Below are positions 1 through 36,236 of a DNA stretch of 36,236 nt, one piece after another. Each line of letters starts with the position of its first letter. Position 1 is the first letter of the stretch. The notes under the pieces are model-generated. The model was not told the DNA's origin, ran no database searches, and saw only the letters and a program-made list of their open reading frames with translations. This DNA comes from a virus, in IMG/VR virus record IMGVR_UViG_3300032668_000070, positions 1 to 36,236 of that record. One strand, written 5' to 3'. A program made the position numbers and the translations under genes.

Positions 1-300
1 CAATATCATCGCAGACTTGGTGTGAAGATCGTTATCTTCTGGCAGAAGGTCAGCATCTGGATCTGAGTCAAACCAATTGAGCGGTCTGCCGTCAGCAAAC
101 CCTGCCGCTATCTTGTCGGCAGCTGCTTTGCCTGGGTAGCGGACTTTCCCCGACTTTGTGGGCTTGTCCGTGACCAACTGGTGGATGTATTCCTCATTCA
201 ATCCAGAAAAGTCCGCCACTGAGCGAACACCCTTTCTCCCGCCACCTTCTTTCTTGACAAGCGCCTTCAGGTTGGTCAGCCAGATGTCTTGGATTGCCAT
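1..300 (-). CDS. CI-like phage repressor, N-terminal part (cut by window edge)
   Basis: The reverse strand reads an open frame from an ATG at 298-300 to the left edge, giving 100 codons with no stop. The translation begins MAIQDIWLTNLKALVKKEGG and continues through a helix-turn-helix-like stretch (VRSVADFSGLNEEYIHQLVT). This arrangement is typical of the DNA-binding domain of lambda CI-like repressors. The C-terminal part, where a LexA/S24-type self-cleaving domain would lie, is outside the window, so that domain is not shown. The gene diverges from the Cro-like gene at 381 across an 80-bp gap, the standard immunity layout. No clear ribosome-binding site precedes the start. The repressor call rests on the HTH-like N-terminus and the position; any other HTH regulator is possible. 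Confidence 0.65.
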   Translation of the reverse strand, partial: MAIQDIWLTNLKALVKKEGGGRKGVRSVADFSGLNEEYIHQLVTDKPTKSGKVRYPGKAAADKIAAGFADGRPLNWFDSDPDADLLPEDNDLHTKSAMIL

Positions 301-380
301 GGCCGCATTCAACCAAAGAAAAAAAGTAAAAATCTAGCGGGACACTTGCGTAAATCTAGTACGGTGCTAGAATTGGCGCC
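301..380. promoter_or_regulatory. Divergent operator-promoter between repressor and Cro-like gene
   Basis: AATCTAG occurs at 331-337 and 353-359. The second copy pairs with an inverted copy, CTAGAATT at 367-374, forming a dyad over 352-374 with a 7-base centre. These look like operator half-sites. On the plus strand TTGCGT (346-351) and TAGAAT (368-373) are 16 bp apart and resemble -35 and -10 elements, and the dyad overlaps both. The -10 ends only 7 bases before the ATG at 381 and no Shine-Dalgarno sequence is present, so the plus-strand transcript may be leaderless. Operator function is inferred from repeat geometry and position. Confidence 0.5.
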
Positions 381-593
381 ATGGCAATACCAAACTACCC
401 CCCAGCACGCAGGTATGAAGTCGCCGCGTTGCTCGAGATAGATGAGCAATACCTCTATCAGATCAGCAAGGGCATCCGTCTGGCAAGTCCAGCGCTCGCC
501 CGAAACCTTCACAAGATCGATCCCGAATTCAGGCTGCAAGAGCTTCGCCCTGATGACTGGGAAGCAATCTGGCCCGAGCTGGTCAAGGCCTGA
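381..593 (+). CDS. Cro-like small HTH regulator
   Basis: This 70-residue protein has a helix-turn-helix-like core near residues 13-35 (EVAALLEIDEQYLYQISKGI). It resembles YdaS/Cro-type regulators that oppose the CI repressor, probably by binding the same operators. Size, divergent orientation and the repeat-containing gap all fit this role. The ATG at 381 has no ribosome-binding site and lies where transcription from the predicted promoter would start, so leaderless translation is likely. The protein ends PELVKA. It is the first gene of the rightward early transcript, although the terminator at 944-975 separates it from the main early operon. The specific family (Cro versus YdaS) is not settled by sequence reading alone. 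Confidence 0.6.
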   Translation: MAIPNYPPARRYEVAALLEIDEQYLYQISKGIRLASPALARNLHKIDPEFRLQELRPDDWEAIWPELVKA

Positions 594-619
594 GATGAAC
601 AGGCCAAGCGCAAACCCCG

Positions 620-826
620 TTATTGCCGGGACTTTAGTAGACCTTCCACGCCATCCAGCATGTCTGTTTGCAGAACCTGGGGATGCATTTGCACCGACAG
701 CACATGTGAGCAGTGAGGGCAGGTGTACGCGATGCACTGAAAAGATTGGCGAGCCTGGTCCGTGCCAGGTAGTGCGTGAATCTTCACGGAGCTGATCGAC
801 GTGTCGCACTTCGGACAAATTTTCAT
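620..826 (-). CDS. Small zinc-ribbon protein
   Basis: This 68-residue protein begins MKICPKCDTS and contains two CxxC knuckles (CPKC near residues 4-7 and CPHC near residues 36-39), the pattern of a zinc ribbon. The start at 824-826 is preferred over the upstream in-frame ATG because AAGGGA lies about six bases before it on the minus strand. The gene is convergent with the Cro-like gene, 26 bases away, and is the only other minus-strand gene in the early region. Its role is unknown. Zinc ribbons of this size can bind nucleic acid or other proteins, and an accessory (moron-like) role is possible. Confidence 0.55.
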   Translation of the reverse strand: MKICPKCDTSISSVKIHALPGTDQARQSFQCIAYTCPHCSHVLSVQMHPQVLQTDMLDGVEGLLKSRQ

Positions 827-943
827 GGGAATCCCTTTCGGCAATGGTTGTGTGGACTTCCATTGTGTGCCGACTGGGATTCCCGCCATTTTCCCCACGA
901 CAGGCGCCGTGTTTCCCCTCCCGTTCACGGATCGCCGGGGTCT

Positions 944-976
944 GCCTGCTGCCTCTTGGGGCGGCGGGCCTTTTTA
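944..976 (+). terminator. Rho-independent terminator
   Basis: GCCTGCTGCC (944-953) pairs along its whole length with GGCGGCGGGC (960-969), allowing two G-U pairs, around a six-base loop. CTTTTTATT follows. It would stop plus-strand transcripts coming from the Cro-like gene and lies just before the next early gene, so it could be a site of antitermination control. Confidence 0.6.
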
Positions 977-992
977 TTCTTGAGAGAGATTG

Positions 993-1232
993 ATGGTCGA
1001 AAAACTCACAAACGGCGTTGCTGTAACCGTCCGCTTCACGACCGCAGGCTTTGCAGAATTGCACGCCCTGGCCGAGTCCGAAGGCATGGAGCACAGCGAA
1101 TACATCAGGCATCTGGTGGACCTCGACAAAGTGGCAAAGAAAAGGAAATGGGTAGCACTTAGCTCAGTGTTTTCCAAAATGGAAATACCCACAACGATTT
1201 CTGCGGATGACGAGGTAGGACGTGATGAATAA
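993..1232 (+). CDS. Ribbon-helix-helix-like DNA-binding protein
   Basis: This 79-residue protein starts MVEKLTNGVAVTVRFTTAGF. A beta-strand-like segment (VAVTVRFT) followed by two helices (AELHALAESEGMEHSEYIRHLV) matches the layout of Arc/CopG ribbon-helix-helix domains. The ATG at 993 is chosen over the TTG at 990 because GAGAGAG lies immediately upstream at a usable distance. It is the first gene after the terminator at 944-976, and its 3' end overlaps the next small gene, so the two are probably translationally coupled. The target is unknown; regulation of the early operon is a reasonable guess. Confidence 0.55.
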   Translation: MVEKLTNGVAVTVRFTTAGFAELHALAESEGMEHSEYIRHLVDLDKVAKKRKWVALSSVFSKMEIPTTISADDEVGRDE

Positions 1233-1377
1233 GAGCACAAAACCAAAGCTGACCGCAGCCGAGCGCACGCAGAAGCTGCTGGCTTTCAAGCGCGGCTACT
1301 CACACAACTTCACGCTGAATGCAGTGCCGAGCAAGCCGGTGCACCGAGCAGTTGGCGCAATGAGGACTTCGGCATGA
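1225..1377 (+). CDS. Small hypothetical early protein (50 aa)
   Basis: An ATG at 1225 opens a 50-residue frame (MNKSTKPKLTAAERTQKLLA...) that ends in a TGA at 1375-1377. It is preceded by GAGGTAGGA, a good ribosome-binding site, and overlaps the stop of the preceding gene by eight bases. Such overlaps are characteristic of this operon and support real translation. The product is basic, with no recognisable motif or membrane segment. Confidence 0.45.
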   Translation: MNKSTKPKLTAAERTQKLLAFKRGYSHNFTLNAVPSKPVHRAVGAMRTSA

Positions 1378-1390
1378 GCCAAAAACAAAA

Positions 1391-1420
1391 CCCCGCAATG
1401 CATGAACAGGGCGGGGCTTC
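1391..1420 (+). terminator. Hairpin, weak terminator or attenuator candidate
   Basis: CCCCGC (1391-1396) pairs with GCGGGG (1411-1416), with CTTC after it and a run of As before it. It lies between the 50-aa gene and the ribosome-binding site of the helicase-methyltransferase gene. It lacks a strong T tract, so an mRNA-stability or attenuation role is as likely as termination. A similar hairpin precedes the gene at 8569. Confidence 0.3.
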
Positions 1421-1445
1421 TATCAGTAACCAAGGGGAGTTAGTT

Positions 1446-3695
1446 ATGAATGTACAGATTTTAGACGACTACGAGGCTTTTGTAAAAGGGAAAGCGCCTG
1501 AGGACGTGGAGTCCGGCTTTGAGCCGTCCGACTTGGGCGATCACTTGTTCGACTTTCAGGCGTCAATCGTGGAGTGGGCTTGCAAGCGTGGGCGCGCCGC
1601 CATCTTCGCTGATACCGGCCTGGGCAAGACTGCCATGCAGACCGAATGGGCGCGCCAGGTATCCGAACACACTGGCGGCATGGTCCTGATCGCCGCTCCT
1701 CTGTGCGTGGCCCAGCAGACCGTTGAAGAGGCCGCGAAGTTCGGCATTCACATCCAATACTGCCGCAGCCCTGCAGACATAAAAGGCGGCACTCAGATCG
1801 TGATCACCAATTACGAAATGATCGAAAAGTTCGACCCGGCTGAGTTTGCGGGCATCGTGCTTGATGAGTCCAGCATTCTGAAGAGCCACACCAGCAAGAC
1901 CCGTGCCCTGATCATTGAAATGTTTCAGCGCACGCCTTATCGCCTGAGTTGTACCGCAACCCCATCACCCAATGACCACATGGAGCTTGGCAATCAAGCC
2001 GAATTCCTGGGCGTGATGACTGGCACTGAAATGCTGGCCATGTTTTTTGTGCACGACGGCGGCGACACATCGCAATGGCGACTCAAGGGCCACGGGAAGA
2101 CTCGATTCTGGGAGTGGATGGCCACATGGGCAATCTGCATCCGCAATCCGGCAGACCTTGGCTTTGATGGCACCCGCTACAACTTGCCTGGTCTGAAAAT
2201 GCATGAGCACGTCGTCGAGGCATCCGAGCCTCTGGATGGCCAACTGTTCGCCGGAATCGCCCAGACATTGACCGAGCGCCGCGATGCGAAGCGCAAGAGC
2301 ATGGCCGAGCGCATCGCACTGACTGCCGACCTGGTGAACAGCCATAACCGCCCTGCAATCGTCTGGTGCCACCTGAATGACGAATCCAAAGCCCTGACTG
2401 CCGCCATCCCTGACGCCATCGAAGTGACAGGCTCAATGACCGCTGATGAGAAGGAAACGGCAATCATGGCATTCACACATGGATCGCGCCGGGTGCTGGT
2501 TTCCAAGGCATCCATCTGCGGATTTGGCATGAACTGGCAGCACTGTCACGACATGGTATTTGCCGGACTGGATGACTCATACGAGTCCTTTTATCAGGCC
2601 ATTCGCCGGTGCCACCGTTTCGGCCAGGCTCACATTGTTGACGTTCACCTCGTCTCTTCCGAATCCGAAGGTGCGGTAAAGGCCAATCTGGAGCGCAAGC
2701 AAGCGCAGGCCGATGACATGGCGCAGTCGATGGTTTCTCACATGCGCGAACTGACAAAACAAAAAATCAAAGGGCTGGCCATGGAAAAGAGTGAGTACAA
2801 GCGCGAAGTGGCGCAGGGCGATGGTTGGACTGTGCACCTGGGCGATTGCGTGGATGTGGCCCGTGACCTGCCAGACGCATCCATTGACTTCAGCGTGTTT
2901 AGCCCGCCGTTTGCTTCGCTCTACACCTACTCCAACAGCGACCGCGACATGGGCAACTGCAAGGACTATGCCGAGTTTTACGGCCAGTTCAAGTTTCTGA
3001 TTGCCGAGTTGTTCCGCATCACTAAGCCGGGTCGCTTGTTGTCATTCCATTGCATGAATCTGCAAACGTCAAAATTCAGGGATGGCGTGATAGGACTGCA
3101 TGACTTCCGTGGCGAGTTGACGCGCATGTTTACCGCTGCCGGTTGGATTTTTCATTCTGAGGTCTGCATCTGGAAAGACCCAGTGACGGCCATGCAGCGT
3201 ACAAAGGCTTTGGGCCTGCTGCACAAGACCATTCGCAAAGACTCCAGCATGAGCCGCCAGGGCATCCCTGACTACTTGGTGACCATGCGCAAGCCCGGCG
3301 AGAACGCAGAGCACATCAGCCACACACACGAGACATTCCCCGTTGACAAGTGGCAGCGCTACGCAAGCCCCGTCTGGATGGACATAAACCCGACTCGCAC
3401 GCTGCAATTCAAGACAGCTCGGGAATCAGACGATGAGCGCCACATCTGCCCGCTGCAGCTTGATGTGATCGAACGTGCCATGGAGTTGTGGAGCAACCCC
3501 GGCGATGTGGTTTTCTCGCCGTTCACCGGGATCGGATCTGAGGGTTATGTCTCGATCGAAATGGGACGCAAGTTCATTGGGGCTGAGTTGAAGCGCTCTT
3601 ACTGGGAGTTGGCAAAGCGCAACCTGAGCCAAGCCAGGGAGATCAAGGCATCCGGCCTGTTCAATGAAGAAGAACTTGAAGCGGAGGCCGCATGA
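1446..3695 (+). CDS. SNF2-like helicase fused to beta-class DNA methyltransferase
   Basis: This 749-residue protein has two enzymatic halves. Residues about 30-420 form a superfamily 2 helicase: Walker A DTGLGKT at 56-62, motif II DESS at 140-143, a TATP motif near 166-169, and motif VI QAIRRCHRFGQ at 384-394. Residues about 450-740 form an amino-methyltransferase with SPPF (motif IV) at 486-489 and FSPFTGIGSEG (motif I) at 690-700. This permuted order marks the beta class, which methylates N4-cytosine or N6-adenine. No nuclease domain is visible, so it probably modifies phage DNA or counters restriction rather than cutting. Start: the frame is open from an ATG at 1374 overlapping the previous stop, but 1446 has a strong ribosome-binding site (AAGGGGAG) just after the hairpin at 1391-1416 and is preferred. 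An internal start at 2781 could yield the methyltransferase alone. Confidence 0.8.
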   Translation: MNVQILDDYEAFVKGKAPEDVESGFEPSDLGDHLFDFQASIVEWACKRGRAAIFADTGLGKTAMQTEWARQVSEHTGGMVLIAAPLCVAQQTVEEAAKFGIHIQYCRSPADIKGGTQIVITNYEMIEKFDPAEFAGIVLDESSILKSHTSKTRALIIEMFQRTPYRLSCTATPSPNDHMELGNQAEFLGVMTGTEMLAMFFVHDGGDTSQWRLKGHGKTRFWEWMATWAICIRNPADLGFDGTRYNLPGLKMHEHVVEASEPLDGQLFAGIAQTLTERRDAKRKSMAERIALTADLVNSHNRPAIVWCHLNDESKALTAAIPDAIEVTGSMTADEKETAIMAFTHGSRRVLVSKASICGFGMNWQHCHDMVFAGLDDSYESFYQAIRRCHRFGQAHIVDVHLVSSESEGAVKANLERKQAQADDMAQSMVSHMRELTKQKIKGLAMEKSEYKREVAQGDGWTVHLGDCVDVARDLPDASIDFSVFSPPFASLYTYSNSDRDMGNCKDYAEFYGQFKFLIAELFRITKPGRLLSFHCMNLQTSKFRDGVIGLHDFRGELTRMFTAAGWIFHSEVCIWKDPVTAMQRTKALGLLHKTIRKDSSMSRQGIPDYLVTMRKPGENAEHISHTHETFPVDKWQRYASPVWMDINPTRTLQFKTARESDDERHICPLQLDVIERAMELWSNPGDVVFSPFTGIGSEGYVSIEMGRKFIGAELKRSYWELAKRNLSQAREIKASGLFNEEELEAEAA
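2770..2783 (+). promoter_or_regulatory. Candidate internal ribosome-binding site and start for a stand-alone methyltransferase
   Basis: AAGGG (2770-2774) lies six bases before an in-frame ATG at 2781, precisely at the junction between the helicase and methyltransferase halves. Translation from here would give a product of about 304 residues starting MEKSEYKREV and containing all the methyltransferase motifs. The sequence permits this start; use is inferred. Confidence 0.35.
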
Positions 3696-3772
3696 AGCAG
3701 CACCGCAGCGATAAGACTATGGAGCGCGGCGAATATCTTTCTCGCGCCAGAGAGCTTGCAAATAGAGGGTAA
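3692..3772 (+). CDS. Very small hypothetical protein (26 aa)
   Basis: An ATG at 3692 overlaps the stop of the methyltransferase gene and is preceded by GCGGAGG, the expected ribosome-binding site. The 26-residue product is charged (MKQHRSDKTMERGEYLSRAR...). A further ribosome-binding site inside its end (AGAGGG, 3764-3769) serves the next gene. It may encode a real micro-protein or serve as a coupling leader for the gene at 3776. Confidence 0.35.
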   Translation: MKQHRSDKTMERGEYLSRARELANRG

Positions 3773-3775
3773 TCA

Positions 3776-3961
3776 TTGAATTCCGCCAAGTTGCTTGATA
3801 TTGACGTTGTTACTATTCGCAGTGCGGCACGCCAGCGCGAAGCTCTTAAAAAGCATATTCGAGAAAACCTAAGTAACGATGCCCTTGCGGCTTTTTTTGG
3901 AGTCCATACAGGGACCATTGAAAAGGTTTTGTCTTATGCATCTTGGAGTCATATTGCGTGA
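3776..3961 (+). CDS. Small HTH-like phage protein
   Basis: This 61-residue frame starts at a TTG at 3776, six bases after AGAGGG; no ATG is available near the N-terminus. The second half (LSNDALAAFFGVHTGTIEKVLS) has the spacing of a helix-turn-helix in which a sequence-reading helix follows GVHTGTI. Similar short proteins with the pattern 'LS-x-x-A-x-A-x-x-FGVH-x-x-T-x-x-KVL' are common in phage early regions. Its function is unknown; DNA binding is likely. It is the last gene before a 42-bp gap that precedes the replication gene. Confidence 0.5.
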   Translation: MNSAKLLDIDVVTIRSAARQREALKKHIRENLSNDALAAFFGVHTGTIEKVLSYASWSHIA

Positions 3962-4003
3962 GTTGTTTTTAGAAAAACACATAAAACAGCTATCGTTCTA
4001 AAT

Positions 4004-4708
4004 ATGCACTACTACAAAAGAAACCTAGGCGACTATGCAAAGAAGTGTGGACGCCTGTCCATGCTTCAGCACGGTTCGTACACGCTCTTGCTCGATGCGT
4101 GCTACGACCGTGAGCAATTCCCAACGCTTGCCGAGGCCATCGACTGGGCTTGGGCTTCCAGCAAAGAAGAAATCGAGGCCGTTGAATTTGTATTGAAGCG
4201 GTTTTTTGAGCTTGAAAACGGTGTTTATGTCCAAAGGCGAGTGCAAGAAGAGCTTGCAGAGTTCAAGTTGAAGGCCGATACAAACAAACGAATCGCTACC
4301 GAACGCGAAACGAAGCGTAAGGAAATTAGCACGAACCGTGCACCAGTCGTTAACGACGCGTCACCAGTCGTTAACGAACCGCCACCTAACCATGAACCAA
4401 GAACCATGAACCATGAACCAGTATTGGCTCCCGCGCCTTCGGCTCGGTCAACAGCGAAAGGCTCACGCCTTGAAGCCGGATGGAGGCCAAGCGAGGAATT
4501 GCAGGAATGGGCATCGACCGAAAGACCGGATTTAGAAATTCAAACCTCGATCGATTCATTCGTTGATTTTTGGAAAGCAAAAACTGGCAAGGATGCGACA
4601 AAGCTGGATTGGGACGCGACTTTTAGAAATTGGATTCGCAGCCAAAGGCAACAATTTAAAGTTGTAAAGCAATCAAATGGCGTATCAATGTTGGCGGGAG
4701 TTATTTGA
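4004..4708 (+). CDS. DUF1376/YdaU-like replication initiation protein
   Basis: This 234-residue protein begins MHYYKRNLGDYAKKCGRLSM and runs through a DUF1376 domain (about residues 1-95), the YdaU-like family found at the replication locus of many phages. A charged, low-complexity linker follows (about 95-150), encoded by tandem DNA repeats. The C-terminal region (about 155-225) contains FWKAKTGKDATKLDWDATFRNWIR, a signature of DnaT-like and helicase-loader-like phage proteins. The role is probably origin recognition and loading of the DnaB-like helicase encoded two genes downstream. The linker repeats may be the origin itself, as in lambda gene O. No clear Shine-Dalgarno precedes 4004; the upstream gap contains a GTTTTT-AG-AAAAAC inverted repeat (3964-3979). 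Confidence 0.75.
   Translation: MHYYKRNLGDYAKKCGRLSMLQHGSYTLLLDACYDREQFPTLAEAIDWAWASSKEEIEAVEFVLKRFFELENGVYVQRRVQEELAEFKLKADTNKRIATERETKRKEISTNRAPVVNDASPVVNEPPPNHEPRTMNHEPVLAPAPSARSTAKGSRLEAGWRPSEELQEWASTERPDLEIQTSIDSFVDFWKAKTGKDATKLDWDATFRNWIRSQRQQFKVVKQSNGVSMLAGVI
4341..4419 (+). repeat. Iteron-like direct repeats inside the replication gene (candidate origin)
   Basis: CACCAGTCGTTAACGA occurs exactly at 4341-4356 and 4362-4377, a 21-bp period equal to about two helical turns. The first copy contains a perfect 12-bp palindrome, GTCGTTAACGAC. Three copies of an ACCATGAACC-like unit follow at about 4389-4419. The repeats encode the unstructured linker of the replication protein. Repeats of this kind within an initiator gene are the usual form of lambdoid origins. 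No long AT-rich unwinding region is obvious beside them. Confidence 0.4.
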
Positions 4709-5070
4709 TGATTGGACACGAACCCATCATTGCGATGCGCAAACGCGGCACGACTCCAAAAATCGTTTTCATTAACGACTTCCCGTGCCAAACATCCCGC
4801 GATTGGCATAACCCTGGCGAAAAGTTTGGCCAGCAATGGCCAGCAGATCACGCCACGGTCAGCACTGCCGGAGATCCGCTGTCCAGCCTTGACCTGCGCT
4901 TCCTGGTGGGCCTGACGGTGAGCATCAGCAGCGAAAGCGAGATTCGCGCAAAAGCCATTTTTGCAAAAGCTAAATGGTTTGGCGCAAAGACAGTCGCCGC
5001 AACCCATATCAAACCCGGCATTCGGATTACGTCCGGATGGACTGAAGTTTTCCACAAGGAGGCCGCTTAA
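4708..5070 (+). CDS. Hypothetical early protein between initiator and helicase
   Basis: This 120-residue frame starts at an ATG at 4708 that overlaps the previous stop as TGATG, with GGCGGGAG upstream. It ends at a TAA that overlaps the next start as TAATG, so it is firmly inside the operon. I do not recognise the family. Visible features are an N-terminal hydrophobic strand (PKIVFINDF), a Trp/His-rich segment (SRDWHNPGEKFGQQW) and a C-terminal part with many Lys/Ala residues. There are no membrane segments. Position suggests an accessory replication or nucleotide-metabolism role, but nothing in the sequence proves it. Confidence 0.55.
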   Translation: MIGHEPIIAMRKRGTTPKIVFINDFPCQTSRDWHNPGEKFGQQWPADHATVSTAGDPLSSLDLRFLVGLTVSISSESEIRAKAIFAKAKWFGAKTVAATHIKPGIRITSGWTEVFHKEAA

Positions 5071-6053
5071 TGGCTGAGTTTATTGATGACGATATTGATT
5101 TTGCGGAATACCTCAAGGAATCCGACGCAAAAACAAAAGTGAAGCCTGCATCGGAATTTGTGCAAGACGCAAAGGACCGACTGCGCACTCGCGCAAAAGC
5201 AAAGCGCACATTTTTGCCATGGCCCAAATGCAACGACAGCTTTGAGTTTCGGCGTGGCGAGGTCACTGCATGGGCAGGGCAGAACGGCCACGGAAAAACG
5301 GACGTGACGACGCAAGTTGCGCTGTCTTTGGTTGGACAAGGTGAAAAAGTATGCGTGGCATCGTTTGAAATGAAGCCAGTGACCACCATAGGCCGCATGG
5401 TGAGGATGTTTGCCATGCTCAACCCATTTTCTGAAGAGTTCCAAGGGGGTAGTGGCTTGGAGGCACTCGATGCGCTTTACGATGATTTTGGAGGCTGGAC
5501 AACAGATCGCATGTGGCTCTACGACCAGACCGGCAGCGCGTTCCCTGAGACGGTGCTGGGCATGGTCAAGTATTGCGCGCAAGAGCTTGGCATCACCCAT
5601 GTATTTATTGACTCGCTCATGAAATGCGTGCGCGCCGAAGATGACTACAACGGGCAAAAAGAATTCGTGGACCGTTTATGCGCCATTGCCAAGGATTGCA
5701 ATATCCATGTTCATTTGGTGCATCACCTCAAGAAGCCCGCCAAAGAGGGAGACATGCCCGATAAGCACGACACCAAGGGCAGCGGATCGATCACAGATCA
5801 GATTGACAACCTTTTCATGGTCTGGCGCAACAAGCCAAAAGAGGATGACATGAAAGCCAAGGGCGCCGGAAGCAATAAGGCGACAGAGCCGGATTGTTTT
5901 TTATTGTGCCGAAAGCAGCGCAATTACGAAGGAAGCACCGAAGGCGAGCCGACTATTGGCCTTTGGCGCCATCGGGACGCAGGTAATTTTGTGGCAGAGG
6001 CTGGCGGGTATCCACAGTTCTTCCCGAATTACCCCCATGTCGAAAGCATGTGA
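5070..6053 (+). CDS. DnaB/gp4-like replicative helicase (RecA-fold)
   Basis: This 327-residue protein contains Walker A GQNGHGKT at residues 70-77, preceded by RRGEVTAWA, the typical entrance to a DnaB/T7 gp4-type RecA core. VFIDSLMK gives Walker B, and VHLVHHLKKP supplies the conserved histidine region, followed by a GSGSITDQIDNLFMVWRN segment seen in DnaB-like helicases. It lacks the DnaB N-terminal domain and any primase, so it would rely on another factor for loading and on host DnaG for priming. The start at 5070 overlaps the previous stop (TAATG) and follows a perfect AAGGAGG. It probably works with the DUF1376-like initiator upstream. Confidence 0.8.
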   Translation: MAEFIDDDIDFAEYLKESDAKTKVKPASEFVQDAKDRLRTRAKAKRTFLPWPKCNDSFEFRRGEVTAWAGQNGHGKTDVTTQVALSLVGQGEKVCVASFEMKPVTTIGRMVRMFAMLNPFSEEFQGGSGLEALDALYDDFGGWTTDRMWLYDQTGSAFPETVLGMVKYCAQELGITHVFIDSLMKCVRAEDDYNGQKEFVDRLCAIAKDCNIHVHLVHHLKKPAKEGDMPDKHDTKGSGSITDQIDNLFMVWRNKPKEDDMKAKGAGSNKATEPDCFLLCRKQRNYEGSTEGEPTIGLWRHRDAGNFVAEAGGYPQFFPNYPHVESM

Positions 6054-6056
6054 TGC

Positions 6057-6221
6057 ATGACGCTATTCGACAAACATCTGCAGTGGCTGATCGAGCTATG
6101 CCAACACGGCCCAGCCTGGCGGGAATACGCATGGAGCCGGGCCAAGGAGTTGGAATCGGAGTATCCCGGCATGAAGGCGGCGTTGACGAAGGCGGTGAAG
6201 CATGGGGAGGCAAATGAATGA
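6057..6221 (+). CDS. Small hypothetical early protein (54 aa)
   Basis: The ATG at 6057, three bases after the helicase stop, opens a frame of 54 residues (MTLFDKHLQWLIELCQHG...) ending in a TGA at 6219-6221. That stop overlaps an ATG of the C5 methyltransferase gene (ATGA). The protein is rich in Glu, Lys and aromatic residues and looks mostly helical. A competing frame from the ATG at 6053 has the same length but gives a Gly/Arg-rich sequence that looks less protein-like. No function can be assigned. Confidence 0.45.
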   Translation: MTLFDKHLQWLIELCQHGPAWREYAWSRAKELESEYPGMKAALTKAVKHGEANE

Positions 6222-6946
6222 GCTGGCACTATTTGCAGGGGGGGGGTGGCAGCATTTTGGCCGCAGAGTTGCTTGGATGGCGCACCGTCTGTGCTGTTGA
6301 GCTTGATCCCGGAGCGCGTCAAATTGTTATCGACCGCCAGCGCGATGGAGTCATCAGCGCATTTCCCATCTGGGATGACGTTTCAACGTTCGATGGCAAG
6401 CCGTGGGCAGGAGCCGTGGATGTTGTCACTGGAGGATTCCCATGCCAAGACATTAGCCAGTGCGGAGCAGGCAAAGGCATTGAAGGAGAGCGCAGCGGAC
6501 TCTGGAAGCAGATGGCAAGAATCATTTGCGAAGTACGACCCGCTTGCGTTGTTGTGGAAAACAGCCCAATGCTCACTTCTAGAGGACTCGGGGTTGTCCT
6601 TGGAGACTTGGCCCGAATGGGGTTCGATGCGAAGTGGGGAGTGTTTCGAGCTTCATCCATTGGAGCAGCCCACCATCGAGCCAGGCTTTTCTTGGTTGCT
6701 AACGCCTACGGCTCAAAGCTGGAAGGCTTGGACTTTCCGCAATCCATTGGCTTTGATTCGAAAGAATCACGCAGACGGCAATCTGCAAGAGCAATTGATG
6801 CGGCTCTACCAGCGGATGACTACTCCTCGATGCCAAGAAATCCTGATGCAGTGGCCCGAGGGATGGACGGACTCAAAACCACTGGCAACGGGTGGGTTCC
6901 AGCAGTGGCAGCAAGAGCAATACAAATGCTTGGGGGCTTGAAATGA
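6218..6946 (+). CDS. C5-cytosine DNA methyltransferase with displaced N-terminus
   Basis: The 242-residue frame contains the catalytic PCQ loop GGFPCQDIS (Cys76), an ENS motif (VVENSPML), a GAAHHRARLFLVA segment and a C-terminal TGNGWVPAVAA motif, all standard for m5C methyltransferases. It transfers a methyl group from AdoMet to cytosine C5, probably to protect phage DNA. The N-terminus is odd. Starting four bases earlier, at the ATG at 6214, gives the family-typical MNELALFAGGG, but in a different frame that stops at about 6301. The two frames meet in a run of nine Gs (6238-6246); eight Gs would join them. As it stands, the ATG at 6218 gives MSWHYLQGGGG and lacks part of AdoMet motif I. GGAGG (6206-6210) is spaced better for 6218 than for 6214. 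A second coding frame overlaps most of this gene. Confidence 0.8.
   Translation: MSWHYLQGGGGSILAAELLGWRTVCAVELDPGARQIVIDRQRDGVISAFPIWDDVSTFDGKPWAGAVDVVTGGFPCQDISQCGAGKGIEGERSGLWKQMARIICEVRPACVVVENSPMLTSRGLGVVLGDLARMGFDAKWGVFRASSIGAAHHRARLFLVANAYGSKLEGLDFPQSIGFDSKESRRRQSARAIDAALPADDYSSMPRNPDAVARGMDGLKTTGNGWVPAVAARAIQMLGGLK
6238..6246 (+). repeat. Nine-base G homopolymer at the methyltransferase 5' end
   Basis: Nine consecutive Gs encode the Gly-rich AdoMet-binding loop. Upstream of the run the family-typical sequence is in the frame of 6214; downstream it is in the frame of 6218. The tract could change length by replication slippage, cause transcriptional slippage, or be an assembly error. 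Confidence 0.8.
6393..6941 (+). CDS. Overlapping-frame phage protein nested in the C5 methyltransferase gene
   Basis: In another frame the same DNA encodes about 182 residues beginning MASRGQEPWMLSLEDSHAKT and ending at a TGA at 6939-6941. The sequence looks like a known phage protein rather than a shadow frame. It contains SFAKYDPLALLWKTAQCSL, then LETWPEWGSMRSGECFE, LTPTAQSWKAW and WPEGWTDSKPLATGGFQQW, in the order seen in proteins often found with phage methyltransferases (patterns such as W-P-x-W/S-G-M-x-R-x-G and W-P-x-G-W-T). In other phages such a segment is usually a separate or fused partner; a target-recognition role is plausible but unproven. The frame is open from 6246, and the true start could be 6246, 6345, 6375 or 6393, none with a strong ribosome-binding site. 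Confidence 0.55.
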   Translation: MASRGQEPWMLSLEDSHAKTLASAEQAKALKESAADSGSRWQESFAKYDPLALLWKTAQCSLLEDSGLSLETWPEWGSMRSGECFELHPLEQPTIEPGFSWLLTPTAQSWKAWTFRNPLALIRKNHADGNLQEQLMRLYQRMTTPRCQEILMQWPEGWTDSKPLATGGFQQWQQEQYKCLGA

Positions 6947-7362
6947 TCATCCTGGGCATTGACCCTGGCCAGCACACCGGCATCGCAGTCTTCACTGGCG
7001 GCAAGCTTGAAACCCTGCACACCATCAGCCCCCACCAGATCGCCGACTTCCTGCGCAGCTCTGGCGCCGGTCGCGTGATCTTTGAAGACAGCCGACTGAC
7101 AAGCTACGTTTTCACCACCGTCAAGAGCAGGCCGGTGGCGTTGAACATGGCGCGCAAGGTTGGCCAAGTAGATGCATGGTGCACGCTGATCGTCGCCGTG
7201 TGCGGTGATCTGGGCATACCGGCGCACGGCGTCAGTCCGAAAGGAAAGGGCGCTAAGTTGGATGCTAAGGCCTTTGCGCGCATGACCGGGTGGCTGGCTG
7301 CCAGCAATGAGCATTGCCGCGACGCTGCGGCTGTGGCGTGGCCGTATCGGGGTGCCAAATGA
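6943..7362 (+). CDS. RuvC-like Holliday-junction resolvase
   Basis: This 139-residue protein starts MIILGIDPGQHTGIAVF, the first strand and Asp (D7) of the RuvC/RNase H fold. A second acidic residue is in VIFEDS (E48), and a C-terminal HCRDAAAVAW supplies D127, so the three-site catalytic layout is complete. It would cut four-way junctions arising during recombination or before packaging. The ATG at 6943 overlaps the methyltransferase stop (ATGA), and the gene ends in a further ATGA overlap with the NinB-like gene. The two recombination functions are therefore probably co-translated. Confidence 0.75.
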   Translation: MIILGIDPGQHTGIAVFTGGKLETLHTISPHQIADFLRSSGAGRVIFEDSRLTSYVFTTVKSRPVALNMARKVGQVDAWCTLIVAVCGDLGIPAHGVSPKGKGAKLDAKAFARMTGWLAASNEHCRDAAAVAWPYRGAK

Positions 7363-7790
7363 AGCAAACCTTCATCATGGCCCACGACCGGGCCCGCTCC
7401 AATGCCATCAAGGCAGTGCAGGCTGCGCCGTCCGGGCACATGGTCCAGATCAGCGAGCCCGCCAAGAAGCGCATCCAGGAAGAAAAGTACCACGCCATGG
7501 TGTCCGACATTGCCCGCCAGGTGGAGCACATCGGGCGCCGGTGGGATGCCGACGACATGAAGCGCCTGCTGGTCGATGAGTTCGCAGAGGAAATGCGCAT
7601 TGCCGGCACGCCGCTGCACCACGACAGCCGGGTAACTCCGAGCCTCGACGGCTGCCGCATCGTGCAGCTTGGCATCCAGACGCGGGAATTCTGGGTCAAG
7701 GAAGCCGCTCAGTTCATCGAATTTCTGTATGCCTTTGGTGCAGATCGCGGCGTGCGGTGGTCGGCCTCTGCCGAAAGGGCTTGCGCATGA
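7359..7790 (+). CDS. ninB: NinB-like recombination protein
   Basis: This 143-residue protein has the NinB/Orf family pattern: KYHAMVSDIARQVEHIGRRW in the middle, then MKRLLVDEF, IVQLGIQTREFWVKEAAQF and EFLYAFGADRGVRWS at the C-terminus. Lambda NinB (Orf) binds single-stranded DNA and assists RecA-independent recombination by replacing RecFOR-type mediators. The ATG at 7359 overlaps the resolvase stop and is preferred over the longer frame from 7314. Length matches the family (about 140-150 aa). Confidence 0.75.
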   Translation: MKQTFIMAHDRARSNAIKAVQAAPSGHMVQISEPAKKRIQEEKYHAMVSDIARQVEHIGRRWDADDMKRLLVDEFAEEMRIAGTPLHHDSRVTPSLDGCRIVQLGIQTREFWVKEAAQFIEFLYAFGADRGVRWSASAERACA

Positions 7791-8401
7791 CCATATCCGC
7801 AAAAGCCCGCGTGCTGGAGTGCATCGTCGCCGGAATATCTGACCGCGCCACCATCGCAGAGCAATGCGGCATCACCTACGTGCAGTGCATGAGTGCCATG
7901 CGGCACCTTCAGCACGAAGGAAAGATTGTCAAGGCCACGCCTCAGGTGTTCCGGGAGAACAAGGGCGGCAGCAAGCCAGCGACTTACCGGGCAACCGGCT
8001 ATGAAGCGCCGAGCTTCTCCGCTTGCGCGAGTGGCGTCAACTTCGTTTTTAACCTGGGAGCACAGGCATTAGGTCGTGGGAATGGGGCAACCCCGAGATG
8101 GTGCCGATCCGCCGTCAGGAAGAAGCCGCCCGCCAGGCCAAGGCATGCGGCCAGTGCATGCACAAGCGTGTTCAGGTGCTGGACGGCAAAGAGATTTACG
8201 ACTGCAGAAAGCGCCAGGACTACGGCTGGCGCTGTAGGTTTTATCAGATTCATTCAACTATATGGAAGACCAAATGAGCAACAGAGAAATTTCCCCGGCA
8301 TTCGACGACCCGAAGAACATCACGGTGGGCAAGGCGCGCGTGATCTGGGCGAAGGCAGTGCCACCACTTGCGCACGAGGGTTGGGTACTGCCTGGTGGTA
8401 G
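7787..8401 (+). CDS. Winged-helix-like protein with apparent stop-codon loss
   Basis: From the ATG at 7787 (ATGA overlap with NinB) the first 94 residues look genuine. MTISAKARVLECIVAGISDR and IAEQCGITYVQCMSAMRHLQHEGKI form a winged-helix DNA-binding pattern with a basic tail (KGGSKPATYRATGY). From codon 95 onward the composition changes to Arg/Pro/Gly-rich sequence typical of an out-of-frame read of the downstream gene, ending at 8401. At 8068-8071 the sequence is ATTA where an ATGA overlap would be expected. Changing base 8070 to G would create a TGA for this gene after codon 94 and an ATG for the next. The intact ancestor was therefore probably 7787-8071. As written, the predicted product is 204 residues with a non-native tail. 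An assembly error cannot be excluded. Confidence 0.6.
   Translation: MTISAKARVLECIVAGISDRATIAEQCGITYVQCMSAMRHLQHEGKIVKATPQVFRENKGGSKPATYRATGYEAPSFSACASGVNFVFNLGAQALGRGNGATPRWCRSAVRKKPPARPRHAASACTSVFRCWTAKRFTTAESARTTAGAVGFIRFIQLYGRPNEQQRNFPGIRRPEEHHGGQGARDLGEGSATTCARGLGTAWW
8068..8277 (+). CDS. Cys-rich conserved phage protein with ATT (lost ATG) start
   Basis: The frame reads IRSWEWGNPEMVPIRRQEEA..., then ACGQCMHKR, YDCRKRQDYGWRCRFYQ, and ends in a TGA at 8275-8277. Four cysteines (CxxC, then C...C) suggest a small zinc site. Small phage proteins beginning M-R-S-W-x-W-G-N-P-E-M are familiar, so the start is expected at 8068, where the codon is ATT rather than ATG. TGGGAG lies about six bases upstream, so the initiation context survives. 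ATT can initiate weakly; otherwise the first ATG in frame is 8098, giving 59 residues. The gene ends in an ATGA overlap with the next gene. Confidence 0.5.
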   Translation: MRSWEWGNPEMVPIRRQEEAARQAKACGQCMHKRVQVLDGKEIYDCRKRQDYGWRCRFYQIHSTIWKTK

Positions 8402-8477
8402 CCGTACCGCGAACTTTGCCGAGGCTCACGCATGCGCTGTGCGGATGGACGCGCTGTTGGCTGAGATGGGCGCCTGA
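8274..8477 (+). CDS. Hypothetical early protein (67 aa)
   Basis: The frame starts at the ATG at 8274, overlapping the previous stop (ATGA), with GGAAG upstream. The sequence MSNREISPAFDDPKNITVGKARVIWAK...WVLPGGSRTANFAEAHACAVRMD is well behaved, soluble and moderately Ala-rich. The WVLPGG segment followed by a helix is seen in small phage proteins of unknown role. Another ATG at 8262 in the same frame is possible but does not keep the overlap pattern. The gene is followed by a hairpin at 8487-8516. Confidence 0.5.
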   Translation: MSNREISPAFDDPKNITVGKARVIWAKAVPPLAHEGWVLPGGSRTANFAEAHACAVRMDALLAEMGA

Positions 8478-8486
8478 CATGAAAAA

Positions 8487-8523
8487 GCCCCGCAACCAGT
8501 CAAAGTTAAGCGGGGCATTTCTT
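8487..8523. terminator. GC-rich hairpin, possible bidirectional terminator
   Basis: GCCCCGC (8487-8493) pairs perfectly with GCGGGGC (8510-8516) around a 16-base loop. A run of five As precedes it and ATTTCTT follows, so it is a better terminator for minus-strand than plus-strand transcripts. It lies between the 67-aa gene and the zinc-finger gene at 8569 and could regulate the latter. Confidence 0.45.
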
Positions 8524-8568
8524 GCTATCGCAGTTGCTGCCCGAATTGTAATTTCAAAGGACTGCTAA

Positions 8569-9114
8569 ATGAGCGATGACGTAATCACCACGGAAGAAAT
8601 GTACACCAGCGCCACGCACGCCAGCAATCTGCGCGTTGAGGCTGACCGACCCAGCCAGGCCGACATCATCATTGCTGCGGGCTGGAGCTATTCGCGCACC
8701 GGCATGGCCCTTTTGAGGCTCCACAGCGAATATGACGGCGTGGAGCACCCCAAGGCCGGAACCAGGATCTATTTGCACGAAGTCGCGCTGATGTTGGGCA
8801 AGCTCAAGACGCTGCCTGAAGTGCGCGCCATGCTCATTGCCAACGTGGAGAAGTGGAAGCGCCCAGTGGAGGCCCCGGGCGACCTGGTGGCGGATGTGCT
8901 TATGTGGTGGCTGGGTGACGTATGCCCAGTCTGTCATGGCGTGCGGCGTGACCGTGCCATGCATCACAAAGGAGTTTGCCCGACATGCCGTGGTGGCGGG
9001 AAACGCAAGCTGCCGCAAGGTGAGGCGGGACGGAAGCTGGCGAACCTGATAGATGACTCATTGAGCGCTGCACGGATCAGCATAAAGAAGCGCTTGCATG
9101 CTGGGAGGAAATGA
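8569..9114 (+). CDS. Zinc-finger protein, possible late-gene regulator (Q-like)
   Basis: This 181-residue protein has helical segments in its first 120 residues and a Cys motif CPVCHGV...CPTCRGGG near residues 123-145, a DnaJ-type zinc knuckle. A basic C-terminus follows (GKRKLPQGEAGRKL...SIKKRLHAGRK). Phage proteins of this shape at the end of the early operon, just before a long non-coding gap and terminase, are often Q-type late antiterminators or replace them. The assignment rests on position and the zinc motif. AAAGGA lies eight bases before the ATG. The terminator at 9236-9262, inside the downstream gap, would be its natural target. Confidence 0.5.
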   Translation: MSDDVITTEEMYTSATHASNLRVEADRPSQADIIIAAGWSYSRTGMALLRLHSEYDGVEHPKAGTRIYLHEVALMLGKLKTLPEVRAMLIANVEKWKRPVEAPGDLVADVLMWWLGDVCPVCHGVRRDRAMHHKGVCPTCRGGGKRKLPQGEAGRKLANLIDDSLSAARISIKKRLHAGRK

Positions 9115-9474
9115 TATACCATGGCGCCCAATAGACGCCGGAGAGCGCTAGGACTGGGCTACGTTTTTGCCCCATGATTGCTTCGGTGGCCAGCTGCCAT
9201 TTGCTGCAATAGCTCTAAATGCACAGTCGCCTCAAAAAATTGCCCCTTTATTGGGGCTTTTTGCTTTTACGCGGAGTCGCTCATCAAACCAAACCGCACT
9301 CGTTGCAACCTGGAGCGCACTTTGCACCAATTCACACGGAACCCGAACGTGGGGCCGGCTGACACCCGGCCCTGGTCTCTACGCGCCTGCATCAACGCGA
9401 AATCGGGGATGTTGCGAACCGGTTGCCCCAGCCGCAAGGTGAATCCGATGGGTGCATAAATTTGAAAGTTGAAA
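9115..9474. other. Early-late non-coding gap
   Basis: These 360 bases hold no convincing gene. Frames open at 9167 and 9178 give Cys/Ser/Arg-rich sequence without ribosome-binding sites. The gap contains the terminator at 9236-9262 and a strong stem GGGCCGG/CCGGCCC (9352-9358 with 9366-9372, seven-base loop) with no T tract. I see no tRNA. Position suggests late promoter or antitermination sequences, or a packaging recognition site upstream of TerS; none can be identified from sequence alone. Confidence 0.4.
9236..9262 (+). terminator. Rho-independent terminator before the late operon
   Basis: GCCCC (9242-9246) and GGGGC (9253-9257) form a stem with loop TTTATT, followed by TTTTT and preceded by AAAAAATT, so it could work in both directions. 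It separates early transcripts from the terminase operon and is a plausible antitermination target. Confidence 0.65.
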
Positions 9475-9987
9475 ATGGCCCAGAAATACGACTGGCAGCA
9501 GATACGCGCCGAGTATGAGGCGGGCGCCACGCAGTCTGAGTTGTCCAGAAAGTACAACGTCAGTCGGACGGCCATACAAAAGCGGATCGAAAAAGACGGA
9601 TGGGCACAGGACATAGAAGACAGCCTTAGGCGAAAGGTTGCAGAGAAGGTTGCAGGCGTGGTTGCAGGTTGCAACCCCCAAAAAAAGGCAGAGGCACTGG
9701 ATGCTGCCGCCCAGCGCCGGGCAGATGTGGAGATCAGGCACCAAACGGAATGGGATGAGCACAAGCAACTGGTAGACACGGCAATCGGTAATGCCGACTT
9801 TGATGCAGCCAAGCTGGCCAAGATCACTGCCGAGACTTTGAAGATTCGCCAAGAGGGTGAGCGCAAAGCATGGCGTCTTGATTCGCAACCCCCGGCACCC
9901 GCAGCCCCATCCAGCAGCTTTGTGATAAACACCCTAACCCCTGAAGAATATGAGCGTCGCGCAAAGCAACTCATACAGGACATTTGA
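9475..9987 (+). CDS. terS: Terminase small subunit
   Basis: This 170-residue protein opens with MAQKYDWQQIRAEYEAGATQ and ELSRKYNVSRTAIQKRIEKDGW, a helix-turn-helix that is standard for small terminase subunits, which bind the packaging site and recruit TerL. The remainder is helical and charged, ending in a TerL-proximal segment (LTPEEYERRAKQLIQDI). The ATG at 9475 is chosen over the TTG at 9469; GAAAG upstream is a weak ribosome-binding site. It overlaps TerL by 38 bases. Confidence 0.75.
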   Translation: MAQKYDWQQIRAEYEAGATQSELSRKYNVSRTAIQKRIEKDGWAQDIEDSLRRKVAEKVAGVVAGCNPQKKAEALDAAAQRRADVEIRHQTEWDEHKQLVDTAIGNADFDAAKLAKITAETLKIRQEGERKAWRLDSQPPAPAAPSSSFVINTLTPEEYERRAKQLIQDI

Positions 9988-11353
9988 CGCACTAGACCGC
10001 CAAGCCGCAGCAATAACCGCAAGGGCAGACCTGTATTTCTTTAGCCGCTGGATGTTCCGGCAGCGCAAAGGCTACAGGTGGCTGCAAGCCCAGCACCACA
10101 AGATCATTTGCGAAGCCCTGATGCGGGTGTTCGATGGCAGCACAAAGCGCCTGATCCTGAACATCCCGCCTCGCTACTCCAAGACCGAATTGGCGGTGAT
10201 CAACTTCATCGCATGGGCCATGGGCAAGGTTCCCGATAGTGAATTCATCCATGTCAGCTACTCCAGCGACTTGGCTGCAAACAATTCAGCCAACACCAAA
10301 ATGCTCATGCAGCATGAGGCTTACGGCGAAATATTCCCCGATGTGAAGTTCCAGGGGACTGCCCAGGCTCACTGGAAGACGACAGCAGGCGGCGTGATGT
10401 ACTCTGCGGGCGCAGGTGGCACGCTGACCGGCTTTGGCGCTGGCAAGCACCGAGAAGGCTTTGGCGGCGCAATCATCATCGATGACCCGCACAAGGCGTC
10501 CGAGGCTCGCAGCGATACGGTGCGTAAAGGCGTGCTGGATTGGTTCCAGACCACGCTTGAGAGCCGCAAGAACGACCCAAAGAACACACCCATCATCCTG
10601 ATCATGCAGCGATTGCATGAAAACGACTTGGCCGGGTGGCTGCGGGAGAGCGGCAACGGCGAGGAATGGGAGGTTATATGCCTTCCCGCAAAGCAGGAAG
10701 ACGGAACCGCGCTTTGGCCTGAAAAGCACACGATAGAAGACCTGAACCGCATGGAGCAGGCAAACCCCTATGTGTTCGCGGGCCAATATCAGCAGCGCCC
10801 AAGCCCCGGCGAAGGCGGATTATTTAAGCCAGACCAGCTTCAGATCATCGACGCCGCTCCGGCGCAGGTATCAAAGTGGTGCCGAGGCTGGGACTTCGCA
10901 TCCACTACGGACGGCGACTTTACGGCGGGGGCAAAGATAGGCCGCATGGACGATGGCCGCTTTGTGATTGCGGACATGGTGCGGGTGCGAGTTGGCCCCG
11001 ATGAGCGCGACGCAGCAATCAAAAATACCGCCGACTATGACGGGCGCAGTGTTACCACCAGCATCCCGCAAGACCCGGGGCAGGCTGGCAAGACGCAGGT
11101 TGCATACCTGACCCGGATGCTGGCTGGCCACAAAGTCAAGTCCAGCCCGGAATCCGGCGACAAGGTGACGCGCGCCGAGCCATTCGCCGCCCAGGTCAAC
11201 GTGGGAAATGTGCTGATGGTTCGGGCCCCATGGAACGAGGCCTTTATCAACGAGTTGCGGATGTTCCCAAATGGGACGTTTGACGACCAGGTGGATGCAA
11301 GCAGCCGGGCATTTGCCGAGGTAATGGCTCCACGCAGATCATTTTTTGGATAG
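9950..11353 (+). CDS. terL: Terminase large subunit
   Basis: This 467-residue packaging motor has an N-terminal ATPase with Walker A-like PPRYSKT (residues 73-79), Walker B IIIDDP (Asp178-Asp179) and a coupling segment IILIMQRLHENDLAGW. The C-terminal RNase H-fold nuclease has GWDFAS (Asp315) and a final FDDQVDASSRAF (Asp445-446). It translocates DNA into proheads and cuts concatemers. Length is normal for this family. The start at 9950 lies inside the TerS gene, a common coupling arrangement. The portal gene begins three bases after its stop. Confidence 0.9.
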   Translation: MSVAQSNSYRTFDALDRQAAAITARADLYFFSRWMFRQRKGYRWLQAQHHKIICEALMRVFDGSTKRLILNIPPRYSKTELAVINFIAWAMGKVPDSEFIHVSYSSDLAANNSANTKMLMQHEAYGEIFPDVKFQGTAQAHWKTTAGGVMYSAGAGGTLTGFGAGKHREGFGGAIIIDDPHKASEARSDTVRKGVLDWFQTTLESRKNDPKNTPIILIMQRLHENDLAGWLRESGNGEEWEVICLPAKQEDGTALWPEKHTIEDLNRMEQANPYVFAGQYQQRPSPGEGGLFKPDQLQIIDAAPAQVSKWCRGWDFASTTDGDFTAGAKIGRMDDGRFVIADMVRVRVGPDERDAAIKNTADYDGRSVTTSIPQDPGQAGKTQVAYLTRMLAGHKVKSSPESGDKVTRAEPFAAQVNVGNVLMVRAPWNEAFINELRMFPNGTFDDQVDASSRAFAEVMAPRRSFFG

Positions 11354-11356
11354 CCC

Positions 11357-14300
11357 ATGTTCTCGTTTTTCCGCAAACCAAAGCCAGAAGCAAAGCCCCT
11401 GCGCAACGTTTCCAGCTTCTTCAGCACGCATGCGTTCGAGCGCATCGAGCCCGTGATGCTGACGGCGGACTATCTGAACGGCCTCAAGCGCGCCCAGCCT
11501 GCGCTCGTGGGCGTGGCGATGGATGACAGCTCCAATGGCTATCCAGCATTCAAGGGCTACGGCGCCGGCCAGAACAGCATGAGCGAGGCGCTGGCCGGTT
11601 GGTATGCATCCCAAGGGTTCATCGGCCATCAAATGGCCGGCATCCTGGCGCAGCACTGGCTGATCAACAAGGCGTGCTCCATGCCCGGGGATGATGCGAT
11701 CCGCAATGGCTATCGCGTGACCAGCTACGACGGCGAGGACATCCCCGACGAGGCGCACAAGATCATCAAGCGCTTTGACAAGCGTTTCCGGGTGAACTGG
11801 CATCTGCGCGAGTTCATCCGCAAGGGCCGCATCTTCGGTGTGCGCGTGGCCATGTTCAAGGTGGACAGCACCGATGCGCAGTATTACGAAAAGCCGTTCA
11901 ATATCGATGGCGTGACCCCCGGGAGCTACAAGGGGATCATCCAGATCGACCCATACTGGACGGCTCCAATGCTCGATCAGGCGGCATCCAGTCAGCCGGA
12001 CTCGATGCATTTCTATGAGCCCACCTGGTGGCTGATCAATGGCGTGAAGGTGCACCGGTCGCACCTGGTCATATTTCGCCATGCCGACCCGGTGGACATC
12101 CTGAAGCCGCAGTACATCTATGGCGGCATCCCATTACCCCAGCAGATCATGGAGCGTGTCTACGCTGCCGAGCGCACCGCAAACGAAGCGCCCCAGCTGG
12201 CCATGACCAAGCGCACGAATGTGTGGCTGACGGACATGGAAAAAGTAATGGCCAACGCGGAGCAGGCAACAGACCGCCTGAACCTGTGGGCGCAATACCG
12301 CGACAGCTACGGTATCAAGCTGGGCGACAAGGAAAGCGACGAATTCCAGCAGTTCGACACCTCCCTGGCCGACTTTGACGCGCTGATCATGACGCAGTAC
12401 CAGCTGGTCGCCGCGCAGGCAAGCGTGCCAGCCACCAAGCTGATCGGCACGACGCCCAAGGGATTCAACTCCACCGGTGAGTATGAAGAGGCCAGCTACC
12501 ACGAATTGCTGGAGTCGATTCAGACGCACGACCTGACGCCCTTCTTGGAGCGTCACCATGCCCTGGTGGTGCGCAGCTTCGTTGCCCCGCTCATGCTGAA
12601 GATGGCAGGCGTTGAAACGTCAGTTGCATGGGCGCCACTGGACAGCCCGACCGCCAAGGAAATGGCAGACACCAATCTGGTGAAGGCCCAGATCGGCGCA
12701 GCCCTGATCGCATCCGGCGCAATCTCCAGCGAGGAAGAGCGCGAACGGGTGGCAAAGGACCGCGATGGCGGATACCCAGAAATGCGGCTAGGTGATGGTG
12801 CCCCAGGCATCCCGGAGGATGACGATGGCAACGATGACGATGAGGGGGGCCAAGCTGTGGACGGCGCCGACCCAAAAGCGCATCCCAGCGGTTTTGCCTT
12901 TGATGACCGCTGGATAACAGTCCACCCAAACGGCCAGGAAGGCGAAGGCCGCAAGGTTCTAATTTCAGGCAATGGCACGGTGTTGGCCGGAATGGGCGGA
13001 AAGTTCAATGGCCGCAATATCAGCCAGGCACATAAAGGCGGAACCGCTGAAAAGCCCGAGCACGTCAAAAAGAGTGAGCATGCAGACAATCTGTCGACAA
13101 CTGCAGCCAGCGGAGACCAGCACAGTGACGCAAGGGCCGCCCACATAGAGGCCGCAGAGGCCGCGCAGTCGGCGGGTGAGCAGGAGCGTTCATCGCACCA
13201 CTTCGCAAGGGCAGACGTTCACTTCGCTGCGATGAAATACGCAAGAATGAATGAAGCTAGTGCAGCCGCTCACGCGGCCAGCGAGACAGCCAATTCATCC
13301 AAAGAGCATGGCGACGCCTACGACCTGCACATGCATGCTAGGGATCTGGCAAAAGAGCAAGGCGAAGGCGACTTGGCTGCAGCGCACAGGCAAAAGGCTG
13401 GAGAGCATGAGGTTGCCAAATACTTCGCATCACAACGCGAGCGCCAGGAAGGCGAGAAGGCCGCAAAAGAAGCCCAAAAGCAGAAAAACAAAGAGCTGCG
13501 CGAAAAGGCAAACGAGAATCCTGCAAATTCTCGATTCAAGTCAGCCCCTGTAGATCACATCACCAATCACTTCTCCACCAATTACGGGCTTGGATTCTCT
13601 AACGGCAGCAACGCCGGGAAAGAATATAAAGCCATGATGAAGGAGTACAAAGACAAGTACTGGGATATGTCGGATGCAGATCGCGCGGCATTGAGTGACA
13701 AGATGAAAGAGGCTCGCCAAAGGTCATATGCAGGGCACGGCGCAAGTGTTGGGGGTCACACCGAAATCGACATCAGCGATGGTAGTGCGGCAGCAAAGGC
13801 CATGCGCAAGACCCTTGGGCACATTGATGACGCAATGGCTGGCCTGGTTAGTCAAGGCTTCGACATAAAAAGCGAGTTGGCTAAGCACAGCGTTCGCGTC
13901 GTATGTGGATCGACCGGCAAGGCAATGGGTCATGCATGGCAGGACCGCAAGGGGTTTGGTAATTTCGCCGTGTCTCCATCCAAGTCCTCGAATGTCGAGT
14001 TCATGGAGCAACAGAAGAAATATCACGAGCAGCGAGCCGCAAATGGCAAGGCTAGATGGACGGTGGGCGGGGAAAGCGAAGACGCCATCAACCGTGCCAC
14101 TGCAGTTCATGAGTTAGCGCATGCTTTGGGGATGCAATCTACAAAGAAATCCCCTGAAAGACTTGCGGAAATCCTGCAAAGGATGCATCCTGATTACACG
14201 TCCCGAAAACAATGGATACGGGATAACGTGAGCGAGTACGCAACTTCAAACATCAAGGAAACCGATGCTGAAATTGCCGCGCTAGTTACATCACCGGGAT

Positions 14301-14371
14301 ACCAGAAAGGCACACTGCCTGCCGAGCTGGAAGATCACGTTGATTGGCTTTTCAACAGGAAAACATCATGA
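11357..14371 (+). CDS. Portal protein with C-terminal zinc-metalloprotease-like extension
   Basis: Residues 1 to about 490 are a DUF1073-type portal, recognisable by [17 protein letters not shown] near the start and WASQGF-type, RVNWHLREF and [12 protein letters not shown] segments. It forms the dodecameric vertex through which DNA enters. The rest is unusual. An acidic hinge ([12 protein letters not shown]) leads to WITVHPNG...[14 protein letters not shown] (about 518-556), a module often found in phage head proteins with appended domains. An Ala/His/Glu-rich helical region (about 570-720) follows. Last is a domain with HELAH at 918-922 and [13 protein letters not shown] at 958-972, which supplies H918, E919, H922 and a third ligand, E972 or E968, as in zincins with an S-x-Y-A-x-x-N-x-x-E pattern. 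At 1004 residues it is about twice a normal portal. The C-terminus could be a maturation protease or an injected effector. Confidence 0.8.
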
Positions 14372-14553
14372 GCAAGCTGCTGCCGATACCCGCAGACCCG
14401 AATTATCAAATTCCCGCAATGAGCGAGGCTGAATTTAACCAAACTAATGGTGACACGGATGCCGTGTTGCTTGCGGATGGCTCATGGGACGATGATGATG
14501 ACGACGAAATCGGCTACGAGGAAGACGAGGGGGGCAACAGATCCCCTAGTTAA
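14368..14553 (+). CDS. Small acidic protein downstream of the portal extension
   Basis: The ATG at 14368 overlaps the portal stop (ATGA) and follows AACAGGA. The 61-residue product begins [20 protein letters not shown] and ends with an extremely acidic tail ([16 protein letters not shown]). The tail resembles the acidic hinge of the portal just before its extension, in both residues and DNA. It may therefore be a relic of the original portal C-terminus, now joined to a new N-terminal half. An alternative is a small partner or immunity protein for the metalloprotease-like domain. Neither is proven. Confidence 0.5.
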
Positions 14554-15343
14554 GACGGGCGGGGCCCTGCGCCCCGCAGTCAATATCGCCGACGACATGG
14601 CGGCGGCCATCATCGAGGAAATCGGCTTGATGGCTCGCCAGACCAAGCGCGAGATGCTGGCGGCCCTGGCTGCCGGCGGCTTCGATCACGCCATGGACGA
14701 CAGTCCGGTGAGCCGGGCCCGCATCGGCATCAACTCGCTGCGTGAAAAGTGGATCAACCGGTTCGCCCGGCTATCCAAGACGGTCACCCGGCGAATGATC
14801 GATCGCACGGTGAGAAACAGCACCGTCACCCTTGGCATGAGCCTGAAAGAGGTGTCCGAGGGCTTCAAGATCGACATGACGCTTTCCAATGAGCGCCTGC
14901 AGACGGTCATCAGCGCAAGCACCCAAGAGTCCGCGCAGCTGATCAAGCGCATTCCCGAGAAGTATCTATCCGATGTGCAGGGCGAGGTCATGCGTTCGAT
15001 CACCACCGGGCGCGGCCCAGCTGACCTGGTTCCTTACCTGACAAAGCGCTATGAGGGCGATGTGCGCTGGGCGCGCCATGTGTCCATGGATCAGCAGCGC
15101 AAGGCCTACGCCAACATCAACCAAGCCCGACTGCAGGCCATGGGCGTGGAGTCGTATGTCTGGGTTCACACGGGCGGCGGACGCTACCCGCGCAAAGACC
15201 ACGTCGCAATGTCCGGCAAAGAGTACCGGTTCGACGACCCCCCAGTAATCGATGAGCACAGCGGCCAGCGCGGCAAGCCCGGAGACGCAATCTTCTGCCG
15301 CTGCATCAGCAAACCCATCTTCAGATTCAATGAACCAACCTAA
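14492..15343 (+). CDS. MuF-like minor head protein
   Basis: The conserved part begins around GGALRPAVNIADDMAAAII and carries the phage Mu F/SPP1 gp7 fold. The C-terminus has VESYVWVHTGGGRYPRKDHV, GKEYRFDDPP and GDAIFCRC, the family signature. MuF proteins sit beside the portal inside the head and are often injected with DNA. The start is uncertain. ATGs at 14447, 14459, 14477, 14492, 14495 and 14498 are all in frame, inside the acidic gene, and none has a clear ribosome-binding site; 14492 is a compromise. The N-terminal codons overlap the acidic region in another frame, consistent with a disturbed 5' end. The stop overlaps the next gene by 14 bases. Confidence 0.75.
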   Translation: MMMTTKSATRKTRGATDPLVKTGGALRPAVNIADDMAAAIIEEIGLMARQTKREMLAALAAGGFDHAMDDSPVSRARIGINSLREKWINRFARLSKTVTRRMIDRTVRNSTVTLGMSLKEVSEGFKIDMTLSNERLQTVISASTQESAQLIKRIPEKYLSDVQGEVMRSITTGRGPADLVPYLTKRYEGDVRWARHVSMDQQRKAYANINQARLQAMGVESYVWVHTGGGRYPRKDHVAMSGKEYRFDDPPVIDEHSGQRGKPGDAIFCRCISKPIFRFNEPT

Positions 15344-16781
15344 AGCAGCCGGAATCCTGTACCGGGCATCTGACACAGGGCGCGTGCTGCTCCTGATGCG
15401 CGCCAAGGGCGGCGACCACGGCGGCACCTGGGCGTTTCCTGCGGGGCACGTCGAGGAGGGCGAATCCGCAGAGGTCGCAGCCGCGCGCGAGAGCATGGAG
15501 GAAATCGGGCACCAGCCCGCAAACCTGACCGCGCTTTCGTCAACCGATGACTTTGCGCTGTTCCTGTGCACGGATCCGGAGTTCATCCCGGCGCTGAACG
15601 ATGAAAGCGACGGCTACCTGTGGGCCGACCCCGCCTCACTGCCTCAGCCTCTACACCCAGGTGCACAAGAAATGATCGACGCAAAGCCACCAGAGGCCAT
15701 GGCCCAAGACAAGCGCGAGTTCGATGCCAACGGCTGGTTCGAGCGCAAGGACAACCCACTGTCAAAGACTGGTGTTTTCCAGTACCTGGGCAAGTCCATT
15801 GACCCCGGCGCCGACCCCGACCACCTCTACAACGTGCTGCGGCCCGCCGATGAGCTGGGGAGCCTGGACACCATCGACAGCTTCCGCCTGCTGCCGTGGA
15901 TTGACAACCACGTGATGCTGGGCAGCGAAGAAGCTGGACTGATGCCGGCCGAGCGCAAGGGCATCCAGGGCGTGATCGGTGAGCAGGTCTATTTCAACCC
16001 TGACGACGGCACGCTGTACGGGAACATCAAATTGATGTCCCAGGCCATGGCCACGCTGATCGACTCCGGGAAAAAGGAATTGTCGTGCGGCTACCGCTGC
16101 ACCTACGAGCGCTCAGACGGCATCACGCCTGACGGGCAGCCGTACCAATACATCCAGCGAAACATTCGTGGAAATCATCTTGCCCTTGTGGATAGTGGTC
16201 GCATGGGGCCAGAAGTAGCAGTTCTCGACCACTTAGAAACTGTAAAGGATGCCGCTATGGCTGAACCGGAAAAGAAGGATGGCGAGGCCAATGCGATGAG
16301 CCTTGAAGACGCCAAGACGCACCTGGGAAAAATCATTCCCCTGGTCGCGGAAATGCAAAAGCTGCTGAACGGCGCTGGCTCGACCGCTGGCACCGAAGAG
16401 GTGGAAGACGACGAGGACAAGCCGGGCGAGAAGAAAGACCCGACCGAGAGCGAAGAGAAGCAGGACGAAAAGGGCCCAAGTGGCGCCATGGACGCTGCTG
16501 AAATCGAGCGCCGTGTCGAAGCCCGCATCGCTGACAAGGCTGATTTCTATCAAGCCGTCAGCTCGCAAGTCGGCGCGTTTGATCATCGTGAAATGGACAT
16601 CACCAAGATGGCCGATTACGCCGTGGACAAGCTGCAGATCGCTGGCGCACCCAAGGCCGGACGCGTGTCGTTCGTTCGCGGCTACCTGGCCGCAAAACCC
16701 GCCGCAGCCGCAATGGATGCCGCGCCCACTGCCAAGACCGGCAGTTTCATTGACCGCCACCTGGCCGGCTCGAAGGAGTAA
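15330..16781 (+). CDS. Nudix hydrolase domain fused to DUF2213 head protein
   Basis: This 483-residue protein begins MNQPKAAGILYRASDTGRV and has a Nudix box, G-x5-E-x7-RE-xx-EE-x-G, in GHVEEGESAEVAAARESMEE (residues about 39-58). The Nudix half hydrolyses nucleoside diphosphate-linked substrates. From about residue 150 it becomes a DUF2213-type head-assembly protein (KTGVFQYLGKSID, LLPWIDNHVMLG, KKELSCGYRCTYE, NIRGNHLALVDSGRMG). That family is thought to act as a prohead protease or scaffold. A highly charged Glu/Lys/Asp linker (about 340-400) and a helical C-terminus resembling a scaffold tail follow. The ATG at 15330 is preferred over 15252, which would overlap MuF heavily. The two activities in one chain are unusual but seen in related phages. 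Confidence 0.7.
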   Translation: MNQPKAAGILYRASDTGRVLLLMRAKGGDHGGTWAFPAGHVEEGESAEVAAARESMEEIGHQPANLTALSSTDDFALFLCTDPEFIPALNDESDGYLWADPASLPQPLHPGAQEMIDAKPPEAMAQDKREFDANGWFERKDNPLSKTGVFQYLGKSIDPGADPDHLYNVLRPADELGSLDTIDSFRLLPWIDNHVMLGSEEAGLMPAERKGIQGVIGEQVYFNPDDGTLYGNIKLMSQAMATLIDSGKKELSCGYRCTYERSDGITPDGQPYQYIQRNIRGNHLALVDSGRMGPEVAVLDHLETVKDAAMAEPEKKDGEANAMSLEDAKTHLGKIIPLVAEMQKLLNGAGSTAGTEEVEDDEDKPGEKKDPTESEEKQDEKGPSGAMDAAEIERRVEARIADKADFYQAVSSQVGAFDHREMDITKMADYAVDKLQIAGAPKAGRVSFVRGYLAAKPAAAAMDAAPTAKTGSFIDRHLAGSKE

Positions 16782-16784
16782 TAA

Positions 16785-17522
16785 ATGACCGCAGCAGTTT
16801 TTCAATCGACGGTAAACGTCAACCTTGGCTTCGGCATCCTGGGGCAGGAAGTCGCCGACGGCCCGCGCCGTGCGCAATCCTTGGTCCTGGACGCCATCGG
16901 CGGCTCCGTGGGTAACTTCTTTGTGCAAAACGCCGCAACCGGCGCGGCCACACAAGGCGGCGTCTTGAACGCTACCGCATCCGGTACTTCGACTGCTTCC
17001 ACGATCAGCGGCACGACCCTGACCATTGGCGGCACCGTTACCGGCTCGTTCACCATCGGCCAAACCATCACTGGCGGCGGCACTTCTGGCGGCACCGTGA
17101 TCACCGGCTACGGCACGGGCACTGGCGGCGCTGGCACCTACACGGTGAACAACTCGCAGTCTGTGGCATCCGCAGCACTGGCTGGCGCTGGCGGCAGCGT
17201 GTTCACGATGGGTGGCTTCTTGGTCAATCCGGTGGGTCTGCCTGGCTTCTCGCCGACTGGCGGCTTCCCCATCGACCCGACCCTGGTGGTTCCGGCTTAC
17301 AACCAAGCCGACTTCCTGACCATGGGCACCATCGTGGTCTACAACAACACGGCGAGCTGCAACATCGGCGACTCCGTGGCCTACAACGTCAGCACTGGCG
17401 CCATCTACACCTACCCGGCTGGCGGCTCCGTGCCTGCAAGCTGCCTGCAGGTGCCGAATGCATCCGTGTATCGCTACAACTCAAGCGCTGCCGGCCTGAT
17501 CGCCGTGCGCGTTTCCAACTAA
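16785..17522 (+). CDS. Capsid cement/decoration-like protein with repeat insert
   Basis: This 245-residue protein lies between the scaffold-like gene and the major capsid gene, where decoration proteins of the gp24 structural-cement type are found. The start (MTAAVFQSTVNVNLGFGILG, GEVADGPRRAQS-like) and the C-terminus (YNNTASCNIGDSVAYNVSTG, YRYNSSAAGLIAVRVSN) fit that family. Residues about 57-130 are a Gly/Thr-rich beta-strand insert (ISGTTLTIGGTVTGSFTIGQ, GTGTGGAGTYTVNNSQSVAS) of a kind seen in many unrelated phage structural proteins. AAGGAG precedes the ATG. It probably binds the outside of the head. Confidence 0.65.
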   Translation: MTAAVFQSTVNVNLGFGILGQEVADGPRRAQSLVLDAIGGSVGNFFVQNAATGAATQGGVLNATASGTSTASTISGTTLTIGGTVTGSFTIGQTITGGGTSGGTVITGYGTGTGGAGTYTVNNSQSVASAALAGAGGSVFTMGGFLVNPVGLPGFSPTGGFPIDPTLVVPAYNQADFLTMGTIVVYNNTASCNIGDSVAYNVSTGAIYTYPAGGSVPASCLQVPNASVYRYNSSAAGLIAVRVSN

Positions 17523-17537
17523 TCCGGAGGCTAAATA

Positions 17538-18653
17538 ATGGCTCACAAAACTTCCGTCGTACACAGCAGCATCGCAGCGCGCGATGTCCGCCCCGTGGTG
17601 ATGACCGCCCAGGACGCAGAGCAATTTGCTGACCTGGCGAAAATCGGCATCCACATTCCCACCGCGTTCATGCAGGACCAGAGCAAATACTTTGCGATGG
17701 ACTCCCAGCAAGCCCCGGTGACATCGGCCAGCATCGCCACTCCGATTCAGTTCCTTCAAAACTGGCTGCCCGGCTTTGTGCGCGTGATGACCGCCGCTCG
17801 CAAGATCGACGAGCTGGTGGGCATCTCCACCGTCGGCAGCTGGGAAGACGAGGAAATCGTTCAAGGCATCCTGGAGCCCATCGGCAACAGCGTGCCCTAC
17901 GGCGACTACACCAACGTCCCGCTGGCCAGCTGGAATGCCAACTTTGTGCGCCGCACCGTAGTCCGCTACGAGCACGGCTTCAAGGTGGGCCTGTTGGAAG
18001 AGGCTCGCGCTGGGCGCATCCGCGTCAGCACCGCTGGCGAAAAGCGCTCCAGCGCCGCCTTGGCTCTGGAAATCCAGCGCAACCTGATCGGCTTCAATGG
18101 CTACAACTCGGGCAACAACCTGACCTATGGCTTCTTGAACGATCCCGGCCTGCCTGCTTATGTGACCGCCGCAAACGGCGCATCCAGCGGCTCGCCCCTG
18201 TGGTCCGGCAAGACGTTCATCGACATCATTGCCGACATCCGAGCAGCTGCTGCCGCTCTGCAGATCCAGTCGCAAGACACGATCAACCCCGAAGACACTG
18301 AATGCACCTTGGCACTGCCCACGGCTGTGTATCAGTACCTCTCGGTGGTGGCTGTTTACGGCAACGTGTCCGTGCGCCAATGGTTGCGCGAGACCTACCC
18401 GAAATGGCGCGTCATCAGCGCACCGCAGTTGAACGCTGCAAACGGTGGCGCCAATGTGTTCTATCTGTTCGCCGACAAGGTGGACGATGGTGCAAGCGAC
18501 GACAGCCGCACGTTCGTGCAAGTGGTGCCCACCAAGTTCATGGCCCTGGGCGTGGAAAAGCAGGCGAAGGCCTACATTGAAGATTTCAGCATGGCCACCG
18601 CCGGCATCATGTTGAAGCGGCCTTACGCCGTGTATCGCGGATCCGGCATCTAA
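17538..18653 (+). CDS. Major capsid protein (DUF2184 family)
   Basis: This 371-residue protein of the DUF2184 major-capsid type has ARKIDELVGISTVGSWEDEE, VPYGDYTNVPLASWNANF and RRTVVRYEHGFKVGLLEEAR in the N-terminal half and a C-terminal LKRPYAVYRGSGI. It forms the HK97-fold shell. Start at ATG 17538 with CCGGAGG nine bases upstream. It is followed directly by a terminator at 18671-18699, consistent with strong expression. An antisense frame of nearly the same length is a codon-bias shadow. Confidence 0.85.
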   Translation: MAHKTSVVHSSIAARDVRPVVMTAQDAEQFADLAKIGIHIPTAFMQDQSKYFAMDSQQAPVTSASIATPIQFLQNWLPGFVRVMTAARKIDELVGISTVGSWEDEEIVQGILEPIGNSVPYGDYTNVPLASWNANFVRRTVVRYEHGFKVGLLEEARAGRIRVSTAGEKRSSAALALEIQRNLIGFNGYNSGNNLTYGFLNDPGLPAYVTAANGASSGSPLWSGKTFIDIIADIRAAAAALQIQSQDTINPEDTECTLALPTAVYQYLSVVAVYGNVSVRQWLRETYPKWRVISAPQLNAANGGANVFYLFADKVDDGASDDSRTFVQVVPTKFMALGVEKQAKAYIEDFSMATAGIMLKRPYAVYRGSGI

Positions 18654-18670
18654 GCCAATCCGCAGCAAGC

Positions 18671-18699
18671 AAAAGGGCTCCTTCGGGGGCCCTTTTTTT
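18671..18699 (+). terminator. Strong Rho-independent terminator after the capsid gene
   Basis: AAAAGGGCTCC (18671-18681) and GGGGCCCTTTT (18686-18696) form an extended stem capped by a TTCG tetraloop, with the T run to 18699. It probably sets high capsid expression relative to downstream connector and tail genes. Confidence 0.8.
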
Positions 18700-18721
18700 C
18701 AAAATCAAATGAGGCTACACC

Positions 18722-19111
18722 ATGTCCAAAGGCACACACTACGTTTTTTCGACGCTCTCCTGCGACCAGAAGTATCAGAACTGGGTCAAGGGTGAGGGCG
18801 TCAATGTCCCCGGCGAGTTCGTGATGATCAAGGGTGGCGCAGGCATCGCCATCGATGGCGGCCAGGCCAGCATCTGGACGCCGCAGGGCCGCATGACCGA
18901 AGTCAGCGACGACGATATGCGCATCCTCGAAGCAAACGAGGGCTTCAAGCTCCACAAAAAGAACGGCCACATCATTGTTCAGGCCAAGAAGGCTGACCCT
19001 GAAAAAGTCGCCTCCGACATGAATCGCAAAGACGCCAGCGCACCTGTTACCGCTGCCGACTACGCAAACATCAGCGAAAACGAGCCACGAGTAGTGGCTG
19101 CCCTGGCTTGA
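18722..19111 (+). CDS. Hypothetical head-region structural protein
   Basis: This 129-residue protein begins MSKGTHYVFSTLSCDQKYQN and lies just after the capsid terminator. Beta-rich segments (GEFVMIKGGAGIAIDGGQA) followed by VSDDDMRILEANEGFKLHKK and an Ala-rich C-terminus are typical of small proteins in the head-tail region of myoviruses of this group. No enzymatic motif or membrane segment is visible. GAGG lies eight bases before the ATG. A minor capsid or head-decoration role is possible. Confidence 0.6.
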   Translation: MSKGTHYVFSTLSCDQKYQNWVKGEGVNVPGEFVMIKGGAGIAIDGGQASIWTPQGRMTEVSDDDMRILEANEGFKLHKKNGHIIVQAKKADPEKVASDMNRKDASAPVTAADYANISENEPRVVAALA

Positions 19112-19112
19112 T

Positions 19113-19550
19113 ATGACTACGCCGACCTATAACGACACCAGCTTTCGCCTGCAGTTTCCCGAATTCTCGGACCCGACGGCTTACCCTGCGGCAGGCCTGC
19201 AGGGCTGGTGGACTATGGGCACGGCGTACATCAGCACCAATCAGCCCAGCTGGCTGGTAAGTGCCGTGCAGGCGCAGCTGTGCAGCGACCTGATCGCGGC
19301 TCACTTGGCAAAGACCTACGCCCTGATCGGCGCCGGGTCGACGCCCGGGGTGCTGCAGTCTGCAACCGAGGGCAGTGTCAGTGTCAGCATGGCGCCGCCA
19401 CCGGCAAAGTCCGCGTTCGGCTATTGGCTGGCTACGACTCCCTACGGGCAGCAGCTTCGGGCGCTTCTGGGTGTGATGGCGGGCCCTGGCCTGTATGTCG
19501 GCGCAAGCATGGAGCGCTCGGCCTTCCGCAAGGCAGGTGGAGTGTTTTAA
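19113..19550 (+). CDS. Head-tail connector (DUF4054 family)
   Basis: This 145-residue protein has the DUF4054 pattern: FRLQFPEFSDPTAYPAAGLQ near the start, a helical middle with LVSAVQAQLCSDLIAAHLAK, and a C-terminal YWLATTPYGQQLRALLGVM. Such proteins are adaptor or connector proteins attached beneath the portal. The ATG is two bases after the previous stop, so the genes are co-translated. Confidence 0.7.
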   Translation: MTTPTYNDTSFRLQFPEFSDPTAYPAAGLQGWWTMGTAYISTNQPSWLVSAVQAQLCSDLIAAHLAKTYALIGAGSTPGVLQSATEGSVSVSMAPPPAKSAFGYWLATTPYGQQLRALLGVMAGPGLYVGASMERSAFRKAGGVF

Positions 19551-20111
19551 ATGGGCAAGCAGATCAACCTGGGAAAGATCGTTGCGCGGCTGGAGCGCAT
19601 TCCAAAAGAGTTCAAGGGGATGGTTGCCCAGGTGGGAATTCCTTCCGGCTTGGCTTATGAGGATGGGACCAGCGTCGCCTATGTGGCCGCCATTCAGGAA
19701 TTTGGGGCGCCGGAGGTGAGCATTCCGGCCAGGCCATTCATCAAGCCCGCAGTTGCCCAGCATTCGGAAGAGTGGTCTGGAATTCTGAAGGGGCTTGTCC
19801 CACGGGTTGGAGCGGGGCAGGCCAGCGCATTCGATGCGCTGGACGCTGTTGGCCGAGCCGCTGTTGCAGACATCCAGCAGGAAATTTCCGCTTTGGACAG
19901 CCCCGCTCTGTCGCCGGTCACCGTTTTGCTGCGCAAGTGGCGCAAGGGCGGGATGAAGATCACTGGCAAGACGGTCGGCGAGGCCGCTGCCGCGATCAAA
20001 GCGGGTGAAGACCCTGGAGGCGATGACAAGCCGCTGAATGACACCGGCCTGCTGCTGGCCAGCGTTCGCAACGCCGTAAACAAACCCGGATCGGAATTCT
20101 CTGCATCATGA
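19551..20111 (+). CDS. Head-closure or tail-completion-like protein
   Basis: This 186-residue protein has an N-terminal basic strand region and AQVGIPSGLAYEDGTSVAYV followed by IQEFGAPEVSIPARPFIKPA, a segment shared by many tail-completion/virion-morphogenesis proteins. The C-terminal half (about 120-186) has an LxDTGLLLASV motif (NDTGLLLASVRNAVN) typical of the same group. It likely joins head and tail. It starts at the base after the previous stop and ends in an overlap with the next gene (ATGA). Confidence 0.65.
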   Translation: MGKQINLGKIVARLERIPKEFKGMVAQVGIPSGLAYEDGTSVAYVAAIQEFGAPEVSIPARPFIKPAVAQHSEEWSGILKGLVPRVGAGQASAFDALDAVGRAAVADIQQEISALDSPALSPVTVLLRKWRKGGMKITGKTVGEAAAAIKAGEDPGGDDKPLNDTGLLLASVRNAVNKPGSEFSAS

Positions 20112-20491
20112 GCCTGCGAACACTTGCAAATAGCGCTATCCGCCTGGTCAATGGGAATCAGCAGATTACCTGGCAGCAATCCACCGGGTACACGACCAAC
20201 GCCGCAGGCAAGCGCACACCGGCGTTCAGCGCCAGCACCATATCCGCCCAGATTCAAGCCCTGTCTGGGTCTGATATGAAGCACATGGACGGCATGAGCG
20301 TCCAAGGTGTCATGCGCACCGTCTACATGTACGGCAACCCCCAGGGCGTTGTCCGGGTGGATGCCAAGGGCGGCGATGTCCTGGTGTTTGCGGAGGTGCC
20401 CGGCGGCCCCGGTAGAAACTGGCTTGTGTCGCAAGTCATGGAGACCTGGCCGGACTGGGCCCGCGTGATCGTTACCTTGCAGGCCTCCTAA
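20108..20491 (+). CDS. Collar/neck-like protein
   Basis: This 127-residue protein starts at 20108 in an ATGA overlap. The beta-rich sequence with TWQQSTGYTTNAAGKRTPAF, AQIQALSGSDMKHMDGMSVQ and a C-terminal WLVSQVMETWPDWARVIVTL resembles small phage collar or neck proteins that stack between connector and tail. The assignment is from pattern and position. The stop overlaps the next start (TAATG). Confidence 0.6.
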   Translation: MSLRTLANSAIRLVNGNQQITWQQSTGYTTNAAGKRTPAFSASTISAQIQALSGSDMKHMDGMSVQGVMRTVYMYGNPQGVVRVDAKGGDVLVFAEVPGGPGRNWLVSQVMETWPDWARVIVTLQAS

Positions 20492-21009
20492 TGTCAGTCA
20501 CCATCGACATCACAGACCAAGACGTGTTCACGGCCCTGGTTGCGCTACTGGCCACCTTTTTGCCAACCGGCACGCCTGTGGTCCAAGGGTTGGATAACGA
20601 GGTTGCCATGCCGCCGACAGGCTTTGTGTTGCTGACCAGTGGATCCATGTCCCGCCTTGGCACAAACGTCCACACATACAACAGCGCAAACCAAACCAAA
20701 TCAGTGGTTGCATCTACCCGGTATGAAGTTGGGATTGACCTGGTGGGGCCGCTGTCTCAGTCCTGGGCGATGCAGCTGCAGATCCTGTTCCGCGATGAGT
20801 ACGCAACGTCGCAGATGCCTGCAAACATTCAGCCGCTGTACACAGACGACCCGATGCAAATCCCGCTTGTGGCTGGTGAAGCCCAGTACGAGCAGCGCTG
20901 GCGGGTGCGGGCTCACCTCGAATACGACCCGACGATCACCACGGCGCAGCAAAGCGCAACCGCTATCAGCATTGGCCTCGTGCCAATCGACAAGACCTTT
21001 CACCCATAA
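20491..21009 (+). CDS. Neck/tail terminator protein (gp12-like)
   Basis: This 172-residue protein has a short helical N-terminus (TDQDVFTALVALLATFLPTG), then a beta-rich core with RYEVGIDLVGPLSQSWAMQL, FRDEYATSQM, IQPLYTDDPMQIPLVAGEAQ and QRWRVRAHLEYDPTIT. These match the neck terminator (LIC12616/gp12-like) proteins that cap the tail tube and sheath. The location immediately before the sheath gene supports this. Confidence 0.65.
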   Translation: MSVTIDITDQDVFTALVALLATFLPTGTPVVQGLDNEVAMPPTGFVLLTSGSMSRLGTNVHTYNSANQTKSVVASTRYEVGIDLVGPLSQSWAMQLQILFRDEYATSQMPANIQPLYTDDPMQIPLVAGEAQYEQRWRVRAHLEYDPTITTAQQSATAISIGLVPIDKTFHP

Positions 21010-21028
21010 CCCTCCCGGAGTGCTTTAA

Positions 21029-22519
21029 ATGACAGCCACCATCCCTTTTTCCCAAGTCGTCAACGTGGTGCCGTCGGTGCTTTCGGCTGGCGGTATTGCC
21101 GTGGATCTGAATGCGATCATGCTGACGCAAAACAGCCTGGCGCCCAACGGCTCCATGCTGACGTTCTCCAGCGCAGCCAACGTGGGCGCCTATTTCGGCC
21201 AGTCCAGCACTGAGTACGCCCTGGCGACCGTCTACTTCGCGGGCTTCAGCACGGGCACCAAGACCCCGGGCCAGCTCCAGTTCACGCGCTACCCAGAAGT
21301 GGCCATCGGCGCATTCCTCAATGGCGGCTCGATTGCGGCTTTGTCACTGACCGCACTGCAGGCGCTGACCGGCACGCTGATCGTGACCAGCAACGGCACC
21401 CAGTTCACCAGCGGCACCATCAATTTGTCGGGCGCCACCAGCCCGAGCGCAGCCGCCGCGCTGATCCAAGCAGCCTTCACGGCGCCCACTTTCACCGTGT
21501 CGTACAGCTCGATCACTGGTGGGTTCATCTTCACCAGCACCACCACTGGCGCCACCTCGACGCTGACCTATGCCACCGACACGCTGGCAACGGCCCTGCT
21601 CCTGACGCAGGCCACAGGCGCTTTGCTCAGCACCGGCGCAGCGGTTGCAACGCCATCCACCTTCATGGCATCCGTGCTGGCGCTGACCCAGAACTGGGCC
21701 ACGTTCATGACGGTGTGGGAATCTGTCCTGGCTGAGAAGGAGGCATTTGCCACCTGGTCAAACAGCCAAGGCCCGCGCTACCTGTACGTGTGCCAGGACA
21801 GCGACATCAACGCGCTGACGGCAAACAACACCGTGACGTTCGGCAACTTCCTGCAGACCGGGCAACTGGTGGGCACTTGCGCCATCTATGGCACGGCAAG
21901 CCACGCGGCCTTTGTCTGTGGCTACGCTGCATCGCTGGACTTCACCCGGCTCAATGGCCGCGCCACTGCCGCATTCAAGTCGCAGTCCGGCCTGGTCGCC
22001 CAGGTGACGAACCAGTCGAATTACTCCGCAGTGCTGAGCAATGGCTACAACACCTATGCGTACTTCGGCAGCAACAACCCGGCCAACAATGCCAACTGGT
22101 TCGGCCCGGGCTCCGTGTCTGGAACTTGGCTCTGGCTTGACAGTTACCTGAACCAGATCTGGCTCAACGCCAATTTGCAGCTGGCCATGGTCAACCTGCT
22201 GACCAGCGTCAACAGCATCCCCTACAACGCCCAGGGCTACGGCATGGTGTACGCGGCTGCCATGGGCCCAATTCAGGCGGCCCTCAACTTCGGCGCCATC
22301 CGGGCCGGTGTGGTTCTGTCGGCCAGCCAAATCGCCCAGATCCAGTACGCGCTCGGGTTTGATGCATCGGCTGCCATCACGGCGTCTGGCTTCTACCTGC
22401 AGATCACCCCGGCCACCGCCGTGACGCGCGCGGCCCGCCAGTCGCCCAGCTCCACGCTCTACTTCCAAGACGGCGAGTCGATTCAGCAAATCAATCTGGC
22501 CTCGATCACCATCCAATAA
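21029..22519 (+). CDS. Contractile tail sheath protein (DUF3383 family)
   Basis: This 496-residue protein of the DUF3383 type starts MTATIPFSQVVNVVPSVLSA and has NIGAYFG-like (NVGAYFGQSSTEYALATVYF) and SQGPRYLYVCQDSDI segments. DUF3383 proteins form the sheath of many myoviruses. The C-terminus has FYLQITPATAVTRAARQSPS and an IQQINLASITIQ strand, as expected for the tube-proximal arm that links subunits. CGGAG precedes the ATG. It is the strongest evidence that the particle is a contractile-tailed phage. Confidence 0.8.
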   Translation: MTATIPFSQVVNVVPSVLSAGGIAVDLNAIMLTQNSLAPNGSMLTFSSAANVGAYFGQSSTEYALATVYFAGFSTGTKTPGQLQFTRYPEVAIGAFLNGGSIAALSLTALQALTGTLIVTSNGTQFTSGTINLSGATSPSAAAALIQAAFTAPTFTVSYSSITGGFIFTSTTTGATSTLTYATDTLATALLLTQATGALLSTGAAVATPSTFMASVLALTQNWATFMTVWESVLAEKEAFATWSNSQGPRYLYVCQDSDINALTANNTVTFGNFLQTGQLVGTCAIYGTASHAAFVCGYAASLDFTRLNGRATAAFKSQSGLVAQVTNQSNYSAVLSNGYNTYAYFGSNNPANNANWFGPGSVSGTWLWLDSYLNQIWLNANLQLAMVNLLTSVNSIPYNAQGYGMVYAAAMGPIQAALNFGAIRAGVVLSASQIAQIQYALGFDASAAITASGFYLQITPATAVTRAARQSPSSTLYFQDGESIQQINLASITIQ

Positions 22520-22531
22520 GGACCGCCAAAA

Positions 22532-22966
22532 ATGTCTACTCTGACCTCCGCAAACTCGACGCTGGCACTCTCCATTGCTGGCATTTTCAGCGCCCCCCAG
22601 ATCATCGAGGGCTATGCCACAGACGACGCTTTCGAGACCGACAGCGTTCCCCAGTCCGAAGTGATGATGGGCGTGGACGGCAAGATGTCTGCCGGCAAGG
22701 TGTTCACGCCCTACAAGATGACCATCCACCTGCAGCCCACCAGCGCATCGATGGCCATGTTCGAGATCTGGCGCAACCAGCAAGACGCCCAAACGGACGT
22801 GTTCCGTGCTGACGGCACCATCTCCATCCCAAGCATCGGGCGCAACTACATCCTGAAGAAGGGCTACCTGACCGCAGCCCCGGCGTTCCCCAGCGCCAAG
22901 AAGCTGCTGTCCCCTGTTGCATTCGAAATCACATGGGAGCGGATCATTGCCGCTCCGACGATGTAA
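22532..22966 (+). CDS. Tail tube protein
   Basis: This 144-residue beta-rich protein directly follows the sheath gene, the usual tube position. EGYATDDAFETDSVPQSEV, a GVDGKMSAGKVFTPYKMTIH strand, SMAMFEIWRN and ALKLLSPVAFEITWE-like C-terminus (KKLLSPVAFEITWERII) match tube proteins of DUF3383-sheath phages. AAGGA precedes the ATG. The stop overlaps the next gene (TAATG). Confidence 0.7.
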   Translation: MSTLTSANSTLALSIAGIFSAPQIIEGYATDDAFETDSVPQSEVMMGVDGKMSAGKVFTPYKMTIHLQPTSASMAMFEIWRNQQDAQTDVFRADGTISIPSIGRNYILKKGYLTAAPAFPSAKKLLSPVAFEITWERIIAAPTM

Positions 22967-23430
22967 TGGCGCGCAAAGAAGTCACATTCACGGCCGAGGA
23001 TGGCCGGGATCAGGGCAAGAAGTACCTGGTCAAGGAAATGCCAGCCTCTCAGGCTGAGCGCTGGGCCATCCGTGTCATTCTGGCCATGGGCAAGGCTGGG
23101 ATTGAAATCCCCGAGTCGATTGCAGCCCAGGGCATGGCAGGCCTGGCCGCCGTCGGCCTGATTAACCTGCCGCGCATTCCCTTTGAGGACGCCGAGCCAC
23201 TGCTGGAAGAAATGATGGGCTGCGTGCAGCGCGTTGAAACGGCTGTGACTCGCGCCCTGGTGGAAGACGACATCGAGGAGGTCAGCACGCGGTTCAAGCT
23301 GCGCAAGGTGACCTTTGAACTGCACACTGGTTTTTTCGGCACCGCCGCCCCCTTGACTTCGGAGTCAGCAGGGCCAGCGGCGACAAAAGCCGGAAATACC
23401 TTGAATATCAAAATGCCCCGCAAACAATAG
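22966..23430 (+). CDS. Tail assembly chaperone, unshifted product (G-like)
   Basis: This 154-residue protein starts MARKEVTFTAEDGRDQGKKY at an ATG overlapping the tube stop. ASQAERWAIRVILAMGKAG, PFEDAEPLLEEMMGCVQRVE and the TRFKLRKVTFELHTGFF segment are typical of chaperones that coat the tape measure during tail assembly. The reading frame stops at a TAG (23428-23430), but a slippery heptamer within it produces a second, longer protein. The position between tube and tape measure is diagnostic. Confidence 0.75.
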   Translation: MARKEVTFTAEDGRDQGKKYLVKEMPASQAERWAIRVILAMGKAGIEIPESIAAQGMAGLAAVGLINLPRIPFEDAEPLLEEMMGCVQRVETAVTRALVEDDIEEVSTRFKLRKVTFELHTGFFGTAAPLTSESAGPAATKAGNTLNIKMPRKQ

Positions 23431-23546
23431 CCACCCTGGTTAGCAGTCGGCTGGCAACGCTCCACGAGCTCGACACCATTTATGGGGTTGAGGACATGTG
23501 GGTGTTGCTGGAGATTGCGGCGGTTGATCGGCACAACGCGAGATAA
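22966..23546 (+). CDS. Tail assembly chaperone, -1 frameshift product (GT-like)
   Basis: At 23331-23337 the heptamer T TTT TTC lies in frame (GGT TTT TTC). A -1 slip there leads into an open frame that ends in TAA at 23544-23546, three bases before the tape measure. The shifted part is about 69 residues (RHRRPLDFGVSRASG...) and contains ATLVSSRLATLHELDTIYGV and EDMWVLLEIAAVDRHNAR, a well-ordered helical domain typical of the second chaperone. The full product would be about 193 residues. Expression ratio and true slip position are not shown by sequence. Confidence 0.7.
23331..23337 (+). promoter_or_regulatory. Programmed -1 frameshift slippery site
   Basis: TTTTTTC is a canonical X-XXY-YYZ heptamer, read in frame as T TTT TTC. 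It lies at codons 122-124 of the first chaperone and the -1 frame downstream is open for 207 bases. Both features are expected of the conserved lambda-type G/GT mechanism. No stimulatory stem-loop was worked out. Confidence 0.7.
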
Positions 23547-23548
23547 AT

Positions 23549-25012
23549 ATGGCAACCGTGATTGACAGCCTGCTGATCGAATTGGGCCTTGATGCCTCGA
23601 AGTACACCGTTGGGCAAAAGAAGGCAATCGACGACCTCCGCAAGTTCGATGACTTAAACGCGAAGTCAAACAAGGCCTCGACGAAGGGTGCGAAGGAATT
23701 CGACCTCAACCTGGGCAAGGTCCGCAATTCGCTGATTGCCATCGGCTCGGCGATTGTGGGGGTGAGTGGGTTCAAAGAGTTTGCGAACCAGATGATCTTT
23801 GGCAATGCGGCGCTCGGGCGCACGTCCGCCATGCTGGGCATGAATGCGCGTGACCTGGATGCATGGGGCAAAGCAGCAGAAGCATTTGGTGGCGACTCCA
23901 AAGGGGTGCAGGCATCACTGCAAAACCTCGAAGGTGGCTTGGCCAAGTACGCACTAGGGCAGGGCGGCGAGGAAGTCGTTAATGGCCTGGCGCGCCTGGG
24001 TGTGCAGGCGCACGATGGCAAAGTCAACCTGATTGAACTTGGCACCGCCTTAAAGCGGATCAAGGACACCATGGGCGCACAAACTGCGCTGACCCTTGGG
24101 TCATCGATAGGGCTGGATCAAGGGACGCTGCAAATGCTGCTGGAAGGCGGCGGAGCCCTGCAGGTTTTGCATGACAAGTTCTACGACTTGTCCGGGGTTA
24201 CAGATCAGAACATCAAAGACGCCCAGGAGCTAACGAAGCAGTGGGCCGAGATGAGGCAGTCCGGCAGTGCATTGGCGCAAACCCTGATGACCGCGCTGTC
24301 ACCCGCTATGAAGTCTGTGATGGACACGGCCACAGAGGCGCTGCAGCCCGAGTTCATGGGCGGCTGGATGGCAACCATCATGGCGAGATTCGGAAGCAAG
24401 GACGCGCAGGACGCTCTGGACGCGCACCTAAACCCATCCAATCCGGCGTACAAGCAGCTTCACCCACAGGCAGCGGCAAAGTCTGCAGGTGGAGCTGGCG
24501 GCAACATGCCGCGCAACATGCGCAACAACAACCCCGGGAATATTGAATTCGGGGACTTTGCGCGCAAGCATGGCGCCACCGGCAGCGATGGCAGGTTTGC
24601 CATTTTCCCAAGCCTGAAGGCCGGCCAGGATGCTCAAGCATCGCTGCTCATGTCCTATATGGCAGGGGGAAACAACACCATCTCCAAGATCGTCAGCAAG
24701 TGGGCGCCCAGCGGGGAAAACAACACTGGCTCCTACATCTCCCATGTCTCACGCCTCACCGGCATTGACCGCGATACGGTGCTGGGTCAGTCGGATCTGA
24801 TGAAGGTGCGAGAGGCCATGGCGGTTCATGAGGGAATGGTGGGGGCGCGCAATTCGGCAGCCTCTGGCGCTGGCGGCAACACCTCCACGGTATCCATCCA
24901 GACGGTGAATGTGAACAAGGGCGCAGTTGACTCGAATGGCAATGTGAATGGCATTGATGCCGCACTGAACCACAACGCTCTGATCAATTACAGCCTGACG
25001 GCGAACCAATAA
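23549..25012 (+). CDS. Tape measure protein with lytic-transglycosylase-like domain
   Basis: This 487-residue protein starts MATVIDSLLIELGLDASKYT and runs through helical tape-measure sequence (NLGKVRNSLIAIGSAIVGV and other hydrophobic segments). At about residues 320-435 it has NMRNNNPGNIEFGDF, GRFAIFPSLKAGQDAQASLL and TISKIVSKWAPSGENNTGSY, a structural-protein P5-like lysozyme/transglycosylase domain that would thin peptidoglycan during DNA entry. A Ser/Gly/Thr linker and a short C-terminus follow. It is short for a tape measure; by the usual rule of about 0.15 nm per residue the tail would be about 70 nm. The gene follows the chaperone pair by three bases. Confidence 0.75.
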   Translation: MATVIDSLLIELGLDASKYTVGQKKAIDDLRKFDDLNAKSNKASTKGAKEFDLNLGKVRNSLIAIGSAIVGVSGFKEFANQMIFGNAALGRTSAMLGMNARDLDAWGKAAEAFGGDSKGVQASLQNLEGGLAKYALGQGGEEVVNGLARLGVQAHDGKVNLIELGTALKRIKDTMGAQTALTLGSSIGLDQGTLQMLLEGGGALQVLHDKFYDLSGVTDQNIKDAQELTKQWAEMRQSGSALAQTLMTALSPAMKSVMDTATEALQPEFMGGWMATIMARFGSKDAQDALDAHLNPSNPAYKQLHPQAAAKSAGGAGGNMPRNMRNNNPGNIEFGDFARKHGATGSDGRFAIFPSLKAGQDAQASLLMSYMAGGNNTISKIVSKWAPSGENNTGSYISHVSRLTGIDRDTVLGQSDLMKVREAMAVHEGMVGARNSAASGAGGNTSTVSIQTVNVNKGAVDSNGNVNGIDAALNHNALINYSLTANQ

Positions 25013-25650
25013 TGCCCCTCATCCCATTCCCTGACGTTCCGCAGCTGCCAGGTGTGCCATCCCTGCAAAGTTTGGCCAACAGCCTGTTTGGGGCGAGCGG
25101 CGGTCAGGACTATACGCAGCAGCTGCAGGACTCCTCCACGGTGACGGATGTTCCGCAGTGGCAAATAACGGACACGAACGGGGCGCCGATCCTTATCCCG
25201 GACAGCGTGGTGGAGTTTGAATATCGGGGCGAGCAGAAGATAGCCGCCTATCCGGTGGAGCAAGGTGGATTCAGCAGCTACAACAAGGTGGCATCGCCCT
25301 TTGATGCGCGGCTGACCTGCACATGCTCTGGTAATGAAGGCATGAGCAAACAGGGGTTTTTGGCTGCCATTGATGTGCTACTCAATGGATTGCAGCTGTG
25401 CTCCATCGTGACGCCCGACGCCACATACCAGCCGGTGAACCTGTTCCATGCAGACTACCGGCGCGAGTCGCGCCAAGGTGTATCGCTGATCGTGGTCCAG
25501 CTGTGGTTCCAAGAGATTCGGCAAACGGCCAAGTCAATCGCAGCCACTGCGCAACCCGATGGCAGTGACCCGGTCAATCAGGGGCAGGTGAGCACAGTCA
25601 ACCCAACGGCATCGCAGGCCGCAGCAGTCAACCAGGCGCCAATTCAATGA
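25012..25650 (+). CDS. Baseplate protein upstream of the hub
   Basis: This 212-residue protein starts with a Pro-rich segment (MPLIPFPDVPQLPGVPSLQS) and then a beta-rich core with DSVVEFEYRGEQKIAAYPVE and GGFSSYNKVASPFDARLTCT. That core is the pattern of proteins that join the tape measure/tube tip to the baseplate hub. The C-terminus is Ala/Gln-rich. The ATG at 25012 overlaps the tape-measure stop (TAATG). A specific orthologue cannot be named from sequence alone. Confidence 0.6.
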   Translation: MPLIPFPDVPQLPGVPSLQSLANSLFGASGGQDYTQQLQDSSTVTDVPQWQITDTNGAPILIPDSVVEFEYRGEQKIAAYPVEQGGFSSYNKVASPFDARLTCTCSGNEGMSKQGFLAAIDVLLNGLQLCSIVTPDATYQPVNLFHADYRRESRQGVSLIVVQLWFQEIRQTAKSIAATAQPDGSDPVNQGQVSTVNPTASQAAAVNQAPIQ

Positions 25651-25940
25651 CCGTCCAGATTGTCACCATCAGCGCAATACCTGCGCAGACCTTCAGCGTC
25701 TCGCTGGGCGGCCAGCAATGCACTGTCAGCATCTACCAAAAGAGCATCGGGCTCTTCATGGACCTGGCGGTGGACGGCAATCAAATCCTGACTGCCATGC
25801 TTTGCCTTGATCGCGTCGGCCTGGTGCGGTTCGCCTACCTGGGCTTTGCTGGCCAACTGGCATTCGTGGACACCGCAGGGTACAGCGACCCGTATTACAC
25901 CGGCCTGGGCAGCCGCTACATCCTGACGTACACCACATGA
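25647..25940 (+). CDS. Small baseplate plug protein (DUF6983-like)
   Basis: This 97-residue beta-rich protein has MTVQIVTISAIPAQTFSVSL, then GGQQCTVSIYQKSIGLFMDL and LDRVGLVRFAYLGFAGQLAF, with a C-terminal DPYYTGLGSRYILTYTT. The pattern fits baseplate plug proteins that sit between the hub and the tape measure. It begins in an ATGA overlap with the preceding gene and ends in another (ATGA) with the hub gene. Confidence 0.65.
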   Translation: MTVQIVTISAIPAQTFSVSLGGQQCTVSIYQKSIGLFMDLAVDGNQILTAMLCLDRVGLVRFAYLGFAGQLAFVDTAGYSDPYYTGLGSRYILTYTT

Positions 25941-26785
25941 CCTTCGCGCAGCGCCAGATCAATTTGCAATTCAGTGATGCGAGCGGCACAACGTCGCTTG
26001 AGGGCCTGCGTTGCCACGCTGTGATTCAGAAGTATGGTGGAGCAAATACTTCGGATCATTTGGAGCTTCGGGTATGGGGAATGTCGCTCAACCTGATGAA
26101 CCAGTTTTCATCGATAGGGATGAACGCAGCATTGTTGAACACGCGGGTGGTCACGGTGTACGCCGGCACGATTGGAAAGGCCATCGCAAACGTCTTTCAG
26201 GGAAATATCTCGCGCTCCTACATTGACTTCAGCTCAGCGCCCGATGTTTGCTTTGTCGTGTCCGCTGCGACGGCGCTGATTGACCGGGTGATTGCTGTGG
26301 CACCAAACAGCTACCCAGGCGCATCGGATGCGGGCGTCTTGATCTCCAATCTGGGCGCATCTGCTGGCTTCACGACAGTCAACAACGGCGCGCATGGGAT
26401 TGTGACCAATCAGTACGTGAGCGGCAGTGTGATTAACCAGATTGAGACCATCGCCCGGGCCGCTGCAATCCCCTTGCGGTTTGAGGGAAAGACCATTTAC
26501 ATCTGGTCGAATGCAGCATACAGAGACCCCGTCTATATCGACCTTGGCCCGGATTCTGGCCTGGTGGGCTACCCCAGCTACTGGGAGTCCGGGTTCATCG
26601 TCAAGAGCGAATTCAACAACATGATCCAGATCGGCCGACGGATCAACCTGAAAAGCGCCATCCCGAAGTCAAACGGAACTTGGCCGGTTCACGGCGCAAC
26701 GCATGAACTCGCGACCCTGATGCCAGACGGCCCCTGGTTCACAACAGCAAAACTGGCCGCAGCCGCATATGTCTCAAGCAACTAG
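25937..26785 (+). CDS. Baseplate hub protein (gp44/gpD-like)
   Basis: This 282-residue protein has an N-terminal beta region (RQINLQFSDASGTTSLEGLR, LELRVWGMSLNLMNQFSSIG) and a C-terminal WESGFIVKSEFNNMIQIGRR region. Hub proteins of the gpD/gp44 group bind the spike and the tube. NVFQGNISRSYIDFSSAPDV resembles the conserved beta-barrel joint in these proteins. The context (tape measure, plug, hub, spike) is the standard order. It overlaps the spike gene by 17 bases. Confidence 0.65.
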   Translation: MTFAQRQINLQFSDASGTTSLEGLRCHAVIQKYGGANTSDHLELRVWGMSLNLMNQFSSIGMNAALLNTRVVTVYAGTIGKAIANVFQGNISRSYIDFSSAPDVCFVVSAATALIDRVIAVAPNSYPGASDAGVLISNLGASAGFTTVNNGAHGIVTNQYVSGSVINQIETIARAAAIPLRFEGKTIYIWSNAAYRDPVYIDLGPDSGLVGYPSYWESGFIVKSEFNNMIQIGRRINLKSAIPKSNGTWPVHGATHELATLMPDGPWFTTAKLAAAAYVSSN

Positions 26786-27512
26786 CACCCTCTCGAATAT
26801 GACTCCTGGCGATGCCGGGAGCGAGTTGGGCAGGATTCAATTCATGATGCGCGCGGTGCTGTCAGGCCTGCGCACAGCCATCCCCGTGCGAGTGATGGCG
26901 GTCACCAACAGCGGCGGCGTGTCACCGATTGGGATGGTTGATGTGCTTCCACTGGTAAGCGCAATGGATGCCAACAGAAGTGTCATGCCTCACAAGACTG
27001 TGTACGGCGTGCCCTATGGCCGGATTCAAGGCGGAGCTAACGCGGTGATTCTTGACCCGCAGGTAGGCGACATCGGCATAGCGACCGTGTGCGACAGGGA
27101 CATTACCGGGGTGAAGGCAACTGGCGGCGTAAGCGCGCCGAGCACCACCCGCAAGCACGACATGAGCGACATGGTTTACCTGATGTCGATCATTGGCGCA
27201 GCTCCTACGCAGTTCATCGAATTCAACGCGGGCGGCATCACGGTCACTTCACCCAATGCGGTGACCGTAAACGCAGCAAGCGCAACGGTGAATGCGCCAA
27301 CGACGATCAACGGCACTCTGCATGTCACCGGGGCGATTACCGCTGACAGCACGCTGACTGTGACGGGCGCCATAACGGGCGCATCGACCATCGGCGCAGC
27401 TGGAGACATCACAGGCGCCGGCGGCGCTCACAGCCTTTCCGGACATCACCACGCGGTCACGGGCGTGCAGTCTGGATCGTCATCAATCAATACCGGCAGC
27501 ACGGTCGGCTAA
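26769..27512 (+). CDS. Baseplate spike (gp138/gpV-like)
   Basis: This 247-residue protein has an N-terminal OB-like part (PVRVMAVTNSGGVSPIGMVD, ILDPQVGDIGIATVCDRDIT), followed by a beta-helix of short repeats (VTVNAASATVNAPTTINGTL, LTVTGAITGASTIGAAGDIT). The tip GGAHSLSGHHHAVTG contains the HxH motif that coordinates iron in P2 gpV and related spikes. It pierces the outer membrane as the sheath contracts. Start at 26769 within the hub gene, a normal overlap for this block. Confidence 0.75.
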   Translation: MSQATSTLSNMTPGDAGSELGRIQFMMRAVLSGLRTAIPVRVMAVTNSGGVSPIGMVDVLPLVSAMDANRSVMPHKTVYGVPYGRIQGGANAVILDPQVGDIGIATVCDRDITGVKATGGVSAPSTTRKHDMSDMVYLMSIIGAAPTQFIEFNAGGITVTSPNAVTVNAASATVNAPTTINGTLHVTGAITADSTLTVTGAITGASTIGAAGDITGAGGAHSLSGHHHAVTGVQSGSSSINTGSTVG

Positions 27513-27527
27513 TTTCAGGAAAAAGCA

Positions 27528-28502
27528 ATGACGCAATACACGAACATCGTCTCCGTTCCGGCTGGAGTCTGGACCAATATCGGCGCAGCCCCTGCAGTGG
27601 TGCAGTTGGCCGGCATCGTTCCGGTGCAGATCATCGCCGCAGACACCCAGCCATCTGGCACGCAGGGCTATGCGCTGGCGAACAATGGAATCTCCCCGCC
27701 ACGGCTGCCGGTGACGATAGCCACGACACTCTGGGCATTCGTCCCGGCTGGAACGCCCGCTGGCTCGGTGGTGGTTCAAAGCCTTCCATCAGTGGCAAAC
27801 CCGCTGGCGATCTTTGATGCATACCTGCAGCCTCAGGTTTTGACTTGGACCAGCGGCACCTCCTTGAACACGGCGATGACCTTGAATACGCAGGGCATGG
27901 ACTCCGTGGCATTGACCATCCAGACCTCTGGGTCGATCACCGCGGGCGCTGTGACATTTGAAGTTTATGACGGCGCCAATTGGGTGGCAATCAAGTGCGC
28001 GCGCGAGACCAGTTACAACACCGACAGCGTTTACAGCATGATCGGAACGACGACGGTCATTCAAGGCTGGACCGTGCCGGCGGCCGCATTCCCGCAGTGC
28101 CGTGTTCGACTGTCGACGGCCATCGTTGGCGCTGGATCGGCGCTGGTCACTGGAATTGTGTCGAGTGCGCCAGACGTGTCAATTACCACCACTGGCCTGG
28201 ATCCGCTGCAGGCAATGCACCCAGGTGTTTTGACTCTGCAGGCACAACAAGTGCTGGCGGTCGGAGCATCAAGCGCGCAATCCGCAGTGGTCCAGGCAAA
28301 CACCAATCGTGTGACCTTGGCAAGCACCACAGGCTGCTGGGTGGCATTCGGCACGAGCCCGACAGCATCTGCTGCAGCTGGAAGCATTTATGTACCACCC
28401 AATGTGGCGATGCCTCCGATTTCCGTTCAAAGCGGCGTGACCAAGATTGCGGTCATCCAAGCCAGCGCAGCAGGGACCTTGTCCATCATCGAGAGCCTGT
28501 AG
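27528..28502 (+). CDS. Tail/baseplate-associated protein of unknown family
   Basis: This 324-residue protein starts MTQYTNIVSVPAGVWTNIGA and has low-complexity, Ala/Thr/Val-rich beta sequence. Segments such as VSSAPDVSITTTGLDPLQAM, and an N-terminal GVWTNIGAAPAVVQLAGIVP, suggest small jelly-roll-like domains as in receptor-binding or trimming proteins. It sits between the spike and the baseplate wedge genes, where most Mu-like modules have nothing, so it may be an inserted adhesion or decoration gene. CAGGA precedes the ATG. No enzymatic motif is visible. Confidence 0.5.
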   Translation: MTQYTNIVSVPAGVWTNIGAAPAVVQLAGIVPVQIIAADTQPSGTQGYALANNGISPPRLPVTIATTLWAFVPAGTPAGSVVVQSLPSVANPLAIFDAYLQPQVLTWTSGTSLNTAMTLNTQGMDSVALTIQTSGSITAGAVTFEVYDGANWVAIKCARETSYNTDSVYSMIGTTTVIQGWTVPAAAFPQCRVRLSTAIVGAGSALVTGIVSSAPDVSITTTGLDPLQAMHPGVLTLQAQQVLAVGASSAQSAVVQANTNRVTLASTTGCWVAFGTSPTASAAAGSIYVPPNVAMPPISVQSGVTKIAVIQASAAGTLSIIESL

Positions 28503-28506
28503 CTGA

Positions 28507-28635
28507 GCAGAGCCCATATTTGGAGCTGCCATTGCCGCTCTAGCGGCCATCATCTACGCAGGCGGTGAGTTTCTAATCGAACGCATCTGGAATCTGATTG
28601 CTCGTCTGTTTTCTCGCAAGCCCAAGGGCAAATAG
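28507..28635 (+). pseudogene. Small membrane-protein reading frame without a normal start
   Basis: A frame bounded by TGA (28504-28506) and TAG (28633-28635) encodes EPIFGAAIAALAAIIYAGGE and then FLIERIWNLIARLFSRKPKGK: one transmembrane segment followed by a basic tail, the shape of a small holin-like or membrane protein. It has no ATG, GTG or TTG; ATA at 28516 or ATT at 28531 would be needed. Either the start has been lost or the frame is used in an unusual way. Confidence 0.35.
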
Positions 28636-28659
28636 CGCCTATTGTCCGATCGGAGTTCC

Positions 28660-29028
28660 ATGGCGATAAATCAAAACACTCTGCTGCTCGACCAGGCAGC
28701 ATGGGACCTGGTGCTTGATACATCGGGAAATATTGCACTGGCCGGCGCACCCTATAGCGTGGCCCAGGACGTCGCCAGTGCCGTTCGAACATTCTTGGGC
28801 GAGTGCTGGTACGACACCAGCCAGGGCATGCCCTACTGGCAGCAAATCATGGGCCAGTACCCACCACTGTCTTTCGTGCGCCAAAAGATCATTGATGTCG
28901 CAATGACGGTGCCAAACGTCACAAGCGCGACGGTGATCTTCACCAGCTTTTCTGGCCGCCAGCTCGATGGGCAAATCCAAGTCATCGACAGCGACGGCAA
29001 TACCAACAACATCGGATTCAACGGATGA
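28660..29028 (+). CDS. Baseplate wedge protein (gp46/GPW-gp25-like)
   Basis: This 122-residue protein begins MAINQNTLLLDQAAWDLVLD and has VAQDVASAVRTFLGECWYDT and LSFVRQKIIDVAMTVPNVTS, the pattern of Mu gp46/T4 gp25-like wedge proteins. ATG 28660 follows GGAG; the TTG at 28642 is less likely. The stop overlaps the J-like gene (ATGA), which is its usual partner. Confidence 0.75.
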   Translation: MAINQNTLLLDQAAWDLVLDTSGNIALAGAPYSVAQDVASAVRTFLGECWYDTSQGMPYWQQIMGQYPPLSFVRQKIIDVAMTVPNVTSATVIFTSFSGRQLDGQIQVIDSDGNTNNIGFNG

Positions 29029-30239
29029 CCACCAACGTACCATCAATCACCTGGTCAAACGGGGCGCCGGTACTTCCTGCCGAGTCTGCCATTCTGGCGG
29101 GTGTGCAGGCAGACATTAACTCCGCCTTTGGCGGCGGGGTGAACCCGGGTCTGACAACGCCACAGGGGCAGCTCGCACAGTCTGAGGCTGCTGTGATCGG
29201 GGATAAGAACAGCCAGATTGCCTACATCGCAAACCAGCTCAACCCAGCCACGGCGTCAGGGATCTGGCAAGACGCCATCGGCTACCTGTACTTCATGACC
29301 CGCATCCAGGCTGCAGGGACCGTCGTCAGTGCAACATGCACAGGCGCGGCGGGCACGATCATCCCGGCCGGAAGCGTGGCGAAGGACACCAGCGGGAATC
29401 TGTACTCCAGCACGGCATCCGCCACCATCTCTGCAGGCGGATCTGTGGCAGTCCAGTTTCAGAATCAGGTGCCAGGGGCAATCCCATGCGGCATCGGCGC
29501 TCTGACCGGCATATTCACTGCCATCGGCGGATGGGATGCAATCACCAACGCAGCGGCAGGCTCCGTCGGCAACAATATGGAGTCCCGTGCCGCCTTCGAG
29601 CTGCGCCGCCAGCAGTCCGTCGCTGTGAACGCGATCAACAGCGTGCAAAGCATCCTGGGTGCCGTGCTTGCGGTGCCCAATGTGATCGACGCCTATGTGA
29701 TCGACAACCCGACGGGCTCCGCTGTGAGCTACGGCAGCACCAGCTACCCCTTGGCCGCACACTCTGCCTGCGTGAGCGTTGCAGGCGGCGCATCAGCGGC
29801 CATTGCTGCAGCCATATGGGCGAAGAAGTCACTGGGCTGCAGCTACAACGGAAACACCACCGCAAACGTCCAGGACACCAGCTACAACGCGCCATATCCG
29901 ACCTATGCGGTGACATGGCTCACGCCAGTTGCGACGCCGATTTACTTTGCGGTTCAACTGAAGAACATCGCGGCGCTGCCCAGCAACATCGTGGCCTTGG
30001 TGCAAAACGCAATCATTTCGGCCTTCAATGGCACTGATGGCGGCGCACGCGCCCGGATCAACCAGTCAACCTACGCGGGACGGTATTACGCCGGACTGGC
30101 TGCCATCGATCCGAATGTCGAAGTGCTGTCGGTCTTTATGGGGCTCTCAGCAATTGGCGCAACCAACGCCGCAATGACGTTCGGGATTGACCAGTTGCCA
30201 ACTATTGCAGCCTCGCAAATCAGCGTCACATTGGTGTAA
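29025..30239 (+). CDS. Baseplate J-like protein (gp47-like)
   Basis: This 404-residue protein has ITWSNGAPVLPAESAILAGV, DINSAFGGGVNPGLTTPQGQ, SGIWQDAIGYLYFMTRIQAA and an AAGSVGNNMESRAAFELRRQ segment, the hallmark of baseplate J proteins (T4 gp6-like wedge components). The C-terminal part has VEVLSVFMGLSAIG and TFGIDQLPTIAASQISVTLV. It forms the wedge ring with the gp46-like product. Start in an ATGA overlap. Confidence 0.8.
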   Translation: MTTNVPSITWSNGAPVLPAESAILAGVQADINSAFGGGVNPGLTTPQGQLAQSEAAVIGDKNSQIAYIANQLNPATASGIWQDAIGYLYFMTRIQAAGTVVSATCTGAAGTIIPAGSVAKDTSGNLYSSTASATISAGGSVAVQFQNQVPGAIPCGIGALTGIFTAIGGWDAITNAAAGSVGNNMESRAAFELRRQQSVAVNAINSVQSILGAVLAVPNVIDAYVIDNPTGSAVSYGSTSYPLAAHSACVSVAGGASAAIAAAIWAKKSLGCSYNGNTTANVQDTSYNAPYPTYAVTWLTPVATPIYFAVQLKNIAALPSNIVALVQNAIISAFNGTDGGARARINQSTYAGRYYAGLAAIDPNVEVLSVFMGLSAIGATNAAMTFGIDQLPTIAASQISVTLV

Positions 30240-30242
30240 TCC

Positions 30243-30983
30243 ATGCAAAATTGGACCCAAACAATACTGAGCCAGTATGCGGCGAGTCCGACGATAAATG
30301 CGCTGATCGGATCACTGAATGTCGCCATTGACCCAGTTGCTGACATTGCGAACATCTACAGCAACCTGTGGAATTTGCAAACTGCATCTGGCCAAGGCCT
30401 TAATAACTGGGGCCAGATTGTCGGCGTGCAACGTTCATTAAGGGCCCCCACCGCACCGACATATTTTGGCTTTGGCGAGGCGTACTCCCTGACCACATCG
30501 GCAACCGGCGTGCAGCCATTTGGGCTGGCGACGATGTACGCGGGGCCAGCTGCTACGCAGACCTATTACCTTGACGATGCGGACTATCGAACGCTGATCA
30601 TGGTGAAGGCTGCGGCAAATATCGGCTCACTCACAGCGCCAACAATGAACACGCTTCTGACCCAGGCCCTGGGGATTAGCAAGAGCCCGGCCGGATCAAT
30701 CCTTGGCGTTGGCGTTCTGCCTTTCACGTTGGCGAGCACATCGAGCCGCGCCTACGTGCAGGACACAGGGGCAATGTCTCAGCGGTACGTGCTTGAGTTT
30801 TTGCCCACAGTGCAGCAAATGGCGATCCTGCTGCAGTCAGGCGTCATTCCAAGGAGTGCAGGGGTTCAGGCTTCGGTGCTTGTGTACCCGCCATTCGATA
30901 CGTTCGGCTTCTCTGAAATGAGTGGCACTCCATTCGGCTTTGGAACTCTATTTCCTACCTCGGGGCTTATAAATGCAACTTAG
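30243..30983 (+). CDS. Baseplate/tail protein (DUF2612, gp48-like)
   Basis: This 246-residue protein has an N-terminal helix-rich segment (MQNWTQTILSQYAASPTINA) and LNNWGQIVGVQRSLRAPTAP, YFGFGEAYSLTTSATGVQPF and, at the end, DTFGFSEMSGTPFGFGTLFP. These are DUF2612 features; the family takes the place of Mu gp48/P2 gpI in the baseplate. The stop at 30983 overlaps the next gene by 11 bases. Confidence 0.7.
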   Translation: MQNWTQTILSQYAASPTINALIGSLNVAIDPVADIANIYSNLWNLQTASGQGLNNWGQIVGVQRSLRAPTAPTYFGFGEAYSLTTSATGVQPFGLATMYAGPAATQTYYLDDADYRTLIMVKAAANIGSLTAPTMNTLLTQALGISKSPAGSILGVGVLPFTLASTSSRAYVQDTGAMSQRYVLEFLPTVQQMAILLQSGVIPRSAGVQASVLVYPPFDTFGFSEMSGTPFGFGTLFPTSGLINAT

Positions 30984-31779
30984 TAATATTCCGGCAAAGA
31001 TTCAAATCCCTTTTGCCAACTCAGGGACGAAGAACACCATTCCCGTAGCGTCGCAGATTTCGGTGACTGCCGGCGCGGCGAGCTATACAGACGGCTTCCC
31101 GCCGCTGACAATGACGCCCGTGGTGTCGGGTGGCGTGCCCCCGTATGGCGCCGACTTCAATGGCATCCTGAACGCCATCACCAAAGTTCTGCAGTGGCAA
31201 TGCGGCGGTGGCATGTTCGAATACGACTCCGCATGGGCGACCGCGAACAACGGCTATCCGCAAGGCGCGATTTTGCTGAAGGCGACCGGCTCGGGCTACT
31301 GGGTCAACGCGACCGACAACAACGCAGTCAACCCCGATACAACAGGCACGGGATGGGCGGACCTTGGCACTGTGATTTCTGCGGTTGTGACTCAGACCTC
31401 AGGCGACAACTCGACAAAACCGGCGTCCACCGCTTTTGTTCAGACTGCTGTGGCGACGTTATCCACCGCAGTGACTTCAGCATTGGCCACCCAGCTCGGA
31501 ATCTCCCAGACCTGGCAGCAATTCACTGTTGGCTCTACTCGTGTTTTGGGAACGACCTACACAAACACCGGAGTACGCCCTATCGCCATCGCATTCGACT
31601 GTAACGGTAACACCTCAGGCAATGCCTCATTGACCATTGGAGGGCTTGTCGTGGGAAGTTCGGGCGGAGATACAACCAACGGAGCTACGCACAGCCAGAT
31701 TTTCGGGATAGTCCCACCAGGTGGCACCTACTCCGTCACAAGCTCGCGCGCGACAAATAACTGGTTTGAACTTCGCTAA
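30973..31779 (+). CDS. Tail fibre protein
   Basis: This 268-residue protein starts MQLSNIPAKIQIPFANSGTK and contains the short fibre motif GVPPYGADFNGILNAITKVL. A 'P-x-Y-G-x-D-x-N-x-I' region of this type is widespread in tail fibres attached to DUF2612-type baseplates. A shaft region (NSTKPASTAFVQTAVATLS) and a beta C-terminus (WFELR) follow. It is partnered with the tail-fibre assembly gene immediately downstream. The tip is probably the receptor-binding end. Confidence 0.7.
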   Translation: MQLSNIPAKIQIPFANSGTKNTIPVASQISVTAGAASYTDGFPPLTMTPVVSGGVPPYGADFNGILNAITKVLQWQCGGGMFEYDSAWATANNGYPQGAILLKATGSGYWVNATDNNAVNPDTTGTGWADLGTVISAVVTQTSGDNSTKPASTAFVQTAVATLSTAVTSALATQLGISQTWQQFTVGSTRVLGTTYTNTGVRPIAIAFDCNGNTSGNASLTIGGLVVGSSGGDTTNGATHSQIFGIVPPGGTYSVTSSRATNNWFELR

Positions 31780-31787
31780 GGACTGAC

Positions 31788-32291
31788 ATGACAATCTGGC
31801 AAAACACAAACGGTGCCCTGTTCGATGACATGGACGGCGAAGCGCTGACTCTCGAAAGCTGGCCTGCAGGCATGACGCAACTCACGGATGAGCAGGCGAC
31901 TGCAGCCCAAGCCCCGACCCTCGCGCAAGCCCAATCCATTCAAGTCGCTACGCTGCAGGCGGCTTATCGTGCCGCGATCAGCCAGCCCGTGAGCTTCACA
32001 AACGCAGCGGGCGTCACCAGCATCTACCAATCTGGCAGCGCCATTGCATTGAATGGCCAAACGGCAGCGCAAAACCTGTCCAATTGCATCACGCCTGGCG
32101 CGGCCGCCTGGACCATGGGTCATTGGCTGGATGCAGCCAACGTGGCACAGGTGTTCACCTTCGCGGACTTGCAGGGCCTGGCCGCCGCGATGGAGGCTGT
32201 TGAGGTGCTGGATTGGACGGACCTTGTTGCCAAGGTGGCGGCAGTGCAGGCTGCGACGACGGTGACTGAAGTACAAGCCGTTTCCTTTTAA
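31788..32291 (+). CDS. Tail fibre assembly protein (DUF4376-like)
   Basis: This 167-residue protein begins MTIWQNTNGALFDDMDGEAL and has SIQVATLQAAYRAAISQPVS and TFADLQGLAAAMEAVEVLDW, segments shared with DUF4376 and phage tail-fibre assembly proteins that help fibres trimerise. It follows the fibre gene by eight bases. The last codons are followed by a 115-bp gap before the SGNH spike gene. Confidence 0.65.
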   Translation: MTIWQNTNGALFDDMDGEALTLESWPAGMTQLTDEQATAAQAPTLAQAQSIQVATLQAAYRAAISQPVSFTNAAGVTSIYQSGSAIALNGQTAAQNLSNCITPGAAAWTMGHWLDAANVAQVFTFADLQGLAAAMEAVEVLDWTDLVAKVAAVQAATTVTEVQAVSF

Positions 32292-32340
32292 CGAATTATC
32301 GTTTCGACGCGGGTCTCGCAAGCCGTGATCCTGCGCAGCC

Positions 32341-32356
32341 AATCGGCCCGCCGATT
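32341..32356. repeat. Perfect short inverted repeat between fibre-assembly and spike genes
   Basis: AATCGGC and GCCGATT flank a CC centre (32341-32356). The stem has no T tract, so it is not an obvious terminator. It could be a recombination boundary, a protein-binding site or an mRNA-processing stem. Confidence 0.3.
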
Positions 32357-32406
32357 CGGCAGGTACATCAAACGCCCAACTCATGGGCAATTCCCATTGG
32401 ACAAAT

Positions 32407-34317
32407 ATGACTACATTCGTAGATGGTCAAGTGCTGACTGCAGCGCAAATAAATTCCGCGTTCGCTGCGGCGGCTACGGCAAATAACGCTGCTGCAGCAG
32501 CGGCGGCAGCCTCCGCATCAACTGCTGCAGCCCTGGTCTCAGGCCTATCCTCTGGCACGCTGGGTTACTCCACCCTCGCGCTGCTGAATGCCGATATTGC
32601 GCACCCAGCCGGAACTGTGGCACTCGTCACCAACGACACGACGATTGCCAACAACATTTTTTACACAAAAAGTGGCGTGTCTGGGTCTGGCTCGTGGACG
32701 GCTGCAAGCGCATCACTCCTGAACTCGATTCTGGCTACGCAGGCTGCAGCGGCCCCATCACTTGCCACACTCCATACGGATTACAGTCGGGCGGGGTACA
32801 AGTACGCTGTGATCGACGCCAGCAACAATATTGCGCTTGCTGTTGATGCGGCTGGCAATCTGATTGCAGGGAACGGCGGGAATATATCAACTCAGTTAGC
32901 GGCACTTGCCGTCCTGAAGGCCGCATACGGGTCATCTCCATCTGCTCGCTCCGGGTATCAATTTGCAATTGTGGATAGCGCGAACAACATGGCCCTGGGC
33001 ATCACAAATGCAGGGCAAGTTGTCATTGATGGGCAGAATTTTCCAGCACTTGTAAACGCAGTCGCAACTAATACATCCGCTATTGCACCGCTTTCAACCC
33101 AGCCCTCAGCTAGATCTGGTTATCAGTTTGCCATTCTGGACATTCTTAATCAGATGCCGTTTGGTATCAATAACGCCGGTCAAGTTATTATTCAAGGCCA
33201 AAATATCAGCGCGTTGGCTGGTTCGTTGAACAGTTTTACAACCCAACTTGCGGCGCTAAATAGTGCAGTAACTCCCGCTGGTTTTATTGCAGTTGGTGAT
33301 TCACTTACTGCTGGTGCTGGCGGAACACCATACCCGACGCAGCTTTCAGCATTGCTAGGCGTAAGCGTGCAGAACATCGGAGTTGGCGGTCAGATTTCGA
33401 CTAGCATTTCGGGTAGGTTTGGAGGCAATACCGTTCCATTCATAACCGTTACTGGGAATCAAATTCCTGCATCCGGTGCAGTTACGGTTACAGCGCAGAG
33501 TTTTTATCTTCAAACCAATCAAGGCCCCGGTGGATTACTCGGGACACTCGGAGGTGTCGCTGGAACATTAACGTCGACAGCTTTCGATGGTAATGGAAAT
33601 CCAACTACAACCACATTCACCAGGACGATTCCTGGAAATGTGGTTAAATTAAATACCTTGACCCCATTTTTTATTGATACTTCCGACAACCGTCTTAACA
33701 AGACTGCAATTATTTGGCTTGGACGGAATAACTTAACTGCTACTGCTACGGTGTTAGCTGACACCGCTAATGCAATTGCAGGAATGAAGTGTCTGAATAA
33801 GCAGTTTGTTGTCATGGGTATATTGTCAGGAGTGACAGAAGGTTCTGGGACGGCTAACTATACGAACATTCAATCCGTAAATTCACAATTGCGTGCACTC
33901 TACCCGAACAACTACATCGATATTCGGGAGACGTTGGTTAATGCGTCAAATCCTGCTTTGCCATATGACGCGCAGTGCATTGCAGCAGATACGCCAGGAC
34001 CATCTTTGCACGCGGCATATACAGGCGGGTCTCTAAGCACCTCCGCTTTGGCGACCGACACGACGTTAAACTTCACTGGTTACACCCTTACATCTGGTTC
34101 AGTTATTTTAATTGGAACTGAATATATTTCAATCGGCACCGTAGCAGGTTCTGCTGCATCTGGCTGTACAAGAGGGTATGGAGGAACTACCGCTGCTGCA
34201 TATTCCAATGGAACTACTTTCAGTGTGATGGACGGAATTCATCTTTCTACTTCCGGTTATGCGGTAATCGCACAAACTGTATTCAATTTTCTTACTATTA
34301 AAGGATGGCTAACATGA
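32407..34317 (+). CDS. SGNH/GDSL-esterase tail spike or fibre
   Basis: This 636-residue protein begins MTTFVDGQVLTAAQINSAFA, a common tail-attachment N-terminus, then an Ala-rich shaft and three degenerate repeats of about 50-55 residues starting SRAGYKYAVI, ARSGYQFAIV and ARSGYQFAIL. From about residue 290 it is an SGNH hydrolase: FIAVGDSLTAGAGG (Ser299), VQNIGVGGQ (block II), GRNN at 439-442 (block III) and DGIHLSTSGY (D609, H612). It would remove acetyl or other esters from host surface polysaccharide, aiding adsorption. The ATG at 32407 is preferred over 32383. Codon use is GC-rich at first but becomes AT-rich after about 33,030, within the third repeat. Confidence 0.75.
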   Translation: MTTFVDGQVLTAAQINSAFAAAATANNAAAAAAAASASTAAALVSGLSSGTLGYSTLALLNADIAHPAGTVALVTNDTTIANNIFYTKSGVSGSGSWTAASASLLNSILATQAAAAPSLATLHTDYSRAGYKYAVIDASNNIALAVDAAGNLIAGNGGNISTQLAALAVLKAAYGSSPSARSGYQFAIVDSANNMALGITNAGQVVIDGQNFPALVNAVATNTSAIAPLSTQPSARSGYQFAILDILNQMPFGINNAGQVIIQGQNISALAGSLNSFTTQLAALNSAVTPAGFIAVGDSLTAGAGGTPYPTQLSALLGVSVQNIGVGGQISTSISGRFGGNTVPFITVTGNQIPASGAVTVTAQSFYLQTNQGPGGLLGTLGGVAGTLTSTAFDGNGNPTTTTFTRTIPGNVVKLNTLTPFFIDTSDNRLNKTAIIWLGRNNLTATATVLADTANAIAGMKCLNKQFVVMGILSGVTEGSGTANYTNIQSVNSQLRALYPNNYIDIRETLVNASNPALPYDAQCIAADTPGPSLHAAYTGGSLSTSALATDTTLNFTGYTLTSGSVILIGTEYISIGTVAGSAASGCTRGYGGTTAAAYSNGTTFSVMDGIHLSTSGYAVIAQTVFNFLTIKGWLT

Positions 34318-35120
34318 GCGGCTTAATTATTCAATTGCCTGGAACAACTTTTACGGGCACAGGTTTGCCGAAACTATATCGAGATGCAATTATCAATTCG
34401 GGTTCGATGTTTTGTTTCGATTTTCTAGATACCTATTGCAATCCAAATCCAGTAGGAAATCTTGCAAACGGCCTGACATTCACTAATCTAGTTACAGCAG
34501 GCCCTGTTGCGACTGTCGTAAACACTGGTACGTCAAATGTAGCAATGGCGTCGAATGGCGTCGTATTTAATGGTTCTGGTTTTGGCGCAATAGATTTTGG
34601 AACCACCTATGATCTATCCGGTTCCAACAATTCATTCCTGGCGACTGCATGGTTCAAAACATCTTCCTCTCAGAATGCTGCTTACCCTGGAGTGATGGGT
34701 CTGGCGGGAAACACTGGTTCCACCAACCAGTACAGCATTGATTCTGGCCCTAACCCTGGAACGACCGCGACGCTGGCCCACGTTGGTGTCGGATCGACTA
34801 CTTATAGCGGAACCCCGCCAACAACGCTACAACAAGTCGCTGTCTTTTGGACTCCTGGCTCAATGACTATGTTTAGAAATGGGGTGGTAGTGACAAGTGC
34901 AGGCGCTCCGACTACTTTGGTAGCTACTGGTATCGGGCATGAGGGTCTGGGTGTTTCTGCAAGTATTTTGAATGCATTTAGCCCTTTCAATGGCACGGTA
35001 TATCGAGCTTGGAAAGAAAACATAACCAACAGTGCCACCGCTTCAGGCCTGACCCAACTTGCGCAAGCGACCGCCCAGATTGCCGCAGACTACGCCGCGA
35101 ATTCTGGCCGCTTCTCTTAA
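34314..35120 (+). CDS. LamG-like tail-associated protein
   Basis: This 268-residue protein begins MSGLIIQLPGTTFTGTGLPK and has the beta-sandwich pattern of LamG/concanavalin-like domains: VVFNGSGFGAIDFGTTYDLS, NSFLATAWFKTSSSQNAAYP, TMFRNGVVVTSAGAPTTL and YRAWKENITNSATASGLTQL. Such domains bind carbohydrate. It is coupled to the spike gene by an ATGA overlap and AAAGGA upstream, so the two are probably co-assembled for host recognition. Base composition is AT-rich like the end of the spike gene, returning to GC-rich at about 35,020. Confidence 0.6.
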   Translation: MSGLIIQLPGTTFTGTGLPKLYRDAIINSGSMFCFDFLDTYCNPNPVGNLANGLTFTNLVTAGPVATVVNTGTSNVAMASNGVVFNGSGFGAIDFGTTYDLSGSNNSFLATAWFKTSSSQNAAYPGVMGLAGNTGSTNQYSIDSGPNPGTTATLAHVGVGSTTYSGTPPTTLQQVAVFWTPGSMTMFRNGVVVTSAGAPTTLVATGIGHEGLGVSASILNAFSPFNGTVYRAWKENITNSATASGLTQLAQATAQIAADYAANSGRFS

Positions 35121-35132
35121 TCAGGGGCATCT

Positions 35133-35444
35133 ATGAACGAAACATCCTCCCCTGATTTCATCGACCGGCGCGCACCCGTGGAGCCGGGTTGGCACTTGAA
35201 AAAAGAGATCCAACTCGGGCACGTCTTTACGACACTGACAGTCGCCTTTTCTTGCTTCCTGTACGTCAGCAAGATTGAAAACCGACTGACGCTCGTGGAG
35301 CAGCTGCAGACATCTGCAATCAGCGCCCAGCATGAGCGTGACGACCGGCAGGACAAGACGAATGCCGAACTGATGCAACTGGTGCGCACGCAGCTGGAGC
35401 GCATGGAAGGCAAGATTGACCGAATCGCGGAGAAGAAGCAATGA
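35133..35444 (+). CDS. Membrane protein of the lysis cassette (holin or holin-partner candidate)
   Basis: This 103-residue protein has a charged N-terminus (MNETSSPDFIDRRAPVEPGW), a hydrophobic segment at about residues 28-48 (LGHVFTTLTVAFSCFLYVS), and a helical, charged C-terminus (ENRLTLVEQLQTSAISAQHE...LMQLVRTQLERMEGKI) that may form a coiled coil. One transmembrane segment with a long cytoplasmic or periplasmic helix fits a small accessory or holin-like protein before the lysin. The family is not recognised. The stop overlaps the next start (ATGA). Confidence 0.5.
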   Translation: MNETSSPDFIDRRAPVEPGWHLKKEIQLGHVFTTLTVAFSCFLYVSKIENRLTLVEQLQTSAISAQHERDDRQDKTNAELMQLVRTQLERMEGKIDRIAEKKQ

Positions 35445-36236
35445 TAAAAAAATCACTCAAGCGCGGGGCCACACGCATCTGCATGTTGACCGTCATCGGC
35501 CTGGCGTGCCTGCTGGCCTCGCACCTGGTGCCCGAGCTGCTTGGCGCCACGGGCGCGCCGATGGCTTTCGGTTTTGGCCTGTGCTTTGCTGGCCTGGCCG
35601 TCGGCGAGCTGGCCCTGCGCATCCTTCAGCCGCATGTCGATGCCCAAGCTGCAGCCGACGCGGCCATGGGCGGCAACTCTGGCGCTGGGCTCGTCTACCT
35701 GGGGAGGTGCGTGCTCGCTGCCGTGGTCTTGATGCTGGTGGTGACGGCAAGCCGGGCAGGTGAGCCTCCCGCCGCTGCCGTGCCGCTGCTGCCCGTGCTC
35801 AAGGCTGAGCAGGTGCACTACTGGCCAGCCATGCCCCTGCCGTCCGCGCTCGGTGCGCAGGTGGAGCAGGAGACCGGGCCGTGCCCCGGCCGGAATTGCT
35901 GGAGCCCTCGCGCTGAGCTCAAGACGAGCCGGGAGCAGGGCGTCGGTCTGGGCCAGCTCACACGCGCATTTTCGGCCACCGGTGCCACGCGGTTCGATGC
36001 CTTGGCTGAGATCGTGCGAGCGAACCCGCAGGCCTTGGCTGGCCTATCCTGGCAAAACCGATATGACCCAGCGCTGCAACTCCGCGCCTTGGTGCTCAAA
36101 GACCTGCAGGGCTTTGGCCTGGTGTTGGGCACAGCCTCGCCGGCGGACCGCCTGGCCATGGCCTTTGCTGCTTACAACGGCGGCGGCGGTGGGCTGGCCA
36201 GCGATCGCAGGGCCTGTTCCGGCACGCATGGATGCG
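35441..36236 (+). CDS. Membrane-anchored transglycosylase-like lysin (right-truncated)
   Basis: The frame from the ATG at 35441 runs off the window (265 codons). The N-terminus has three hydrophobic segments (about residues 14-35, 41-61 and 86-104), as in holins. After a Pro/Ala-rich linker a transglycosylase-like domain follows: ALGAQVEQETGPCPGRNCWS with a candidate catalytic Glu, GVGLGQLTRAFS, WQNRYDPALQLRALVLKD and FAAYNGGGGG, the AYNGG being typical of SLT-type lytic transglycosylases. Such enzymes cut peptidoglycan glycan strands. A holin-like membrane part joined to a muralytic domain in one chain is unusual. Alternatively the membrane part acts as a signal-anchor. The C-terminus is not seen. 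Confidence 0.65.
   Translation, partial: MIKKSLKRGATRICMLTVIGLACLLASHLVPELLGATGAPMAFGFGLCFAGLAVGELALRILQPHVDAQAAADAAMGGNSGAGLVYLGRCVLAAVVLMLVVTASRAGEPPAAAVPLLPVLKAEQVHYWPAMPLPSALGAQVEQETGPCPGRNCWSPRAELKTSREQGVGLGQLTRAFSATGATRFDALAEIVRANPQALAGLSWQNRYDPALQLRALVLKDLQGFGLVLGTASPADRLAMAFAAYNGGGGGLASDRRACSGTHGC

Follow-up and report, generated by a model that had tools for sequence, protein, structure and literature searches.

An overlapping +1 frame in a phage m5C methyltransferase gene is under selection across phages and probably encodes a motif IX-bearing partner subunit

In the methyltransferase M.EcoHK31I, the beta open reading frame is nested within the alpha gene but read in a different frame. 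As reported previously, the larger subunit of M.EcoHK31I (YGGCCR; with M.EaeI) carries motifs I–VIII, motif X and a predicted recognition domain, with motif IX placed on the smaller polypeptide, and the C5 methyltransferase M.AquI is split before motifs IX–X (PMC3404938). In addition, an insertion in the ShiLan methylase hides an HNH endonuclease, out of frame (PMC11855218). This endonuclease, too, is encoded out of frame within the methylase gene of a phage, but it belongs to a homing insertion and is unrelated to the +1 frame described here.

The window analysed here is the whole 36,236-nucleotide stretch of IMG/VR virus record IMGVR_UViG_3300032668_000070. This 36-kb record has terminase, portal, capsid and tail-sheath genes, and its m5C methyltransferase open reading frame lies between genes for a DnaB-like helicase and a Holliday-junction resolvase. 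We refer to the methyltransferase frame (frame 2; 6218–6946, plus strand) as alpha and to the +1 frame (frame 0; 6246–6941, plus strand) as beta; the latter is open from GTG 6246 through 6941. An earlier note on this DNA had held that two forward frames both look genuine, and protein searches with both translations bore this out by finding homologues for each. Alpha matches PF00145 (E = 1.2e-26) and PHROG 363 (E = 8e-52) and carries the features of a C5 cytosine methyltransferase, namely motif I, the catalytic PCQ, ENV/ENS and motif X. Motif IV, PCQ with the catalytic cysteine, lies at 6440–6448 on the plus strand, and motif VI, VEN, at 6554–6562 on the same strand, where the same DNA gives WKT of beta in +1. 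Beta matches PHROG 1008 (E = 1.8e-13), as do 69 of 69 aligned homologues, and Pfam and NCBIfam searches with beta gave no credible match. The motifs named for the second frame in the earlier note, WKTAQCSL, LETWPEWGSMRSG, LLTPTAQSWKAW and WPEGWTDSKPL, were all found in that order; beta as delimited here comprises WKTAQ, ETWPEWGSMRSG, LTPTAQ and a segment resembling motif IX. The frame was thus where the note had put it, but its proposed start at 6393 turned out to be an internal ATG of the frame open from GTG 6246. Elsewhere in the window (1374–3695) lies a 773-aa protein, the N-terminal part of which matches DNA helicase families and residues 465–765 of which match DNA methyltransferase families; it is a predicted helicase–methyltransferase fusion in the same phage.

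Alignment of alpha with the ordinary methyltransferase profile by hhalign revealed that alpha covers columns 87–261 (motifs I–VIII) and 384–413 (motif X, LKTTGNGWVPAVAARAIQMLG, 6872–6934, plus strand, overlapping the end of beta), that it leaves the columns from 261 to 384 unmatched and that it lacks motif IX. Only ~50 aa separate motifs VIII and X, which apparently leaves no room for a recognition domain; alpha does not combine a recognition domain and motif IX in one chain, as a single-chain C5 methyltransferase does. When position was left unconstrained, the best match of beta to the same profile was motif IX, directly before motif X, in the segment TTPRCQEILMQWPEGWTDSKPL (6819–6884, plus strand). 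Around alpha residues 207–213, within this segment, the conservation of beta (E..LMGWP) exceeds that of alpha. The window therefore shares with M.EcoHK31I the placement of motifs I–VIII and X on alpha and of motif IX on beta, and judged by this layout it would work like M.EcoHK31I. It may differ in that the larger subunit of M.EcoHK31I holds the predicted recognition domain, whereas the alpha spacer appears too short for one and the variable-length region is read in beta as well. It also differs in its neighbours, which are replication genes, with no restriction enzyme gene seen adjoining alpha/beta, and in the phage-wide occurrence of the nested form. Since the likeness is one of layout and the recognition domain may sit elsewhere, we do not file the locus as a member of the M.EcoHK31I type. 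M.AquI resembles the window in having catalytic motifs and motif IX on separate polypeptides, but its beta carries both IX and X, whereas motif X of the window is on alpha.

The direct match of beta to motif IX is weak (E = 0.06), and intermediate forms therefore matter for the link between beta and methyltransferases. The alpha of Streptomyces prophages and phage Heather stops after motif VIII; the corresponding beta remains in +1 with an overlap of ~380 nt, extends ~550 nt further and carries motifs IX and X. The Streptomyces-prophage relatives (L105, L177–L196) thus match the layout of M.AquI, but with the ~380-nt overlap. Their beta aligns with ordinary methyltransferases over IX–X (E = 1.5e-4) and, along 200 columns, with the window-type beta (E = 1.6e-28). 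In single-chain forms (ShiLan gp70, B22 gp50 and 14 viral loci), motifs I–VIII and the C-terminal segment of beta with IX and X are joined in one frame, and the beta HMM matches these forms with E about 1e-9 to 1e-14. One of them was modelled (pTM 0.71, with a poor central region), and Foldseek aligned the model with M.HhaI over most of its length (E = 3e-15). The model of isolated beta was poor (pLDDT 55) and gave no fold match, which counts against the subunit reading but would be expected if beta folds only with alpha. In the alignment, the stretch from LPTP to motif IX varies strongly in length among beta proteins, which is as expected of a recognition domain. The variable region of several beta proteins (L105, L121, L136 and others) contains repeated L(L/W)PTPxAxD modules of ~25–35 aa in differing copy number, and these could be serial recognition modules. 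ShiLan-type actinophage methyltransferases share with the window the beta C-terminal segment with motif IX, fused to I–VIII, but consist of one polypeptide; in L214–L228, L209 (ShiLan) and L210 (B22), where the recognition segment is already fused, all that was seen of beta in +1 was a short open remnant (YDPDTSSW..FSETWP.SGM..LLPTP). The methyltransferase of L210 (Propionibacterium phage B22 gp50) seems to be interrupted by an intein-like insertion ending ...VVHN, just before the catalytic CQD.

Because of the motif IX match, the split phage forms with IX and X, and the fused single-chain forms, we read beta as a partner domain, and most likely as the small domain that the alpha enzyme lacks; the same comparisons support the earlier suggestion that the second protein is a possible recognition partner of the methyltransferase. 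Beta might instead be a real overlapping protein but no subunit of the enzyme, such as a regulator or an anti-restriction protein born by overprinting. The frame-specific selection described below shows a protein, not which function it has, the N-terminal part of beta (WKTSQ, ETWPRSGM) has no counterpart in ordinary methyltransferases, and a simple split model leaves the N-terminal +1 remnant in the single-chain actinophage enzymes unaccounted for. We nevertheless consider a non-subunit role unlikely, as the C-terminal half of beta corresponds to the methyltransferase small domain by three routes and alpha is without motif IX in the loci examined.

The start region of the window contains a Shine–Dalgarno-like GGGGAGG (6204–6210, plus strand), separated by 3 nt from ATG 6214 and by 7 nt from ATG 6218. 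ATG 6214–6216 on the plus strand is the expected alpha start (MNELALFAGGGG...), and ATG 6218–6220, 4 nt 3' of it on the same strand, is the conserved beta start. In this contig the alpha start is out of frame past a G9 tract and reads into the third frame, and ATG 6218 reads into alpha (MSWHYLQGGGG). The G9 tract (6238–6246, plus strand) lies in the motif I glycine loop, is the only G/C run of at least 8 in the window and occupies 8 positions in relatives; where 8 G are present, the alpha reading continues as MNELALFAGGGGSILA. Because G9 has one G more than in the relatives, the printed methyltransferase open reading frame begins at the conserved ATG of beta. The G9 recurs in a second contig, which is identical to the window over 5.7 kb and may represent the same virus population; no other G-tract length of this phage turned up in a DNA-pattern scan, which returned only this one identical contig. 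Phase variation, slippage and assembly error may all fit the G9 of the window. A possible internal beta start (6409–6422, plus strand) consists of AGGAG, a 6-nt spacer and ATG 6420 (MLSLEDSHAKT...), and in the alignment the equivalent codon is not ATG in every relative.

Among the relatives, AAT/ATG at the beta start is kept in all 69 loci with the NEL start, and the beta ATG directly follows an in-frame TGA/TAA in 67 of the 69. Of 69 relatives, 58 have a Shine–Dalgarno-like motif 5' of the beta ATG, and a single such sequence could serve both starts. The alpha asparagine at the NEL start is always encoded by AAT and never by AAC, although AAT makes up 43% of the asparagine codons in the same genes, and ATG is therefore retained in the beta frame. 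The own start of alpha in the 69 loci is ATG (42), GTG (10) or TTG (8), and is absent at that place in the remaining 9.

G runs of at least 8 occur in 16 of 80 alpha/beta genes, as against two G/C runs in 304 kb of flanking DNA. Tracts of 8–11 G (window 6238–6246, L017–L020, L007, L011, L013, L015, L037, L046 and L060) are strongly enriched in these genes, their varying lengths exchange the frames, and they are possibly phase-variation or slippage sites. In L017–L020, a G9 at a second tract joins alpha residues 1–84 to beta; L007, L011 and L013 have G10 there. Both the abundance of such runs and the junction in L017–L020 would agree with a beta made only as a frameshift product on the alpha N-terminus, by ribosomal or transcriptional slippage at G tracts, and never as a free protein. 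This is very unlikely, since most relatives are without such a tract and yet keep the beta ATG, and several phages carry beta annotated as a separate gene.

Selection on the beta frame was assessed by synonymous shuffling. For the window alone, 3.9 stops are expected in the +1 frame, and the probability of its staying open is P = 0.0028. In a set of ~76 related viral loci, with alpha identity from 46% up and GC content of 39–69%, a single +1 stop was observed against ~365 expected (alpha residues 8–238), and the depletion holds also at 39–45% GC; the +2 frame of the same loci showed no stop depletion. Nearly all of these loci can be reached by alpha sequence alone; most had been fetched in this way and a minority via beta search, so they were not selected by beta. 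As a control, 30 ordinary single-chain methyltransferases gave 353 +1 stops against 338 expected and no significant match to beta. Beta identity exceeded that of the shuffles at every distance, reaching 0.307 versus 0.221 at alpha identity 0.35–0.5 and 0.588 versus 0.334 at 0.7–0.85. Identity in the +2 frame was also above the shuffles by a smaller margin, and this excess is the share due to common ancestry. At single sites, the codons of alpha Ala132 give proline in beta in 100% (31% expected), those of Val113 give tryptophan in 92% (38% expected) and those of Pro117 give glutamine in 89% (36% expected). The beta methionine opposite alpha Asp210 is present in 100%, though Asp210 itself is conserved in just 70%. 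Both frames are under selection, and beta dictates synonymous codons in alpha. The conservation beyond that of a random shadow frame, which the earlier note had claimed, is thus confirmed, with strong frame-specific constraint and homologues that are more than unconstrained shadow translations. That the +1 frame is open and alike merely through the methyltransferase protein and its codon use, as the beta motifs opposite alpha motifs (GGFPCQD/EDFPAKT, VEN/WKT) and the frequent chance openness of +1 frames in high-GC genomes might suggest, is rejected at the family level by the shuffles and the control set and is scarcely credible, given that stops are depleted at low GC as well and synonymous sites follow beta.

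A search with the beta consensus returned 331 phage records, with hosts including Mycobacterium, Paenibacillus, Gordonia, Streptomyces, Vibrio, Porphyromonas, Synechococcus and others, as well as 25 plasmids, one of them archaeal, and PHROG 1008 was found in 22 of 398 genomes of one bacterial phylum. No stand-alone beta was found in the genomes searched for it, and at every locus examined alpha lies in the overlapping frame. Annotation of the pair varies, and in the phage records often just one of the frames is annotated. Alpha alone is annotated in Salmonella phage S9-5; in Vibrio phage 1.291.O (L103) the beta frame alone is annotated, as 'hypothetical', and in the deposited annotation of Microcystis phage Mwe-JY08 (L108) there is likewise only beta, the catalytic frame being missed in both. 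Both frames are annotated in Firecracker, Twister, Heather and Diva. The PHROG 1008 'DNA methyltransferase' proteins, including Firecracker gp5, Twister gp78, Heather gp36 and Diva gp50 ('g49 internal gene'), have the same beta family or layout, and in these four phage records the gene was named one by one. A search of the available literature found no paper on the phage-wide nested pair, its breadth or its motif division; the two-polypeptide enzyme is already known, and what is new here is the breadth of the nested form across phages.

Taken together, we estimate a probability of roughly 0.85 that the locus is an orphan phage m5C methyltransferase split into alpha, the catalytic subunit, and beta, the subunit with recognition function and motif IX, encoded by the same DNA and jointly active. 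In this model, alpha would fold as the catalytic domain with SAM binding, the PCQ nucleophile, ENS/ENV and motif X, and beta would supply the DNA-recognition small domain with motif IX; translation of beta, its binding to alpha and its reading of the target sequence are inferred. A single Shine–Dalgarno sequence would precede both start codons, which in the closest relatives overlap as (A/G/T)TGAATGAG and are 4 nt apart, and we therefore propose that both subunits are made from one mRNA. Alpha and beta would then combine as the active enzyme, whose marking of phage DNA would probably serve against host restriction. The extra G in this contig shifts both starts, which speaks against the model; unless the contig represents a phase-off variant, beta would have to be made from an internal start (e.g. 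ATG 6420) or through slippage. More tentatively, and at somewhat short of even odds, the locus may stand for a class of phage m5C methyltransferases that is large and old and for the most part unannotated. In this class, both heterodimer subunits would occupy the same nucleotides with overlapping starts, the recognition segment would move between frames in nested, split and fused forms, and G tracts would exchange the frames by slippage or as phase switches.

It is rare for two overlapping genes to encode, as they appear to here, parts of a single enzyme that interact. Since fused, split and nested forms are all present in living phages, the origin of the long overlap is traceable and testable. 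Recoding the catalytic frame for expression would silently destroy the partner protein, and because many records hold one frame only, the protein likely bearing the specificity of many phage methyltransferases is absent from their annotation.
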